DNA from: Bacteroidia bacterium
GTDB lineage: Bacteria; Bacteroidota; Bacteroidia; J057
Assembly (NCBI GenBank): GCA_033391075.1
Contig: JAWPMV010000001.1
Location: 7,688,001 to 7,752,000 of the forward strand
Direction: 5' to 3'
Length of the DNA stretch: 64,000 nucleotides
The notes beneath the pieces were generated by a model, which saw nothing but the letters and a program-made list of their open reading frames with translations, made no database searches and had not been told where the DNA came from. Shown piece after piece: positions 1 through 64,000 of this stretch. Position 1 is the stretch's first letter, and every line of letters begins with the position of its first letter. The position numbers were made by a program, and so were the translations under genes.

Positions 1-147
1 TTTGGCTTGCAAGGCTTTAGCAGCAGCTTTGTAAGCAAAGAGTACGCCTGCATCTTTTTGATAGTCCTTTACTTTTTCCCAGAGGTCTTCCAACTCTTCC
101 AAATCAGCAGTTGCTTCCTTATAGAGCTGTCGAACCAGATCCAGCAT
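1..147 (-). CDS. Partial small conserved protein downstream of crtB
   Basis: Open from an ATG at 147 to the window edge, so only the first 49 residues are seen. They are helical and charged, begin MLDLVRQLYKEA and end in an alanine-rich FAYKAAAKALQAK stretch. The start lies 20 nt after the phytoene synthase stop on the same strand, so the two are probably cotranscribed. From memory it resembles a small uncharacterised protein found between crtB and later carotenoid genes in flavobacteria; that link is uncertain and no function is proposed. Confidence 0.6.
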   Translation of the reverse strand, partial: MLDLVRQLYKEATADLEELEDLWEKVKDYQKDAGVLFAYKAAAKALQAK

Positions 148-167
148 ATTGATTTGCTTAGGGAAAT

Positions 168-1016
168 TTAACTTAAAGCCTGGGGGGCGGGCTTCATTTG
201 CCTTTCCAAATAGGTCCTTAATAGGATCAACAGCTTTTGTTTGTCCGGTACCCGAATCCTTTCTTTCAGGATTCTTGCAGGAGGAAGCTTTGTGATCTTG
301 TGGAAAAGCTTCAAATAATATCTATATGCCAGGTAAACACCTCGTCTCGCTCCTTCAGGCAATTCGACGATACCGGTATAGGCATGATCAAAATCAGCCT
401 GTATATCTGTTTCAATTTTTATCTTTTCTTCCAGATTGAATTCATGGAAATCTACGCCCGGGAAATAAACCCTGCCTCTTTCTTCATGATCACTTTTCAT
501 GTCCCGGAGGAAGTTTACTTTCTGAAAGGCTTTGCCCAGACTCTGTGCCGGTGCTTTCAGGCGATCATATTCTGCCTGATCTCCTCCGCAAAATACATAC
601 AGACACATGAGGCCTACTACCTCAGCCGATCCATATATATAAGTCTCGTACAAATCCTGAGAATATTCTTTCTTCTGCAAATCCATCTCCATGCTATACA
701 GGAAAGCATCGATCAATTCATGGTCGATGTTGTATTCATTTACTACGGATTGAAAGGAATGTAAAACCGGATTCAGGCTGATCCCGGACTCGATTGCCTC
801 ATAGGTATCTGTGCGGAATTTATCCAGGAGGAGTTTTTTATCGAAGCCATGAAAAGTATCCACAATTTCGTCTGCATATCTGACGAAACCATAGATGGCG
901 TATATGGGAAAATGAAATTTCTTATGTAAGGTCTTGATCCCTAAGGTAAATGAAGTACTGTAGTTTTGAGTAATTACCTTGCTACAGTCCAAACATGTTT
1001 GCTTGTAGAGTTGCAT
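168..1016 (-). CDS. crtB: Phytoene synthase
   Basis: A 282-residue squalene/phytoene synthase, the usual family length. It condenses two geranylgeranyl diphosphates to phytoene, the first committed step of C40 carotenoid synthesis. The first aspartate-rich motif is DEIVD at residues 49-53, and the second is in FLRDMKSD near residue 170, followed by GRVYFP; both bind the diphosphates through Mg2+. STSF near residue 20 is also typical. The start MQLYKQTCLDCSK fits family starts. No desaturase gene (crtI) lies between it and the upstream sigma factor, and none is visible in the window. Confidence 0.93.
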   Translation of the reverse strand: MQLYKQTCLDCSKVITQNYSTSFTLGIKTLHKKFHFPIYAIYGFVRYADEIVDTFHGFDKKLLLDKFRTDTYEAIESGISLNPVLHSFQSVVNEYNIDHELIDAFLYSMEMDLQKKEYSQDLYETYIYGSAEVVGLMCLYVFCGGDQAEYDRLKAPAQSLGKAFQKVNFLRDMKSDHEERGRVYFPGVDFHEFNLEEKIKIETDIQADFDHAYTGIVELPEGARRGVYLAYRYYLKLFHKITKLPPARILKERIRVPDKQKLLILLRTYLERQMKPAPQALS

Positions 1017-1124
1017 AGCTTCTTGTCTTAGCTTTTCCTGAGGTAATATTAAACCTCGGGGCCCAAAAATTGTTCCCTTCTTATAGGAAATTAAACAAAT
1101 TAATGAATTTGTCTATGTAGGCAC

Positions 1125-1643
1125 TTAGGCTTTTTTATTGGATTTGTAGCTTTTGAGCTGCCCCTTTAACTCCTTCCTGGCAATGTGAATTCTATTCTTA
1201 ACGGTGCCGATGGGAATATTCAGGATATCTGCAATTTCAAAATATTTATACCCTTGAAAGTGCATCATAAAAGGCGTCTTGTGCTCATAATCAAGGCTCT
1301 TGATTGCTTTCTGAATTTCATCCATCGCAAGCTTTACTCCTGCATTATTGTCGATCGTATGACTAGACGAATTGATGAAATGCATATTGTCAGTTGTGTC
1401 GATAAAGGTCTTTCTTTTTACGAAGCGATGATAGTTCGTAATGAAGGTATTCTTCATGATCGTATACAACCAGGCTTTGAGGTTTGTGCCGTCCCGAAAC
1501 TTATCTCTATTAGAGAGCGCTTTTACCAAAGTATCCTGAATTAAATCATTTGCTTCTTCGAGGTCGCGAGTCAGTTTGAACGCGATGGGTTTGAGTGATG
1601 GATGCAAATTTACTACGGCGGTGTTGAACTCTATGGACGTCAT
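1125..1643 (-). CDS. ECF-type RNA polymerase sigma factor
   Basis: 172 residues with a sigma-70 region 2 (about 12-75, including DLIQDTLVKAL and LKAWLYTIMKNTF) and a region 4 helix-turn-helix (about 110-165, with YFEIADILNIPIGTVKNRIH). It directs core RNA polymerase to a set of promoters. It lies directly upstream of phytoene synthase on the same strand with a gap of about 110 nt, so it may control or be cotranscribed with carotenoid genes; this is inferred from position. No anti-sigma gene is adjacent. Confidence 0.92.
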   Translation of the reverse strand: MTSIEFNTAVVNLHPSLKPIAFKLTRDLEEANDLIQDTLVKALSNRDKFRDGTNLKAWLYTIMKNTFITNYHRFVKRKTFIDTTDNMHFINSSSHTIDNNAGVKLAMDEIQKAIKSLDYEHKTPFMMHFQGYKYFEIADILNIPIGTVKNRIHIARKELKGQLKSYKSNKKA

Positions 1644-1673
1644 AACTTATTGAAGTTTCTGAAAGTATTGATA

Positions 1674-1704
1674 CAAAGTTATTAACTAAAAGCTACTTTC
1701 CAAA
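1674..1704 (-). promoter_or_regulatory. Bacteroidota consensus promoter for the sigma factor
   Basis: On the minus strand TTTG (1704-1701), a 19-nt spacer and TAACTTTG (1681-1674), an exact fit to the TTTG-N19-TAnnTTTG pattern used by the primary sigma factor of Bacteroidota. The predicted transcription start is near 1670, about 27 nt before the ATG. Confidence 0.75.
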
Positions 1705-1962
1705 TATTTTGTTTAAATTTTGTAAAAAAAGATTAAACAAACTAATATACTTTTCTCTATATAGGCTTTCTAGGCTCTTGAGGCCGATTTTTGCGCCTAA
1801 ATTTCTAATTTACAGTCGGTTGAGATATGGTAAAACAAATATATTGATAAGAATATATATGAAAAACCTTGTCTTTAAAGGGGATAAATAGGGAAAATCA
1901 TATATTTTTGTCTAAGCAAAATTAAACAAAAGCTAAACAGAAAAATTTGACTTTAGGAATAC

Positions 1963-1970
1963 TATATTTG
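1963..1970 (+). promoter_or_regulatory. -7 box TATATTTG before rsmD
   Basis: Matches TAnnTTTG and ends 8 nt before the rsmD ATG. No TTTG lies at the normal distance upstream (the nearest is 13 nt away), so only half of a promoter is supported. If used, the leader would be only a few nucleotides. Confidence 0.4.
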
Positions 1971-1978
1971 TAGGGAAA

Positions 1979-2509
1979 ATGAGAATCATCGGAGGAAAAT
2001 ATGGAGGCAGAAATCTACAGGTGGGCAAGGGCCTTCCTGTAAGGCCTACAACTGATCGAACCAAGGAAGCATTGTTCAATATTTTGGAGCATCGTGTTGA
2101 TTGGTCGGAGACTTCTGTGCTCGATCTGTTTTGCGGAACAGGTAATATCAGTCTGGAATGCGTGAGTAGGGGAGCAGCTTCAGTGCTCTCTGTAGACAGG
2201 CATCGGAAGTGTATACAGAGTATCAAAAATAATATGAAGACCCTGGGAAGTGAGGAACCCAAACTGATTGCTTCAGATGTCAAAAAGTTCCTGAAGAATT
2301 GTGGTGACAACTTTGATCTGATCTTTATGGATCCTCCCTATGCCATGGCGGGGCAGGAAGCTTTGATCGAGATGATTTTTGAAAAGAATATATTAGCTCC
2401 GGAAGGGATATTGATTCTGGAACACAGCAGTACCCTTAGTTTCTCCAGCTTAAACAATTTTGTAGAATTGAGAAAATATGGATCTTCCCATTTGAGTTTC
2501 TTCGAATGA
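1979..2509 (+). CDS. rsmD: 16S rRNA (guanine(966)-N2)-methyltransferase
   Basis: 176 residues. It transfers a methyl group from SAM to G966 of 16S rRNA in the assembled small subunit. It opens with MRIIGGKYGGR, has the SAM-binding loop VLDLFCGTGNISLE (about 48-61) and the amino-methyltransferase motif DPPY at 118-121. It is followed by coaD on the same strand, a pairing common in many bacteria. Confidence 0.93.
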   Translation: MRIIGGKYGGRNLQVGKGLPVRPTTDRTKEALFNILEHRVDWSETSVLDLFCGTGNISLECVSRGAASVLSVDRHRKCIQSIKNNMKTLGSEEPKLIASDVKKFLKNCGDNFDLIFMDPPYAMAGQEALIEMIFEKNILAPEGILILEHSSTLSFSSLNNFVELRKYGSSHLSFFE

Positions 2510-2636
2510 ACATTCAGCTCTCTTTGTTCTCTGTTTAAACACTGATTTTAGGCTATTTGAAGGAATTCTTTTAACTTCTTTCTATAAGTACTTTCAGGCG
2601 AAAACTTATCTTTACCAGTAACCCAAAGCTATCAAA

Positions 2637-3113
2637 ATGAAAAGAGCGATATTCCCGGGATCTTTTGATCCTATCACAGTAGGTCATGTAGAAATCGTCA
2701 GGCGGGGCCTGGCCATCTTCGATGAAATCATTGTTGCTGTGGGTGTGAATCAGGCAAAGAATTATTTTTTCAATCTTGACGAACGTGTCGAAATGCTTGA
2801 AAGAAGTTTTGCCGATATGGAGCAGGTGAAAGTCGCTTATTATTCCGAGTTGACAGTAGAGTTTGCCCGAAAGGTTAATGCAGATTTTATTCTTAGGGGC
2901 TTGCGCTCACCGCAGGACCTGAGTTATGAGCAGCCTATCGAATTGATCAATAAGCACATGGCGCCTGAGATAGAAATTGTCCATTTGTTGAGTAGCCCTG
3001 AGACTGCGGCGATTTCTTCTACCATCGTTAGAGAAGTGATCAAGTTCAAAGGAAGGGTCGATGGCTTGCTCCCCAAAGAAATCATGGATTACGTTCAGGA
3101 TTTGAAATATTAA
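2637..3113 (+). CDS. coaD: Phosphopantetheine adenylyltransferase
   Basis: 158 residues, standard length. It makes dephospho-CoA from 4'-phosphopantetheine and ATP, the penultimate step of CoA synthesis. The nucleotidyltransferase motif GSFDPITVGH is at 8-17, RGLRSPQD gives the substrate loop, and AAISSTIVRE is the family's ISSTxVR motif. The stop codon overlaps the stem of a strong terminator shared with the convergent aspS. Confidence 0.96.
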   Translation: MKRAIFPGSFDPITVGHVEIVRRGLAIFDEIIVAVGVNQAKNYFFNLDERVEMLERSFADMEQVKVAYYSELTVEFARKVNADFILRGLRSPQDLSYEQPIELINKHMAPEIEIVHLLSSPETAAISSTIVREVIKFKGRVDGLLPKEIMDYVQDLKY

Positions 3114-3146
3114 AAAAGGCCAGACGATTTGTCTGGCCTTTTTTGT
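3112..3146. terminator. Bidirectional terminator, coaD / aspS
   Basis: AAAAAAGGCCAGAC (3112-3125), a GATTT loop, and the exact complement at 3131-3144. It is flanked by A-run and T-run, so it can stop transcription from both sides. Confidence 0.9.
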
Positions 3147-3161
3147 TAGGAGCGTTTCGCT

Positions 3162-4931
3162 CTATGATTTGATCTGGATTCCCAATTCATCCAGATTATC
3201 AGTCGGTACTTCTGCAGGTGCATCCATCATAAGGTCGCGGCCACCGGCAGTTTTAGGGAAGGCCATCACATCGCGGATACTTTCCCCACCTGTCATCAGC
3301 ATCACCATACGGTCAAGGCCAAACGCACAACCACCATGTGGAGGAGCTCCATATTCAAAGGCCTTGAGCATAAATCCGAATTTGGCTTCCTTCTCTTCCT
3401 CTGTCAATCCCAGGATGTCGAAGATCTTGTCCTGTACATCTTTCTGATGCACCCTGATGCTACCACTTACGATCTCATTGCCATTGATGACCATATCATA
3501 ACTCTGAGCAACCACTCGCTGAGGATCGCTGTAAAGATATTCCAGGTCCTGCTCACGTGGCATACAGAAAGGGTGGTGGGCGAATGTCAGCTCGCCGCTT
3601 TCTTCATCCTCTTCAAAGAGTGGGAAGTCAACTACCCAGAATACAGACCATGCATCTTTGTCTATCCATCCTTCTGCATTGCCCAGATGTAGCCTGAGAT
3701 CGCCAAGTATCTTGCGGCATTTTCCTTTGAGAGGATCAGCGACTATAAACACCGCATCTCCCTTCTCTGCTCCGGCAAATTCACAGATGCTTTGCAATTT
3801 CTCGGGGCTGAAGAATTTATCCACGGAAGATTTGAAGCTTCCGTCTTCATTCCATTTAATATATACTAAACCGGTACCTCCTCTATGAGGCTCTTTTACA
3901 AAATTGGTCAATTTGTCCAATTGCTTGCGGGAATAACTGGCCAAACCTTTGCCTACCAGACCAGCGATCAAACCTCCGCTTTCCAGTAGCTTATTGAATA
4001 CACCAAATTCAGTCCCTCCGACTACTTCATTGAGTTCGACAATCTTGCAGCCGAAACGAAGGTCAGGTTTATCTGTACCATAGTATTTCATGGCATCTGA
4101 ATGACTCATATGCAGGAAGTCTGGCAAGTCTACATCGAGCACTTGCTTGAATACATACTTAGTCATGCCTTCGAAAGTATTCAATACATCGGCTTGTTCT
4201 ACGAATGACATCTCACAGTCAATCTGGGTAAACTCAGGTTGACGGTCACCTCTGAAGTCCTCGTCGCGGAAACATTTGACCACCTGAAAGTAGCGGTCCA
4301 TACCCGCTACCATCAATAGCTGCTTCAGGATTTGAGGAGACTGAGGCAGGGCATAGAAAGTGCCTGGATTCATGCGAGAAGGAACCAAAAAGTCTCTGGC
4401 ACCTTCGGGAGTTGATTTGATGAAAAAAGGAGTTTCTACCTCTACAAATTCCTGTCCAATCAGGAATTCTCTCACTGCTGCTACAATTTTGGAACGGGTA
4501 ATCAGCCTTTGTGTCATCAAGGGACGTCGGATATCCAGATAGCGATATTCCATACGGAGGTTTTCAAGTCCGTCCGTTTCATCTTCGATGAGGAAGGGTG
4601 GGAGCTTGGAAGTATTGAGGACCTCAAGGCTACTGGGAACCACCTCAACTTCACCAGTGGGGAGTTTGGGATTTTTGCTTTCCCTCTCAGCCACTTTGCC
4701 TTCTACCCGGATCACAAATTCGCGTCCAAGCTTTTTGGCCTCAGCATAGATCTCAGGGAGATCATCTGATTTGATCGACACCTGCGTCACGCCATAGCGA
4801 TCTCGCAAATCCACAAAAAGGATATATCCCAAATCCCGGCTTTTTTGTACCCATCCGGTGAGGGCTACTTCCTGTCCAACATGATCGGGGCGCAAGGCAC
4901 CACAGTTGTGAGTTCTTAATGCGGTTTTCAT
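3162..4931 (-). CDS. aspS: Aspartyl-tRNA synthetase
   Basis: About 589 residues of class II synthetase. It attaches aspartate to tRNA-Asp in the cytoplasm. Order: N-terminal OB-fold anticodon domain (VALTGWVQKSRDLGYILFVD), catalytic core with motif 2 (FRDEDFRGDRQPEFTQID), the bacterial GAD insertion, and motif 3 GCAFGLDRMVMLM near the C-terminus. An in-frame extension to 4979 exists, but MKTALRTHNCG at 4931 fits the family start. The leader has a small hairpin near 5000-5018 and a TAATTTTG box at 5028-5021. Confidence 0.96.
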   Translation of the reverse strand: MKTALRTHNCGALRPDHVGQEVALTGWVQKSRDLGYILFVDLRDRYGVTQVSIKSDDLPEIYAEAKKLGREFVIRVEGKVAERESKNPKLPTGEVEVVPSSLEVLNTSKLPPFLIEDETDGLENLRMEYRYLDIRRPLMTQRLITRSKIVAAVREFLIGQEFVEVETPFFIKSTPEGARDFLVPSRMNPGTFYALPQSPQILKQLLMVAGMDRYFQVVKCFRDEDFRGDRQPEFTQIDCEMSFVEQADVLNTFEGMTKYVFKQVLDVDLPDFLHMSHSDAMKYYGTDKPDLRFGCKIVELNEVVGGTEFGVFNKLLESGGLIAGLVGKGLASYSRKQLDKLTNFVKEPHRGGTGLVYIKWNEDGSFKSSVDKFFSPEKLQSICEFAGAEKGDAVFIVADPLKGKCRKILGDLRLHLGNAEGWIDKDAWSVFWVVDFPLFEEDEESGELTFAHHPFCMPREQDLEYLYSDPQRVVAQSYDMVINGNEIVSGSIRVHQKDVQDKIFDILGLTEEEKEAKFGFMLKAFEYGAPPHGGCAFGLDRMVMLMTGGESIRDVMAFPKTAGGRDLMMDAPAEVPTDNLDELGIQIKS

Positions 4932-5107
4932 TTCAATTAGTGGATTATAGATTAATGGAAAAGAGGTGTCAGGACACAATCAAACCCCAAATTCCACGAA
5001 TCCTCGGTTCAAATCGAGGGCAAAATTAGTAGAATAAGTGGTTCTTACCTAATGGCTATCAGGGATTTTAACAGAAAAGGTCGGAGGCGCCAAAGCTGTG
5101 GATATGC

Positions 5108-5467
5108 TTACAACTTTGGCGGAAAATCGTATTCGGCAAATACGATCTCTTCTTTTTTGTGAACAACGGAAAAACCGAGCTTGCCATCTTCCTCATAGAC
5201 CTTAGGGGAAAGATCAGGATTGAGGGTAGCAAAATCTGTAACCGCTTTCTTGCGGATATCGGATTCCAGGTGGTAAATGTTCATGAGGAAATCGTCCAAA
5301 CGATTGTCATCGCCCGTCATAAAAGCCAAAGCTTCGGGCGACATTTGCATGCCCAGATCTGTGATCATCATATGCGCATCACTCAACTGATACTGGCGAT
5401 CTTCGCTTCGAGGGAAGCGAGGAATGGCAGCTTTGATCAGACGGGTGAGACGTTTAAACTCAGACAT
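5108..5467 (-). CDS. Conserved hypothetical protein, 119 aa
   Basis: Not recognised. Soluble and acidic, starting MSEFKRLTRLIKAAIPRF, with no signal peptide or membrane segment. The C-terminal half contains short beta-like stretches (LGFSVVHKKEEIVFAEYDF). It follows aspS's upstream region on the same strand with a 176-nt gap. It is kept as a gene for its codon character and clean position between aspS and the divergent carotenoid oxygenase. Confidence 0.7.
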   Translation of the reverse strand: MSEFKRLTRLIKAAIPRFPRSEDRQYQLSDAHMMITDLGMQMSPEALAFMTGDDNRLDDFLMNIYHLESDIRKKAVTDFATLNPDLSPKVYEEDGKLGFSVVHKKEEIVFAEYDFPPKL

Positions 5468-5729
5468 GGATAAAAATCGTTGAAAATATTACTGGATTCC
5501 AATATGCAAATTTTTCAATCAGACTTCCAATAAAAAACACTTGTAGTACGCAGGCTTATTCCAAAAGTTGTTTTATAAGGGCTTTCCTCTTTTGAGATGG
5601 CAAGAGATGCTCTATGTCAAGGGGGTAAGTTTTGCTTTTTCTAGCCGATAGACCCAGCTTAAGATAGAGATGTTCAAATATCCCGAATATTAGCTATCTT
5701 GAAGTAACCTATAGCGTAACAAAAATACT

Positions 5730-8036
5730 GTGCCCGAACAATTCACTACAAAACTGAAGCCCAAACCGTATTTCGCAGCCAATCGAACGGAATGGAAAGA
5801 TCTGAAACTTGAAGTCTTCGAAGGAAAAATTCCCGAAGATTGGTATGGCCATGTTTATTTCAATTCTATGGTCGGTACGGTTAATTCAGGGGGCTTGCCC
5901 TATAAGAAAGAAAATAAGCCCGAATTCATCTCGGAGTATAGTAGCCCGACAATGAATGGAGACGGGATGGTATATCGCATGGATCTGGACAAGCAAGGGG
6001 AAGTATACCTTTCTTCCGGCCTGATGAAAACCCCAGACTATTGGGCGGATGAAGCGACCAGCCAAAAATCCGGCAGATATAGTCGCTTGAGATCCTTTAG
6101 AAATATGGGGATTGCACGTATGTCTTTTGCCTTAGGTCAAAGGAATATGGCAAATACGGCATTTGTTCCTTTTAAATTTAAGGAAGAGGAGCCTACCCGC
6201 ATATTTGCAACCTTTGATGCGGGCAGGCCTTATGAGTTTCATCCGGAAAGCTTTGACATGCTCACTCCCCTGGGCTGGAACAAGGAATGGGCTTCTGCAA
6301 TGCCTCCTGCTCTCAAAGTACCTTTTGAAGTTACTACCGGGACGGCCCATCCCGTCTTTGATCCCCGGACCAAAGAATTTTTTACGGTAAACTATACCAA
6401 GTCTATGGAGACCAGTGCTCATCATGAGGTTTTCCATAAGGCACAGCGATACCATAAGGAGGTGGGAGAATACCTCGCTGACTTTACCCGAGAAAATGAA
6501 CACCACCTTGATCCTGAACATGATAAATATATCCTGAAGGACAAGGATACCTTTGAGCATGTGGGGAAAAAGTTTGAAAAGCACCTCAAAGGCCTGCATG
6601 GAGGAGTGAGAAAGAAGCTGAGTATCTGGAAATGGTTGATCCATCTCTTTTGGGACATCATAAGATTTCTGACCCCTCGGGCTTTTGAGACCGAAGATGC
6701 TGTGATTTTAAAACGATGGACCGGTAAACAAGGGGAAATGGAAAGCTGGAGAGTCCTTGACGAAGAAGGTAAATCCCTAAAGATTTACCAGACCATGCAC
6801 CAAATGGGAATCAGTGAAGACTACATAGTCCTGATTGATTCTGCTTTTAAATTCGGATTGGATTTGATGATCCTCAATCCTTTCCCTCATATAGAAATGT
6901 TGGATCGTTTGATCCGCTATCTGACTTCGGGGCCTATGGAACCCATTACCTCTACCTATATCATCAAAAGATCAGAGTTAGAAAATGCACCTAAAGGAAA
7001 GGATGGCATCCGTACAGTAAAATGTAAAACGGTAAACCTCCCTGTTGAAGCCGTACATTTTATTGCCGACTACAAAAATGATCCTGGAAAAATCACCCTT
7101 CATCTAGCCCATAATAGTGCGGCTTGTATCGCAGAATGGGTGAGGCCCTATGATTTTATGAAGCTTTCTGATGAGGACCCTAAGCAGGGACCCTTTGAAT
7201 CCGAAATCGGACAGGTAGCTGCTGGCCAAATGGATATAGGGAGAATAGGCAAATATGTCGTTGATGTGGAAAGTGGGGAATTTACCATACAGGAAGTTTC
7301 GGTCGAGGGAGATGTCGAAGCTTTGGTAAGAACCGGGGATCCTAGTGCCATCAAGGGACCCCATACCTGGGGAGTCGGATTGTATACCTATCGGGATGCG
7401 TTTACGGCTGATAATATTCCAGATAAATTGACTGATACCTATTGGGGATGTTTTGGACTAAACCCCAATGCTATGACAGAATTTATCTATCGATTGTATA
7501 AAGACTATCCCAATCGAGGCATGTTACCCCCCTCGAATCTGGACCTGGAAAAACTCCTTGAATATACAGCTGTAGGGGTTCCCTGTAATATTGTCCGTCA
7601 GGACGTAGAGACTATGGAAATCAAGGATTTCTACTTATATGATGTGGACATAGCCAATACAACCAGCGTGCAATTTGTACCGAGGAAAGATCCTTCTCCT
7701 TCTATTCCTCCCAGCAGGGATGGGTTTATCGTATGTGCGCTGCAAAATGGTGTAGGAGTAGCTCCTGAAGACCATTATAAAGCAGAATTCTGGGTCTTTG
7801 ATGCGGATAATCTGAATCAGGGGCCAATCTGCAAGTTACGTGGTGAAGGGGTGCAGTTTGCTTTCTTATTACATACAGCCTGGATGCAGGAAGTAGGCTA
7901 CACACCTTCAGAATATAATATCGACATCAGGAAAGATTATAATAGCATCATCAAAAAAATTTGGTGGCCCTGGAGGAGAAGGAGGTTGCAAGGCTTTTTT
8001 GATAAGTATGTATATCCTCATTTTCCAAATGAGTAG
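5730..8036 (+). CDS. Carotenoid oxygenase (RPE65 / CCD family), large form
   Basis: 768 residues, well above the usual 480-550. The family cleaves carotenoids or related polyenes with O2 using Fe(II) held by four histidines. Matching ones here are His207 (GTAHPVFD), His357 (TMHQMG), His443 (AVHFIADY) and His715 (LLHTAWMQ). N-terminal SPTMNGDGMVYRMDL is also family-like. The extra length is mainly at about 225-345, charged and histidine-rich with a hydrophobic WKWLIHLFWDIIRFL stretch that could touch the membrane. The start is GTG at 5730, since no ATG fits. Phytoene synthase lies 4.7 kb away. Confidence 0.88.
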   Translation: MPEQFTTKLKPKPYFAANRTEWKDLKLEVFEGKIPEDWYGHVYFNSMVGTVNSGGLPYKKENKPEFISEYSSPTMNGDGMVYRMDLDKQGEVYLSSGLMKTPDYWADEATSQKSGRYSRLRSFRNMGIARMSFALGQRNMANTAFVPFKFKEEEPTRIFATFDAGRPYEFHPESFDMLTPLGWNKEWASAMPPALKVPFEVTTGTAHPVFDPRTKEFFTVNYTKSMETSAHHEVFHKAQRYHKEVGEYLADFTRENEHHLDPEHDKYILKDKDTFEHVGKKFEKHLKGLHGGVRKKLSIWKWLIHLFWDIIRFLTPRAFETEDAVILKRWTGKQGEMESWRVLDEEGKSLKIYQTMHQMGISEDYIVLIDSAFKFGLDLMILNPFPHIEMLDRLIRYLTSGPMEPITSTYIIKRSELENAPKGKDGIRTVKCKTVNLPVEAVHFIADYKNDPGKITLHLAHNSAACIAEWVRPYDFMKLSDEDPKQGPFESEIGQVAAGQMDIGRIGKYVVDVESGEFTIQEVSVEGDVEALVRTGDPSAIKGPHTWGVGLYTYRDAFTADNIPDKLTDTYWGCFGLNPNAMTEFIYRLYKDYPNRGMLPPSNLDLEKLLEYTAVGVPCNIVRQDVETMEIKDFYLYDVDIANTTSVQFVPRKDPSPSIPPSRDGFIVCALQNGVGVAPEDHYKAEFWVFDADNLNQGPICKLRGEGVQFAFLLHTAWMQEVGYTPSEYNIDIRKDYNSIIKKIWWPWRRRRLQGFFDKYVYPHFPNE

Positions 8037-8316
8037 CGACTGACTTTATTTTGAAAAATTTATGGTCAATTGAAGAATTATCAATACTTTTTAGACAGAA
8101 AGGAATAAAATCGAATGCTTTAACGTAATTTATTAAACGATACTTCAATAAAACTTCTTGCCGCATATTCCAACTCTACTCCGAAATACTTCCTGTAACT
8201 CTCATTCAATAAGCTAAATCCATTCTTTCTATTGGGAAAGAAATGAATAATTGCTTGTTAAGTATTTGGCAGAAGCTGGTAATAGAATACTGCTAATCGT
8301 TTAAACCGGTCAATAT

Positions 8317-11300
8317 ATGAGCCTCCATATCCCTGGTTATAAGCTTCAAGAACTGATTCGAGAAGGCCTGGAATCTTCTGTTTACAAAGCGATCCATCTC
8401 GCCAATGAAAGTACTTGTATCATCAAGGTGCTTCACTCAAGAGTGGGACTCCAGGCTTTGAGAAATGAGTTTGAATTGATTCAATGCTTATCTGATCTTT
8501 TTCCCTATTCTGCCTGGATAGATTTGGAAGATCGGATTTGCCTGGTGAGGAGTTTCGTAGAGGGAACCCGACTGCAAGAGATCTTGAAATCAGAGGAGAT
8601 CGGGATAGATTCCTTTATGGCATATGCCCGTTCTATTAGTCGGCAATTAGGCGAGATTCATGGGCATGGATTTATCCACCGGGATTTGAATCCTAATAAT
8701 ATTATTGTTACCCCGGAGGGAGAAGTCTTTATCATAGACTTTGACTTGAGTACCCGTTTGGACCTGCAACTTTTTTATCAGGGAAATCCGGAAAACCTCA
8801 GGGGAACCCTTCCTTATCTTTCTCCTGAACAAACAGGGAGAATGAATCGAAGGGTAGACTATCGAACTGATTTCTATGCATTGGGTGCGACGCTTTATCA
8901 TATGCTTTGCGGAAAGCCTATGTTTGAGAGTGAGAATCCAATGGAATTGGTTCATCACCATTTGGCAATTACTCCGACGAGTCCACATACCATCCGACCC
9001 GAGATTCCCCTATTTTTATCTCGGATCGTCTTGAAATTGCTAGAGAAGGATCCGGAGTCCAGATATCAATCTGTCTCCGGTATCCTTCACGATCTAGCCC
9101 TTTTTGAAAAAGACCTGACTCAGGCTTCAACGCTGGATGACCATCCCCTTGCCAGTAAGGATGTGTCTTCCCGATTTATTATTCCTGATCGCCTGTATGG
9201 AAGGGAAGAAGAACTTGAGCTCCTAAAAGTCAGCTTTGAACAGGTTTGCTCTCAGAGACAGCGCCTGCTCATGGTCTCAGGCCCTTCGGGTGTGGGAAAA
9301 TCAGCCCTGATAGGAGAGTTGTACAAACCTCTGGCACAAAGTCGGGGATTCTTTCTCAAGGGAAAGTTTGAATTACTTCAGAAAAATGTTCCTCACTTTG
9401 CCTGGGTGCAGGCCTTTAACCAACTGGCTGACCTTCTCCTTTCTGAAAGTGAAGAGGTGTTGGAAAGTTGGCGAAAGAGGATATTGAAGCAAATGGGCCC
9501 CGTTGTCGGAGTTTTGGTGAATATGGTTCCTCGCTTCGCCCAAATTCTGGGAGAACAGGAAGAAATCCCACAGAACAATTCGCAGGAGGCTCGTAGTCAA
9601 TTTGCATATGCAATGCGGCAATTTATGAAAGCCATGGCGAGCCCGAAACATCCCATGGTCATATTTCTGGATGATTGTCAATGGGGGGATTCTGCTTCTA
9701 TGGAACTCATCAAAAACCTCCTTGCAGATACGGATGATCATTGTTTGCTATTGATTACCGCTTACCGTTCAAATGAAGTCGGGGTAGATCATGTCTATAC
9801 CCAAATGCTGCAAGAGTTGGATAAAGAGCTGGCAAGTAATTTCCTGGGTCGAGAGGACTTATTGGAACCTATAAAAATAGAATTAAAGGACCTGATTGAG
9901 GCTGATATACAAAGTATGTGTATGGATATCCTCAGCCGATCCAGGAGAGAGGTAGAAGAGCTTGCAGGCCTGATTTATAAAAAGACTCGTGGAAATGCAT
10001 TTTATACCAAAAGATTTCTAGGGGCACTATATGAAAACAAACAACTAAGATTCAGTACAACTCAGGCCATTTGGGAGTGGCAGTTGGATGCCATCCGTCT
10101 AAGTGATGCTACCGAGAATGTGATCGAGTTGATGGGGGAGCAGTTGATGCAATTGCCGGAGGAAACCCTGGCTGTTTTGCAATTGGCTTCATGTGATGGG
10201 ACGGATTTTGAATTAGGAGCACTGGCCTTAATTCAAAATGAACATCTCTCAAAGCTTGAACAAGCATTAAGACCCGCTTTGCTGGATGGCTTCATCCGAC
10301 CCAAGCAATCCTTGCTCGTACAACAAGGAGATCGAAATAAGCCTGATTCTGTCAATCGCAACTTTTCTTTTGTACACGACCGTATCCTTCAGGCGGTATA
10401 CGAAAGTATTCCGGAAGAAAAGAAAGCGCGACATCACCTGAGCCTCGGCAAGTATATGCTGGAGCATCTTTCGGAAGAATTGAAGCGGGAGCGATTGTTT
10501 GATTTGGTCAATCAGGTGAACTATAGCCTGCAACTGGATGAGACGGAAATCAGTAAAGATCACCTTTTGAGTCTGAATTTTCAGGCAGGTAAAAAAGCCT
10601 TAAAGGCAACTGCATTTTCTCAGGCGTATGAGTATTTCAGTATTTGTCAACATCTGATCCCCGATGGACACTGGGATTCGCATTATAACCTGAGTCTTTC
10701 ATTATATCAGTCCCTCGCTGAGTGTGCGGCTATTATGGTCTTGGGGGATAAGTTGGATGAGTACCATGAGCAGATTGTGGAGCACGCCCGGGATCTTCTG
10801 GATACCGTAGATACTACCCTGCTTCGGGTGCGCTATTTATATGCCGCAAAAAATGATTTTGCTCAGGCAGGAGAAGAAGGCTTAATTCTTCTCAAGAAAT
10901 TAGGGATTGAAATTAATGCTGCTTCCGGTCAGGAGGAGATCATTGCCGAGATGGTTCAAACTCAGCAAGTTTTTGCTAATGTTGAGATTGAGAATGTCTT
11001 TGATCTTCCAGAAATGACTGACAAGGAGAAAATAGCCAGCATCCGTCTACTGCAGGCGATCATCAGCGTGGTTTTATTCTCCAATCCCAATCTCTTTCCT
11101 ATAGTCATTTTAAAATCGATCCGCATCCTCCTCAAATATGGAATGGTCGCTAGTGGCCAATATGCATTGTCCAGTTACGCGATCATTGTACTGGGGACGA
11201 TGGGTGATCTCCCTTCGGCAAAGCGATTGGAGACCCTGGTTCATCGTTTGGTGAGGGAAAGATATCCCCTGGAAAGTCGAGAAAATAGCCGAGCCCTCTT

Positions 11301-13734
11301 TAGCCTGGGCTTTGGGGTAAAACACTGGTTTTCCCATCTGAACGAATCCATCCTTCTTTGTAGAAAGTGTAGCCAGGTATCCAAGGAAATGGGAGATGTG
11401 GAGTATGCAGGATTTAATCTGAATCTAAGTGTTCAGTATCCATTGCTGAGTGGACATCCACTCAGTCAGGTTCAAGCTCAGATTCTTTCTGCACTTGATA
11501 GCCATAGGCAGATGAGCCAATATATGACCGCGAGTTTTCTTGAGGTTTTTATGCAGGCAATTGAAAATCTGATGGGAGAAAGTGAAGAGGTCCTGGTCTT
11601 GAAGGGAACAAGCTTTGACGAGGAGGAAAAATTAAAATTCTACCAGGAGGTGGGTAATTATTCAGGCATCGCGAATGTCTTTTTTCTCAAGACTATGATC
11701 GCCTGTTTGATGAACAGGCCTGAATTGAGCCTTGCTCTGGCTCCGCATATGTTGCCATGTTTGCCAGCGGTAATGGGTGCGCCTTATGTACCATTCTATA
11801 AATATTATCTGGGCGTCTCCTATTTTATGGCAGCTCATGTTGCCAATGGAAAAGAAAAGAAGAGTATCCTTACAGATGCTGAGGCAGTTATTGCTGAATT
11901 TAAATCCTGGGCGGAATTTGGTCCTGATAACTATGCTTCAAAATATGAGCATTTGCTGGCAGAAAAACTTTGGATAGAAGGGGAATATGGAGAAGCTAGA
12001 GAGGCTATGGAATCAGCTTTGGAAAAAGCAAGGGCCCAAAAATTTACGCACGAAGAAGCCCTGATTTGGGAAAGACTGGGACGCATGATGAAAAGCCGGG
12101 AAAAAAATATTCCCGCAGAGCATTACCTCAAGCAAGCCCTGGAAGCCTATCAAAAATGGGAAGCAAGCGCTAAAATTATAGCCCTGAAAGAAGAGTTCCC
12201 GGAATTGGGCCAGAGAAATATGGGATCCTCAGAACTGGAGAGCATTAAGACAACAAAGTCAAAATCTGCCAGTTCGGATTATATGCAAAATCTCGATATT
12301 CAGAGTGTTTTTAAGGCTTCAACAGCTTTGGCCAGTCAGATCAATTTCGATTATCTGCAAGAGAGTCTGATGAGGATTGTTTTGGAGAATGCAGGTGCAG
12401 AAAGGGGATACCTGATCATGAAAGAAGGGGATGGGTTCCAATTGATTTCCCAGGCGCAAATTGGAGAAACGGGATTCAAGCATTTCAAGATAAGCCTGCC
12501 AATGGATAGCGAAAGGAATCTGGCTATATCCGTTTTGAATTTTGTCCTGAAATCTCGAGAATTTGTGGTCTTAAACGATGCCCAAAGTGATAGTCGATTT
12601 ATTGCGGATGGATATTTGAAATCAGGAGCAGTTAAATCTTTGCTTTGCTTGCCGATCGTTCATAAGTCGGAAGTGAAAGGTGCATTGTATTTGGAAAACA
12701 ACCTGACCACCGATGCTTTTCAAAAGGAAAGAGTGGAGGTTCTTCAATTGCTTTCGGGCCAAATCGCTGTTTCTCTGGAAAATGCAGCTCTTTATGAAGA
12801 TTTGGAATCCAAGGTAATGGAACGGACTCGTGAAGTCTGGACCCAGAGTCAACAATTGGCAACTCAACGGGATGAGTTAGCTGAAAAAAATGATACGCTT
12901 GAAAATACCCTGGAGCAACTCAAATTTGCTCAATCTCAATTGGTCCAATCGGAGAAAATGGCCTCTTTGGGACAACTTTCGGCCGGCATCGCTCACGAAA
13001 TCAATAATCCTGTCAACTTCATCCTTAGTGGGATCAACTCCCTCAAATTGAACCTGAGTGAGGTTCAGGAGATTTGGACCGAAATGGAAAAACTGGAGGA
13101 TAATTTTAATGCGGAGCAGATGAAGAAAGTCACGGATTTGAAGAATGAACTGGATTATAATTATCTGATGGAGGAAATTGAATATCTGGCAGAAAGTATT
13201 CAAAACGGAGCCAAGCGTACCTCCGAGATCGTCAAAGGCTTGAGGACTTTCTCAAGAATGGATGAAGACGCACTCAAATTGGCAGATATACATGCAAATC
13301 TGGATTCTACCCTCCTGATGTTGCATTCTCAATACAAGGATAAAGTAAGTATAAACAAAGACTATCAGCAGATTCCCCTGATTGAATGTTATCCGGGTAA
13401 AATCAACCAGGTTTTTATGAATATTCTCTCCAATGCCATTCAGGCGATTCCGGAGAAAGGCAATATTCAAATCAGTACGAGAAAAGTGGAAGAGGAGGTC
13501 GAAATCCTGATTAGTGATGATGGTACAGGAATACCTCTGGAGGTCCAGACAAAAATATTTGATCCTTTCTTCACGACCAAAGATGTGGGAGAAGGGACTG
13601 GATTAGGACTTTCGATCAGTATGGGCATCATCAATGATCATAAGGGAAAGATTGTGATAGATAGTACTCCGGGTAAAGGAAGTACCTTTTCAATCGTTTT
13701 ACCCATTCGTCAGGCAAGAAACATAGAGCGTTAA
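8317..13734 (+). CDS. Hybrid Ser/Thr kinase - AAA ATPase - GAF - histidine kinase
   Basis: 1805 residues, soluble. Order: protein kinase domain (about 7-265; Lys37, catalytic HRDLNPNN at 121-128, DFD in place of DFG at 141-143; the glycine loop is degenerate); AAA-type ATPase (about 290-560; [10 protein letters not shown], Walker A GPSGVGKS at 322-329, [11 protein letters not shown] as Walker B); a long helical repeat region (about 600-1320); GAF (about 1335-1490); coiled coil; HisKA with phospho-His in [11 protein letters not shown] (near 1561); HATPase with [15 protein letters not shown] and TGLGLSIS. The same architecture occurs in cyanobacteria and some Bacteroidota. A receiver-cyclase starts 17 nt downstream and is the obvious phosphoacceptor. 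Confidence 0.93.
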
Positions 13735-13751
13735 CAAGGAACCCAATTATT

Positions 13752-14834
13752 ATGGCAGACAAAGATTTTACCATTTTATACGTGGATGATGAGATGGACA
13801 ATCTCCGGGTATTTAAAGCTGCTTTCCGAAGAAAGTACAAAGTTGAGTTGGCCAGTTCTGCGGAAGAGGGAATCAGAATACTCAAAGAAAAGCCTATAGA
13901 TCTGATCATCACAGATCAGCGTATGCCCGAAATGACGGGAGTAGAATTCCTGAAAAAAGTTGTTCCCTTATATCCGGATACTGTTCGAATGGTCTTGACG
14001 GGTTATAGTGATCTGTCCGCGATAGTTGAAGCCATCAATTTGGGGCAAATCTATCGCTATATCGGTAAACCCTGGGATGAAGAAGAACTCAATGTAGCCA
14101 TAGAAAATGCGCGTCAGTTGAGTGGCCTAAAGAAAAAAAATCGAGAATTGCTGGCCGAACTCCAGCATAAAATGGAGATACAGGAGAAGACCCTGCAAAC
14201 GTTCAAACGCTTCGTGCCGCCTAAAGTTGTCGAAGAATGTCTTTCTAATGCTCCCACAACCATCTTCGAAGGCGAACAAAGGCATTTGACAGTCCTCTTT
14301 TGCGATCTGCGAGGCTTTACCTCTATATCTGAGAAGTGGCAACCCACTCAGGTCGTCTCTTTCTTAAATGACTACTATGAGTCTATGACAGAGGCCGTAG
14401 AAAAGTATGGCGGAGTCGTTATGCAATATATCGGAGATGAAGTCTTTGCCGTTTTTGGGGCTCCGATTTCAATTTCTGATCATGAATTGAAAGCTGTAAC
14501 TGCGGCCCTGGAAATGCGGGAACAAATGGATAAGGTCAATGCCAAATACCGGGAGACCCTGGGCTTTGATCTGAGTATAGGAATAGGAATAAATAGTGGA
14601 GAAGTAGTTGCGGGTACCCTGGGGACACATTCCCGGCTAAGTTATTCGGTAGCCGGAGATGTAGTCAATACCGGAAAGCGGATCGAAAGCCTGACCAAGT
14701 CAACTCCCAATCAAATTTTAGCACACGAATCTGTATACGAAAAGGTTCGGGAAGTTTTTGAAGGGAGAGCACTTGAGCCCGTATATGTAAAAGGCAAAGA
14801 GCAGGCCCTGAATCTCTTTGAAATCCTGAAATAG
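13752..14834 (+). CDS. Response regulator with class III adenylate/guanylate cyclase
   Basis: 360 residues. The receiver domain (1-125) has acidic pocket Asp12/13, phosphoacceptor Asp55 (IITDQRMPE) and Lys107 (IGKPW). A coiled linker (about 130-165) leads to a class III nucleotide cyclase domain with metal-binding aspartates in FCDLRGFTS and YIGDEVFAVFGAP. YSVAGDVVNTGKRIE supplies the Asp, Asn and Arg of the active site. The lysine that usually selects adenine, three residues before GD, is Gln (QYIGD), so ATP versus GTP use is not certain. It is 17 nt behind the kinase, and phosphorylation probably controls second messenger synthesis. Confidence 0.93.
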   Translation: MADKDFTILYVDDEMDNLRVFKAAFRRKYKVELASSAEEGIRILKEKPIDLIITDQRMPEMTGVEFLKKVVPLYPDTVRMVLTGYSDLSAIVEAINLGQIYRYIGKPWDEEELNVAIENARQLSGLKKKNRELLAELQHKMEIQEKTLQTFKRFVPPKVVEECLSNAPTTIFEGEQRHLTVLFCDLRGFTSISEKWQPTQVVSFLNDYYESMTEAVEKYGGVVMQYIGDEVFAVFGAPISISDHELKAVTAALEMREQMDKVNAKYRETLGFDLSIGIGINSGEVVAGTLGTHSRLSYSVAGDVVNTGKRIESLTKSTPNQILAHESVYEKVREVFEGRALEPVYVKGKEQALNLFEILK

Positions 14835-14835
14835 C

Positions 14836-15993
14836 TTAGTTGATAAGGACTTTGTGGAAAGTTCTTTCATCCGAAAGTACCTCAGTCGCTCCTTCCAGCA
14901 ATTTGTCTATTCTCTCCGTATTGTCGAGGTTGTCTATCCAGATTTGCTCATATGCACTATCCTGATAAATCAAAACCGGATAATTGAGATAGGCTTCCCC
15001 TTCTGCCGTTTGGCCCTGGGTGGGATCTAAAATGATGCTATGCCAGCCCTGGTTTTCTTCTGTGCTGATGAAATGTGGGCTAAAAGTTGGTCCTCCTCTA
15101 GTGAGGAGCTTTAATCCGCCATCCGTCTGCTCAACAACGATAAAGCTACATCCTCCCGAACCACACCAGAACTGCCCCCGCAAACCGCAAAGATATTCGT
15201 CCTTTCCATCTCCATTGAGATCAAAGGCCTGATACATATAGGTGAAATTTTGCTCCTCGGCTATGCTTTTCATCCATTTGTGGAGCTCAGGGTTTAGCTC
15301 GTCTTCGACATCTGTCTGTTCTTCTTCTTTTTCTGCGTTTTGCTGGATGCGTGTTTGGATGAGGTCGAATGCTGCTATGAGTTTTTCTTCTTCCTCAAGT
15401 TCTATCTGCTCCTCTTCCAGGATATTTTTCTCTGCATCTATCAAGCGAATGAGGGATTGATCCTTATCGAAATAATAGCGGTATTCAGAAATTTTAGTCT
15501 TTTCAGGATCAAAGATTTCCGTATCGATTCCTTCCTTGATGATGCTAGGATCCGTCTGGTACATGGGCCGATTGTAATTATGCCTTTGTTTGAAAGCAAA
15601 GAACAGTTTTCCTTCTTTCACATAATATTCCTCTATTTGTTTACCCATTTCGCCCAAGAGCGTGCTCTGTACTTTTCGCAACTCACCGATTGTATTGAAA
15701 AAGGCAATGATTTCTCCTCCTTCCGTCGATTGATCCATAAAAGGAATGGTATCCATATACAACTCATCAGCATTGATGGCTGCAAATTCTTCCTTGATAA
15801 GATCGATGGGGGTTATGGCGCTGTCTGCCATGGCTAAATCAGAAGCAGGATCTTTCCTCAACTCTTGACCTTCATTCTCCTCGGCTGGAACTTCAGAAAT
15901 AGGTTCTCTTTGAGATTCCTGAGAAGTATTGCCCAGAAAATCGCAGGCAGAAATAAAGCATATCAGGATCAGCAGATATCCTTGAACTTTCAT
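14836..15993 (-). CDS. Lipoprotein, function unknown
   Basis: 385 residues. A signal peptide with lipobox FISAC puts the lipidated Cys at 17. Then comes a long acidic low-complexity linker, a helical Glu-rich segment around 215-240, and a C-terminal region with a calcium-loop-like DLNGDGKDEY motif and QFWCGSGGC with a likely disulfide. The latter resembles proteins that test how hard a quantity is to read out (FG-GAP-like), but no family is certain. The stop is one base from the convergent cyclase stop. Probably periplasmic or outer-membrane anchored. Confidence 0.75.
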   Translation of the reverse strand: MKVQGYLLILICFISACDFLGNTSQESQREPISEVPAEENEGQELRKDPASDLAMADSAITPIDLIKEEFAAINADELYMDTIPFMDQSTEGGEIIAFFNTIGELRKVQSTLLGEMGKQIEEYYVKEGKLFFAFKQRHNYNRPMYQTDPSIIKEGIDTEIFDPEKTKISEYRYYFDKDQSLIRLIDAEKNILEEEQIELEEEEKLIAAFDLIQTRIQQNAEKEEEQTDVEDELNPELHKWMKSIAEEQNFTYMYQAFDLNGDGKDEYLCGLRGQFWCGSGGCSFIVVEQTDGGLKLLTRGGPTFSPHFISTEENQGWHSIILDPTQGQTAEGEAYLNYPVLIYQDSAYEQIWIDNLDNTERIDKLLEGATEVLSDERTFHKVLIN

Positions 15994-16014
15994 AACGTAT
16001 GTGCTTATGTCAAA

Positions 16015-16734
16015 CTAAGCTTCTTCTGGTATCAGGGGAAAGCGGGACATCCTGAGTAAGACCTGTGCGGTTACTTTTACGTCTTTCTCACAATAGACCT
16101 GAATCCGATCATAGTCTTTTTCTTCCCAGAATACTTTTCCTACCTGGCTACCATCAATATCGTCCTTGGGGGAGGGGATGCCTAAGACTGCCGTAAGCAA
16201 GTCCAGGCTAGTATAGGCCTTGTAGTCACCAAATTTCCACAATTCCATGGTGTCGATGAAAGAGACCTCCCAGGGTTTTTTGCCCTGAGTACTCAATACA
16301 TAGGGCACCCGCAATCCATGAATGAGATAACGTCTGCCTAAAAACGGAAAATCAAATTCTTTACCATTGTGGGCGCATAGGTTGCGACCTGGTTTGGCTG
16401 CGGTATATTTATCCAGCATTTTCCCAAAATCCTCTAGCACCTGATGTTCATCCGGGCCACAGTATGATTTTAGGGTAATCTCCGGAATTCCTTCTTCATT
16501 GAAAGTGAGGTAACCGGCTGAAATACATACGACGCGAGCAAATTCGGCATGTATGCCCGCTTTTGCTCCAAATAACTCTACAGAAGTTTTATCCGGTTCC
16601 TGATTGGCATAGCGTCGGGACTTTTTGTCCCAAAGCCCCTGCATTCGTTCGGGCAGTTCCTCATAGGACTGAACGACAGATGCAGTTTCTATATCGACAA
16701 AGAGTATATTTTCGAGTTGACTTTGTTTGTACAT
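16015..16734 (-). CDS. Predicted 3'-5' exonuclease, PolB-like DnaQ fold
   Basis: 239 residues, soluble. The exonuclease motifs are in order: ExoI DIETASVV, ExoII HNGKEFDFPFLGRRY, ExoIII YCEKDVKVTAQVLLRM, i.e. the DEDD metal ligands. It fits the Bacteroidota family 'predicted 3'-5' exonuclease related to the PolB exonuclease domain' (DNA_pol_B_exo2). It probably trims single-stranded DNA in repair; the exact substrate is unknown. It sits 21 nt before the lipoprotein gene and 42 nt after the protease, all on the minus strand. Confidence 0.85.
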   Translation of the reverse strand: MYKQSQLENILFVDIETASVVQSYEELPERMQGLWDKKSRRYANQEPDKTSVELFGAKAGIHAEFARVVCISAGYLTFNEEGIPEITLKSYCGPDEHQVLEDFGKMLDKYTAAKPGRNLCAHNGKEFDFPFLGRRYLIHGLRVPYVLSTQGKKPWEVSFIDTMELWKFGDYKAYTSLDLLTAVLGIPSPKDDIDGSQVGKVFWEEKDYDRIQVYCEKDVKVTAQVLLRMSRFPLIPEEA

Positions 16735-16776
16735 AGTTTTTGTGTGATACCTACCCTTGGCGTTTAGAGAGACCGA

Positions 16777-18405
16777 TTACAATTTACCGGTCTCTTCCAG
16801 TTGCTTAGCCTTAGGTATGAGGCTGATAGCTTCTTTTATGACATTGTCAACCTGATGGAATACCGGGAAGAATGCTGCATCATTGTGCAAGCGGCGCCCG
16901 ATATAGGCTTTTATTCTGTTGTCGATATATTTCTTGGATTTTTGATAATCTGAAGCCACATATTCTACTCCTTTGTCCGTCGCATAGGAAGTGAATTCAT
17001 TGATCAGCCCATTGCTGACATTGAATCGCTTGACAAACTTCTCAGGCTTATCATAGGTCTTTCTGAGAGAAGAATTCTTCTCTACGTATTGAAAGGCGAA
17101 CTTTCTGAACATATCATTGATCCGTAGATTGGTGAAGTACTTGCTGCCTCCTACGGTATCGTCCGGAACAAAGACATCTGGGAAGATGCCTCCTCCTCCA
17201 TATACAATCCTGCCCGAAGCTGTACTGAACTTCAGAGAATCTGGAAATTCTACTTTGGACTGATCAAAAATTTCGCCGGACTTGAATCGCTCGGCAATTT
17301 CATTTCCATATTCTTCATCCGTTTTGTCATAGGGTTTCTGGATACAACGACCACTAGGAGTGTAGTATTTGGAGATCACAATACGGATAGCAGAACCATC
17401 TTCAAATTTCTCCTGAATCTGAACCAGACCTTTACCAAATGAACGTACACCTACAATCAAGCCTCTATCGTGATCCTGGATAGCTCCAGATACAATTTCA
17501 CTGGCAGAAGCAGAACCATAGTCGATCAATACAACCACAGCTCCTTTTTCAAAAGAACCAATAGAAGAAGAGGCATGGTATTCCTGTTTGCTTTGCATGA
17601 TCCGTCCTTCAGTAGAAACGATCATCTTGCCAGCCCCGAGGAATTCGTCCGCCATTTTGTAAGCCATATTCATATATCCACCTGGATTGGAACGTAGGTC
17701 CAACACAAGATTTGTCATGCCCTGATCGATCAGCATGCTCAATTTTTCCCTAAACTCAGCATAGGTCGTCTCTGCAAATCGGGTAACACGGATGTAACCG
17801 GTTTCCTCATTGAGCAGATAAGCATAGTCTACACTATTGAGAGGAATTCTGTCTCGTGTGATGTTAAAATCAAGCAAATCTTTGCTCCCTTTTCTCAGGA
17901 TAGTAACTTTTACCTCTGTTCCTTTCGGTCCTTTGAGGTGTTTCATGACCTGGGTATTTGTGATGCCAATACCTGCCACATCTTTGTCATCTACTTTGAC
18001 AATTCTGTCGCCAGTCATGATACCCAACTTTTCACTGGGACCTCCAGAGATCGGCACAGCTACATATATGGTATCATCGAGGATGTTAAATTCTATTCCA
18101 ATTCCATCAAAACTTCCATCCATTTGCTCCTGCATCTGCTTCATATCCTTGGAGGGGATATAAAATGAATGAGGATCCAGGCCTTCCAGCAAACCATTGA
18201 TTGCATCGTCTACCAATTTGTCATGATTGGGTTTCTCAACATAATTATTTTCAATGAACAACAAGGTTTTTTGGAGCTTCCTCATTCCACTATCAATTTC
18301 CGCAGCAGAACTTCCCGGCACATTCCCCTTAATTTTAAAGCCTGCAAGTAGCCCGACAATGATCAGGGCAAAGCCAAATAGAAAATACTTGATGGATTTA
18401 TTCAT
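16777..18405 (-). CDS. C-terminal processing peptidase (S41, CtpA/Prc type)
   Basis: 542 residues. N-terminal membrane anchor (FLFGFALIIVGLLAGF), PDZ domain (about 95-175, GIGIEFNILDD and GIMTGDRIVKVDD), then the S41 protease core. The catalytic pair is Ser300 in YGSASASEI and Lys325 in RSFGKGLVQ, 25 residues apart as in E. coli Prc. It cleaves periplasmic proteins from non-polar C-termini. The C-terminal 150 residues are helical. The ATG lies 5 nt after a TAAATTTG box. Confidence 0.93.
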   Translation of the reverse strand: MNKSIKYFLFGFALIIVGLLAGFKIKGNVPGSSAAEIDSGMRKLQKTLLFIENNYVEKPNHDKLVDDAINGLLEGLDPHSFYIPSKDMKQMQEQMDGSFDGIGIEFNILDDTIYVAVPISGGPSEKLGIMTGDRIVKVDDKDVAGIGITNTQVMKHLKGPKGTEVKVTILRKGSKDLLDFNITRDRIPLNSVDYAYLLNEETGYIRVTRFAETTYAEFREKLSMLIDQGMTNLVLDLRSNPGGYMNMAYKMADEFLGAGKMIVSTEGRIMQSKQEYHASSSIGSFEKGAVVVLIDYGSASASEIVSGAIQDHDRGLIVGVRSFGKGLVQIQEKFEDGSAIRIVISKYYTPSGRCIQKPYDKTDEEYGNEIAERFKSGEIFDQSKVEFPDSLKFSTASGRIVYGGGGIFPDVFVPDDTVGGSKYFTNLRINDMFRKFAFQYVEKNSSLRKTYDKPEKFVKRFNVSNGLINEFTSYATDKGVEYVASDYQKSKKYIDNRIKAYIGRRLHNDAAFFPVFHQVDNVIKEAISLIPKAKQLEETGKL

Positions 18406-18410
18406 AGAGT

Positions 18411-18418
18411 CAAATTTA
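18411..18418 (-). promoter_or_regulatory. -7 box TAAATTTG before ctpA-like gene
   Basis: A TAnnTTTG match ending 5 nt before the ATG (18405). No TTTG at 19-20 nt further upstream. A transcript starting here would be nearly leaderless. Confidence 0.4.
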
Positions 18419-18477
18419 CGGGAAAATAGGGGAATTTAAAATGTGAATTGGCAGGGAGTTTGAGGCATTTTGCCGAT

Positions 18478-18999
18478 ATGAGAAAGATATTTTGGCTCGC
18501 TCTGAGCCTTCTGCTAATACTAGCCTGTAATGGTCCTACGAAAATCACCCAGAAAGGATTGGCTTATGCACGCCTGGGTGATCCGATGCCCGCCAAGGGC
18601 TTGACGGAACTTGCAGGCCTGACCGCACGAGATACCCTCTACAATGAAGGGGGCTTTTCCTGGCGAGCATTGATCCTGAATTATGGCAATGGAGAGGTCT
18701 TTATCGAAGAAGATTTCGGACAGCAGGGATTGATCAACAGGATACGGATAGAAACTCCCCAACTGAAAGCGAGTAAAAAACGCCTGGTGGGGATGTCATG
18801 GTCTGAGCTTCTTCCAATGAAAAATAATTGGGATGCTATTTATCTTGTAAACTATGGAGTCTGGGATGTAGTATCTGCTTCCCAAAACAGAATCCATTAT
18901 TTGCTGGAAGAACAAAGGGATACAGCAAGTTTTGACTGGCAAGGAGGAATTAATAGCATTCTCACAGACGCAAATGTCAAAGCAATCGTTGTTATGTAG
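18478..18999 (+). CDS. Small lipoprotein, unknown
   Basis: 173 residues from ATG 18478. An in-frame TTG at 18448 would add ten residues ahead of the signal peptide and is unlikely. Signal MRKIFWLALSLLLILAC gives a lipobox (LILAC). The rest is globular, with FIEEDFGQQGLINRIRIETP and a WDVVSASQNRIHYLLEE stretch. It is divergent from the protease, and no family was recognised. Confidence 0.75.
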   Translation: MRKIFWLALSLLLILACNGPTKITQKGLAYARLGDPMPAKGLTELAGLTARDTLYNEGGFSWRALILNYGNGEVFIEEDFGQQGLINRIRIETPQLKASKKRLVGMSWSELLPMKNNWDAIYLVNYGVWDVVSASQNRIHYLLEEQRDTASFDWQGGINSILTDANVKAIVVM

Positions 19000-19064
19000 G
19001 AGAAAAAGAATTTTCGCCTAAAAAGATGAACGTCTTTCCCTTAAAAAACCCAAGCTAATTTCAC

Positions 19065-20120
19065 GTGCGAAGACATATTGCGGTTCTGATAATCACTTGC
19101 TCAATCCTGTGCCTGCAGGCGCAAACGGAATTGCGTTGGCCTGCTCAGGCGGGTTTTAGCTTTTCCGGTATATCTTATACAGGAGATTATTCTGAGGGAG
19201 CTTCCTCCCTTTCCCGGGTCTATCCCGGAGCCAATTTTTCAATACAGTCCTCCAATCCGCGACCACTAAAACTTCAGCTGAATGCCGGCTTTGGGAAATT
19301 TGCGGAGCAATACGATACGGATTCTCCCAATATCCCACCCGGAGTTGAGATCCCTACTTTTATTGAAACCAGTTTTATCTATGGAGACTTAAGGCTGAGG
19401 TATCACTTTTTCAACAATAAGAACTTTCAACCCTATCTCTCAGCGGGTGCCGGGATTATGTTTTTTAGTCCCAAAGATCAGGATGGGAAAAGGCTCGTTA
19501 GAAGAACCTCTACTCGCCTGGAAGGAGAAGATTTTAATGATATTATTCCTGAACTGCCCTTAAGTGCAGGATTTTATTTTCATATGACTCAACAGGTGTG
19601 GATGGATATTTCCTATACCTACCGATATACACCAACCGACTACCTGGATAATCTGGGTTTGGCAGGAGAAAATAACGGCTTTGATGTGTTACACTCCATC
19701 AATCTGGGGCTACATATCACCCTGGGACCCAAACCAGAAGTCTCTCAAGCAGTATCGGAAAGTCCTGTACTAAGTCCTATGGAAGAGACGGATAGCATGG
19801 CGGTGAAAACGGAAGGGGAAGCAACAACTGAAGTCGATTCAGAGGAAAACAATTCAGCTGAAAAACCCATGAGTCCTGCCTTGAAAGAGGTCTTAGACAC
19901 TGCGGCAAAAGACCAGGAAGATTGGCTAAAAAAAGCGGAAGAAGCCATTGAGAATGATGATTTTATCTATTATCGGGTAAAGCGGGGAGAGGATTTGGAA
20001 AAGCTTGCAAAGAAATTTCATATAACGGAGGAGATGATTCGCAAAATAAACTTCCTTTCTTCTCCCAGAATTAAAGCAGGTAGTATGCTCCGACTTCCGA
20101 ATATGGGGATAGATTATTAG
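19065..20120 (+). CDS. Outer-membrane beta-barrel protein with LysM domain
   Basis: 351 residues from GTG 19065. Signal peptide ending LCLQAQ, then an eight-strand-like barrel (about 25-225, with FIYGDLRLRYHFF and a glycine-rich PYLSAGAGIMFFSP strand), an acidic Ser/Glu linker (about 230-295), and a C-terminal LysM (YYRVKRGEDLEKLAKKFH to MLRLPNMG). LysM binds peptidoglycan, so the protein probably ties outer membrane to wall, like an OmpA substitute. The next gene is its paralogue without LysM. Confidence 0.82.
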   Translation: MRRHIAVLIITCSILCLQAQTELRWPAQAGFSFSGISYTGDYSEGASSLSRVYPGANFSIQSSNPRPLKLQLNAGFGKFAEQYDTDSPNIPPGVEIPTFIETSFIYGDLRLRYHFFNNKNFQPYLSAGAGIMFFSPKDQDGKRLVRRTSTRLEGEDFNDIIPELPLSAGFYFHMTQQVWMDISYTYRYTPTDYLDNLGLAGENNGFDVLHSINLGLHITLGPKPEVSQAVSESPVLSPMEETDSMAVKTEGEATTEVDSEENNSAEKPMSPALKEVLDTAAKDQEDWLKKAEEAIENDDFIYYRVKRGEDLEKLAKKFHITEEMIRKINFLSSPRIKAGSMLRLPNMGIDY

Positions 20121-20169
20121 GCCTTGCTTTTCCTGCTAAATAGCTACCTTTATATCTAAAGAAAATTTA

Positions 20170-21009
20170 ATGAGACCTCTGGCTTTTTTGCTGTGTATGA
20201 TTTGTGCATCCGCCTTGTCCGCTTTCGGGCAGGATACAGCAAAATCCGCTCCCTTACAGCTAGGGATCGGTCTCAGTGCCAATTCCTATATTGGAGATTT
20301 GAATTATCGCGATGATTCTCCTTTGCGGGCTTATCCAGGGGTCAATTTTTCTCTTCAGTTTGATACTAAAAAAGCCTTTGGTCTTCAGGTGAATTCAGGT
20401 TTCGCGCGCATTACCGAACAAAATGATGCAGCTGCCCTGGATGGCATTGGCGAGTACAATCCCAATCGTTTCGTCCAAACCTCATTTTTCTATCTGGACT
20501 TGAGATTGAGGCGCTACTTCCTGCGAAAACAAAATATTAGACCCTTCCTGGCAGCCGGCATAGGCTTTGTCTCTTTTAATCCAGAGGATGTCGAAGGAAA
20601 CTTTTTACTGGAAAATATCTTTACTCGCCTTCCAGAAGAAGAAAATTATCTGACCCTGGTAGCTCAATTTCCCTTACAAGCAGGTATTCAGATTCAACTC
20701 AATCCCACGATGAACCTGAATCTATCAGCCGTTTATCGCTTTGTTTCTTCAGACTATGTTGATAATATTTCTGCTTTTGGGCGAAGGAACGGCAATGATG
20801 CCCTGCTTTCAGCCCAGGCCGAACTGCTCTTTTCTATTGTAGGTAAAGAGAAAGAAAAAGTTCCTGTGATCCCCAAAGAAGAACCAATGCCCTTTATTGC
20901 GAAAAGTTATGATTTCCTGATGTTATGGGAGGAAGAAAATATTCGCGACCTGAGCAGGCAAGTCGAACCCGTTGATTACCCCAAATCCAAAAAGCATAAA
21001 GATTTATAA
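20170..21009 (+). CDS. Outer-membrane beta-barrel protein, paralogue of the preceding gene
   Basis: 279 residues. Signal peptide ending SAFGQ. The barrel aligns with its neighbour over the whole domain: SYIGDLN against SYTGDYS, YPGVNFSLQ against YPGANFSIQ, FFYLDLRLRRYF against FIYGDLRLRYHF, FVSSDYVDN against YTPTDYLDN. It lacks the LysM and instead ends in a charged tail. The gap of 49 nt suggests one transcript after a tandem duplication. Its last 34 nt overlap the convergent gene. Confidence 0.8.
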   Translation: MRPLAFLLCMICASALSAFGQDTAKSAPLQLGIGLSANSYIGDLNYRDDSPLRAYPGVNFSLQFDTKKAFGLQVNSGFARITEQNDAAALDGIGEYNPNRFVQTSFFYLDLRLRRYFLRKQNIRPFLAAGIGFVSFNPEDVEGNFLLENIFTRLPEEENYLTLVAQFPLQAGIQIQLNPTMNLNLSAVYRFVSSDYVDNISAFGRRNGNDALLSAQAELLFSIVGKEKEKVPVIPKEEPMPFIAKSYDFLMLWEEENIRDLSRQVEPVDYPKSKKHKDL

Positions 21010-21746
21010 TCCTCCTGCCAGATGAAGAATTTTCGCCAGATAAAAAAGGTAGACCAGGAAATTCCTTTTAGTTGTGAAGCCGTTTTTCGAGCCATTTGAA
21101 TTTTCTCCTTTTCAAGTATGGCTATTTCCTGATCCCAGCCGCCATTAGGGTTTTTGTGTGGATAGCTTAGAATTTCTTTATCCCCAATGATCAGGTGATC
21201 CAGATAATCTGCCGTTTTATGCCCCCAAAGCTTTTCGATTTTGCTATGTAAGAACGGGAATCTATCATCCAGGCGATAAATGACCTCACAGGCATGGTAG
21301 TCGGATTGAAAATTCTGCTCATAGGACTTATGGACATTTTCGGAAGGCGGCATTGCCGAATTTCCATCCACCAAATTCAAAAAGTGTTTTTTTTCATCCT
21401 GCTCTACCCAAACTCCTCCACTGCTCTGGTAGAGAAAATGACTGAGTGGCTGTTCCCACAACTTTTGCCCAGCCTTGGCATCAAATATATAAATGCCTTT
21501 GGTCATGGGAAGGCCCGGGTCTTCAAATCCATTTAAAATCAATTTGCCCTGACTACAGGCTTGCAATTGATACCACCAACTCAATTCCTCCTCAATCGTC
21601 CAAATTTCACCACTTTTCAGGTCGAGGTAGATCAATTTCAGGGTTTTATTTTCCTTATCGCGGAGCTCAATTGCCAGGGCATCTTCGGAGTCATCGCAGA
21701 TCACCTGAGCCAATTGCTCTTTAAAATTGACCTTCTCTACCTTCAT
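20976..21746 (-). CDS. DUF4905-type protein
   Basis: 256 residues with no signal peptide. Repeating beta motifs of propeller type (IYIFDAKAGQKLWEQPL, IYLDLKSGEIWTIEEEL) and tryptophan-rich blades; it matches what I recall of DUF4905, a Bacteroidota-only family of unknown role. The C-terminus overlaps the convergent barrel gene by 34 nt. Confidence 0.7.
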   Translation of the reverse strand: MKVEKVNFKEQLAQVICDDSEDALAIELRDKENKTLKLIYLDLKSGEIWTIEEELSWWYQLQACSQGKLILNGFEDPGLPMTKGIYIFDAKAGQKLWEQPLSHFLYQSSGGVWVEQDEKKHFLNLVDGNSAMPPSENVHKSYEQNFQSDYHACEVIYRLDDRFPFLHSKIEKLWGHKTADYLDHLIIGDKEILSYPHKNPNGGWDQEIAILEKEKIQMARKTASQLKGISWSTFFIWRKFFIWQEDYKSLCFLDLG

Positions 21747-21792
21747 AGACCAAAGGAAGTCGAAAAATGGGGAAGAGACAAGTTCAAATATA

Positions 21793-22647
21793 TCAATTGA
21801 GGTAGGTATACTTCCACCAGGGACTTTCGGAAGGATCTTTTCTACTGCGGTGTTTGAGGCTTGGCGGGAATTTGATACGAGGAAAATATTTTTTCAATTC
21901 TTCCCAGTTTTTGCTCTTTTCTTCCATCTCCCCAACCAGATAGAGGTCAACCTTGGCACCTTTATGTAAAAGAGTAGAACTCAATTGAATGAAATACACC
22001 AGGTCCAGCACATTACGGTAGGGATATCGCTGGATAAATTCGAGCTTATCTCGTTTAAAGCCTGAAATATTGACATGTTCATCCATGAGATGAATCAGGA
22101 TCAGAGGCTTTAGGGAATTGTGCAGAAGATTTCCCAGCCGAAAGGAAAGTTCACTCCCGGAAGCCAATTCATAGGTGGGGAGATATTCATTGAGGAGGTC
22201 GATCCATAGTTGAGGAGGGATGAAAAGGCCCGCGATATCGGACTTAGCGATAGAATGATAATAAATATCTTCTTTTCCGATATCCTCATTCAACATAAAA
22301 CGGGCAAAATCGTATCGTTCCTGAAGGAAATCCTCCTGATCTGGAATCAGGCAAAATTCTGTATCGATATAAACTTTGATGGAGGCAAAACTGTGAGACA
22401 AAAGTTTTTCCTGTTCGAATGCATACCGTAGAAACAAAACATCTACCGATTGCTGGGAGTTGTAATACTCTTTGCAATACACCAGCTCCTCTCGAGGTCC
22501 GAGTAAGGCAAAATATATCCTAAGCGGCTGGATGAAAATCACCAGTCGGCAGGTATTGTGAGCAAAGAAACCCTTTGTTTCCGCGTGAGCGGTAGATTCG
22601 AAAAGCATTCCTTTTGAAAAAAATCTTGAGTCGGGAAATATCGACAC
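21793..22647 (-). CDS. DUF3822-like protein
   Basis: 284 residues, soluble, with an actin-like two-half look: an early strand pair (RLVIFIQPLRIYFALLG) and a later one (LDLVYFIQLSSTLLHKGAKVDLYLVGE). This resembles DUF3822 of Bacteroidota, of unknown function. In other genomes that family is often next to rsmD; here it is 19 kb away. An alternative start is the ATG at 22608. It lies 46 nt upstream of the DUF4905 gene on the same strand. Confidence 0.65.
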   Translation of the reverse strand: MSIFPDSRFFSKGMLFESTAHAETKGFFAHNTCRLVIFIQPLRIYFALLGPREELVYCKEYYNSQQSVDVLFLRYAFEQEKLLSHSFASIKVYIDTEFCLIPDQEDFLQERYDFARFMLNEDIGKEDIYYHSIAKSDIAGLFIPPQLWIDLLNEYLPTYELASGSELSFRLGNLLHNSLKPLILIHLMDEHVNISGFKRDKLEFIQRYPYRNVLDLVYFIQLSSTLLHKGAKVDLYLVGEMEEKSKNWEELKKYFPRIKFPPSLKHRSRKDPSESPWWKYTYLN

Positions 22648-22864
22648 AGCTTTTTAGAAATTCAACACGATTAATAGTATATATGCAACACATACTCATC
22701 CGCACTATACTTTTTCCCTTCTGGGTAATCAAATAAGCAAGTTTTTGCGTTATAGTGTCAGGAAGGGTATCTCTTTATTTAACTGTAGAAATGTCAGAAA
22801 GACGAGTATTTCTCTTCGAAAAAAGACGTATCTTGACCTTATCCTAATTTAATATATATATCCT

Positions 22865-23479
22865 ATGCGAAAGATAATATTAGGTCTCCTTATCCTTTTG
22901 GGGCTGGGAGCCACAGAGCTCGAAGCACAAATCGCCGATAAATTACTACCCTATTCCGGTCTGAACTATCAATTCGTCAGACAATTTGATCTCCTGGGCA
23001 GTGGCCAGGAATTTCAGAATAGCTATTATACATTTGGTTTAGGTACTTATTATGCCGCCGTTCATAGAAATGATGTCGTAAGTGCTGGTCTGGATGCTGG
23101 TGTGAATTTTGGATTTAGCTTTCCACGCACAGCAACAGGAACCCGTGCAACCATCTTTACTCAGGTGCCCGTTTTGCTGATGGGTAGAGTAGGAGCAGGA
23201 GCAACTAAATACAATGAACAAGGCATTGGTTTTGGGGCGGGTATCGGAGGTACTTTCACCTATTTCAATAACTTTGATAGCCGTTCCGTAAAATACCGAA
23301 CCAGCTTTGTAAATCCTGCGGTAGCAGCACAGGTGATGCTGAGAAACCGGGGAGGAGTACTGATGATCAGAGGTACCTTCTCGCTATCACAGGTTGAAAG
23401 TGATTTCAATTTTGATGATGGAACGACTTTCCGTTTCGGACTGAGTAGTTGGGGAATTGGTATTCTGACCAGTTTCTAG
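22865..23479 (+). CDS. Secreted outer-membrane beta-barrel protein, unknown
   Basis: 204 residues. Signal peptide MRKIILGLLILLGLGATELEA, then alternating strands rich in Gly and aromatics (YYTFGLGTYYAAVH, GIGFGAGIGGTFTYF) ending LSSWGIGILTSF with the C-terminal aromatic residue typical of outer-membrane barrels. It is isolated, with its own terminator. Confidence 0.75.
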   Translation: MRKIILGLLILLGLGATELEAQIADKLLPYSGLNYQFVRQFDLLGSGQEFQNSYYTFGLGTYYAAVHRNDVVSAGLDAGVNFGFSFPRTATGTRATIFTQVPVLLMGRVGAGATKYNEQGIGFGAGIGGTFTYFNNFDSRSVKYRTSFVNPAVAAQVMLRNRGGVLMIRGTFSLSQVESDFNFDDGTTFRFGLSSWGIGILTSF

Positions 23480-23498
23480 GAAGTCCCTATAAAAGAAC

Positions 23499-23541
23499 AA
23501 AAGCTCCATTGGCAGGTTTTGCTAATGGAGCTTTTCTTTTG
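23499..23541 (+). terminator. Terminator after beta-barrel gene
   Basis: AAAAGCTCCATT at 23499-23510 pairs with AATGGAGCTTTT at 23524-23535, loop of 13 nt, followed by CTTTT. Confidence 0.85.
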
Positions 23542-23598
23542 TTCCATTTTGTTTTTTGTGAAATTCTGTGCCTATTTCCCTTATAAATTGTAAATGCT

Positions 23599-24384
23599 AT
23601 GCGAAAACTACTAATACCCATAATTTCCCTTTTGTTTTTCTTTTTTGCCTGTGATATGGCTAAAGAAAGTACCCAAAGTGATTCAGCAACGCCTATGCAG
23701 GAAGAAATCAATCCTGCAGCCGAAGGCTTTGATATGGCCGGGTCAGATAAAGAAGCTATTGCTATTGCTGATGAAGTAATGGAAGCAATGGGAGGTCGGA
23801 AAGCCTATGATAATACTCGCTTTCTTTCCTGGAATTTCTTTGGATTTCGCAAGCATGTTTGGGATAAACATAGTGGAGATGTGCGCATCGAAAATGTCCG
23901 AAATGGGGAGTTGTTCCTTATGAATATCAATAGCATGAAAGGACGGGCCTTTGTGAAAGGGGAGGAAATTACAGAAGCTGATTCTTTGGGGAAAATGATG
24001 GAAAAGGCAAAATCAGCCTGGATCAATGATGCCTATTGGTTGGTAATGCCATTCAAACTGAAAGACTCCGGAGTAACCTTGACCTATGCAGGAGAAGATA
24101 CTACCCAGAGTGGAGCTACTGCAGATGTTTTGGAACTGGTTTTTAAAGAAGTGGGAGTAACACCTCAGAACAAATACCAGGTCTGGGTGGAAAAAGAACC
24201 GAGACTAATCACCCAATGGTCTTATTATCCGACTCAGGAAGATGCTGAGCCCCGTTTTATTACGCCCTGGATAAATTATGAGAAACACGGGGATATCCTT
24301 ATATCCGGTGATCGTGGGGAGCGGAAGCTATCTGAAATAAGTGTGAGCCAGGAAATGGACGCTGCTATATTTACGCAGCCCTAG
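23599..24384 (+). CDS. Lipoprotein, DUF6503-like
   Basis: 261 residues. Lipobox LFFFFAC near residue 18. The globular part begins with ADEVMEAMGGRKAYDNTRFL, then WNFFGFRKHVWDKHSGDVRIE and ends in a beta-rich half with WVEKEPRLITQWSYY. The layout recalls outer-membrane lipoprotein sorting folds and the DUF6503 group; the assignment is weak. Likely anchored in the periplasm or outer membrane. Confidence 0.7.
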   Translation: MRKLLIPIISLLFFFFACDMAKESTQSDSATPMQEEINPAAEGFDMAGSDKEAIAIADEVMEAMGGRKAYDNTRFLSWNFFGFRKHVWDKHSGDVRIENVRNGELFLMNINSMKGRAFVKGEEITEADSLGKMMEKAKSAWINDAYWLVMPFKLKDSGVTLTYAGEDTTQSGATADVLELVFKEVGVTPQNKYQVWVEKEPRLITQWSYYPTQEDAEPRFITPWINYEKHGDILISGDRGERKLSEISVSQEMDAAIFTQP

Positions 24385-24387
24385 GGA

Positions 24388-25356
24388 TTAAATATAGATC
24401 CCAATCAAATTTCCCATAAAAAGGAAGTATAGTAATAGAAGTACAAGGCCTTCCCAGCGACTTACTTCTCTGTCGAGTACGACAAAGAAAAAAAGCAGGG
24501 AAGCGATAAGCATTACGGGTATACTAAACTCCAGGATGCTTGCTGGGACAACTATTTCTCCAAATAGTCGGGGTATACCCATGACGGCAAATACATTGAA
24601 GATGTTTGATCCCAAAACATTTCCAACGGCCATTTCCCCATTTCCCATTCTCACGGCTACGATGGATACAACCAGTTCAGGTAAGGAAGTGCCAATAGAT
24701 ACTGCGGTTAGGGCTATCAATTCTTTTCCGACCTCCATGATTTCGGAGAGTCTCACAATAGCCTGTACATTATATTCCGCAGAGAAATAAATAATGGTAC
24801 TCGAGATCAGTAGAATAATGGGCTCCTTCCAGGACACGATCTGTTTGTTTTCCTCGTCCGGAACATCTATTCCCAGACTACTTGCTTCCTCATTTCGGCC
24901 CAATTGCAAGACATAAATAAGATAGACCAGCATACCTGACAGACAGATAATTCCCTCAAAAAGAGAAAAATCCCCATCCAGGACGCAAACAAAAAGGATA
25001 AAGGCCGCGCCAAGAACCATGGGCATATCTACCCGCATGACATCAAACTGTAAGGTAATCTTGTTTCCCAGGATACCTACGATAGCCAAAACCAGACAAA
25101 TGTTGGCAATATTGGAACCTACTACATTGCCCAAAATGATCTCTGAATTGGGCGGATCTCCCAGAATCGCTACCATGGAAGTAACCAGTTCTGGTAGAGA
25201 GGTACCCATAGCAATCAGCGTAACACCCACTATAAAAGGAGGTATACCTACGGCCAAACCAATCCGCTCAGAGGCTTTTATAAAAAAATCTGCTGAGAAG
25301 ATCAGGGTTACAAGGGTAAGTATAAAAATCAGGCTCCAAAAGAGGATGTCCGGCAT
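24388..25356 (-). CDS. Calcium/sodium antiporter (CaCA family, YrbG type)
   Basis: 322 residues, about ten membrane helices in two inverted halves. Both alpha-repeats are clear: GTSLPELVTSMVAI with GNVVGSNIANICLVL, and GTSLPELVVSIVAVRMGNG with GNVLGSNIFNVFAVMG, each supplying an acidic ion ligand. It exchanges Ca2+ for Na+ or H+ across the inner membrane. Stop is 3 nt from the convergent lipoprotein stop. Confidence 0.93.
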   Translation of the reverse strand: MPDILFWSLIFILTLVTLIFSADFFIKASERIGLAVGIPPFIVGVTLIAMGTSLPELVTSMVAILGDPPNSEIILGNVVGSNIANICLVLAIVGILGNKITLQFDVMRVDMPMVLGAAFILFVCVLDGDFSLFEGIICLSGMLVYLIYVLQLGRNEEASSLGIDVPDEENKQIVSWKEPIILLISSTIIYFSAEYNVQAIVRLSEIMEVGKELIALTAVSIGTSLPELVVSIVAVRMGNGEMAVGNVLGSNIFNVFAVMGIPRLFGEIVVPASILEFSIPVMLIASLLFFFVVLDREVSRWEGLVLLLLYFLFMGNLIGIYI

Positions 25357-25769
25357 AGAAAAAGCTTTGCAAGATCAAGGTACGCAGCTTAATAAACTGT
25401 TGTTACAGCTTTGCTGTTCAATTTTTTAAGACTGCTAAGATATTCAATTGTTTCGGTTTTTTGCCGAAATAAGTTTTTGGCGATAAATATGAGCTTTCTA
25501 AGCTACTTAGCTAAGCTTGGAAAGAGGATTTATCTGCATTTTTGGTCAAATTCTTAGCTCTACGTTTTTGACGCTAATATCCTTTTTTGTCATCTTTTCT
25601 TTATTTTTCCTCAAATTGGCCTACTTTTTTTGCTAATAGTTAATTTTTATTTCGATTATCTCTTTGCCCTAACACTTTCATTTGATCTCTTGCGTTTATT
25701 AAATGGATATAGAATAAAAGTTTTTTAATTTTGTAAGAGCTACATAAACACTGGCGAGACCCATAGCCA
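25357..25769. other. AT-rich intergenic region
   Basis: 413 bp with no gene. Near 25505 there is a small palindrome around TTAGCTAA. A TAATTTTG box at about 25727-25734 may belong to the promoter of the next gene, but no TTTG is at the right distance. Nothing else seen. Confidence 0.4.
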
Positions 25770-26429
25770 ATGAAAGCTAAAAGTATCCTACTGTACCTTA
25801 CCTTGTTACCCTGCCTATTATTTAGTCAGGACCAGACATTGGTGGGCCTTAACTTATCTCCTCTTCTAATCAATACGGTAGACCTCCAATTGGAAAGGCA
25901 TATTATGCCAAATTTGGCTCTCCAATTCGGAACCGGTTTTCGTCTCCAGTCCAGAGACGGTTCAGATCCTGTCTCTCCAGGATTTTTGTCTGACTATGTA
26001 GCCTTAAGGAATAGAGCCGCATATGCAAGTCTGGGAGTAAGGTTTGCCCGACCGGATGAATGGGATTATCCCTATATCGCCTTTGAGGTCGTTACTTCCT
26101 ACTTCAATGAGTTGATTGTACCTCCTGCCGGGGATGGAATCCCCGCTATGCCTCCCAGAAATGTAAAGGATTTTAAAGTAGGAGTAAATGCCAATATAGG
26201 CTTTATGCTTCGATTGGCGGACAAACTTTACCTGGATATGGGGATTGAAATGGGATATGCCAGTCCCCGACCCAAGCATGATGTGCTTGCATATTATTTG
26301 CCGGGTATGGGCATCAGTACCTTTGGCCTCGGAAGAATTGGAGTGGATGGCGGCTATTTTCAACCAACCCTTGCCATCAAATACCTCCTGAAAGAAGACA
26401 AACGTATTCGCATCAGACGAAAGATTTAG
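25770..26429 (+). CDS. Secreted beta-barrel-like protein, unknown
   Basis: 219 residues. Signal peptide ending LPCLLFSQ, then alternating strands (LALQFGTGFRLQSR, YASLGVRFARP, IGFMLRLADKLYLDMG), consistent with a small outer-membrane barrel. The tail is basic (DKRIRIRRKI). No family recognised. Confidence 0.7.
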   Translation: MKAKSILLYLTLLPCLLFSQDQTLVGLNLSPLLINTVDLQLERHIMPNLALQFGTGFRLQSRDGSDPVSPGFLSDYVALRNRAAYASLGVRFARPDEWDYPYIAFEVVTSYFNELIVPPAGDGIPAMPPRNVKDFKVGVNANIGFMLRLADKLYLDMGIEMGYASPRPKHDVLAYYLPGMGISTFGLGRIGVDGGYFQPTLAIKYLLKEDKRIRIRRKI

Positions 26430-26502
26430 GTCCATTTCTCCTCCTCATAATTTATTTTTATAAATCAGCCATTAGCTGGGAAGTTTTCCCGTAATTTGCG
26501 CC

Positions 26503-27747
26503 ATGCCAGGAATATCCCTCATTACAATTGGAAATGAGCTTCTTCGTGGGCGGATCGTCAATACAAACGCAACAGAAGCTGCCAAAATCCTCAGAAAATA
26601 TGGATTCTCCCTGAATCGGGTACTCAGCATATCTGATACGAGAGAAGCGATTCTACAAGCAGTCGAACAGGAGCTGCTCGAGCATGAGATCGTGATTCTG
26701 TCAGGAGGATTAGGCCCTACACGAGATGATATTACCAAACATACCCTGCTCGAATGGAGCAATAGCGAATGGGTATGGGATCCCGGGACCCTGGCGTTTT
26801 TGGAGAAAAGATATGAAAGACGCAAAAGAGCTTTTACAGAGCTTACCCGTCTTCAGGCTCGAGTGCCCTCAGCCTGTGAAGTGATCCACAATCCCAATGG
26901 TACAGCACCCGGTATGATGTTCAGACATAAAGGCCGTATGCTATTCTCTTTCCCCGGAGTACCTTTTGAGATGTTGTACCTATTGGAGCATGGGGCTGTA
27001 CCAAAGATCAGAGAAGCTTTTCCTGCTTCTTTTTACAAAAGTGGGCTAATCCGTGTTGCAGATATCGCCGAATCAGCAGTGGCAGAAAGGTTGGATGAAT
27101 TAGAGCGGGCATTTCCCGCTGGAATGTCTTTAGCCTACTTGCCCCGGCATGATGGGCTTTGGCTGGAATTGAGTATCCAAAGGCCGGCAGCGGAGGAAAC
27201 TCTGGCTCAGCAAATCCTGGAGGATGAATTGAAGAAGATGACGGATATTATGCAGGACAAAGTGTATGCTAAAGGAGACCATCCGATCACAGAGGAGATG
27301 AGAAGGCTATTTACACAAAATAATTTGACCCTGGCAGTAGCCGAAAGTTTGACCGGAGGTAATGTTTCAGCCAAACTTGTAGAGGTCTCTGGAGCCTCAA
27401 ATTACTACAAAGGATCTGTAACAGCTTATGCTGTGAGCGCAAAAGAAAAAATTTTAGGACTTCCATCGGAGCTTATCGAAAAATATGGCGTAGTTTCTGC
27501 GGAAGTAGCGAAAGAAATGGCTATTGGGGTCAGGAAACTCTTACAAACAGATATTGGATTAGGAACTACTGGTTTCGCTGAAGACAATGGCGAAGTCAAG
27601 GCACATGCATTTCTGGGATTTGCAGACCAGAGACATGCCGACTCGAAAGAAGTAAGACTCGTGTACGATCGCAAGGTAAATATAGAACGCTGTTCAAATT
27701 ATCTGATCCAATGGTGTTTGAAAAAAGTAAGAGAGACTTTGGACTAA
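26503..27747 (+). CDS. cinA: CinA family protein, full length
   Basis: 414 residues. N-terminal molybdopterin-binding-like domain (1-170; TIGNELLRGRIVNTN, ILSGGLGPTRDDITK) and C-terminal CinA deamidase domain (about 260-410; AVAESLTGGNVSAKLVEVSG, GSVTAYAVSAKEKILG). In characterised homologues these hydrolyse ADP-ribose and deamidate NMN in pyridine nucleotide salvage. It is 45 nt before the E2 gene on the same strand. Confidence 0.92.
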   Translation: MPGISLITIGNELLRGRIVNTNATEAAKILRKYGFSLNRVLSISDTREAILQAVEQELLEHEIVILSGGLGPTRDDITKHTLLEWSNSEWVWDPGTLAFLEKRYERRKRAFTELTRLQARVPSACEVIHNPNGTAPGMMFRHKGRMLFSFPGVPFEMLYLLEHGAVPKIREAFPASFYKSGLIRVADIAESAVAERLDELERAFPAGMSLAYLPRHDGLWLELSIQRPAAEETLAQQILEDELKKMTDIMQDKVYAKGDHPITEEMRRLFTQNNLTLAVAESLTGGNVSAKLVEVSGASNYYKGSVTAYAVSAKEKILGLPSELIEKYGVVSAEVAKEMAIGVRKLLQTDIGLGTTGFAEDNGEVKAHAFLGFADQRHADSKEVRLVYDRKVNIERCSNYLIQWCLKKVRETLD

Positions 27748-27792
27748 GACCCCAAATTTGCATTTTTGTAAGGACTCGTTAACACAAACAGA

Positions 27793-29340
27793 ATGGCAAA
27801 ATTCGAATTGAGTATGCCCAAGATGGGCGAAAGCATTATTGAAGCAACCATCCTTAGCTGGACCAAGGAAGTAGGTGATATGGTTGAACTAGATGAAACC
27901 ATATTGGAAATCGCGACAGATAAAGTTGACTCTGAGGTCCCTTCTCCAGTCGAGGGGAAGCTAATCCAACAACTATATAAAGAAGGAGATGTTGTTCCGG
28001 TGGGAGCAGTTATAGCCATTATTGCGGCAGGAGGAGAGGAAGAAGAGGAAGTGAGCACTCCCGTTGAAGCGGAAGAAGAAGAGGCTCCGTCTAACGGCAA
28101 GGCCCATGAAGCAGAAACAGAAGAAAGCCTGGCTGCCCGGGAAGTTCCTTTTGTGCCTTCTACTGAACCGGTTTTGGAAAAAGTCGGAACTGCAATTCCC
28201 GAAAATCGCTTTTATTCTCCCCTTGTGCTGAACATTGCTAAGAAAGAGGGAATGAGTATGACCGAACTGGAAGGCCTGGCGGGAAGTGGAAGAGGAGGAC
28301 GAGTCACCAAAAAAGATATTCTGGCCTATGTTAATAGGAGAAACTATGAAGGGGTAAGCGAAGAAAGTGCAAAAGAAGCAGATGTATTTCAAATGCGTCC
28401 GGACAAAAGTGCAAAGCCTGAAGAAAAAGTGATCACTTCAACAGTCGTGCAGGAAAACGATATGGAGGATATTGTGAACCGCATCATTTCCGAACCACAA
28501 GTGGAGGCCGTGCCAGAGATCATGAATAAGATCGGCAATATAGAGGAGGAGCCGAAAGTAGAAAGCGTGGAAAAGAAGCAGGTGGCAAAACCGAAAGCTC
28601 CTGAAGCGCCGGCCAAAGTAATGCCTCCCGGTAATTATGAAATTGTGGAGATGGATCGCATGCGCAAGTTGATCGCCAAAAACATGCTGGCTTCAACCCA
28701 GACTTCTGCACATGTAACCTCTTATGTTGAAGCCGACGTTACCCATATCGTCCAATGGAGAAATCGGGTGAAAGCAGATTTTCAATCCCAATATGGAGAG
28801 AAACTCACCTTTACCCCCATTTTTGTACAGGCTGTAATCAAGGCTCTGCGTGAGCATCCTATGCTCAATAGTTCTGTTCACGAAGATCAAATCCTTGTCA
28901 AAAAAGATATCAATATCGGCATCGCAGTAGCCCTGCCAACAGATAATCTCATTGTACCGGTTATCAAGCATGCAGATCGACTGAATCTCGCCGGCCTGAC
29001 AGCTACGATCAATGACCTGGCCCAGAGAGCCAGGAATAACAAACTTAAGCCCGAGGATCTCGAAGGCGGCACCTATACCTTATCCAATGTAGGAACCTTT
29101 GGGAATGTCATGGGAACCCCCATCATTATGCAGCCTCAGGTAGCCATACTTGCTACAGGAGCGATCCGAAAGATCCCAGCTGTGGTAGAAACCCCAACGG
29201 GAGATGTAATCGCCATCCGTCAGAAGATGTTTATGTCTCATTCTTATGATCATCGCATCATAGATGGAGCTTTGGGAGGTCGCTTTGTGAAAAGAGTAGC
29301 TGACATCCTGGAAGCCTGGGATTTGGATCAAAATATCTAA
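27793..29340 (+). CDS. Dihydrolipoamide acyltransferase (E2 of a 2-oxoacid dehydrogenase)
   Basis: 515 residues. Lipoyl domain (1-78) with the lipoylated Lys44 in EIATDKVDSEV, acidic and Pro/Ala linker, E3/E1-binding domain (about 143-183, FYSPLVLNIAKKEG), second linker with Lys/Pro/Ala, and the catalytic domain (about 275-515) with HSYDHRIIDG (His487, Asp491). It carries acyl groups from E1 to CoA and forms the core of the complex. Whether it serves pyruvate or branched-chain acids cannot be told; E1 and E3 are not nearby. Confidence 0.93.
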   Translation: MAKFELSMPKMGESIIEATILSWTKEVGDMVELDETILEIATDKVDSEVPSPVEGKLIQQLYKEGDVVPVGAVIAIIAAGGEEEEEVSTPVEAEEEEAPSNGKAHEAETEESLAAREVPFVPSTEPVLEKVGTAIPENRFYSPLVLNIAKKEGMSMTELEGLAGSGRGGRVTKKDILAYVNRRNYEGVSEESAKEADVFQMRPDKSAKPEEKVITSTVVQENDMEDIVNRIISEPQVEAVPEIMNKIGNIEEEPKVESVEKKQVAKPKAPEAPAKVMPPGNYEIVEMDRMRKLIAKNMLASTQTSAHVTSYVEADVTHIVQWRNRVKADFQSQYGEKLTFTPIFVQAVIKALREHPMLNSSVHEDQILVKKDINIGIAVALPTDNLIVPVIKHADRLNLAGLTATINDLAQRARNNKLKPEDLEGGTYTLSNVGTFGNVMGTPIIMQPQVAILATGAIRKIPAVVETPTGDVIAIRQKMFMSHSYDHRIIDGALGGRFVKRVADILEAWDLDQNI

Positions 29341-29356
29341 GAAGATTTATATCAAT

Positions 29357-29393
29357 AAAAAAGCGGCATTGAATCTTCAATGCCGCTTTTTTT
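29357..29393. terminator. Bidirectional terminator after E2 gene
   Basis: Stem AAAAAAGCGGCATTGAA against its complement, two-base loop, A-run before and T-run after. It serves the E2 gene and the convergent gene at 29407. Confidence 0.9.
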
Positions 29394-29406
29394 GTAGAAA
29401 TATTTT

Positions 29407-30885
29407 TTATTCCATCAAGGCTACCTTCACTACAGAAAACACCTTGCCGCGATTCTGCATATAGACCATCAAAGCTTCTTTGCTATTGATCTGCTGACAG
29501 AAACGGGGAAAAAATTCATTGCTTTCACTGTATTCGCGGAAGAGAGCTTGTCTGTCTGATACTTCCCCCTCAATTCCGATGGTATTGTAATAGACATTGA
29601 AGCGATTCCGATTAGGACGATATTCGTAGAATATGTGTGTACCCGAACTGCTAAAGGCATTGAAATATGACAGATTGCTGGGGTCCTCAGAGATTTGATT
29701 CTTGTCTACAATGGAGTGCCATTCGATCTCTCCTTCTCCCGAAATACTCGTCAGGATCACTTCCTCAAAATGAAAGAAGTCCCGGTCTACCCAATATCCA
29801 TAGATATCCCGATAGGTTTGAGAAGTAACAAAGAATTTCTCCGCGATTAACAAAATCCCTCCATCCGATCTCAGGACGATACCGTCTTGCGAGTCCAGTC
29901 TGAAGTTTCTCAACTCTCCGCCTTTTTTTACTTTTCCTCTGGAGAGGAAATTTCGTAAGAAACTTTCATCAAAACGCTCATGGGCATTGATCAGCAAATC
30001 TCCATCAATGGAAATTTTCTGCATAACCGTACCCGCGATTTGCTCTGAATTTCTATTTGAGTAAAATCCGGCGACATACATATTTTCATCCCGATCCAGT
30101 CTGAAAGCCAAATCAGTGATAAAACGGTCTTCCAATTCAATGGGAAATTCTGCTCCCTCTTCTGTATCCAGATCGTAGCGATAAATGAGGTATTTGGACG
30201 CTTCGGAATCCCGAATATTGTTGTTTCGAACAAACTGTCCCAGAACAAAGATATTTCCACTATTACTCACCCGTAGGCTGCGCATGCGGAATCGATTGTC
30301 TGGATAGCGGATGGTGAATTCTCCATTCTGAACCAATTCTCCTTCATCATCAAAAATGTAGTACAAAATCTCCTCAGCCTCTCGGTTGTTCTGGAGATTT
30401 TTGAAGGCCATAAGCTTCCGCTTATTGGGCGAAAGGATATACTGAAGGTCTACTTTGTGTTCGCGCTTGTTGGGGTTGATGGCAAGGATTCTTTCCTCTT
30501 CCAGCAATTCCCCATCCATATCATAAGAATAATAATAGGTCTTGATGATCCCGTCTTTGGGAACAAATTCAGAAACGAAGACAAAGATGTAAGGTCCTAT
30601 TACGGTAACGAAGTCTACATTCTTTCTTCCGTTTTGCTCTAAGACTTTTTGAGTCCATTCCTTCTCCAGATTATCATCGTATTTCGTGATACCTAGAAAA
30701 CGACTGGATACATTACTTGTAGGGCCCAGGGTAACCAGACCTCCATCGATTGGAGAATATTCAAAGAAATCTGGTTTGGGGTCTTTACGTTTTAGGTCGA
30801 GTCTGGCTTCTATATTTTGTCCAAAGCCCAGATTTAACTGACCCAGGATGAGGAATATGACTAAATAAACAGCTCGGTATTGCAT
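29407..30885 (-). CDS. Secreted protein with propeller-like repeats, unknown
   Basis: 492 residues. Signal peptide ending LNLGFGQ. Repeating beta units of about 50 residues with read-out-like sequence (YYYSYDMDGELLEEERIL, LIYRYDLDTEEGAEFPIE, FVLGQFVRNNN), suggesting a beta-propeller. No enzyme motif and no type IX sorting tail. It follows a short membrane protein gene by 3 nt and is probably cotranscribed with it. Confidence 0.75.
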   Translation of the reverse strand: MQYRAVYLVIFLILGQLNLGFGQNIEARLDLKRKDPKPDFFEYSPIDGGLVTLGPTSNVSSRFLGITKYDDNLEKEWTQKVLEQNGRKNVDFVTVIGPYIFVFVSEFVPKDGIIKTYYYSYDMDGELLEEERILAINPNKREHKVDLQYILSPNKRKLMAFKNLQNNREAEEILYYIFDDEGELVQNGEFTIRYPDNRFRMRSLRVSNSGNIFVLGQFVRNNNIRDSEASKYLIYRYDLDTEEGAEFPIELEDRFITDLAFRLDRDENMYVAGFYSNRNSEQIAGTVMQKISIDGDLLINAHERFDESFLRNFLSRGKVKKGGELRNFRLDSQDGIVLRSDGGILLIAEKFFVTSQTYRDIYGYWVDRDFFHFEEVILTSISGEGEIEWHSIVDKNQISEDPSNLSYFNAFSSSGTHIFYEYRPNRNRFNVYYNTIGIEGEVSDRQALFREYSESNEFFPRFCQQINSKEALMVYMQNRGKVFSVVKVALME

Positions 30886-30888
30886 AGA

Positions 30889-31128
30889 TTATAATACTTG
30901 ATTGCTTTTCAGGATTTTCACTGATCGAATAAGCCTGAACACCCCATACGTAATCAAAACTAGCCCCACCAGGTAATTGAACTGGTCGGGATGGTCTTTG
31001 AAATATGTAAATTCAAAACTGAATATGTCACGAGGTGCTGGAAATAAGCGTTTGATTGCAATGAAAAGCCCTGATCCAATAAAAAAGATACTCATAAAGA
31101 GTCCTAAGTATCCAACGATTTTTTGCAT
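30889..31128 (-). CDS. Small membrane protein, 79 aa
   Basis: From ATG 31128 the product has two hydrophobic segments (IVGYLGLFMSIFFIGSGLFI and YLVGLVLITYGVFRLI). An in-frame ATG at 31215 would add 29 basic residues with no signal character; I prefer the short form. It is upstream of the secreted propeller-like gene on the same strand. Function unknown. Confidence 0.65.
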   Translation of the reverse strand: MQKIVGYLGLFMSIFFIGSGLFIAIKRLFPAPRDIFSFEFTYFKDHPDQFNYLVGLVLITYGVFRLIRSVKILKSNQVL

Positions 31129-31275
31129 AGCGGGGTTCCTGTATTTTTTAGTTCTTTCTTTTGTTTTGAATATTCGTGTTCGCTTAGGGTAAAGCTGTGT
31201 CCGAGAAATTAGCAATAGGAAGGCTTAATCCCTAATTAGCATTTGTGAAAACTTTTACATTTTGGCACAATAGGT

Positions 31276-31309
31276 CAAAATTCATAGAAAAGAAACAAAA
31301 TTCATAGAA
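31276..31309 (+). repeat. Two 14-bp direct repeats, 20-bp period, upstream of the caspase gene
   Basis: CAAAATTCATAGAA at 31276-31289 and again at 31296-31309, exact. Spacing of two helical turns, 69 nt before the start codon, is what a regulator dimer bound on one DNA face would need. The regulator is unknown. Confidence 0.6.
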
Positions 31310-31377
31310 TTCTGTGCTATATTTATTTAACAACTGCTCTCGGATTATAGCTTTTTTTATTTGAGAAAAGAACGTCT

Positions 31378-33366
31378 ATGAAACAGATATGGCTCATACT
31401 TGGAGTTATTCTCTGTACCTTTAATGTATCAGCGCAAGATGTTTTTACGCAGACTTTCGGTGGTAAACAAAACGAACATGGGATCGATATTGTTGAGACC
31501 CGGGACAATGCCTATCTATGTCTGGGGACCACTGATTCCTATGGTAAAGGGAAAAATGATATCTGTGTATTCAAACTGGATGCTTCCGGTCGGGTAATCT
31601 GGAGGAAAGTGCTGGGAGGAACCTATCACGATCGCGCCAATGATTTACTCGAAACCCGTGACGGTAATTATGTAATTGCCGGATACACCAAAAATGAAGA
31701 CAGTGGGCACAATGATGCCTGGGTCTTTTCTCTCAACCGACACGGAGAATTGATGTGGTCTCATACCTATGGAGGGAATAAAGAGGATCACGCAAGAGCT
31801 ATTACCCAAACTTCTGATGGGGGCTTTCTCCTGGCTGGTTTTTCTGAATCCTATACCAAAGGCTCCAGAGATATCTGGGTGATCCGACTCAATGCAGTGG
31901 GAGAAATGCTTTGGCAAAACAATTATGGTGGAAAAGGAGCTGAGGAAGCCTATGATGTCGTCCAGACCCGCGATGAAGGCTTTATTATTGGGGGATATCA
32001 ACGCTATGACAGAGAGCAATTGAAAGCCGATATGTTGCTGGTCAAGATAGATCGCAATGGGAAGGGGATCTGGCGAAAATCATTTAAGGCAAAAGGAAAT
32101 GATGTGATAGAAAAGGTAGTTGAGACAAATGGAGGGGATTATTTGGCTGCTGGTTGGGCCTATTCAACAAACAACAAAAGCCTGGATGGGAAATTGTTGA
32201 AAGTGAGCCCTGGTGGAAGACTAATATGGGAAAAATATTACGGAGGTGCCGGTAAGGATGCGATCTATGACATAGAGGAAAGCATTGATGGAGATTATGT
32301 GATGGTAGGCCAAACAGCTTCCTACAGTAATTCAGATGATGCCTGGTTGCTTAAAATCAGTTCTCAGGGACAAATCAGGTGGCAAAAAAGCAGCAGTGGA
32401 AAGAAAGATGATTATGCCCATGCGGTAGCAGCTACCCGCGATAGAGGCTTTGCCCTAATCGGAGGAACCAAAAGCTACAGCAAAGGAGGAAGAGATCTGC
32501 TTGTTTTCAAAACGGATGCAAAGGGCAATTTCAGCCAGGGCAGTTCACTTATTGCCCAAAACCTGCCGGGAGGAGAAAAAACGCCTGAATTTGATGATGA
32601 AAATAATTCCTCCAAACCCAACCTCTATGTGTTGGCCGTTGGAGTTTCTCGCTATGAAGATCAGACGGTCAGTCTGAAATATGCGCATACGGATGCCAGC
32701 GCTATGGCGGATCAGTTTGCTCGCCAGCAAGGCAAAGTCTTCAACAGAGTCCAGGTGCGCAAACTCATGAACAAACAGGCTACCCTGGTAAATATCCAAT
32801 CCGGAATTTCCTGGCTGGAAGAGAAAGCTGGACCTAAAGACATGATTCTGATGTTCATTTCGGCACATGGAGCTTTGGATGATAAAGGAAGTTTATACAT
32901 TCTCCCTACAGATTTTGAAGCGAGCAACCTTTTCGCAACAGCTCTCAATATCCAGGACCTGACCGAAGGAGTAGGAGGGAGCCTGAGTAAAAAAATGATC
33001 TTCCTCGATGCTTGTCATAGTGGGCAGTCCGCCTATGACCTGCTCGAATTTGCCAATATCAATTCCTTCAACCTCAATGCAGCTGTCGAGGATATGGTAA
33101 AGCAGGAGTCCGGTTTGAGTGTGATGACTTCTTCCAGTGGAAAAGAGTTTTCCTATGAAAATCCAAAATGGGGACATGGTGCCTTCACCAAAGCTTTATT
33201 GGAAGGATTTAGAGGGGCCGCGGACTTCAATAAAAATGAGGTAATAAGTCTGGGCGAATTGAACCTTTATGTGATGGAGCGGGTTAAAGAATTGACCTCC
33301 GGTAGACAACATCCATATATGCCCATCAATCTCTTTGGGAACATACCGCTTTTCAGACTAGAATAG
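31378..33366 (+). CDS. Secreted seven-repeat propeller with C-terminal caspase domain
   Basis: 662 residues. Signal peptide ending NVSAQ. Residues about 22-385 are seven repeats of about 50 residues, each opening near YGG and ending with a G-x-x-x-W motif (GRVIW, GELMW, GEMLW, GKGIW, GRLIW, GQIRW, GNF), which fits a seven-bladed propeller. Residues about 415-660 are a C14 caspase-like domain with the His497 (FISAHGA) and Cys546 (LDACHSGQS) dyad. The family cleaves after basic or acidic residues in other bacteria; here the substrate is unknown. Likely exported to periplasm or surface. Confidence 0.9.
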   Translation: MKQIWLILGVILCTFNVSAQDVFTQTFGGKQNEHGIDIVETRDNAYLCLGTTDSYGKGKNDICVFKLDASGRVIWRKVLGGTYHDRANDLLETRDGNYVIAGYTKNEDSGHNDAWVFSLNRHGELMWSHTYGGNKEDHARAITQTSDGGFLLAGFSESYTKGSRDIWVIRLNAVGEMLWQNNYGGKGAEEAYDVVQTRDEGFIIGGYQRYDREQLKADMLLVKIDRNGKGIWRKSFKAKGNDVIEKVVETNGGDYLAAGWAYSTNNKSLDGKLLKVSPGGRLIWEKYYGGAGKDAIYDIEESIDGDYVMVGQTASYSNSDDAWLLKISSQGQIRWQKSSSGKKDDYAHAVAATRDRGFALIGGTKSYSKGGRDLLVFKTDAKGNFSQGSSLIAQNLPGGEKTPEFDDENNSSKPNLYVLAVGVSRYEDQTVSLKYAHTDASAMADQFARQQGKVFNRVQVRKLMNKQATLVNIQSGISWLEEKAGPKDMILMFISAHGALDDKGSLYILPTDFEASNLFATALNIQDLTEGVGGSLSKKMIFLDACHSGQSAYDLLEFANINSFNLNAAVEDMVKQESGLSVMTSSSGKEFSYENPKWGHGAFTKALLEGFRGAADFNKNEVISLGELNLYVMERVKELTSGRQHPYMPINLFGNIPLFRLE

Positions 33367-33422
33367 GAAAAGCTTGATGCTGAGGGTTTTTATACCAATA
33401 TTGTGAATTAAGCCCCTGGCAT

Positions 33423-34586
33423 ATGCCCAAGATCAGCGCCGATTACATGTATCATCCCCCACAGGGATTATTGAGAAATCATTTTCTGGAAGTAGACGAT
33501 CAGGGCAAAATATTGCGCCTTGAAAAAGAGGATGGAGACCAGGATATTATCCGCTACAGGGGGATCCTTTGCCCCGGGTTTATCAATGCCCATTGTCATT
33601 TGGAACTCTCCTTTATGAAAAAACATATTCCGCAGGGCCTGGGGATGACAGGTTTCATCGGAGAGATATTTGCCAAGAGATTCAGTTTTACCGATGCAGA
33701 ACAACTAAATGCAATTGATGGAGAGATGGAGAAGGTTTGGGCAAAAGGTACTGTAGGGATAGGGGATATTTGCAATACCCTCAACAGCCTACCGGCTAAA
33801 CTGAAACATAAGTATTTATTTACCTATAGCTTCATTGAGTTGTTGGGCCTCGATCCTATGCGGGTTGAGGCAGAGATGAATAAAGGCCAAGATCTGATCA
33901 CAGATTTTGAAACAGAAGGTCTGAAAGCATCCATTAGTCCCCATGCACCTTACTCCATGAGTTCTGAATTGATTCGGGAGATCTCCCGTCAACATCCCGA
34001 AAGAATGTCTCTGCATTTGCTGGAATCTCAGGAAGAGCGCGAACTCTTTGAAGAGGGGAGGGGAGCCTTTGTTGATTTCTATCGAAAAGTAAACTTGCCC
34101 TATTCCGGTTTTGGAACCAATAGCGCACTTAGGCATGTGATTCAGGAAATATCAACAGATCAGGCCATTCTCTTTGTGCACAATACCGAAATCACAGAAG
34201 AAGAACTAGATCAGATTTTGAGCTATTTCCCGCATGCAAGTTTTTGCTTGTGCCCTCGTTCCAATTACTACATACACAAGCGCTATCCCGATATTAGAAA
34301 GTTTGAGCAAATGACAGAAAGGATTTGCCTAGGGACCGATAGCCTCGCAAGTAATCATGACCTCGATGTTTTTGAGGAGGCCAAATGTGTGCATAAACTG
34401 GAGCCAGATATTCCCCTTGAAAAAATTTTAGGTTGGTTGACCTATCAGGGGGCAAAGGCAATTGGAATCCAGGATCAATTGGGAAGTTTTAAACTGGGCT
34501 CCAAACCAGGTGTTAACCTTATCCAGAATTTGGATATGGAAAGTCTGCGTTTGCTCGATAGCAGTAAAACGGAAAAACTTTTTTAG
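33423..34586 (+). CDS. Amidohydrolase, chlorohydrolase / aminofutalosine deaminase-like
   Basis: 387 residues, soluble TIM-barrel metal hydrolase. GFINAHCHLELS gives the HxH metal motif, SPHAPYSMS and MSLHLLESQ the later metal and substrate histidines, LFVHNTEI a further ligand and LGTDSLASNHDLD the catalytic Asp. The GTDSLASN motif is shared with S-adenosylhomocysteine and aminofutalosine deaminases (menaquinone synthesis); the substrate cannot be fixed from sequence. It is followed by a DUF3109 gene after 54 nt. Confidence 0.85.
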   Translation: MPKISADYMYHPPQGLLRNHFLEVDDQGKILRLEKEDGDQDIIRYRGILCPGFINAHCHLELSFMKKHIPQGLGMTGFIGEIFAKRFSFTDAEQLNAIDGEMEKVWAKGTVGIGDICNTLNSLPAKLKHKYLFTYSFIELLGLDPMRVEAEMNKGQDLITDFETEGLKASISPHAPYSMSSELIREISRQHPERMSLHLLESQEERELFEEGRGAFVDFYRKVNLPYSGFGTNSALRHVIQEISTDQAILFVHNTEITEEELDQILSYFPHASFCLCPRSNYYIHKRYPDIRKFEQMTERICLGTDSLASNHDLDVFEEAKCVHKLEPDIPLEKILGWLTYQGAKAIGIQDQLGSFKLGSKPGVNLIQNLDMESLRLLDSSKTEKLF

Positions 34587-34629
34587 GAATTTGAGGAATT
34601 CAAGTGCTTTCTTCTAAGTGAGATAATAT

Positions 34630-34637
34630 TATTTTTG
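34630..34637 (+). promoter_or_regulatory. -7 box TATTTTTG before DUF3109 gene
   Basis: A TAnnTTTG match ending 3 nt before the ATG at 34641. The predicted transcription start falls at the start codon. No TTTG at the usual upstream distance. Confidence 0.4.
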
Positions 34638-34640
34638 TAC

Positions 34641-35252
34641 ATGGGCAGACGAAAAAAGAAGCAAGCATATTCCGGCATCATAGAGATCGATGACAAGCTC
34701 ATCAGCGCCGATATTACCGATGAACTTTTTGCTTGCGATATAGCCAAATGCAAGGGTGCATGTTGCGTGGAAGGAGACCTGGGAGCTCCCTTGGAAAAGG
34801 AGGAGCTACAAATCATGGATGAAATCTATGAAACTGTAGAACCCTATATGCGAGCTGAAGGGAAGAAGGCGGTTAAGGCGCAAGGGACCTATGTCAGGGA
34901 TTTTACGGGCAATTTTTCTACAACCCTGATTGAAGGGAAAGAATGTGCCTATGTAACCTTTAAAAATGGGATTGCCTTATGTGCGATCGAACAGGCTTTC
35001 AATGATGGTAAGCTGGACTTTCAAAAGCCTATATCCTGCCATTTGTATCCCATAAGAATCAGTAGCTTTAAAGAAGTTGACAGACTCAATTATGATCGTT
35101 GGGACATCTGTTCTGCTGCCTGCAATAAAGGGGAAAGAGAAGGGATTCCCGTATATAAATTTGTAAAGAATGCCCTCATCCGAAAATACGGGGAGGAATT
35201 TTATGAAGTATTGGCTGCAATAGCGAAACGACGGGAAGAGGAAGAGATATAA
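34641..35252 (+). CDS. DUF3109 cysteine-rich protein
   Basis: 203 residues from ATG 34641; a TTG two codons earlier is a poor start. Conserved cysteines in FACDIAKCKGACC, ALCAIEQ, ISCHLYPIR and ICSAACNKG look like a metal or Fe-S site. This matches the DUF3109 family, also related to the YkgJ zinc/iron-chelating type. Function unknown. It precedes maf by 41 nt. Confidence 0.87.
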   Translation: MGRRKKKQAYSGIIEIDDKLISADITDELFACDIAKCKGACCVEGDLGAPLEKEELQIMDEIYETVEPYMRAEGKKAVKAQGTYVRDFTGNFSTTLIEGKECAYVTFKNGIALCAIEQAFNDGKLDFQKPISCHLYPIRISSFKEVDRLNYDRWDICSAACNKGEREGIPVYKFVKNALIRKYGEEFYEVLAAIAKRREEEEI

Positions 35253-35281
35253 AATTGCCTCAAAAGGCTCTCAAATTCTTT

Positions 35282-35289
35282 TATCTTTG
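35282..35289 (+). promoter_or_regulatory. -7 box TATCTTTG before maf
   Basis: A TAnnTTTG match 4 nt before the ATG. A TTG at 35255-35257 lies 24 nt upstream, a little further than normal. Confidence 0.4.
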
Positions 35290-35293
35290 AGCT

Positions 35294-35866
35294 ATGATAA
35301 AATTGAAAGCGCCATTGATTCTGGGCAGCCAATCTCCCAGACGGCAACAACTACTCGAGGAAATCGGACTGGATTTTGAAGTGATCGTAAGACCTGTAAA
35401 TGAATATGCACCTGCTGAAATGCATCCTCGAGCAGTAGCAGTTATGATATCCGAAAATAAGGCGAAAGCCTTTGACGACCTTTCTCCTGAAAATATTATC
35501 GTTACCGCAGATACCATTGTGGCGCTTAATGGTGAAGTAATGGGAAAACCGAAAGATGAGAATGATGCCCGTGATATGTTACAAAAACTTTCAGGACGTT
35601 CGCATGAAGTGGTTTCAGGGGTAACGGTTTTCCACAAAGGAAAATTTAGCTCTTTTGCCGAATTGACAGAAGTGACTTTCCGCAAGCTATCCGATTATGA
35701 GATTGGCTACTATATTGAGCACTATGAAGCGATGGATAAGGCGGGATCTTATGGGATTCAGGATTGGATCGGTAAAATTGGGATTACGCGAATAGAAGGC
35801 GACTACTACAATGTAGTGGGCTTGCCTGTGTCTCGCCTCTACCAGGAGCTTTTACAATACGCCTAA
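35294..35866 (+). CDS. maf: Maf-family nucleoside triphosphate pyrophosphatase
   Basis: 190 residues. LGSQSPRRQQLLEEIG gives the SxxRxxxL motif; ADTIVALNGEVMGKPKD holds the catalytic acidic residues; YYNVVGLPVS is the family's C-terminal motif. Maf proteins hydrolyse non-canonical or excess dTTP/UTP-type nucleotides to monophosphates. Its TAA shares its last A with the ATG of tadA. Confidence 0.92.
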   Translation: MIKLKAPLILGSQSPRRQQLLEEIGLDFEVIVRPVNEYAPAEMHPRAVAVMISENKAKAFDDLSPENIIVTADTIVALNGEVMGKPKDENDARDMLQKLSGRSHEVVSGVTVFHKGKFSSFAELTEVTFRKLSDYEIGYYIEHYEAMDKAGSYGIQDWIGKIGITRIEGDYYNVVGLPVSRLYQELLQYA

Positions 35867-36312
35867 TGCTTTCCATTCACAAAGACGAGTATTTCATGCG
35901 ACAGGCCTTCCTCTTGGCTGAGAGGGCCTTTGAGGAGGACGAAGTACCTATTGGTGCAGTTGTAGTTTCCAATTTTCAAATTATCGGAAAAGGCTACAAC
36001 CAAACTGAGCGTTTGCAGGACCCTACTGCTCATGCCGAAATGCTGGCAATAACTGCGGCTTGCGATTTTCTACAAAGTAAATACCTTAGAGATTGCACGC
36101 TTTTCGTTACGGTTGAACCCTGCGTCATGTGCGCGGGGGCAATAAAATGGGCCCAGCTAAGCAGAATTGTTTATGCAGCTCGCGAAGAAAAGTCTGGATT
36201 TAGCAGACATCAACCCCTCTTGATTCATCCCAAAACCCAACTCTCTCAAGGAGTGATGGAATATGAATGTGCCGAATTGATGACAAAATTTTTCAAACAA
36301 AAAAGAGCCTGA
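35866..36312 (+). CDS. tadA: tRNA-specific adenosine deaminase
   Basis: 148 residues. The zinc site is His56-Ala-Glu58 and PCVMC (Cys86, Cys89). It converts A34 to inosine in tRNA-Arg(ACG). It overlaps maf by one base, so they are translationally coupled. Confidence 0.93.
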   Translation: MLSIHKDEYFMRQAFLLAERAFEEDEVPIGAVVVSNFQIIGKGYNQTERLQDPTAHAEMLAITAACDFLQSKYLRDCTLFVTVEPCVMCAGAIKWAQLSRIVYAAREEKSGFSRHQPLLIHPKTQLSQGVMEYECAELMTKFFKQKRA

Positions 36313-36595
36313 CCCTCCTAAAGGCGATCTGCTATTTTTTGCAAGTTTATTACGTTTCCGTATTATCACCCTTCCTTTCACGCTATTCAAGGGCTTTCCT
36401 AAACTAAACTCCGAACCAAATTGTCCATTCGCGCAAAATAGCTGGGCTGCCAAATATTTTTGGCCTAGTTTTAGATTAGTAGAAATAGGATGACCCTTTC
36501 AAAAACCCATGTCTCAATAGTAGACCCCATTTTAGACGAAGAGAATTAGAAGACCTGACCTAAAGGCAATAATTCTCTCAGCTCAAAGTAAGGAA

Positions 36596-37384
36596 ATGAT
36601 ATCCGATAGGAAGGAAATAATAAATCAAGAGCAGACAGAAGTGCTCACGCAACGGAAGATCGTATTGCCAGTAATATTATTGGCTATGATCTTACTCCTG
36701 TTTACCGTGGGTATGTTGGTCTGGGTTCCTGCTCCTGTTTCCTATAAAAATGTCAGCCTCCAGGAACTCAATGCCCAAAAGGTAAAGTTCCTCACCGAAA
36801 AACAACAAATCCACCTCGTTTTTAAATACGAAGCACATACAGATACCATTCGGTCTCTGGAAGAGTATTATCAATACCTCAAAATGCAAACCCAGGAAAA
36901 GGGGATGAAGTTTGCAGAATTAGCTTCGGAAGAACACTTTTCTCCTTCGCCTTCAAAAAACAATTTAGTTAGTGCTGAAGAAAGTATGACAATTGCTGAG
37001 TTTTTTGCCAGCAATTCCTCTGCTGATGAAAGTATGATACCTGAAGGAAGTTTTCGGGGAGCAGATTTCCAGGATACGGATTTAGCCATAGAATATGATC
37101 AGCCACCTCTATTTCCAACAGGAAAAAGAGGGCTGGAAAAATATATCGCTCGAACCAAACGCACTCCTTATATAGCAAAGACCCGCAAAATAGAGGGTCA
37201 GGTAAACCTAAGATTTATTGTAAATGTTGATGGTAGCATTTCCGACATCCGCATTATGAAAGGGATGGGATACGGCTGTGATGAAGAGGCAATACGCATT
37301 GTAGAAGAAATGCCTGCCTGGATGCCAGCTACCAAAAAAAGTAAAGCTGTAGCAGTGTATGAAGCACTAAGCATTGAGTTCTAA
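36596..37384 (+). CDS. TonB C-terminal domain protein, short paralogue
   Basis: 262 residues. Cytoplasmic N-terminus (1-23), membrane segment (VILLAMILLLFTVGMLVW), then a periplasmic region and a TonB C-terminal domain (about 175-262; EGQVNLRFIVNVDGSISDI, GCDEEAIRIVEEMPAWMP). The juxtamembrane SLQELNAQKVKFL ... DTIRSLEEYYQYL motif is shared with the next gene. No ExbB/ExbD is near. It may not energise receptors itself. Confidence 0.85.
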   Translation: MISDRKEIINQEQTEVLTQRKIVLPVILLAMILLLFTVGMLVWVPAPVSYKNVSLQELNAQKVKFLTEKQQIHLVFKYEAHTDTIRSLEEYYQYLKMQTQEKGMKFAELASEEHFSPSPSKNNLVSAEESMTIAEFFASNSSADESMIPEGSFRGADFQDTDLAIEYDQPPLFPTGKRGLEKYIARTKRTPYIAKTRKIEGQVNLRFIVNVDGSISDIRIMKGMGYGCDEEAIRIVEEMPAWMPATKKSKAVAVYEALSIEF

Positions 37385-37667
37385 GTACATATCGATATTT
37401 TATTGACGTAAACCTTACACGTCCCTCTCCTTTTGAATCCCTGATTTAAACAAGTCAAAGGGCACATACCTCCGTTCATACAGGATGTATTTTAAGTCTT
37501 CCCATTAAAGCCGTACTTAGTTTTGTTCGAAAAACTATTCGCGGCACCGTACCATTTGCGAAAAGTGGACAATTAATTAATTAAGTACTGGTTTTACCCT
37601 AAACGAATTACTGATTTTCTGGCTAATCTATAGCCTGTTTAGCAAGACGATCTATTTCCTTGGTCAT

Positions 37668-38975
37668 ATGAAAAAAGCAACAAATTCGCCCCATCGTATT
37701 GACGATTACTTGCAAAGAATTGAGGAACGGGAGAAGGCATCGCGGAGAAAAAAGATGATTGTACTAGGGCTCGGTTTAGTAGCTGCCTTGTCAGCTGGAG
37801 CGCTATATTTTATCCTGGGATCCAACAAAGAATTGAAAAAATATTCTATCCAGGAATTGAGTAAAGAAAAAGTTACAGAAATCTTTGATGAGGATGACTC
37901 CCGAATTGTTGTTGCCCACGCCTTGGGAACAGATACCATCCAGAACCTGAATGAATATCAGAGTTTGGTTGATCTGTTTGAAGGGAGTGAAATTCAACCT
38001 GCATTTTACCAAAGCTCTCAGGACGGGAGCAGTGAAGAAGATGGCTTCGATGAAGGCCCACAAGAAATCCTGCAGAAATTTTCGATAGATATATCCGGAA
38101 GCAGGGCAGAAGGAAATCAACTGATCTTCACCATTGAAGATTATGATCCGGATATCAATTACACCCTTTCATTCGGGACAGGATACAAAAGAAAGAATGT
38201 CGGTAGAGTTAGCCGCTATACCTATAACTCATTTGGTACCTATCGTTTACGTCTTTTGGCTAGCTCTCCGGATAGAGGAAGTAGTATCTATACCAAATCC
38301 ATACGGATCTCCAGAACCCAAAAAGAAACGACACCCAAAGAGAATCGTGAGGTATTTGCAGAAAACAATGCTACACCTCCTGCAGAAAGTGAAACTTCTG
38401 TAGGCCAACCGCAAATCATTGATGGAGCAACCCGTGATATCAATGAAGAAGATCGGACAGAGGAAAATACAGCGGATGATGAACAAGAAACAGAAAATCT
38501 TTCAGGGATACAGGAAGCAGAAGAACCTGGGCCTGGAGAGGAAGATAATCCTCCGGTAGAGGAAAAAGAAGTAGCGGCCGAAAAACTGGAAGACAATATT
38601 ACAGAGAGCAATACCTCTGTACCTGCCCCTTCTCCTGCCAATACTCTTTCCACTCCTTCTGTTCTTTTTAATGCGGACATTATGCCTGAATTTCCTGGGG
38701 GAAAGAATGGGTTGAAAAGATATTTTCGTAAAAACTATACCTATCCGCAAGCTGCAAGAGAGTCTGGAATTGAAGGAACAGTATTCATTCGCTTTGTAGT
38801 AAAAGAAGATGGTTCCATTTCAGATATAGCCGTATTGAAAGGTCTTGGTTTTGGTTGTGATGATGAGGCGATCCGTTTGGTGAGAAAAATGCCTAAATGG
38901 ATTCCCGGTGAGCATGACGGCAAAAGAGTATCCGTTTACAAAACCATGCCGATTGGATTTAAACTATTTGAATAG
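37668..38975 (+). CDS. TonB C-terminal domain protein with PKD-like insert, long paralogue
   Basis: 435 residues. Cytoplasmic N-terminus, membrane segment (VLGLGLVAALSAGALYFIL), the shared SIQELSKEKVTEIF ... DTIQNLNEYQSL motif, a PKD-like beta-sandwich (about 140-215; FSIDISGSRAEG and YTYNSFGTYRLRLLAS), a long acidic linker (about 220-330), and a TonB C-terminal domain (about 345-435; YTYPQAARESGIEGTVFIRF). It follows its shorter paralogue after 283 nt and ends at a terminator. Confidence 0.85.
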   Translation: MKKATNSPHRIDDYLQRIEEREKASRRKKMIVLGLGLVAALSAGALYFILGSNKELKKYSIQELSKEKVTEIFDEDDSRIVVAHALGTDTIQNLNEYQSLVDLFEGSEIQPAFYQSSQDGSSEEDGFDEGPQEILQKFSIDISGSRAEGNQLIFTIEDYDPDINYTLSFGTGYKRKNVGRVSRYTYNSFGTYRLRLLASSPDRGSSIYTKSIRISRTQKETTPKENREVFAENNATPPAESETSVGQPQIIDGATRDINEEDRTEENTADDEQETENLSGIQEAEEPGPGEEDNPPVEEKEVAAEKLEDNITESNTSVPAPSPANTLSTPSVLFNADIMPEFPGGKNGLKRYFRKNYTYPQAARESGIEGTVFIRFVVKEDGSISDIAVLKGLGFGCDDEAIRLVRKMPKWIPGEHDGKRVSVYKTMPIGFKLFE

Positions 38976-38997
38976 ATACACAATAGATTCATGTACT

Positions 38998-39035
38998 AAA
39001 ACGGTAGCTTTCGCAATGAGAGCTGCCGTTTTGCT
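38998..39035 (+). terminator. Terminator after long TonB-C gene
   Basis: AAAACGGTAGCT at 38998-39009 pairs with AGCTGCCGTTTT at 39021-39032 with one G-T pair, then GCTGTT. Confidence 0.75.
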
Positions 39036-39134
39036 GTTAAGGATTTATCCTGCGTGCCAGGCATATGCTATTTTTTCTGTATGTTTATATAAAGATTTTC
39101 CCCTCAGTTTCTAACCTAAACTTATCTAAGAACC

Positions 39135-39830
39135 ATGCGCAAGCACAGCTTTATGCTAATCCTCCTGCTGAGCTTTCTTTCAGCTTCCTTTTCCCAAAGT
39201 GAACTAGAACTTCTTAACAGCCAAAAAATAGATCCAGATAGATATGAAGATATAGAAGACAGTCCTTATCTGTTCAAAAATTGGTTAATCGGCAATGTTA
39301 CGACCAATTCCGGGGAGATAATCAAAGAGGTATTTATCAACTACAATGGATACTCAAAAAATTTCGAGGTTAAAAAAGGAGATAGATTCATTGAGTTGGA
39401 GGATAAATTCTACATGCAAATTGAACTTGACCGAAAGAAAAATGGAGATAAATTTCCCAAGTATGCTGGAGAGAACCTCATTTTTCAACGCAGTTTGCAT
39501 AAGCAGTTCAAAGAGAAATTTGTCCGCCTGGTTTATCGGGGAAAACAAGTAAGTGTTATTGAAAAATATCGAGTTACAGTTACTGAAAAGACTTTTCAGG
39601 ATGTCGGTAGAACCATAACGAAAAAACGATTCATCGGCACCCGGGTCTACTATCTACTCAAAGATGGGGAACTCAAAAATTTCAGTATGAAAAGGTCTTC
39701 TGTGATCAAGAATTTTGGCCTGAAAAAAGAACTGGATCAATTTATGAGAAAGCAAAAGATCAACCTGGATAAAGATGAAGATATCAGCAAAGTATTTGCC
39801 TACTACGAAGAATTGCTGAGTTCACAGTAA
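39135..39830 (+). CDS. Secreted hypothetical protein
   Basis: 231 residues. Signal peptide ending SASFSQ. The body is basic and beta/helix mixed, with EVFINYNGYSKNFEVKKGDR and KKELDQFMRKQKINLDKDED at the C-terminus. No family was recognised. It sits alone between the TonB-C genes and fabH, all on the plus strand. Confidence 0.7.
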   Translation: MRKHSFMLILLLSFLSASFSQSELELLNSQKIDPDRYEDIEDSPYLFKNWLIGNVTTNSGEIIKEVFINYNGYSKNFEVKKGDRFIELEDKFYMQIELDRKKNGDKFPKYAGENLIFQRSLHKQFKEKFVRLVYRGKQVSVIEKYRVTVTEKTFQDVGRTITKKRFIGTRVYYLLKDGELKNFSMKRSSVIKNFGLKKELDQFMRKQKINLDKDEDISKVFAYYEELLSSQ

Positions 39831-39866
39831 CAATCTCCTGATCTTAAATGTTCCCTTTTCATAGCT

Positions 39867-39898
39867 TTTGTTTGTACAGAGGCTGAATTGTATTTTTG
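39867..39898 (+). promoter_or_regulatory. Consensus promoter for fabH
   Basis: TTTG (39867-39870), 20-nt spacer, TATTTTTG (39891-39898). Fits the Bacteroidota pattern and places the start about 12 nt before the fabH ATG. Confidence 0.7.
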
Positions 39899-39914
39899 AA
39901 CAAATAATAGACCT

Positions 39915-40919
39915 ATGCTACAAACCAAAGTCGCTGCTCTGGGCTACTACGTACCTGAGAATGTGATCACTAACGATGAGCTATCCACCCGAATGACTAC
40001 TTCCGACGAATGGATACAAGAACGTTCGGGAATCAAAGAAAGAAGATATTTTACCCCTGGTAAGGATACCGTTTCTAATATGGGCGCCAATGCTGCTCGT
40101 ATGGCTTGTGAAAGAGCCGGAATTACTCCAGAAGATATAGACTTTATCATTTTTGCCACCCTGAACCCGGATTATATGTTCCCTGGCTCAGGTGTACTAC
40201 TGCAAAGAGACCTGGGATTGAGCGATAAAGGTATTCCTGCCCTGGATATCCGAAACCAGTGTTCCGGATTTATTTATGGATTGTCCATAGCGGATCAGTT
40301 TGTGAAAACCGGTATGTACAAAAATGTATTGCTGGTGGGATCCGAAATTCACTCCTCTGGACTGGACTTTTCAGATGAAGGCCGGGATGTTACCGTTTTG
40401 TTTGGCGATGGAGCAGGAGCAGCTATTCTACAACCAACTTCTGAAGAAGGTAAAGGAATTCTGACCACTCATCTTCATGCAGATGGGACACATGCTGAAA
40501 GGCTGGCAGTTTTGGCACCCAGTGGCCATAAAGAAAGACATGTGACCAAGGAGATGATAGACGATCGGTCTATTTATCCTACCATGAACGGGCGCTATGT
40601 ATTCAAATTCGCTATTGAGAAATTTCCTGAGGTCATTCAGGAAGCCCTTAGTGCTACGGGATATGAAACAGGAGACATTGATATGTTCATTCCTCATCAG
40701 GCCAACCTTCGTATCGCTGAGGCCGTTCGGATGAAACTTGGGCTCGAACCCGAAAAGGTTCACAACAACATCATGAAGTACGGAAATACCACAGCAGCTT
40801 CTATTCCTATTGCTCTCAATGAAGCCTGGGAATTGGGTAAGGTAAAGGAAGGAGATCTGGTTTGTCTGGCTGCCTTTGGTAGTGGATTTACCTGGGCATC
40901 TGCCTTGATTCGCTGGTAA
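39915..40919 (+). CDS. fabH: 3-oxoacyl-ACP synthase III
   Basis: 334 residues. It condenses acyl-CoA with malonyl-ACP to begin fatty acid synthesis. Catalytic Cys116 in IRNQCSGFIYGLS, His in FIPHQANLRI and Asn in YGNTTAAS complete the triad. It has its own promoter and terminator. Such enzymes can also act in specialised pathways, but the context is neutral. Confidence 0.93.
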   Translation: MLQTKVAALGYYVPENVITNDELSTRMTTSDEWIQERSGIKERRYFTPGKDTVSNMGANAARMACERAGITPEDIDFIIFATLNPDYMFPGSGVLLQRDLGLSDKGIPALDIRNQCSGFIYGLSIADQFVKTGMYKNVLLVGSEIHSSGLDFSDEGRDVTVLFGDGAGAAILQPTSEEGKGILTTHLHADGTHAERLAVLAPSGHKERHVTKEMIDDRSIYPTMNGRYVFKFAIEKFPEVIQEALSATGYETGDIDMFIPHQANLRIAEAVRMKLGLEPEKVHNNIMKYGNTTAASIPIALNEAWELGKVKEGDLVCLAAFGSGFTWASALIRW

Positions 40920-40944
40920 AAATATTTGCGATAATATAATCGAT

Positions 40945-40976
40945 AGGGGTAGCTCATGAGCTGCCCCTTCCTTTTT
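40945..40976 (+). terminator. Terminator after fabH
   Basis: AGGGGTAGCTCATGAGCTGCCCCT forms a long palindrome, AGGGG-T-AGCTC with its complement, followed by TCCTTTTT. Confidence 0.8.
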
Positions 40977-40990
40977 GCAAAATTTCGTGC

Positions 40991-41025
40991 AAACAAAAGC
41001 GGCGTTCAGAGATGAACGCCGCTAA
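40991..41025 (-). terminator. Terminator for the LVIVD gene
   Basis: AGCGGCGTTCA at 40998-41008 pairs with TGAACGCCGCT at 41013-41023. On the minus strand the stem is followed by a TTTTGTTT run. Confidence 0.8.
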
Positions 41026-41059
41026 CATTATGTGTTGGTTGTGCCACTCATTATACACA

Positions 41060-42382
41060 CTAATCCCTTTCTACAGGAATTAAACTTATCTGCTGAATAT
41101 TATTCAGGTCAGAGTAATCATATTGATAGAGGCCTTCTTCCGCAACCATGATCAGGATGTTGTTCAACGGAATTACATCGATCGCTGTGATATCCGGGAA
41201 ATGGGCCAATTGACGCTCATTGAGTCTCAAAGGATCAGAAGCATCAAATATTTTCAAACCATCCGCACCATCACATAGAAAGAGGATATCATCTCTGAGT
41301 CCTAGGCCGTGTGGATTGGTGAAGGGAAATTCTGCCGCAATAAAAGCACTGCTGATCGGATTGATATCAATCACAAAGAGGCTGTTTGTGGCTGTATTGG
41401 AGCGGCAATCTCTTCCATCACGAATCGTTGAGAAGGCATATTCTTCTCCTACAACAACAGGATCACAACCTTGTACATGACTTACAGCAGTCAACCACTC
41501 GGGCTGCTCGGGATTGGCGATAGAGAATACCAGCATACCGGTTTGAGTTCCGATGTACAGGCGATCACCCTTTGGCCAGATCGTCTCTATATCCCATCCA
41601 ATTCCCAATCGGTTTACTTCTCTGGGACTTGAAAGATCAGTGATGTCAAAGACAATCATATCGCTAAAGGTAACTGTGTAGAGGTGATTGCCTGTAATAG
41701 CGAATCTCGCAAAAGAACCTCCTACGCCGGTACTAAGTTCTGAGGCACCACTAGGGACGGTACTTTCCAGCTGAGAATTGGAAGCCAGGGCATCAACTCT
41801 CAAATCAACGGCCTGATTGAAGGTAAACATGTTTTGGGGAAGGATATTGAATCCTCTATTGCCACATTCATGAACCTCGGTAACTTCTTTCTCAATCCAA
41901 TCAATGGCTATCCCTTTGTCCGGATCAGCCCAAAGGCCATTGTGCCAGGAGCCATAGGGAAAGACATTTTCCTGTCTGCCGAGGATGCTTACATTTTGGA
42001 GATTACTGATGTCCAGAGCTATCATATCGGTATAGGAATCCGCATAAAGGACATTTCCTCTGGCAGCGATATCTCTTGTACCCGGAATCGCGATGAAGGC
42101 GATGGGATTGGGATTTCTGGGATCATTATTGTCGATCACGTGAATCCCTTCGTTTAGCTCACTCATCAGGATAAAACTATCCTTGAAATAGATTTTGCTG
42201 GGATTCTTTACGGCGCGTGGTGCTTCACTTTTAACTCCGGCTCTGATTTCTTCAAAGCTTTTGTAAACGGGTTCATAAGTGAGGTAAGTAACAGTTTGCT
42301 CACATTGGTCCTGCACACAGCCATTAAATGCAATAGCTACGAGGAATAGCAGAGGTAGAAGTAAACTAGTTCGTTTGTTCAT
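41060..42382 (-). CDS. LVIVD-repeat lipoprotein
   Basis: 440 residues. Lipobox IAFNGC with Cys near residue 22. Repeated propeller units each with a hydrophobic-V/I-hydrophobic-D motif (GIHVIDNNDPRNP, DMIALDISNLQNV, DMIVFDITDLSSP, GMLVFSIANPEQP, SLFVIDINPISSA, GLKIFDASDPLRL, GLYQYDYSDLNNI), as in LVIVD beta-propellers. Surface or periplasmic; ligand unknown. Confidence 0.9.
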   Translation of the reverse strand: MNKRTSLLLPLLFLVAIAFNGCVQDQCEQTVTYLTYEPVYKSFEEIRAGVKSEAPRAVKNPSKIYFKDSFILMSELNEGIHVIDNNDPRNPNPIAFIAIPGTRDIAARGNVLYADSYTDMIALDISNLQNVSILGRQENVFPYGSWHNGLWADPDKGIAIDWIEKEVTEVHECGNRGFNILPQNMFTFNQAVDLRVDALASNSQLESTVPSGASELSTGVGGSFARFAITGNHLYTVTFSDMIVFDITDLSSPREVNRLGIGWDIETIWPKGDRLYIGTQTGMLVFSIANPEQPEWLTAVSHVQGCDPVVVGEEYAFSTIRDGRDCRSNTATNSLFVIDINPISSAFIAAEFPFTNPHGLGLRDDILFLCDGADGLKIFDASDPLRLNERQLAHFPDITAIDVIPLNNILIMVAEEGLYQYDYSDLNNIQQISLIPVERD

Positions 42383-42589
42383 GTCAAATTTGTATAAAAT
42401 GCTTCATGTGGAATAAAGCGATTGTACTCAGTAGAAATCAAAATCAGGTTCGCAGAAGAACGTGCTAAGCTTAGGTTTAGGCTTATTGTGCGGTTGTACT
42501 GATTTTCCCCTAAAACGGAAGCATGATGAAAACTGCTGCATGGAGCTGAAAAAAATTATAAAAAAGCTTCTCATCTCTATGTCAATATG

Positions 42590-42597
42590 TAATTTTG
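42590..42597 (+). promoter_or_regulatory. -7 box TAATTTTG before yggS
   Basis: A TAnnTTTG match ending 4 nt before the ATG, so transcription would start at or next to the start codon. No clear TTTG upstream. Confidence 0.4.
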
Positions 42598-42601
42598 CTC
42601 C

Positions 42602-43291
42602 ATGCAAATAGCAGAAAATCTGAAAGACATTCAGCAAAAGATAAAAAAGGCCGCATTAGATGCCGGCAGAAAGGGAGATAGTGTAAAACTTATAGCGGTT
42701 TCCAAAACCAAGCCGATGGAGTTGATTCATGCGGCATATGCAGAAGGGCAATTGGACTTTGGAGAAAATCGGGTGCAGGAATTGAGAGAGAAACATCCGG
42801 AACTGCCGGAGGCTCGCTGGCACATGATTGGGACTTTGCAAAGAAATAAAGTGAAGTACATCGCTCCTTTTATTCACCTTATCCATTCCGTCGATTCAAG
42901 GAGACTATTAGAAGAGATAGAAAAACAGGCAGCAAAAAATGAACGGACGATCTCTTGTCTGCTTCAGCTGAATATTTCGGATGAGGATGCGAAATCAGGA
43001 ATGGATGAAGCTGAAGCAAAAGGCATTCTGGAGGACATCGATCAATTTCCACACATTCATATCAAAGGCCTCATGGGTATGGCTGCCTTTGTCTCAGATG
43101 AAGGAACCATCCGCAATCAATTTAGACGATTACGGATGGCTGCTGATACATTCGGAAATTTAACTCATAACCGCATCGATATGGAGGAACTCTCTATGGG
43201 CATGTCCGGAGACTTTGAAATTGCCATAGAAGAGGGCGCTACCATGGTGCGGGTAGGGAGTGCTGTGTTTGGTTCTCGATATTACCCCTGA
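42602..43291 (+). CDS. yggS: YggS family pyridoxal phosphate-binding protein
   Basis: 229 residues, single TIM-barrel. PLP is bound by Lys35 in IAVSKTKP. FGENRVQEL, WHMIGTLQRNK and the C-terminal MVRVGSAVFGSR phosphate-binding loop are family motifs. It buffers PLP and amino-acid balance in the cytoplasm. It is convergent with the next gene, 11 bp apart. Confidence 0.94.
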   Translation: MQIAENLKDIQQKIKKAALDAGRKGDSVKLIAVSKTKPMELIHAAYAEGQLDFGENRVQELREKHPELPEARWHMIGTLQRNKVKYIAPFIHLIHSVDSRRLLEEIEKQAAKNERTISCLLQLNISDEDAKSGMDEAEAKGILEDIDQFPHIHIKGLMGMAAFVSDEGTIRNQFRRLRMAADTFGNLTHNRIDMEELSMGMSGDFEIAIEEGATMVRVGSAVFGSRYYP

Positions 43292-43302
43292 CTCATGTGC
43301 TC

Positions 43303-43641
43303 TTAAAAGAAATCCAGATCCATGTCCATATGGAGACTATCTTCAAAAGACTCCATTAACAGATCTTCCCCTACAAAAATTTCTTCTTCCATGGGTAGGT
43401 CGAAATTGAATGCTTTCATTTCGCCTGTTTCCATAAAATTTCTGAGTTGTGTACTAGCCTTTTTAGGCAGGTCCATTTTCATTCCATCAAGTTCCAGCAA
43501 GAAATTTCCCGTTTCTTCCTGTTCTTTTAAACTGATTTCCTGGAAACAATCCATATCATTTAGAGCAACTTCAATAGGTGTTATCCTTCCTTCGCTTAAC
43601 TTCGCAGCCTTTATATGCTGTTTCGTAATGATCACTTTCAT
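43303..43641 (-). CDS. Small acidic hypothetical protein
   Basis: 112 residues, no signal peptide. MKVIITKQHIKAAKLSEG begins a basic N-terminus; the C-terminal third is strongly acidic (EEEIFVGEDLLMESFED, MDMDLDFF). No family was recognised. It is divergent from the region before rhomboid. Confidence 0.6.
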   Translation of the reverse strand: MKVIITKQHIKAAKLSEGRITPIEVALNDMDCFQEISLKEQEETGNFLLELDGMKMDLPKKASTQLRNFMETGEMKAFNFDLPMEEEIFVGEDLLMESFEDSLHMDMDLDFF

Positions 43642-44048
43642 GATTACCGTTTTTTCTTCGTTCTGTTTGATGTCATAAATATCTCTGCCTCCCGCTTGTG
43701 TACCTAATGCTCTATTTCGTATTTCTTACAGGTAGTGGAAACTTGTAATATTCGGTTTATTTGTAAATCAAAATAATATACCAAGTGTATTAAGTGCGAG
43801 GCTAAAGGCTTCATTCAGAAGCTTTTGATAAAGCGAGCATCCGCTATCAACAACATAGGCCCTGGTAGAAAAAATGTGCCATTGTGGGGAGAAAGAAAGA
43901 AAATCACACATTTTTAACAGCTATTAAACCTCCAGGCTTGATTTTCCTCCATTCCAGGGAAGCTTTTCAGAAGGGATCAAGCGCACAAAAGCCCTCTTGC
44001 TTCCGTATATAACTTTGAGAGCTTAGGCTTTTCACGTAATTTTAAGAT
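43642..44048. other. Intergenic region with one hairpin
   Basis: 407 bp, AT-rich, no gene seen. AAAAAATGTG (43869-43878) can pair with the later CACATTTTT (43907-43915) with a 28-nt loop. It is not followed by a T-run, so it is not a clear terminator. Confidence 0.4.
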
Positions 44049-44906
44049 ATGGAACTGGGAGTAGATCAAATTAGCCTGCTGATAATCGTCGCTAATCTTA
44101 TTGTAACCTATAAAGGAGAAAGCGACCCTTCTTTTAAAAAGCAGTACCTCTTCAATGTAGAAGCCATTCTCGTACGGAAAGAATACATCCGTATGCTGAG
44201 TTCGGGTTTCCTGCATGGCGGCTGGTTTCACTTCCTGATCAATATGTACTGTCTCTATACCTTTTCGGGCCTCTTTCATTATGTTGGTTTCCCGGCCTGG
44301 TATTATCTGGTGATCTATTTTGGGAGTTTGATCGGGGGAAATGCGCTTTCCCTTTTCATCCACAGAAATAATGGCAGTTATAGTGCTCTGGGTGCCTCGG
44401 GAGCCGTGAGTGGAGTTGTATTCGCCAATATCGCTTTACAGCCATACGGGCAATTCTATCTCTTTTTCATTATCCCTATGGTGAGTTGGCTGGCAGGTAT
44501 TCTCTTTGTAGCCTATTCTATTTATGGGATAAAGGCCAAAAATGATAATATCGGCCATGATGCGCATTTGGGGGGAGCTATCATTGGCCTCTTACTAATG
44601 TTGCTATATGTACCCGGCCTATTTGCGAAATATCCCATTATCATTTCCGCGCTCTTGTTCCCTGCCATGATCTTCCTCTATTTGATTGTAACCCGTCCGG
44701 AGATGCTTTTGATTCCCGGCTATTGGAAGAAGGAGGCCTCAAAGGTGAGTAGCAATTTTACCGTTAAAAAGGGAGGTAAAAAATCTTCCTCTAAATTTGC
44801 CAGCGTGGAAGATGAAATCAATCATTTGCTGGATAAAGGTTATGAAAACTTAAGCCCCACAGAGAAAAAACGACTCGAACAATTATCGCGCAGAACAGAT
44901 GAATAA
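44049..44906 (+). CDS. Rhomboid intramembrane serine protease
   Basis: 285 residues with six helices. FLHGGWFHFLINM gives the oxyanion-helping His/Asn, Ser117 in GASGAVSG is the nucleophile and His173 in HDAHLGG the base. The C-terminal 60 residues are cytoplasmic and charged. It cleaves membrane proteins in the bilayer. Its end overlaps the next ORF's in-frame upstream region. Confidence 0.92.
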   Translation: MELGVDQISLLIIVANLIVTYKGESDPSFKKQYLFNVEAILVRKEYIRMLSSGFLHGGWFHFLINMYCLYTFSGLFHYVGFPAWYYLVIYFGSLIGGNALSLFIHRNNGSYSALGASGAVSGVVFANIALQPYGQFYLFFIIPMVSWLAGILFVAYSIYGIKAKNDNIGHDAHLGGAIIGLLLMLLYVPGLFAKYPIIISALLFPAMIFLYLIVTRPEMLLIPGYWKKEASKVSSNFTVKKGGKKSSSKFASVEDEINHLLDKGYENLSPTEKKRLEQLSRRTDE

Positions 44907-44925
44907 TCTGTCTCAAGCTTTCGGT

Positions 44926-45534
44926 ATGAAACACATATACTTTCTATGCCTGCTCCTCTTGCCTTTCTGGGGATATGGACAGGGTACTTTGCTCAAAGGA
45001 AAATTAAAGCTCAATAAGAAGGATCTGACGCTCAAGCTCAAAGGGATCAAGCTCCTGACTGATTTTCAGGAGGGGACGCTTTGGATTTATTATGATGTCG
45101 ATCGGGGAGCTGCTCAAAACTGGCTGATCAATAGTGAACCCTGGGGCAGTATCCGGTTTCAGGAAGATGGGCAAGGCAATTATTTCGGAAGAGCAGAAAT
45201 GGGCCAGAATTTTGTGGAATTTGAATCCTGGCGGGATACCGTTTCAAATGAATCCAATTGGGTGATTAAAAGTCTTAGCGACGTTTACTTTCTCCGAAGA
45301 AAAAAAGAAGCCACAAGCCAGGATTTTTCTCTCCTCAAGCAAATCGTAACTCCAAAAGGCAGAGCAGAGGTACATCTGATTGATTTTAGCTATGATAAAG
45401 ATGATCCCAAAAATCTCTACATCATAGATGAAGCTCCCTTGTCAGATTATCCTTTATTAATGAAAGTCGTTGCAGCCTGGTTGGCGACTCTCGAAGGATT
45501 GGAACAGTTGACTTTTCTTTCTTTAGAGAACTAG
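44926..45534 (+). CDS. Secreted hypothetical protein after rhomboid
   Basis: 202 residues from ATG 44926, giving a proper signal peptide (MKHIYFLCLLLLPFWGYGQ). An ATG at 44899 overlapping the rhomboid stop (ATGAATAA) is also possible and would couple the two. The body is beta-rich (TLWIYYDVDRGAAQNWLINS, GRAEMGQNFVEFESW). No family recognised. It overlaps the convergent HAD gene by 12 nt. Confidence 0.7.
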   Translation: MKHIYFLCLLLLPFWGYGQGTLLKGKLKLNKKDLTLKLKGIKLLTDFQEGTLWIYYDVDRGAAQNWLINSEPWGSIRFQEDGQGNYFGRAEMGQNFVEFESWRDTVSNESNWVIKSLSDVYFLRRKKEATSQDFSLLKQIVTPKGRAEVHLIDFSYDKDDPKNLYIIDEAPLSDYPLLMKVVAAWLATLEGLEQLTFLSLEN

Positions 45535-46194
45535 GTAGGAAGAAAGGATTTGGGAAAGTGCTTCTGGATTGTCAGCAGTTGTCTCAACCCCTAGTTCCCC
45601 CAATTTATTACTGTGTCCATCTGATATATGACTGGCTCCTGCAAAACCTATGACTTTGCAACCCGCTCCTTTTGCTGCCTGAACACCAGTGAGGCTATCT
45701 TCTACGACTAGCACTTCATCTGGGGACAGAGAAAGTGATTGGAGGGCATGCAAATATACATCCGGATGCGGCTTGGGTTTGGGTACATGCTCAGAAGAAT
45801 AGATTCTCTCTTCAAAAAGAGGCCTGATTCCGCAAATATCCAGAGACATCTGTACATGTGCTACGTGACTATTTGAGACCACTGATTTGGGGAAGGAGAT
45901 ACTTTTGACAAGTTCAGGCATTCCTGCTACCGGTTTCAATTCCTCAGCAAAAACCCGATCTCTTTCTGCCTCAATTTTCTGGTAAAAATTTGGGGGAAAA
46001 GGCAGGCCTTCCTGCTCATTTAAATACTTGAGAATCTCCGTATCCAACATGCCTGTAAACTGGCTGGAAAAGGCTTGAAAACTGCTTTGATAGCCGAAGG
46101 GTGCCAGCATTTTCAGCATGACCTGTACGGCTACATATTCGCTGTCAATGAGGACTCCGTCACAATCGAAAATCAAATGCTTTATTCCAGACAT
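45523..46194 (-). CDS. HAD-superfamily phosphatase, beta-phosphoglucomutase-like
   Basis: 223 residues. Motif I FDCDGVLIDSE (nucleophile Asp and acid/base Asp), motif II in SVVSNSHVAHVQ, motif III Lys in HVPKPKPHPDVYLHAL, motif IV VVEDSLTGVQAAKGAG. It is a soluble sugar-phosphate or nucleotide phosphatase; the substrate is unknown. The palindromic repeat and the IS110 element lie immediately upstream. Confidence 0.92.
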   Translation of the reverse strand: MSGIKHLIFDCDGVLIDSEYVAVQVMLKMLAPFGYQSSFQAFSSQFTGMLDTEILKYLNEQEGLPFPPNFYQKIEAERDRVFAEELKPVAGMPELVKSISFPKSVVSNSHVAHVQMSLDICGIRPLFEERIYSSEHVPKPKPHPDVYLHALQSLSLSPDEVLVVEDSLTGVQAAKGAGCKVIGFAGASHISDGHSNKLGELGVETTADNPEALSQILSSYLVL

Positions 46195-46287
46195 AATTTT
46201 CTGCTTTATTGAATGAGGCAGGGAAATTAGTCCTTTTTATGAAATTTGGATAGATAAATGTCTGTAGAACATAAAAAAACAACAAAG

Positions 46288-46398
46288 TTGTCATCCCGGA
46301 AAATTTTGGAAGTTAACGGAAAAAATTTATCCGGGATCTCTTTCTACTACTAGAGATCCCGGATATTTTTCCATTTCATCGATAAAAATTCCGGGATG
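46288..46398. repeat. Palindromic intergenic repeat, split by the IS110 element
   Basis: A nested inverted repeat. Inner arms: ATCCGGGATCTCT (46329-46341) and AGAGATCCCGGAT (46352-46364), perfect 13 bp. Outer arms: TTGTCATCCCGG (46288-46299) and CCGGGATG (46391-46398), the latter completed by ACAA at 47607-47610 on the far side of the IS element. Without the insertion the outer arms pair perfectly over 12 bp. Confidence 0.85.
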
Positions 46399-46412
46399 TA
46401 CTGTAGTAAAAG

Positions 46413-47378
46413 TCAAATAAAATTGGGATTAAATTGAGTTCTATTTTTAGCTACAGCAAAAGCCTGCCTTAAGAGTTTATGAGCAACGGCGACTCTAATG
46501 ACTTTATGATGTTTACCCTTTTGTTTCATATTTTCTACCATAGATTGACAAAGAGGATTTACTTTCATCGCGGAAAAGGCTCCCATATAGAGATACTTTC
46601 TTGCCAAGGCCTGCCCCATTTTTACGATCCTCTCTTTTCCCTTTACAGAGCTACCCGATGTGAAAATACGAGGACATAATCCCAAATAAGCGACCAATTG
46701 TTTGGCAGACTCAAATCGGCTAAAGTCATGGGTAATACAGATCAACAAACAAGCGGTCTTAGGTCCTATACCTGGGATGCTCATAAGCGACTGATAGCTT
46801 TGTGAACAATGCTCTTTACTAAGGCTGAGCATCTGTTGCTCCAGCCGCTTGATCGAAGCTTGTAGTTGTTCAATCAGATAAAGCTGCTGACTTCTTACCA
46901 AAGGATCCACTATGGGAACTTGATCCATAGCCTCGAACTGATTACGAAGCATCTGGAGCTGTTTTTGAAATAGGTTAATGCTAGTCAAAAACTGCTGTAA
47001 GCGGAGAAAAATAGCCGCTGGAGGCTGCCAGGGCTTAATAAAGCTTCGGTGATCCCGTCCATATTGAGCAATTAAGCGCGCGTCTTGCTGATCGGTCTTG
47101 GTTCGCCTTAATTGCATCTGACTGTAGCGGCGAATGACCAGGGGATTAACTACACTTAGTTTAATCCCATGCTGATGTAAACTAAAGGCCAGGGATAAAT
47201 AATAGGGACCACTTGCTTCCATGACACAGAGATCTCCTTGAGAGAGGACTTCGATAAATTTACAATGGCCCGAAGCAGTATTGGAATAGCTTTTTACCCA
47301 GCTTTTCCCACTATCATTAAGACAGACTACTTCAAAGCTTTTTTTGGCAATGTCGATTCCATATACGTTATTATCCAT
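46413..47378 (-). CDS. IS110-family transposase (DEDD recombinase)
   Basis: 321 residues, full length. The RuvC-like N-terminal domain carries Asp9 (GIDIAKKSFEV), Glu54 (CVMEASGPY), Asp96 and Asp99 (KTDQQDARLIAQYG). The C-terminal domain has a helix-hairpin-helix SIPGIGPKTA (200-209) and the conserved serine region TSGSSVKGKE (240-249). It is guided by a structured RNA and exchanges DNA strands. The ORF is intact. The start is 18 nt after the bridge RNA's donor stem. Confidence 0.95.
   Translation of the reverse strand: MDNNVYGIDIAKKSFEVVCLNDSGKSWVKSYSNTASGHCKFIEVLSQGDLCVMEASGPYYLSLAFSLHQHGIKLSVVNPLVIRRYSQMQLRRTKTDQQDARLIAQYGRDHRSFIKPWQPPAAIFLRLQQFLTSINLFQKQLQMLRNQFEAMDQVPIVDPLVRSQQLYLIEQLQASIKRLEQQMLSLSKEHCSQSYQSLMSIPGIGPKTACLLICITHDFSRFESAKQLVAYLGLCPRIFTSGSSVKGKERIVKMGQALARKYLYMGAFSAMKVNPLCQSMVENMKQKGKHHKVIRVAVAHKLLRQAFAVAKNRTQFNPNFI
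46414..46417 (-). promoter_or_regulatory. -33 half (TTTG) of a promoter formed by joining the IS ends
   Basis: On the minus strand TTTG lies at the right end of the element, overlapping the transposase stop. When the two ends are joined through one CATCC it is 20 nt before TATACTTG (47601-47594), the -7 half. In the inserted copy the sequence at that distance from TATACTTG is host DNA without TTTG. Confidence 0.6.
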
Positions 47379-47396
47379 AATCCTATATTTGAGCAG

Positions 47397-47467
47397 CTCT
47401 GATTCGAACTTATCAATCCTACATTCTGGCTCTTAGCCTACTGTACTGTTCTAGTTTTGAATCAGAG
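47397..47467 (-). ncRNA. Bridge RNA donor-binding loop
   Basis: Minus strand. Stem CTCTGATTC / GAATCAGAG (47467-47459 with 47405-47397), perfect 9 bp. Terminal hairpin GGCT-AAG-AGCC (47438-47428). The 5' side of the internal loop holds ACAGTACA (47449-47442), equal to the element's right end plus core (complement of 46397-46404). The 3' side holds TAGGAT (47421-47416), equal to the plus strand of the left end at 47600-47605. Confidence 0.85.
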
Positions 47468-47535
47468 GGAGAGGGAAACCAACATCCCGGACGGTTTTTT
47501 AAACCAATGACACTTAACGGATTTATCCCCTCTCC
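47468..47535 (-). ncRNA. Bridge RNA target-binding loop
   Basis: Minus strand. Stem GGAGAGGG / CCCTCTCC (47535-47528 with 47475-47468), perfect 8 bp. Terminal hairpin GGTTT-AAA-AAACC (47505-47493). The 5' side carries TGTCAT (47512-47507), matching the target on one side of the core (47609-47604). The 3' side carries TCCGGGATG (47491-47483), identical to the plus-strand target at 46390-46398. Both guides include the shared ATG/CAT core. Confidence 0.87.
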
Positions 47536-47593
47536 TTTTGCTGCTTATTCAAATACCACAAACTAAGAATTCTTTTCTTCCCTAGCTCTTAGG

Positions 47594-47601
47594 CAAGTAT
47601 A
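47594..47601 (-). promoter_or_regulatory. -7 half (TATACTTG) of the IS junction promoter
   Basis: One mismatch to TAnnTTTG. It lies in the element's left end, 3-4 nt before the predicted 5' stem-loop of the bridge RNA. Confidence 0.55.
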
Positions 47602-47646
47602 GGATGACAATTCTTTGATGATCACTAAATCTCCTGGGCCCAGAAC

Positions 47647-48720
47647 CTAATTCGTCTTTTTCAGGAAGGAATGTATTTCTCCGAAAAGGAATTCATATTC
47701 TGCTCCGCTGCTGGAAAATTCGTGAGCTTTTTCCTCGATTTCCACCAATCGCACATTTTTTATTTTCCGCTCATAAATTTCTTCCGAACCATATACCGGT
47801 AATGAGAAATGCCGGATCACAAATCGGCTCAGGCTTTCCGGAATATTGATTTTTGTGTCTTGAAATTCATATTCCTGTTCTCTTTTGTATTTGTCAAAAG
47901 GAATGCCTTGATGATAAGGAACCATATCATCCTCATTTCCATGAATGAGCAAAGTCGGGATTTGATCTTTTTCCTCAATATGATCCAGCTCGAATATTCC
48001 TCCCGCAATGGCTATCAAGCCCCGGATTTTTCCTCGGCTGAGATCTTCTTCTGATTGGCCCTTGTAAGGCAAGCAATCCAGGCAGTCCAGCGGATCATGC
48101 TTGAAGAAGTCAAAGGCTTCTCGTTCATCGATGTAGGCATAATTCAAAGCTAGTATGGCTCCTGCACTATAGCCCGCTAAATAAATGCGATCCGGATCTA
48201 CACCCCATACTTCGGCATTTGCTTCACAATAGGCGAGCAAACTATGTGCATCCTGCAAACTGCGGTAGATCTGATTTTTGGCAAGTTTGCCCGGCTTCAT
48301 CAATTGATTCAGCAAATCTCCCAAACCTCCCTGATAATCAGCAAGTCGATAATTGGCCGCCAGGGTCGCATAACCTCTTCCCGCAAAGTCCTTGCACAAA
48401 CGCTGAATCAGAGCATCATTCTTGCTTCCGGTCAGAAAAGCTCCGGGATGAAGAAATACGATCAGGGACTTTTCTTTATCCTCATTTTCCGGCAAAAAAA
48501 GATCATAGGTCATTTGCCATGCCTTTCGATCTGTATGCTCGGCATAGGCTTCATCTTCTGCCCATTGTTCTACAGGAAACAGCTTGCGGCTATTGGATTG
48601 GCCTTTTAGTTCGGCTTCCTCCAGAATGACATGCTTTTTGGGAAAATCAGGAACAGAATCTTTTTCTGCTTTACAGGAAAAGAAGAGAAAAGGAATCAAT
48701 AAAAGGATGGAATGCTTCAT
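47647..48720 (-). CDS. Alpha/beta hydrolase lipoprotein (esterase-like)
   Basis: 357 residues. Lipobox FLFFSC (Cys16). HPG in VFLHPGAFLTGS is the oxyanion motif, Ser in YLAGYSAGAILA the nucleophile, Asp in LIHGNEDDMVPYH and His in EKAHEFSS the rest of the triad. Several extra cysteines (CLDCLPYKG) may form a disulfide. It is probably an outer-membrane or periplasmic carboxylesterase. The IS110 element is inserted between its stop and the HAD gene. Confidence 0.85.
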   Translation of the reverse strand: MKHSILLLIPFLFFSCKAEKDSVPDFPKKHVILEEAELKGQSNSRKLFPVEQWAEDEAYAEHTDRKAWQMTYDLFLPENEDKEKSLIVFLHPGAFLTGSKNDALIQRLCKDFAGRGYATLAANYRLADYQGGLGDLLNQLMKPGKLAKNQIYRSLQDAHSLLAYCEANAEVWGVDPDRIYLAGYSAGAILALNYAYIDEREAFDFFKHDPLDCLDCLPYKGQSEEDLSRGKIRGLIAIAGGIFELDHIEEKDQIPTLLIHGNEDDMVPYHQGIPFDKYKREQEYEFQDTKINIPESLSRFVIRHFSLPVYGSEEIYERKIKNVRLVEIEEKAHEFSSSGAEYEFLFGEIHSFLKKTN

Positions 48721-48772
48721 TCGGCCCGGCTTTATATAAAAGACGGAAGGGGAGGGGGAAGGTTGAAAAAAT

Positions 48773-48851
48773 GTTAGTGTGTTAGGGTATTAATGTGTTA
48801 GTGATTGGGAAAATGGATTCATTAGAACCCTCGTACCCTAACACACAAACA
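48773..48851. repeat. Inverted repeat between esterase and ABC-F genes
   Basis: GTTAGTGTGTTAGGGT at 48773-48788 is complementary to ACCCTAACACACAAAC at 48836-48851 (15 of 16). A further GTGTTAG / CTAACAC unit lies inside and beside it. The loop is about 47 nt. Too long a loop for a typical terminator. Confidence 0.6.
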
Positions 48852-48877
48852 CCCTAACACGTCAAAAGCCTCCGGCT

Positions 48878-50512
<1,635 letters not shown>

Positions 50513-50608
50513 CTACTCTTTGTGAATTCGGCTGCAAAGATAAGGAAAATAATTGCCAAAGAGAATGTTTGATAGGGATAAATTAGAAGCCATCTCTGGT
50601 GAAATTTC

Positions 50609-52060
50609 TTATTTATGAACAACTATCTTCAAAGCTCCTGACTTCCTGCCTTTCCAAATGAAAGTAAGGAAATAAAGACCCTTTGGAACGGTCTCGATAT
50701 TTAGGCTTACGCTGTTTTGTAGGCGAGTATCGATCCAATGGTGTTTGATGACTCTTCCCGTCTGATCAAGTAAATGCAATTCAAGCTTGCCCGATGGAAG
50801 GTATTCCCAATCGATTTCCAGGAAATCTTTAGCGGGATTTGGATAAGCCTTCAGCTGGGCAGATTCTAACAAGGGATCAAGTGCCAGATATGTGGCTGTA
50901 TCCGGACAGACTCCGGATGAATCCGTCAACTTTTCATAACAGTTCATAGTTGAAAGGCTATAAAGATCCCCAATACCTTCTTGTGTATGGCTGTATCTAC
51001 TCTCAATTGTCAAACCCAGGGCTTTTTCATATCCCAATACTAGTCTTGTTGACTGCAAGAGATTTGTCGAATCAATAGGAGGCGTAAAGTATTCCAATAC
51101 ATAATATGCCTGTTGATTGAGAGGCTCCTTGAGAAAGGGCCCTCGAAGGACGACATGATCCGAATTAGCCTGGTTGCTAAGCAAATGCGGATAAAAGTTT
51201 TGTGCGTCTTGACTAATTTCTATGGTGTCTCTTCCTAAGTATTCAAATACATCCAGAAAAGTTAGATGGACCCGGTCTCTTTCATATACAAGCCTGACAG
51301 AATCGGGATTGGGGAAAACGGGAGCGCTTAAAGCCCTTTGCCAAATATAGGTTCCAATTGTAGCATATTGTGGTATTCGCTCATGATAGAAAAAACTTTC
51401 TCCGACCTCAATATCAAAGAGTTCCTGAAAGGAGGGCAATCTTGATCCAATCCCTAATTCTTCTATTCCCCAGATTTCAAGATTATCTGAATTTCTCCCA
51501 CTTACTCCTCTGTAAGGAAAGGAACGTTCTGGACTCAGAGGTAGAAAAGCTGGAGATCCTATCAACCCATAGTTTTTGGAGATGAGTAGACTATCCTGAT
51601 TTGATAAATGAATTTGAATGACCGAATCCCTAATCCCCATAAAATCCATTTCATTCCTCGCGGTAATTTTTGCTGTGATACTATCCTGTTTATTAAAAAT
51701 CCAGGCTTGATTAAGGGGAGCCCTTAGCTGTATGTTAAAGGTATCTTCATCAGAACTTACAAACTCATATATGCCCCCAGCTTTCTCTATCATTGCTCTT
51801 CCAAATAGATTGTCCTGATCTGGCTTCATATAATATGAGAAATTTAATCCCCTATATATGGAATCTCTCCCTATGCGATTGAAGGTGAAAATCGTATCTG
51901 ATCCCAGCGTATAGACCGAGTCTGTCTTTAGTATAAAGAGTTCATTTTCGCCACTCCATTGAAAGGTATAAGTCATATTGGGTTGAAAAGGGCGGTAGTT
52001 TTGAGAAAAACTCAGATTCGCCCAGAGGATAAGTATAGGGAGGAGGGTGATGTGTTTCAT
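50609..52060 (-). CDS. Type IX secretion cargo protein, unknown function
   Basis: 483 residues. Signal peptide ending NLSFSQ. The central part has no recognised domain. The C-terminal 80 residues are a type A sorting domain: LKAYPNPAKDFLEIDW, LHLLDQTGRVIKH, VPKGLYFLTF and a basic end. This sends the protein through the outer membrane by the type IX system. It is divergent from another type IX cargo gene, sharing a 159-bp spacer. Confidence 0.87.
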   Translation of the reverse strand: MKHITLLPILILWANLSFSQNYRPFQPNMTYTFQWSGENELFILKTDSVYTLGSDTIFTFNRIGRDSIYRGLNFSYYMKPDQDNLFGRAMIEKAGGIYEFVSSDEDTFNIQLRAPLNQAWIFNKQDSITAKITARNEMDFMGIRDSVIQIHLSNQDSLLISKNYGLIGSPAFLPLSPERSFPYRGVSGRNSDNLEIWGIEELGIGSRLPSFQELFDIEVGESFFYHERIPQYATIGTYIWQRALSAPVFPNPDSVRLVYERDRVHLTFLDVFEYLGRDTIEISQDAQNFYPHLLSNQANSDHVVLRGPFLKEPLNQQAYYVLEYFTPPIDSTNLLQSTRLVLGYEKALGLTIESRYSHTQEGIGDLYSLSTMNCYEKLTDSSGVCPDTATYLALDPLLESAQLKAYPNPAKDFLEIDWEYLPSGKLELHLLDQTGRVIKHHWIDTRLQNSVSLNIETVPKGLYFLTFIWKGRKSGALKIVVHK

Positions 52061-52219
52061 GTTCAGCTTGTGAGGCGTTTATGTAAAACCAAGGTAAATA
52101 TTTCCCGCTCTTTTATCAAAATTTAGAGATTTGCGCCTTGCGACTCAAAGTTTTTTCCTGGCACTTTTTATTTCATAGATTGCGGAAGTTAGAAGTTTGT
52201 ATCAACCCAAAACACGCCC

Positions 52220-55200
52220 ATGAAAACTTTCCTTAGTATTCTCAGCTTCTTTATATCCATTTCACTCTCAGCCCAAAATGTTGAATTTGATTGGGCTTAC
52301 ACCCTCGGAGGTCGAAATAGTGATGCTGCCAAAGCGACAACTACAGATGCCAGTGGAAATATTTACGTGTATGGATCTGTGCAGGATACCATAGATCTGG
52401 ATCCGGGACCGGGATCACAAGTGGTCAATATTCCGCTGGGCCAGCCTCAGCTTTTTATTCAGAAATTAGATCCCTCAGGCCAGCTATTATGGGCACATGC
52501 ATGGATTCAGGATTTTCTGGGAGATACGATTCCTGGAGAATTGTTGCATGTAGATGATTGGGGAAATGTGTACCTGGCAGGTCTGTTTTCCGGAACTGTC
52601 GATATTGATCCTGGCCCCAATACGGTCAACCTGACTTCGGCCTCCGCTTCAAAAAATGATATTTTCCTGCTAAAACTGGATGCTAACGGAAATTTTAAAT
52701 GGGCAAAACAAACAGGAGGAGCTCAGGACGACAGGGTTGCCAGCCTTACGTCTGATCAGCAAGGGAACCTCTACATGACAGGAAATATGTATGGAGCCGT
52801 TGATTTTGATCCGGGAGCAGGAACATTTACACTGGTGGGTGATCCTTTGGGAGATGCCTTTATCCAAAAGCTGGACTCCTCGGGAAATTTTGTTTGGGCC
52901 AAAGAAATTGGGAATGCAAATTTTGACGGGATACGAACTTCGATAGTCGATAGACAAGGGAACCTCATTCTGAGTGGGAGTTTTATGGGCAGTCTGGACA
53001 TCGATCCGGGAACGCCCCTCGTACCTCTCAATTCTACCAATAATACCCGCGACATTTATATCCTAAAACTGGATCCTGCAGGAGATTTCCTTTGGGCCAG
53101 AAGCATAGAAAGCTCTGTTTACTATGAAAAGGTAGCTTTGACTGTTGATGGGGCAAATGAAATTCTGGTCGCTGCCCGCTTAAGGGGTACCGTTGACCTG
53201 GATCCCGGCCCTAATACGATGAATGTTACAGCAGTCAGAAATGGAGCAATGTTTTTGCAAAAGCTGGATCAGGGCGGAAATCTGCTGTGGGCTAATACGA
53301 TCGGAGATATCAATTCCTCTACCGATTTTCTCTCGGCCGAAAGAATAGATGTGGATAAGGAGGGAAATATTTATCTCGAAGGTGGATTTACGGGAAATAT
53401 AGACTTTGATCCGGGTCTGGGAATTGAGACCCTTTCCGCACAGTTTGGCCAAACTTTTCTGGTCAGCTATAATCCGGATGGCACCTATCTCTGGGGAAGA
53501 AGTTTGGATGTGACAAATTCAGGAGTCACAGGCTTTACTATAGATGTAGCTAAAAATATATTGCTGGGAGGACGATTTTCCAGAGATTTTGATGTAGATC
53601 CGGGTGCGGGCAATTTTAGCCTTTCAGCTATATCTGGAGGTCGAGATATTTTTATGCTGAAATGGAAACAGGATAGTTGTTCTGGATTAGCTGCCACCAT
53701 AGATCAGGTCGATGAACCGGCTTGTGGAACCCCCGGCCTGGTAGTTGGTTCTGCAGTAGGCGGATCGGGTAATTATTCCTATAGTTGGAATACGCTTCCC
53801 CCAGTTACGAAGAGATTCATACAACCTGATTCACCCGGAACTTTTGTGTTCACAGTAAGTGATGATGCCGGATGTAGCGATAGCAGTCGTGTTATCGTTG
53901 GGGGGCCAGCGAATCTCAGACCGAGTGATCTGAATATCAATGTTACTTCAACAGATTATCGCCCGGGAAGGACATCTACCATTTGGGTAGATGCCTATAA
54001 TGATGGTTGTGCTCCGCTGGATGGAGAAGTGGTTCTGATTCTGGACAATTTCCTCACCTATTCCTCCTCTGTTCCAGCACCTGATTCGATAAATGGGCAA
54101 AGCCTGATTTGGTATTTCAATGATTTAAATGATACCTCGGGACACTTTCTGGCTCGTGTGCGTGCTACAGTAAGTACACAGGCCGGGATCGGAGATGAAG
54201 TTTGTGTTCGCTCTGCAATCCGTCAAAAAGGCGGCGGGAACAATACGAAATTCAACAATCGAGGCTATTGCCGCGACGTAATCAATAGCTATGATCCCAA
54301 TGATAAACGAGTATTTCCGGAAGGAGTTTGTGAAGAAGGTTTTATCGAAAATGATGAGTGGCTCACCTATACTCTTCGCTTTCAAAATACGGGGAATGCA
54401 TCAGCCATAGATATATTCTTGCTGGATACCCTGGATGCCAATCTGGATTTGAGCTCTTTTCGGGTGGTGGGCCAAAGTCATGAGCCTATGATTACAGAAG
54501 CTTTGCCCGATCGGGTGATGAAGTTTCGCTTTGATAATATCTATTTGCCCGACAGTATCAGTGATGAACCCAATAGTCATGGATATGTGATTTTTGAGAT
54601 TCTTCCGCTTCCCAATCTTCCTGACGATACCAGGATTCTCAATAGCACAAGTATTTATTTCGATTTCAATAAGCCGGTAAAAACCAATACCGTACTGAAT
54701 ACCATTGCAGATTCTTTACCGCAAATTGACACCACTTTCCTTCAGGTAAATACCTGCGAAAGTTATATGCTAAATGGTCGAACTTATACCGAATCAGGTA
54801 ACTATTTACAGGTGCTGTCCCGAGACAGGGATTGCGATAGTGCAATTGTACTTACTCTTCAAATCCTGCCGGAATTGGATACAACTGTGAGTCGGATCGG
54901 TTCTGTTCTTACTGCAAATGCAGGAGGTGCTCATGGATTGGATGTGGATTATCAGTGGGTGGATTGTGACAATGGGAATTCCGCAATTGATGGAGCTACC
55001 CAGCAGACTTTTAGTCCACAAACAAATGGAAATTATGCAGTTATGCTCAGTCGGGAAGATTGTATGGCTATGTCGGCTTGTATCCAAGTGATGAATGTAG
55101 GCATCGATCCGGATTTTCAATCAGCGATACGTTTTTATCCCAATCCTACAGCATCAGAAGTGGAAATAGAATTGGGGAAATTTTATTCCTCTATAGAAGT

Positions 55201-55354
55201 AGAACTTCTGGATATAAGAGGAAGGCAAATACAAGTCCATAGCTTTGATCAGCTTGATTCCTTTAGCCTAAAACTGCAAGGAGAAAAAGGAATGTATTTC
55301 TGTCGGATAAAAGTAGATCAAAAAGAAGCTATTTTGAAACTGGTGAAGCAGTAA
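52220..55354 (+). CDS. Large type IX cargo protein with seven-bladed SBBP-like propeller
   Basis: 1044 residues. Signal peptide ending SISLSAQ. Residues about 22-495 are seven repeats, each with a D-x-D-P-G motif (DLDPGPGS, DIDPGPNT, DFDPGAGT, DIDPGTPL, DLDPGPNT, DFDPGLGI, DVDPGAGN) and a KLD-x-x-G-x-x-x-W end. Next come an Ig-like SprB/PKD-like stretch (FVFTVSDDAGCSDSS), a DUF7619-type domain (YDPNDKRVFPEGVC, YIYFDFNKPVKTN-like end), and the sorting tail (IRFYPNPTASEVEIE, LLDIRGRQIQ, KGMYFCRIK). A surface or secreted protein. Confidence 0.9.
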   Translation: MKTFLSILSFFISISLSAQNVEFDWAYTLGGRNSDAAKATTTDASGNIYVYGSVQDTIDLDPGPGSQVVNIPLGQPQLFIQKLDPSGQLLWAHAWIQDFLGDTIPGELLHVDDWGNVYLAGLFSGTVDIDPGPNTVNLTSASASKNDIFLLKLDANGNFKWAKQTGGAQDDRVASLTSDQQGNLYMTGNMYGAVDFDPGAGTFTLVGDPLGDAFIQKLDSSGNFVWAKEIGNANFDGIRTSIVDRQGNLILSGSFMGSLDIDPGTPLVPLNSTNNTRDIYILKLDPAGDFLWARSIESSVYYEKVALTVDGANEILVAARLRGTVDLDPGPNTMNVTAVRNGAMFLQKLDQGGNLLWANTIGDINSSTDFLSAERIDVDKEGNIYLEGGFTGNIDFDPGLGIETLSAQFGQTFLVSYNPDGTYLWGRSLDVTNSGVTGFTIDVAKNILLGGRFSRDFDVDPGAGNFSLSAISGGRDIFMLKWKQDSCSGLAATIDQVDEPACGTPGLVVGSAVGGSGNYSYSWNTLPPVTKRFIQPDSPGTFVFTVSDDAGCSDSSRVIVGGPANLRPSDLNINVTSTDYRPGRTSTIWVDAYNDGCAPLDGEVVLILDNFLTYSSSVPAPDSINGQSLIWYFNDLNDTSGHFLARVRATVSTQAGIGDEVCVRSAIRQKGGGNNTKFNNRGYCRDVINSYDPNDKRVFPEGVCEEGFIENDEWLTYTLRFQNTGNASAIDIFLLDTLDANLDLSSFRVVGQSHEPMITEALPDRVMKFRFDNIYLPDSISDEPNSHGYVIFEILPLPNLPDDTRILNSTSIYFDFNKPVKTNTVLNTIADSLPQIDTTFLQVNTCESYMLNGRTYTESGNYLQVLSRDRDCDSAIVLTLQILPELDTTVSRIGSVLTANAGGAHGLDVDYQWVDCDNGNSAIDGATQQTFSPQTNGNYAVMLSREDCMAMSACIQVMNVGIDPDFQSAIRFYPNPTASEVEIELGKFYSSIEVELLDIRGRQIQVHSFDQLDSFSLKLQGEKGMYFCRIKVDQKEAILKLVKQ

Positions 55355-55386
55355 AAAATAAACCCGGGTTTTGAGCCCGGGTTTCT
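55355..55386. terminator. Bidirectional terminator after large cargo gene
   Basis: AAACCCGGG at 55360-55368 pairs with CCCGGGTTT at 55376-55384, A-run before and T's after. Convergent with the depolymerase-like gene. Confidence 0.8.
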
Positions 55387-55408
55387 ATCGACTATCAATT
55401 GTATCTGT

Positions 55409-56332
55409 CTACAAAGAGTATTGTTGAAAAAAGTCCCAAAAGACTTTAGCCGCCACAATACCATTATCTTTTTGTCTTCCTTTGGGGTAAACATGCGCCA
55501 GGCCTTTTAGTATAGCATAGCGCAATTCTGTATCTGTACCTTCGAATCTATAGAGCAAATATTTTGGTCTTTCCCTCACCTTGTATTGAGTTCCCAATCC
55601 CATAGAGTTAAGGATGGTTTCTTGTGAAGATTTCAGGAAGGTATTGGCTTCTACCCCTGATTCGTTATGGGGAAGTTCACTGAGACCTGCATGCCCGGTA
55701 AAATGGTCGTCCATCGATCCGATCATAGCGAAAGTAGGGGAGGCATTTGCTGCGTTCACCTCCTCTTGCAATAGGCTTCCTACTCCTCCGAAAGCTGCGA
55801 AGCGATCAGACATGCGAGGAAGTAATTGGCTCAGGATAAAGCCCATACCATTTGAAAAGCCGCTTGCGTATATTTTTCTGCTTTCTACATGATAATTGCT
55901 ATTGAGATGGTCGAGGATGGCTTCTACGAATGGCACATCATCATGAGCCTTCTGATTGGCGCAGAGTTGATCCAGTTTGCCAGCTGTCATCCAATAATTT
56001 TTTTCACTCCTTCCGTCAGCTTTGTCCAGACAGGTACGATAAGCCGTTGGGAAAACCGTGATGATCCCTTCCTGATCTCCTTTTTCTTTCCAGCCAGAAG
56101 TATTGTGAAATTTCATCCCTGTTCCTCCGCCTCCATGAAACATAAAAACCACGGGATATGCTTGGGCGCGATTCGCATCATAAGTTGGTGGAGTATGGAC
56201 AATAAATTCTCTGATAAGGCCCTCTACTTCCATACGTACACCTGTACTTCCGGGAGCCAGATTTTTGCTTTGTGGGCTTTGGGCGAATAAGTGGCCGGAT
56301 AGCAACAAGGCCAGTAATATGACAATTCTCAT
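55409..56332 (-). CDS. Secreted alpha/beta hydrolase, PHB-depolymerase / feruloyl-esterase-like
   Basis: 307 residues. Signal peptide ending HLFAQ. VVFMFHGGGGTG is the oxyanion loop; Ser in YASGFSNGMGFIL is the nucleophile; Asp in IGSMDDHFTG and His in GLAHVYPKG complete the triad. The family (LpqC-type) hydrolyses polyesters or cinnamoyl esters. No polymer-binding domain. The substrate is unknown. Confidence 0.87.
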   Translation of the reverse strand: MRIVILLALLLSGHLFAQSPQSKNLAPGSTGVRMEVEGLIREFIVHTPPTYDANRAQAYPVVFMFHGGGGTGMKFHNTSGWKEKGDQEGIITVFPTAYRTCLDKADGRSEKNYWMTAGKLDQLCANQKAHDDVPFVEAILDHLNSNYHVESRKIYASGFSNGMGFILSQLLPRMSDRFAAFGGVGSLLQEEVNAANASPTFAMIGSMDDHFTGHAGLSELPHNESGVEANTFLKSSQETILNSMGLGTQYKVRERPKYLLYRFEGTDTELRYAILKGLAHVYPKGRQKDNGIVAAKVFWDFFQQYSL

Positions 56333-56392
56333 AGCTTTATTATTCTGTGTTTCCCTTTTGTTGCCTGGGCCCGCGAAAAGGTAACTTCAGCT

Positions 56393-56426
56393 AAAAGAAA
56401 AGCCCGCTTTCCTGATGGAAAGCGGG
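56393..56426 (-). terminator. Terminator for the subtilase gene
   Basis: GCCCGCTTTCC (56401-56411) pairs with GGAAAGCGGGC (56416-56426), 4-nt loop. On the minus strand the stem is followed by TTTTCTTTT. Confidence 0.85.
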
Positions 56427-56448
56427 CCTGTACGTTTTAGACAACTAG

Positions 56449-58137
56449 CTATCGGATGTTGAAATCCAGTTCTTTGGAGGCTTTTTGAGTGGCAACTTTT
56501 ACCTTGTATTGCCCTTTCAATAGATAGCTTGTATTAACTGTCGCTTTATTTCCTTCGATAATCAGGTCTTCGGGATGAAAACTCAGGGTTTCCTTTCCTC
56601 GCTTAACCTCAATATTTTTAATTCGATCATTCTCATTGGCAAGACTAATCTCTACCATAGCGCTTTTTTGCACCAAAGAAGCTTGAAGCTCTTCTTTTTT
56701 GTTTCTATTGCTTTGAATGGCAACAGGAGGTTTGGCTGGACGGCCTCTTTGCGGCTTTTCACTCATGGCTATCTCGACCTTTGAAAGGTCTTTGACATTG
56801 CTGAGGAGTGAGTCTGCGAAAGCAGCATCGGGGATACCGTAGCCATATTCGGCATCTGGCAGCGCATATTGATCTCCACTTAGCTTTACAGCCTGGATGA
56901 TGTCCATATGGTTACGATCTGGATGTGCTTGCTTCAAGCAAGCCACCAAACCTGCAATAATCGGACTGGAGAATGAAGTTCCATTTGAGCCATAAATGCG
57001 ATTGCTGGGGTGAGCTACGATCGTGCGAGTACCCATAGCAACTACATCGGGTTTGATCCTTCCATCCGGAGTAGGTCCGATAGAAGAGAAACGCGAACGT
57101 GAACTATATTTATCTACCGCTCCGGTACAGAGAACGCTATCTCCATCACAAGGAGCAGTGATGTATTTCCAGGGGCCTGAACCCTCATTTCCTGCGCTTG
57201 TACTTACGATGATTCCGCGGGCTGCTGCCATATCGGCCGCACGCGTAATGATGGTTTTATCTCCATCCAAATCTTCATAGGTATGATTGGTTTCCGCATC
57301 ATCAAAAGTCGAATATCCCAGCGAACTGTGAATGACATCAACCCCAATTGAGTCCACCCATTCCATGGCTTTCATCCAATTATGTTCTTCCGCCAGACTC
57401 TCAGAGTTGTCATTCTCTGTGCGACAGAGGACGAAAGAAGCATTGGGCGCAGATCCTACCATTTTACCCGGAAGATCCGCTGCAATAGTTGAAAGAACCT
57501 GTGTACCGTGAGAATGAGAATGATATACATTTTCCTGATTGTCTACGAAATCCCAGGTAGCGATTACCCGATTTTCTGCAATCATATTCTTAAAAACATC
57601 TATGGTATCTGTTCCACTATATCCTGCATCGAAGACGGCTATTTTGATTCCTTTTCCTGCATATCCCTTTTCATGAAGGGGCCCAATATTGATCATGTCA
57701 TTTTGATGCTTGGCACGACCGTAATTGAGTTCTTCTGCTGGAATTTCTACCAATTCTTCATCCAGTCCTGTAAGCTGTAATTTATGCATGCCTTTCAGGT
57801 GGCTTACAAATGGTAAAGCCAAAACCCTTTCTGCTTCGCTATGGGAAAGTTCTATAACCGCTGCGTTCATCCAGCGACTATTAAAGTGAGAACGAAGGCC
57901 CATTTGTTCGAGGCCGAGTATGTATTCATCTGCTACGGGCAGATCCGCTGCTGTAATGGCAATGCCTTTTGTTTCACGAAGGGCAATGGCATCAGTGCTT
58001 AGGAAAGATTCCGGATGAGCGAGTCTACATTCGGTGTCAGCTCCTTTATCCGTGAAGAATACCCACATTTTGTCTTGAGCCTGAGAGAGAGTACTCAGGG
58101 AAAACAGAAACAGGATACTTGTAATAATTGATTTCAT
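56449..58137 (-). CDS. Subtilisin-like serine protease (S8)
   Basis: 562 residues. Signal peptide ending TLSQAQ; a propeptide-like N-terminal part (about 20-135, FTDKGAD and LNSRWMNA-like inhibitor fold); catalytic Asp in AVFDAGYSG, His in HSHGTQVLS and Ser in GTSFSSPIIAG. The C-terminal 90 residues form a small beta domain (YKVKVATQKASKELDFNI), which is not the standard type IX tail. Secreted or periplasmic protease. Confidence 0.9.
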   Translation of the reverse strand: MKSIITSILFLFSLSTLSQAQDKMWVFFTDKGADTECRLAHPESFLSTDAIALRETKGIAITAADLPVADEYILGLEQMGLRSHFNSRWMNAAVIELSHSEAERVLALPFVSHLKGMHKLQLTGLDEELVEIPAEELNYGRAKHQNDMINIGPLHEKGYAGKGIKIAVFDAGYSGTDTIDVFKNMIAENRVIATWDFVDNQENVYHSHSHGTQVLSTIAADLPGKMVGSAPNASFVLCRTENDNSESLAEEHNWMKAMEWVDSIGVDVIHSSLGYSTFDDAETNHTYEDLDGDKTIITRAADMAAARGIIVSTSAGNEGSGPWKYITAPCDGDSVLCTGAVDKYSSRSRFSSIGPTPDGRIKPDVVAMGTRTIVAHPSNRIYGSNGTSFSSPIIAGLVACLKQAHPDRNHMDIIQAVKLSGDQYALPDAEYGYGIPDAAFADSLLSNVKDLSKVEIAMSEKPQRGRPAKPPVAIQSNRNKKEELQASLVQKSAMVEISLANENDRIKNIEVKRGKETLSFHPEDLIIEGNKATVNTSYLLKGQYKVKVATQKASKELDFNIR

Positions 58138-58295
58138 ATGTCTTGATCAAATTTCATACGATACTGAGCTTACACCCAGTCTTTCTAAAACTACTGGTTC
58201 GATGGCAGAAATAAAAAGAGATTTCGGCAGGATCATTACCCTTCTCTGCGAAATATTACGCTCATCTTGAGTAATTTGCCGCAAAGTATGTACCA

Positions 58296-58592
58296 ATGAT
58301 TGTAAGAATCGTAAGAATGGAATTTCGGAAAGAGGAAGTCGACCGATTTCAGGAAATTTTTGATGAGAGCAAACACAAGATCAGAGCCTTCCCCGGCTGC
58401 GAAGAATTGCAGCTTCATGGCGATCCTCAAAATCCCGCCATTCGCTATACATACAGCAAATGGCTTTCCGAAGATGCCCTCAATGCATACCGCAAAAGTG
58501 AGCTTTTTGGAGGTGTATGGCCGCGAACCAAAGCTTTATTTGCCACAAAGCCTCAGGCTTTTTCATTGGTACAGCTGGAGCAAATTGATTAG
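58296..58592 (+). CDS. Antibiotic biosynthesis monooxygenase-domain protein
   Basis: 98 residues, ABM ferredoxin-like fold: MIVRIVRMEFRKEEV, FPGCEELQLHGD, RYTYSKWLSEDALNAYRKS and PRTKALFATKP. Members bind haem, act as small monooxygenases or have no known role. It ends 4 bp inside the convergent FAD oxidoreductase gene. Confidence 0.87.
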   Translation: MIVRIVRMEFRKEEVDRFQEIFDESKHKIRAFPGCEELQLHGDPQNPAIRYTYSKWLSEDALNAYRKSELFGGVWPRTKALFATKPQAFSLVQLEQID

Positions 58593-60460
58593 AAGAAAGG
58601 CCAGAGTTGATCGGCGATCCAGACAGCTTCTTTACGAGTTAGGGCTTTTTCTGGATAAAAGTTTTCTCCTTCCGCCCAATGAAGTAAATATCCTTTTTCT
58701 TTCATCGCCTGGAGCAAAAGATGCTCGTCGGGATCCAGATCTTTGTACAAGGGGGTAACATTATGAATGTTAATGTGATTTAATTCTTCTTCAAGAAAGC
58801 TCAATGCCATTCCCCGAGTCATTATCGTTACGTTTGCATCAGGTTCAGGAATATTTGTCCGAAGGGCTGGTTTCAGGGCTTGAAATTCTGCGCGCGTGAC
58901 AGCACTGTCCGGATAAAACCAGGTTTGATTGGCCCATTTGTAGGGAACTCCCTGTCCCCGTATTTTTCCTTCTAGTCCGGCTTTTTGGGCAGCTTCAAAA
59001 AACCAGTCATCCGGATTCATATCAATGAAAGGCATTAACCAACATCCGGCATCTAATAAATCTCGTTGTAATTCCCGAATACTCAGATCGCGAGGAGAGG
59101 AGTTATGATCCAAACTCATATCCGCAGCCATACCAGCTGCTTGTCCGATGAGCATGACACAAGGTTGCAGGCGAGTAGCGCCATTTACTCTATGGCTTAC
59201 TGAGATACTTTTTTCTGCAACGATGAGGTTGTCTATTTTTTCAGGAATAAGACTTTGGTAAGGAACGGAAAAAGAAGGGATGGAAGGAAATTCTTCTTCC
59301 GGTGCATTCGGATTCTTATCATGATGATGATCCAAAGGATAATCGCCTACTGCTATGGCTTGCTGGTAAAAGGGTCGTTCGGGATTGGCGTAGGGGTCTT
59401 TGAGGTCAGCCAGTCGAAATTGAATTTCTCCTTTCACCCGCCTTGCCTCCCTATGATAAGGAATGAAGGGTAATAAATCCTCTGTCGGATACTCATCATC
59501 TGCCAATCCTAGATTCTTATAGCCGGCTTTCGTTTGCAACAAATACAGTAGATCCAATGAGCGAGCTTTCGCAGGCTTATAGGCTTGCTGTCTTTCTTCA
59601 AAACTCATAGGGATGGGATTTAGGAAATAGTCATTGCCGTTATTGGGCCAATTGATCATATACTTCCCATTGGGCATGCGCCCATAATTCAGAAAAGTTT
59701 CACAGTCCGGCACATCTCGGGAAGGATCATCGCAAAGTTCTTTACAAATACAGTCAAACTCTGAAGGGTCATAGTTCGCGGGCTTTTCTATTGTTTTATC
59801 TGCATTTGGTCCAAAATCCTTTAAGACCGCACAATAAGTCAGGTCCTGTATGTTATCATCATGGGGATTGCCTTCTCTATCTATACCCGTATAGTATTCT
59901 GCTCCACTCATTCCTATGAGATCTCCGAGTTCTGTTGCATCTATATAGATCTTCGCCCGAACTTTCAGTTTTTTCCCTTCCTCATTTTTAAAGCTGAGTT
60001 CATGGATTCTATCTCCGTTCATCTTCGCTTCGATCAGGTGATATCCATGAATTCGTTCCAGGCGCTCTTCCCGATCTGCTAATTCATTCCAAATTCGATT
60101 TCCTACATGAGGTTCAAAGAGGGTATTACTCACCCAACCTGTTTCCACTTCTTTGGCTCCGCCATAATGATTTCTGAGCTTTTGCCGGAACTCTCCCCAT
60201 ATACCTGAGGGCAAACGGTGATTTCCATCAGTAGCTCCTACACCCGCTGCCGTCAACATCCCTCCCAGCCAGGGAGTTTCTTCTATCAGAATTACCTTAC
60301 TGCCCCTTCGGGCGGCCTGTATTGCTGCAGGTGTACCACTGGCACCTCCGCCTACGACAAGAACTTCTGTCGTAAGGAAAGGAGCATAATCCCCCTCGCA
60401 AGCAGTTAGACTGAAAGTTATCAGGAAAAGGAGTAGTAAAAGTCTTGGGAGTCGATTCAT
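58589..60460 (-). CDS. FAD-dependent oxidoreductase lipoprotein with C-terminal SLH domains
   Basis: 623 residues. Lipobox FSLTAC (Cys21). FAD Rossmann motif VLVVGGGASGTPAAIQAARR and LIEETPWLGGMLTAAG place it in the FAD_oxidored (PF12831) group. FAD-contact KIYIDATELGDLIGMSGA and the C-terminal RVNGATRLQPCVMLIGQAAG follow. Residues about 470-540 and 570-621 are two SLH-like units, PFIDMNPDDWFFEAAQKAG with YPDSAVTRAEF, and YKDLDPDEHLLLQAMKEKG with FYPEKALTRKEA. SLH domains bind cell-wall polymers, unusual in this phylum. The substrate is unknown. Confidence 0.88.
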   Translation of the reverse strand: MNRLPRLLLLLFLITFSLTACEGDYAPFLTTEVLVVGGGASGTPAAIQAARRGSKVILIEETPWLGGMLTAAGVGATDGNHRLPSGIWGEFRQKLRNHYGGAKEVETGWVSNTLFEPHVGNRIWNELADREERLERIHGYHLIEAKMNGDRIHELSFKNEEGKKLKVRAKIYIDATELGDLIGMSGAEYYTGIDREGNPHDDNIQDLTYCAVLKDFGPNADKTIEKPANYDPSEFDCICKELCDDPSRDVPDCETFLNYGRMPNGKYMINWPNNGNDYFLNPIPMSFEERQQAYKPAKARSLDLLYLLQTKAGYKNLGLADDEYPTEDLLPFIPYHREARRVKGEIQFRLADLKDPYANPERPFYQQAIAVGDYPLDHHHDKNPNAPEEEFPSIPSFSVPYQSLIPEKIDNLIVAEKSISVSHRVNGATRLQPCVMLIGQAAGMAADMSLDHNSSPRDLSIRELQRDLLDAGCWLMPFIDMNPDDWFFEAAQKAGLEGKIRGQGVPYKWANQTWFYPDSAVTRAEFQALKPALRTNIPEPDANVTIMTRGMALSFLEEELNHINIHNVTPLYKDLDPDEHLLLQAMKEKGYLLHWAEGENFYPEKALTRKEAVWIADQLWPFF

Positions 60461-60660
60461 AATAATTACTTAGCGCATTTCTTACTACTTCCAATCTCGC
60501 AAAAATCCGCTGGAAATGCGATATGTGTCCAAAGGAAAGGAGTTTGTGCCGATATGTTATATATTACGATAAATTGGAATTGACAATTAATGAAATTTAA
60601 CGATATTTGAGTATATCAAATAAGTCGTTCATTTAATCAACATTTCATTAATCAACACAC
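60461..60660. other. Intergenic region before the hairpin cluster
   Basis: About 200 bp, AT-rich, no gene seen. Together with the hairpin cluster it makes a 369-bp gap before mntA. Confidence 0.4.
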
Positions 60661-60787
60661 GCAACTGAATACGCAGTTGCACTCTTAGTCCTTACTCTTG
60701 AAGAGCCATGAGTCGCTCTCATAGCTCTCGCTCCTTTTACCGAGGGAGTCGCAAAGCAGATACGCAGATATGCGTGTCTGCTTTTGC
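60661..60787. repeat. Cluster of hairpins upstream of the MntA-HepT pair
   Basis: Three clear inverted repeats. GCAACTG / CAGTTGC (60661-60680); GAGCCATGAG / CTCATAGCTC (60703-60727, one mismatch); and GCAAAGCAGATACGCA / TGCGTGTCTGCTTTTGC (60751-60787, two differences). A fourth, weaker one lies near 60728-60750. Probably an intergenic repeat element; the last one is 43 nt before the mntA start. Confidence 0.6.
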
Positions 60788-60829
60788 TGTTTGAAGTATC
60801 TATATCCCTTTAAATTCGTATATTTAATT

Positions 60830-61171
60830 GTGATCAATATCATAAAGAAAAATATTTCGACTATCCAGAAACTGTGTAAAAAGCACAGGATAGCTAAGCT
60901 TTGGCTGTTTGGATCGGCAGTATCTGAGGCCGATTTCCAGTCGGACAGTGATATCGATTTCCTTTTCCTATTTGATGATGGTGGCAAATTTCAGAAAGAT
61001 TTTCCCTATGTCGATGCCCTTCTGGAAATGAAAAAAGCACTCAACCAACTCCTGAAAACTAAAATTGACCTCATTGAATACGGGGATTTCTCCAATCCCT
61101 ATTTTAAAGAGGCTGTGAAAACACAAAAACTCCTGCTCTATGATAAAAAATCCGAAGAAGTACTTATTTGA
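60830..61171 (+). CDS. mntA: MntA-type nucleotidyltransferase antitoxin
   Basis: 114 residues from GTG 60830; an in-frame ATG at 60770 would add 20 hydrophobic residues that lie in the hairpin cluster. LWLFGSAVSEADFQSDSDID has the nucleotidyltransferase GS...DxD motif with 11 residues between, one more than the canonical 10. MntA proteins transfer AMP to the HepT toxin and silence it. Overlap of 32 nt with the next gene shows a coupled pair. Confidence 0.87.
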   Translation: MINIIKKNISTIQKLCKKHRIAKLWLFGSAVSEADFQSDSDIDFLFLFDDGGKFQKDFPYVDALLEMKKALNQLLKTKIDLIEYGDFSNPYFKEAVKTQKLLLYDKKSEEVLI

Positions 61172-61481
61172 TATCCAGCTGTTTTGTTTGCGGATAGACG
61201 AGTACCTATTAGGAATTGATTCAATCGAAAAATACTCTCAAAGTTTTGTGGTAAAAGATGCAATCGAAAGGAACATCGAAAAGATTGCAGAAAGCATGAA
61301 AAAACTGAAAGACCTCTTTCAGATTGAATTACCTATATACGATCGAACCTATAATTTCCGTAATAGTATCCTTCATCAATATGATGAGGTAAAGGATAAA
61401 ACCATTTATTCTTTTGTGCTGCATGATATTCCCAAAATTCTGGAGGAAGTTGAAAGACAAATGGATGTACTGCCGGATTGA
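61140..61481 (+). CDS. hepT: HepT-type HEPN RNase toxin
   Basis: 113 residues, four helices. The RX4HXY motif is exact: Arg74-N-S-I-L-His79-Q-Tyr81. Arg and His are the RNase catalytic residues and Tyr is the residue AMPylated by MntA in characterised pairs. It overlaps the antitoxin by 32 nt. Together they form a type VII toxin-antitoxin unit. Confidence 0.9.
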   Translation: MIKNPKKYLFDIQLFCLRIDEYLLGIDSIEKYSQSFVVKDAIERNIEKIAESMKKLKDLFQIELPIYDRTYNFRNSILHQYDEVKDKTIYSFVLHDIPKILEEVERQMDVLPD

Positions 61482-61526
61482 GTTTTCAAGCTTTTTCGTC
61501 GAAAAAAAAGCAAGTATATAAACGCA

Positions 61527-61619
61527 GTCATTGCGAGTCGAAACCTTCGACGAAGCAATCCCCTTGACTCTAAATAATAATCTGAGTCAAGGGGATTGCT
61601 TCGGTTCCCTCGCAATGAC
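61527..61619. repeat. Long palindromic intergenic repeat
   Basis: Inner arms GAAGCAATCCCCTTGACTC (61552-61570) and its exact complement (61584-61602), 19 bp. Outer arms GTCATTGCGAG (61527-61537) and CTCGCAATGAC (61609-61619), exact 11 bp. This is a different family from the palindrome at 46288 but built the same way: two nested stems around a short AT-rich loop. Confidence 0.85.
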
Positions 61620-61694
61620 AAGTGCTTTGGGAGAGAACAGCACTCGCAGCCTCCCGATTTCCATATTTCCCTCATTATCCTGATCTTGTGCAGG

Positions 61695-62741
61695 ATGAAA
61701 TTTGTGCTTCGAAATATCTGGCAGGGCGTATGGGTGATTTGGGGAATTGTCACAATTCTCTTTCTGATCTTCTTTGTGATCGGTGATCCTGTACAATATC
61801 TGGTAGACGAACAAGCGACAGAGGAAGAAACGCAGGCTTTGAAACGCAAGTACAAACTGGATCGACCCGTCAGCATTCAATACCTCAGTTATCTCAACGA
61901 CCTTTCTCCCATTGGCCTCATCGAAGCGGAACAAAAAGAAGAAATTTCTCATTTGACTTTGATTCCAATAGGAGAAAGTAGTTTTGGTTTAAAGGCTCCT
62001 TATCTGGGACGTTCCTATAAATATGACATTCCTGTAGCAGAAATGATGTCGAGCCGGATTGAAGGGACACTTATATTGGCACTAGCGGCCATTATATTTG
62101 CTGCCTTCTTTGGAATCAGTTTAGGAGTTCTGGCCTCTCTTCGAAGAGATTCCTGGCTGGATCGAAGCATACTTAGTTTCTCGGTTTTGGGAATTTCTGC
62201 TCCTTCCTTTTTTATCGGGGTCTTGATTGCCTGGATATTTGCTGTTTTACTGAGGGATTGGACCGGGCTGAATGTAAGTGGATATATGTTTTCGGATAAT
62301 GTCTTTTCGGAAGGAAGAAGTCTGGAATTGAAAAACCTCTTTTTGCCCGCTTTGGCTTTGGGGATCAGACCTCTGGCTGTTTTTATCCAATTGACGCGAA
62401 GTAGCATGATCGAAGTGCTCAATAGCAATTATATTCGCACCGCCCGCGCCAAGGGTTTGAGCCCTTTTCCGGTTTTGGTAAAACATGCGCTGCGAAATGC
62501 CCTAAATCCGGTTATGACCTCTATCACGGGTTGGTTGGCTTCTCTACTGGCTGGCGCCTTTTTCATCGAATACATTTTCAATTGGCAAGGCATCGGTAAA
62601 CTCATCATTGACTCCCTGGCCAATCGGGATTTACCTTTGATTATGGCGGGAGTTCTGATGATCGGGGTAGTATTTGTGATCGTGAGTATTATCACGGATT
62701 TACTATACCGACAACTGGATCCACGGGTAAAACTGACTTGA
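61695..62741 (+). CDS. ABC transporter permease, DppB/OppB type
   Basis: 348 residues from ATG 61695; an in-frame extension to 61596 lies in the palindrome and is not coding. Six membrane helices with the first, GVWVIWGIVTILFLIFFVIG, typical of this group, and the conserved cytoplasmic loop FIQLTRSSMIEVLNSNYIRTARAKG. It takes up peptides, nickel or similar substrates with an ATPase and binding protein that are outside the window. Confidence 0.9.
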   Translation: MKFVLRNIWQGVWVIWGIVTILFLIFFVIGDPVQYLVDEQATEEETQALKRKYKLDRPVSIQYLSYLNDLSPIGLIEAEQKEEISHLTLIPIGESSFGLKAPYLGRSYKYDIPVAEMMSSRIEGTLILALAAIIFAAFFGISLGVLASLRRDSWLDRSILSFSVLGISAPSFFIGVLIAWIFAVLLRDWTGLNVSGYMFSDNVFSEGRSLELKNLFLPALALGIRPLAVFIQLTRSSMIEVLNSNYIRTARAKGLSPFPVLVKHALRNALNPVMTSITGWLASLLAGAFFIEYIFNWQGIGKLIIDSLANRDLPLIMAGVLMIGVVFVIVSIITDLLYRQLDPRVKLT

Positions 62742-62745
62742 GCAA

Positions 62746-64000
62746 ATGGATAAAGAGCCCTTGAGCATAGGAAAGAAATTCCTGAAGCTGGCAGAGAAAT
62801 ATCCTCTTGGCTTGCTCATGGGCTTGCAAATTATCCTGCTGCTGATAGCCTTCAACAAAAGCCTCCTTCATCCCCATGAGTACATGCTTTGCAATTACAA
62901 TGATGGGATGCGGCAATATTTCTTTTACCAGTCTGTAGTCGAACAAGATCCTGAACTCGGATGGAGTAAAGTCTATAGCATGGGATATCCCTATGGAGAA
63001 TATGTATTCTTCACAGATGCGACTCCTTTGCTAGCCTGGAGTTTCAAGTTTATTTCTAGTTACCTCTGGGACCTTTCTGGGAAAAGTATTTACCTCTTCA
63101 ATCTTTTCATTCTATTCGGACATTTATTGAGCTCCTTCTTCTTATTTCGAATACTTCACCGCTTGAAGATTCAACATATCTATTGCCTCTTTTTTGCCCT
63201 CTTCCTTCCCTGGCTGGGCATAGAGTTTTTCAAAATCACCCAGGGGCATCTCAACTTATCTATTTCCTGGCCGTTATTGGGTGCGATTTATTTGCTGGGG
63301 AAAGCCTATGATCTCATTCAAATTGAGAAGATAAACAAGCGAGAACTGGGGAAATGGATGCTGAGCATGTCGGTTTTTCTATTGATCATCGGATTGATCC
63401 ATTTGTATTGGCTGGCTATGGCAGCTTTTGCTGTAGGGGTGTTTTTTATGGGCCTACTATTGTTTAGGCGAAAGGAAAGACAAAAGCTTATCGCATCGGG
63501 TCTTTCACTCGGTCTTGGTGTCATATTGCCCACGATCTTTTTATTGATGATGATCCGCCTTTCGGATGGCTATTTTGATGCTCGGCTTCCGCATGGAGAA
63601 GGTTATGGTTGGGAACATTGGGTATTGCAATTTGAGGGGCTCTTTTCTTCCCATGCTCACAACAGCATTCCTTTCGTCTTTGAGGATTCCAAACTTTATT
63701 ACTTTGGATCTTTTGCCTATTTGGGAAATTTTGCCCTCTATGCTTTCCTATTTCTTTTGATAGAGTTGGGCGTCCGAAAAAATATCCGAAAAGAATGGAT
63801 AAGTACATTTCGGGAAGAAGGAAATCGTCCTTTCCTATTTCTGCTAATTATCTCAGCCTTTTTCTCCCTCATGATTTCTTTGGGCGAAAATATATACCTC
63901 CAGCGACTCGACTGGACCTTCACCAATTACCTCAATCCATTTTATTATCTGCACCTGATTAGTGATCGTATCACCCAATTTCGCGATGTGAGCAGATTCA
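62746..64000 (+). CDS. Multi-pass membrane protein, incomplete at window end
   Basis: From ATG 62746 without stop to the end: 418 residues seen. Starts MDKEPLSIGKKFLKLAEKYP, then at least nine hydrophobic segments (LGLLMGLQIILLLIAF, FILFGHLLSSFFLFRIL, WMLSMSVFLLIIGLIHLYWL). An early periplasmic loop has NDGMRQYFFYQSVVE, the acidic start seen in GT-C-type glycosyltransferases. Weakly glycosyltransferase-like; it could also be an unrelated polytopic protein. It follows the permease by 4 nt. Confidence 0.75.
   Translation, partial: MDKEPLSIGKKFLKLAEKYPLGLLMGLQIILLLIAFNKSLLHPHEYMLCNYNDGMRQYFFYQSVVEQDPELGWSKVYSMGYPYGEYVFFTDATPLLAWSFKFISSYLWDLSGKSIYLFNLFILFGHLLSSFFLFRILHRLKIQHIYCLFFALFLPWLGIEFFKITQGHLNLSISWPLLGAIYLLGKAYDLIQIEKINKRELGKWMLSMSVFLLIIGLIHLYWLAMAAFAVGVFFMGLLLFRRKERQKLIASGLSLGLGVILPTIFLLMMIRLSDGYFDARLPHGEGYGWEHWVLQFEGLFSSHAHNSIPFVFEDSKLYYFGSFAYLGNFALYAFLFLLIELGVRKNIRKEWISTFREEGNRPFLFLLIISAFFSLMISLGENIYLQRLDWTFTNYLNPFYYLHLISDRITQFRDVSRF

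Follow-up and report, generated by a model that had tools for sequence, protein, structure and literature searches.

The window analysed here, a 64,000-nucleotide stretch of a Bacteroidia genome, encodes a predicted exported caspase joined to a beta-propeller. The gene, P0001 (31378..33366, + strand), is an open reading frame with an ATG start that specifies 662 aa, in which a Sec-type signal peptide is followed by seven propeller blades and, at the C terminus, a caspase domain. Our computations gave the fold of the propeller, the family of the caspase, an intact catalytic dyad, conserved predicted pocket acids, a rule-based export signal and a conserved gene neighbourhood. The reading that we prefer, tentatively and at slightly short of an even chance, is that P0001 forms a unit for regulated proteolysis or maintenance in the cell envelope together with two neighbouring proteins, P0002 and P0003, and that this unit has been inherited vertically within one Bacteroidia family.

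Architecture of the propeller-caspase protein

The repeats of P0001 occupy residues 22-388 (31441..32541, + strand). Blade limits were set by inspection at residues 22-75, 76-127, 128-179, 180-232, 233-284, 285-335 and 336-388, giving seven units of 51-54 aa, and the mean pairwise BLOSUM62 score among them was 71.5, compared with -8.3 for 200 shuffles (sd 1.9, maximum -2.8). The earlier note had described seven repeats that share a W-ending edge motif; the count of seven stood, but only the first six blades have the edge Trp, blade 7 carrying NFSQ at that place. Structure prediction of the repeats, which the note had proposed as a check, was carried out with AlphaFold2 using a 3-sequence alignment that included two distant relatives. 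The resulting model contains 28 strands in seven four-stranded blades (pLDDT 82.0, pTM 0.84), and on this model the repeats fold as a seven-bladed beta-propeller. The best solved match to the model was CylK (7fh7; Z 46.1, rmsd 2.8, 365 residues, 23% identity), with all five CylK entries falling at Z 45.4-46.1 and rmsd 2.8-2.9 over 360-366 residues (Foldseek 4.6e-23), and other propeller proteins scoring Z 33.2 and below. CylK is titled a Friedel-Crafts alkylating enzyme and not a protease, and the likeness of the modelled P0001 propeller to it is one of fold. P0001 had no match to PF00400 or to any other WD40-named Pfam family up to E=1, and it scored below the cut-offs for Kelch (weak matches, 18.8 bits versus 50), delta-60 repeats (TIGR02608, 45 versus 76.5) and DUF5122 (PF17164, 15.6 versus 27).

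Residues 1-19 (31378..31434, + strand) form the predicted signal peptide, MKQIWLILGVILCTFNVSA|QD, with cleavage predicted at VSA|QD, before Gln20, and without a lipobox by eye. The hydropathy of this N terminus is 3.03, and a hydrophobic stretch followed by [AS]Q is found in all ten rows of the family orthologue alignment (A1). Rule and conservation thus both predict the Sec export signal that the earlier note had read here. Pfam gave no Por_Secre_tail match in P0001 up to E=1, and the caspase domain runs to the end of the protein; as a positive control, the same library does detect the sorting tail in another window protein (52220-55354, + strand). That protein is 1044 aa long and also has a weak SBBP propeller repeat and DUF7619; it is a propeller protein carrying the type IX sorting tail that is absent from the P0001 caspase.

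The caspase (Peptidase C14) domain spans residues 414-662 (32617..33363, + strand) and was recognized both by Pfam (PF00656, E=1e-16, 61.8 bits versus a cut-off of 21.4, residues 418-648, profile positions 4-223 of 233) and by profile matches. Repeats and protease are encoded by the one 662 aa reading frame, which bears out the fusion described earlier. A single-sequence model of full-length P0001 gave a moderately folded propeller and left the caspase unfolded (pLDDT mostly 20-50), so the caspase call rests on profile evidence and not on a superposed model. When solved chains were searched with A3, a profile of 17 bacterial caspases, it matched metacaspase-4 (5e-15), metacaspase-1 (3.5e-14), GSU0716 (3e-11), which we take to be a bacterial protein, TbMCA2 (3.6e-11) and MALT1 (2e-5); the alignments viewed were those of metacaspase-4 and metacaspase-1. 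The matched metacaspase chains align to P0001 over the caspase region only. A narrower profile of the family (A2) had no PDB match at E up to 0.01, and its matches at E up to 10 mixed metacaspases (0.069 to 1.1) with unrelated Mcr-1/Mcr-2 chains.

By alignment, the His/Cys dyad reported in the earlier note is intact. His497 (SAHG; 32866..32868, + strand) and Cys546 (DACHSG; 33013..33015, + strand) are in register with the HG and DxCHSG of solved metacaspases (4f6o, 6w8s), are invariant in the ten rows of A1 and are present in 17/17 rows of A3. The two predicted S1-pocket acids, Asp439 (32692..32694, + strand) and Asp544 (33007..33009, + strand), are likewise invariant in A1 and found in 17/17 rows of A3, and Asp439 aligns with the Asp of GCxND in 6w8s. 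An EF-hand-like loop at residues 616-627 (DFNKNEVISLGE; 33223..33258, + strand) is conserved in A3, with Asp at position 1 in 15 of the 17 rows and Glu at position 12 in all 17. Sixteen loci were tried as candidates for A3, of which L121 and L057 were lost to the motif and L059, an exported caspase relative with MORN repeats, was left out; four of the final rows are family orthologues of P0001. Since most of the outside rows were picked by their HG/DxC motifs, only Asp439 and the EF-hand-like loop are independent evidence within A3.

Two acidic positions of TbMCA2, Asp95 and Asp211, accommodate basic residues according to the passage of PMC6426788 used here, which also gives two conserved acidic S1-pocket residues as a criterion for orthocaspases. 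P0001 has such a pair in Asp439 and Asp544, which by our own mapping would correspond to Asp95 and Asp211. Orthocaspases are the bacterial group marked by a basic P1 and the lack of p10; with respect to p10, the observation for P0001 is a PF00656 match over profile positions 4-223 of 233. The orthocaspases and metacaspases TbMCA2, Yca1, AtMC4 and GSU0716 resemble P0001 in combining a His-Cys dyad with two predicted pocket Asp residues. We predict that the C terminus of P0001 is a caspase-type (C14) cysteine protease domain that would be active, and because the pocket acids and the EF-hand-like loop are conserved, it would be expected to be specific for Arg or Lys and to bind Ca2+. Identity to the family orthologues is 60-65% in the caspase domain (8 compared) versus 41-53% over the whole protein (9 compared), making the protease the most constrained part of P0001.

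Distribution and descent of the fusion

The fusion was found in 11 of the 13 genomes of the family. Nine copies, including the one described here, are full length, one (G001) is cut by a contig end and one (G012) is in pieces, interrupted by gap letters and stops, another contig carrying a further piece of the caspase. The split G012 apart, there was one strong match per genome; G004 and G005 had no fusion match at E up to 1e-60. When 100 relatives were searched, 90 matched P0001 somewhere, and outside the family the matches listed covered the propeller or the caspase and never both. Across a sample of 395 genomes from the class, the high-scoring ORFs of about 670-730 aa all came from family members, and two further genomes (G034 and G229) had ORFs of 744 and 727 aa with weaker scores. 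The survey for the same fusion suggested in the earlier note was therefore productive inside the family and, in the searches made, recovered none outside it. No caspase-domain relative was encoded by any of 22 pattern matches on viral contigs, and a scan of genome contigs returned two relatives, both propeller-only.

A tree of 34 propellers, which used part of the propeller loci and skipped L021 and L026 for length, placed the 11 caspase propellers in one clade (support 100/99) and the OmpA-fused propellers in a separate clade (support 100/100). The caspase propellers group with tail-bearing propellers and not with the OmpA type, the support for the tail-bearing group being only 83/46. Among the nine propeller loci viewed, eight have a sorting-type tail after the propeller by eye, and the ninth (L030) has OmpA. 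By eye, the propeller tree resembles in outline an rpoB tree of 18 rows, from which the G009 fragment, G014, G021, G022 and G024 were left out and for which G011 and G018 gave no match. Given the single clade of caspase propellers and the family-only distribution, the fusion appears to have formed once and to have been passed on vertically since.

Proteins with repeats similar to those of P0001 and a C-terminal OmpA domain (PF00691, 1.6e-18) in place of the caspase occur in the same order (L091 and L093; own copy at G000:C1:3572264-3574180) and make up the separate clade. When the propeller-OmpA protein was searched for in the 13 family genomes, eight matched near the whole query, G004, G006 and G007 matched most of it, and G011 and G012 matched part. 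At L091:3773-9325 and L093:4299-9871, which belong to one genus, a P0002 orthologue lies directly between the propeller-OmpA gene and a gene that by eye is mutL-like, and a small membrane-type protein is encoded upstream. These loci suggested a domain swap at one locus, from propeller-OmpA to propeller-caspase, an idea that we rejected because the family also carries propeller-OmpA and the propeller types are separate clades. The adjacency of propeller-OmpA and P0002 in one genus (two genomes) is possibly a chance link.

The earlier note regarded export as exceptional for a bacterial caspase, a view that did not survive comparison with other genomes or with the rest of this one. The 9.49-Mb genome that carries P0001 has 16 C14 matches in 15 proteins, six of which, P0001 included, have signal-peptide-like N termini. 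By a crude hydropathy index, for which internal Met starts were also tried, the best 10-residue values were 2.6-3.0 in those six and at most 1.73 in the other nine. Contig C1 of this genome also holds two adjacent caspase genes (L052:4003-11276), one of them encoding 1699 aa with two C14 matches, and the C14 gene of L051 is located about 15 kb from this pair; two caspase genes (L054, L055) lie on a separate contig, C4 (368 kb), possibly a second replicon.

In the class sample, scored with at most six candidates per genome, 43 of the 395 genomes (9 in the family) reached an E of 1e-20 or better with the family caspase profile. We inspected 25 class caspase loci and obtained an ORF containing the motif at 21, among which two pairs represent the same place; by eye, several of these ORFs start with a signal peptide. 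Five of the loci were searched with Pfam. L095 (1028 aa) has WD40 repeats far above the cut-off (PF00400, 144 bits, 4.9e-43), L094 (1343 aa) has ANAPC4_WD40 and MORN_2 over the cut-off, L108 (742 aa) matches WD40-type models below the cut-off only, L119 has MORN repeats and L114, from a family genome, has protease domains and a weak F-box-type match. L095, L094 and probably L108 are built as P0001 is: by eye they start with a signal peptide, which is followed by propeller repeats and a C-terminal C14 domain with the dyad and an EF-hand-like loop. The propellers of L095 and L094 are of the WD40 type, whereas that of P0001 is a CylK-like seven-blade without a WD40 match. As far as the part of Asplund-Samuelsson 2012 drawn on here goes (PMC3501461), WD40 is the commonest partner domain, present in 73 (10.9%) of 671 prokaryotic metacaspases, a single N-terminal helix, possibly a signal peptide, is present in 46 single-domain metacaspases, and Haliscomenobacter hydrossis has 28 metacaspases. 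Exported caspases, with WD40 or MORN repeats in other families of the class, and propeller-caspase fusions are already known kinds. What is new here, as seen so far, is the union of a CylK-like propeller and a caspase in one family and its gene neighbourhood; the open-licence PMC literature searched contained no description of an exported propeller-caspase of the P0001 type, which is weak evidence of absence.

The linked genes P0002 and P0003

Two genes on the opposite strand stand head-to-head with the caspase gene. P0002 (29407..30885, - strand), the divergent neighbour, encodes a predicted exported protein of 492 aa, whose signal peptide was recognized by eye (hydropathy 3.21). Between it and P0001 lies P0003 (30889..31128, - strand), which encodes 79 aa with two hydrophobic segments; the Met start at 31128 is our choice, the ORF being open from 31215. 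The divergent intergenic region (31129..31377), read from the sequence, presumably contains promoters for both sides. A scan for sigma-70-type promoters stayed near the shuffled expectation (10 sites versus 8.4 expected), and a terminator scan gave 6 sites versus 3.9 expected.

P0002 is linked to the fusion in 8 of the 11 fusion-bearing family genomes, with P0003 in the same place in all eight (the present genome, G001, G002, G003, G006, G007, G009 and G010). As a gene-order control, 18 other window genes were searched for in the same loci. In G002, G006, G007, G009 and G010, with 17-19 kb covered in each, none of the 18 was nearby. The same held for the 13.7 kb covered in G012, a genome that has also lost the link to P0002 and P0003; the contigs of G001 and G011 were too short for this control. 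Five other window genes recur near the caspase gene in G003 and one, an E2 gene, in G008, so gene order is not wholly lost. The linkage of P0001 with P0002 and P0003 is kept although the surrounding gene order is mostly lost. In one genus, g9 (G008, G011 and G012), P0002 lies on other contigs and P0003 has no match at E up to 0.01; the three genes are therefore not an obligatory unit.

Orthologues of P0002 occur in all 11 genomes with the fusion (E at most 3.4e-159) and in all nine genomes from elsewhere in the order (E at most 7.6e-84), with identities of 48-60% within the family and 30-37% in other families of the order. No fusion was seen in those nine genomes, which argues for a role of P0002 apart from the fusion. 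G004 and G005 gave only weak partial matches to P0002 (7.9e-8 and 1.1e-16), and in the rpoB tree the two were grouped in 0% of 200 bootstrap trees. This pattern suggests two co-losses of the fusion and P0002, although well-supported rpoB branches alone do not force this, and both genomes are fragmented drafts (91 and 90% complete) in which one assembly gap could remove both adjacent genes.

P0002 had no Pfam match over the curated cut-off and none in NCBIfam or PADLOC up to 0.1. A P0002 profile had no match in the PDB up to E=1; in Pfam, P0002 itself matched nothing up to 0.1, and 1 of 20 members matched SBBP at 0.077. We discounted a match to a JAB-like toxin (Pfam E 0.22, 12.5 bits versus 21), and kinship between P0002 and the propeller was rejected, hhalign giving it a probability of 2.3%. 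P0003 had no match to PADLOC models up to E 0.1; its Pfam matches, to seven families and all below cut-off (best 0.0066, in a 108 aa reading), were discounted.

Candidate roles of the exported caspase

On the reading that we prefer, P0001 would leave the cytoplasm via Sec and, lacking a lipobox and a recognizable type IX sorting tail, would most likely stay in the periplasm. Its N-terminal propeller would most likely provide a docking surface, through which a substrate or regulator reaches the protease. The EF-hand-like loop may sense or need Ca2+, and the Ca2+-loaded caspase would cut after Arg or Lys. The exported P0002 and the small membrane protein P0003 would most likely be the working partners of P0001 in the cell envelope. 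That inheritance is steady and that the linked genes are envelope genes argues for regulated proteolysis or maintenance rather than attack. The stricter version, in which the three proteins form a dedicated envelope module built on a Ca2+-responsive, Arg/Lys-specific exported caspase that is targeted by its propeller and controlled by its partners, is possible but doubtful.

P0001 could instead be a general exported digestive or processing protease, its propeller binding a polymer or surface ligand and its neighbours linked by chance or by shared regulation. We consider this rather unlikely. Propeller matches are very common (90 of the 100 relatives), the caspase propellers group, at a support of only 83/46, with the tail-bearing type seen at eight of the nine viewed propeller loci, and extracellular protein degradation has been suggested for metacaspases of Betaproteobacteria in the portion of PMC4933709 drawn on here. 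The persistence of the link to P0002 and P0003 while the surrounding gene order is mostly lost points the other way, as does the failure to find in P0001 a sorting tail for release.

Execution of cell death, or killing of kin or neighbours, with P0001 directed at adjacent cells or at the surface of its own cell, would fit the intact dyad, and such a role is raised for extracellular metacaspases in the part of PMC3501461 used here. One strong match in 11 of the 13 family genomes (in pieces in G012), with descent vertical in outline, makes this reading improbable, as does the finding that P0001 scores above the cut-off for no T9SS sorting domain or toxin family and that P0002 and P0003 have no PADLOC match up to E 0.1. 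The fusion is present in most of the family (11 of 13 genomes), its propellers fall into a single clade and the searches made recovered no copy elsewhere, which disfavours a mobile weapon. The role in competition that the earlier note had entertained is disfavoured by the same steady presence, by the absence of a detected T9SS tail and by a propeller tree resembling that of rpoB.

Membership in a conflict or defence system, for instance the EACC1 or CATRA-associated caspase systems, is very improbable: P0001 does match a PADLOC caspase model (8.7e-13, in a scan of P0001-P0003) and the EACC1-type caspase NF047832 of NCBIfam (9.6e-24), but the former only at positions 1-149 of 453 and the latter with a score of 84 versus a cut-off of 140, the protein has a signal peptide, inheritance is steady rather than patchy, and eight neighbouring window proteins belong by Pfam to housekeeping or unknown families. 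Elsewhere in the window, a 1805 aa protein (8317-13734, + strand) combines Ser/Thr kinase, AAA_16, GAF and histidine-kinase ATPase domains.

In the papers drawn on here, bacterial caspases are treated mainly in connection with cell death, stress and conflict systems. If P0001, P0002 and P0003 do form an envelope module, the caspase of this family would serve a housekeeping function outside the cytoplasm and not one in cell death. A vertically inherited exported propeller-caspase with steady neighbours is a tractable case for caspase roles outside the cytoplasm, and two unnamed envelope protein families, the order-wide P0002 and P0003, gain in it a first testable partner.
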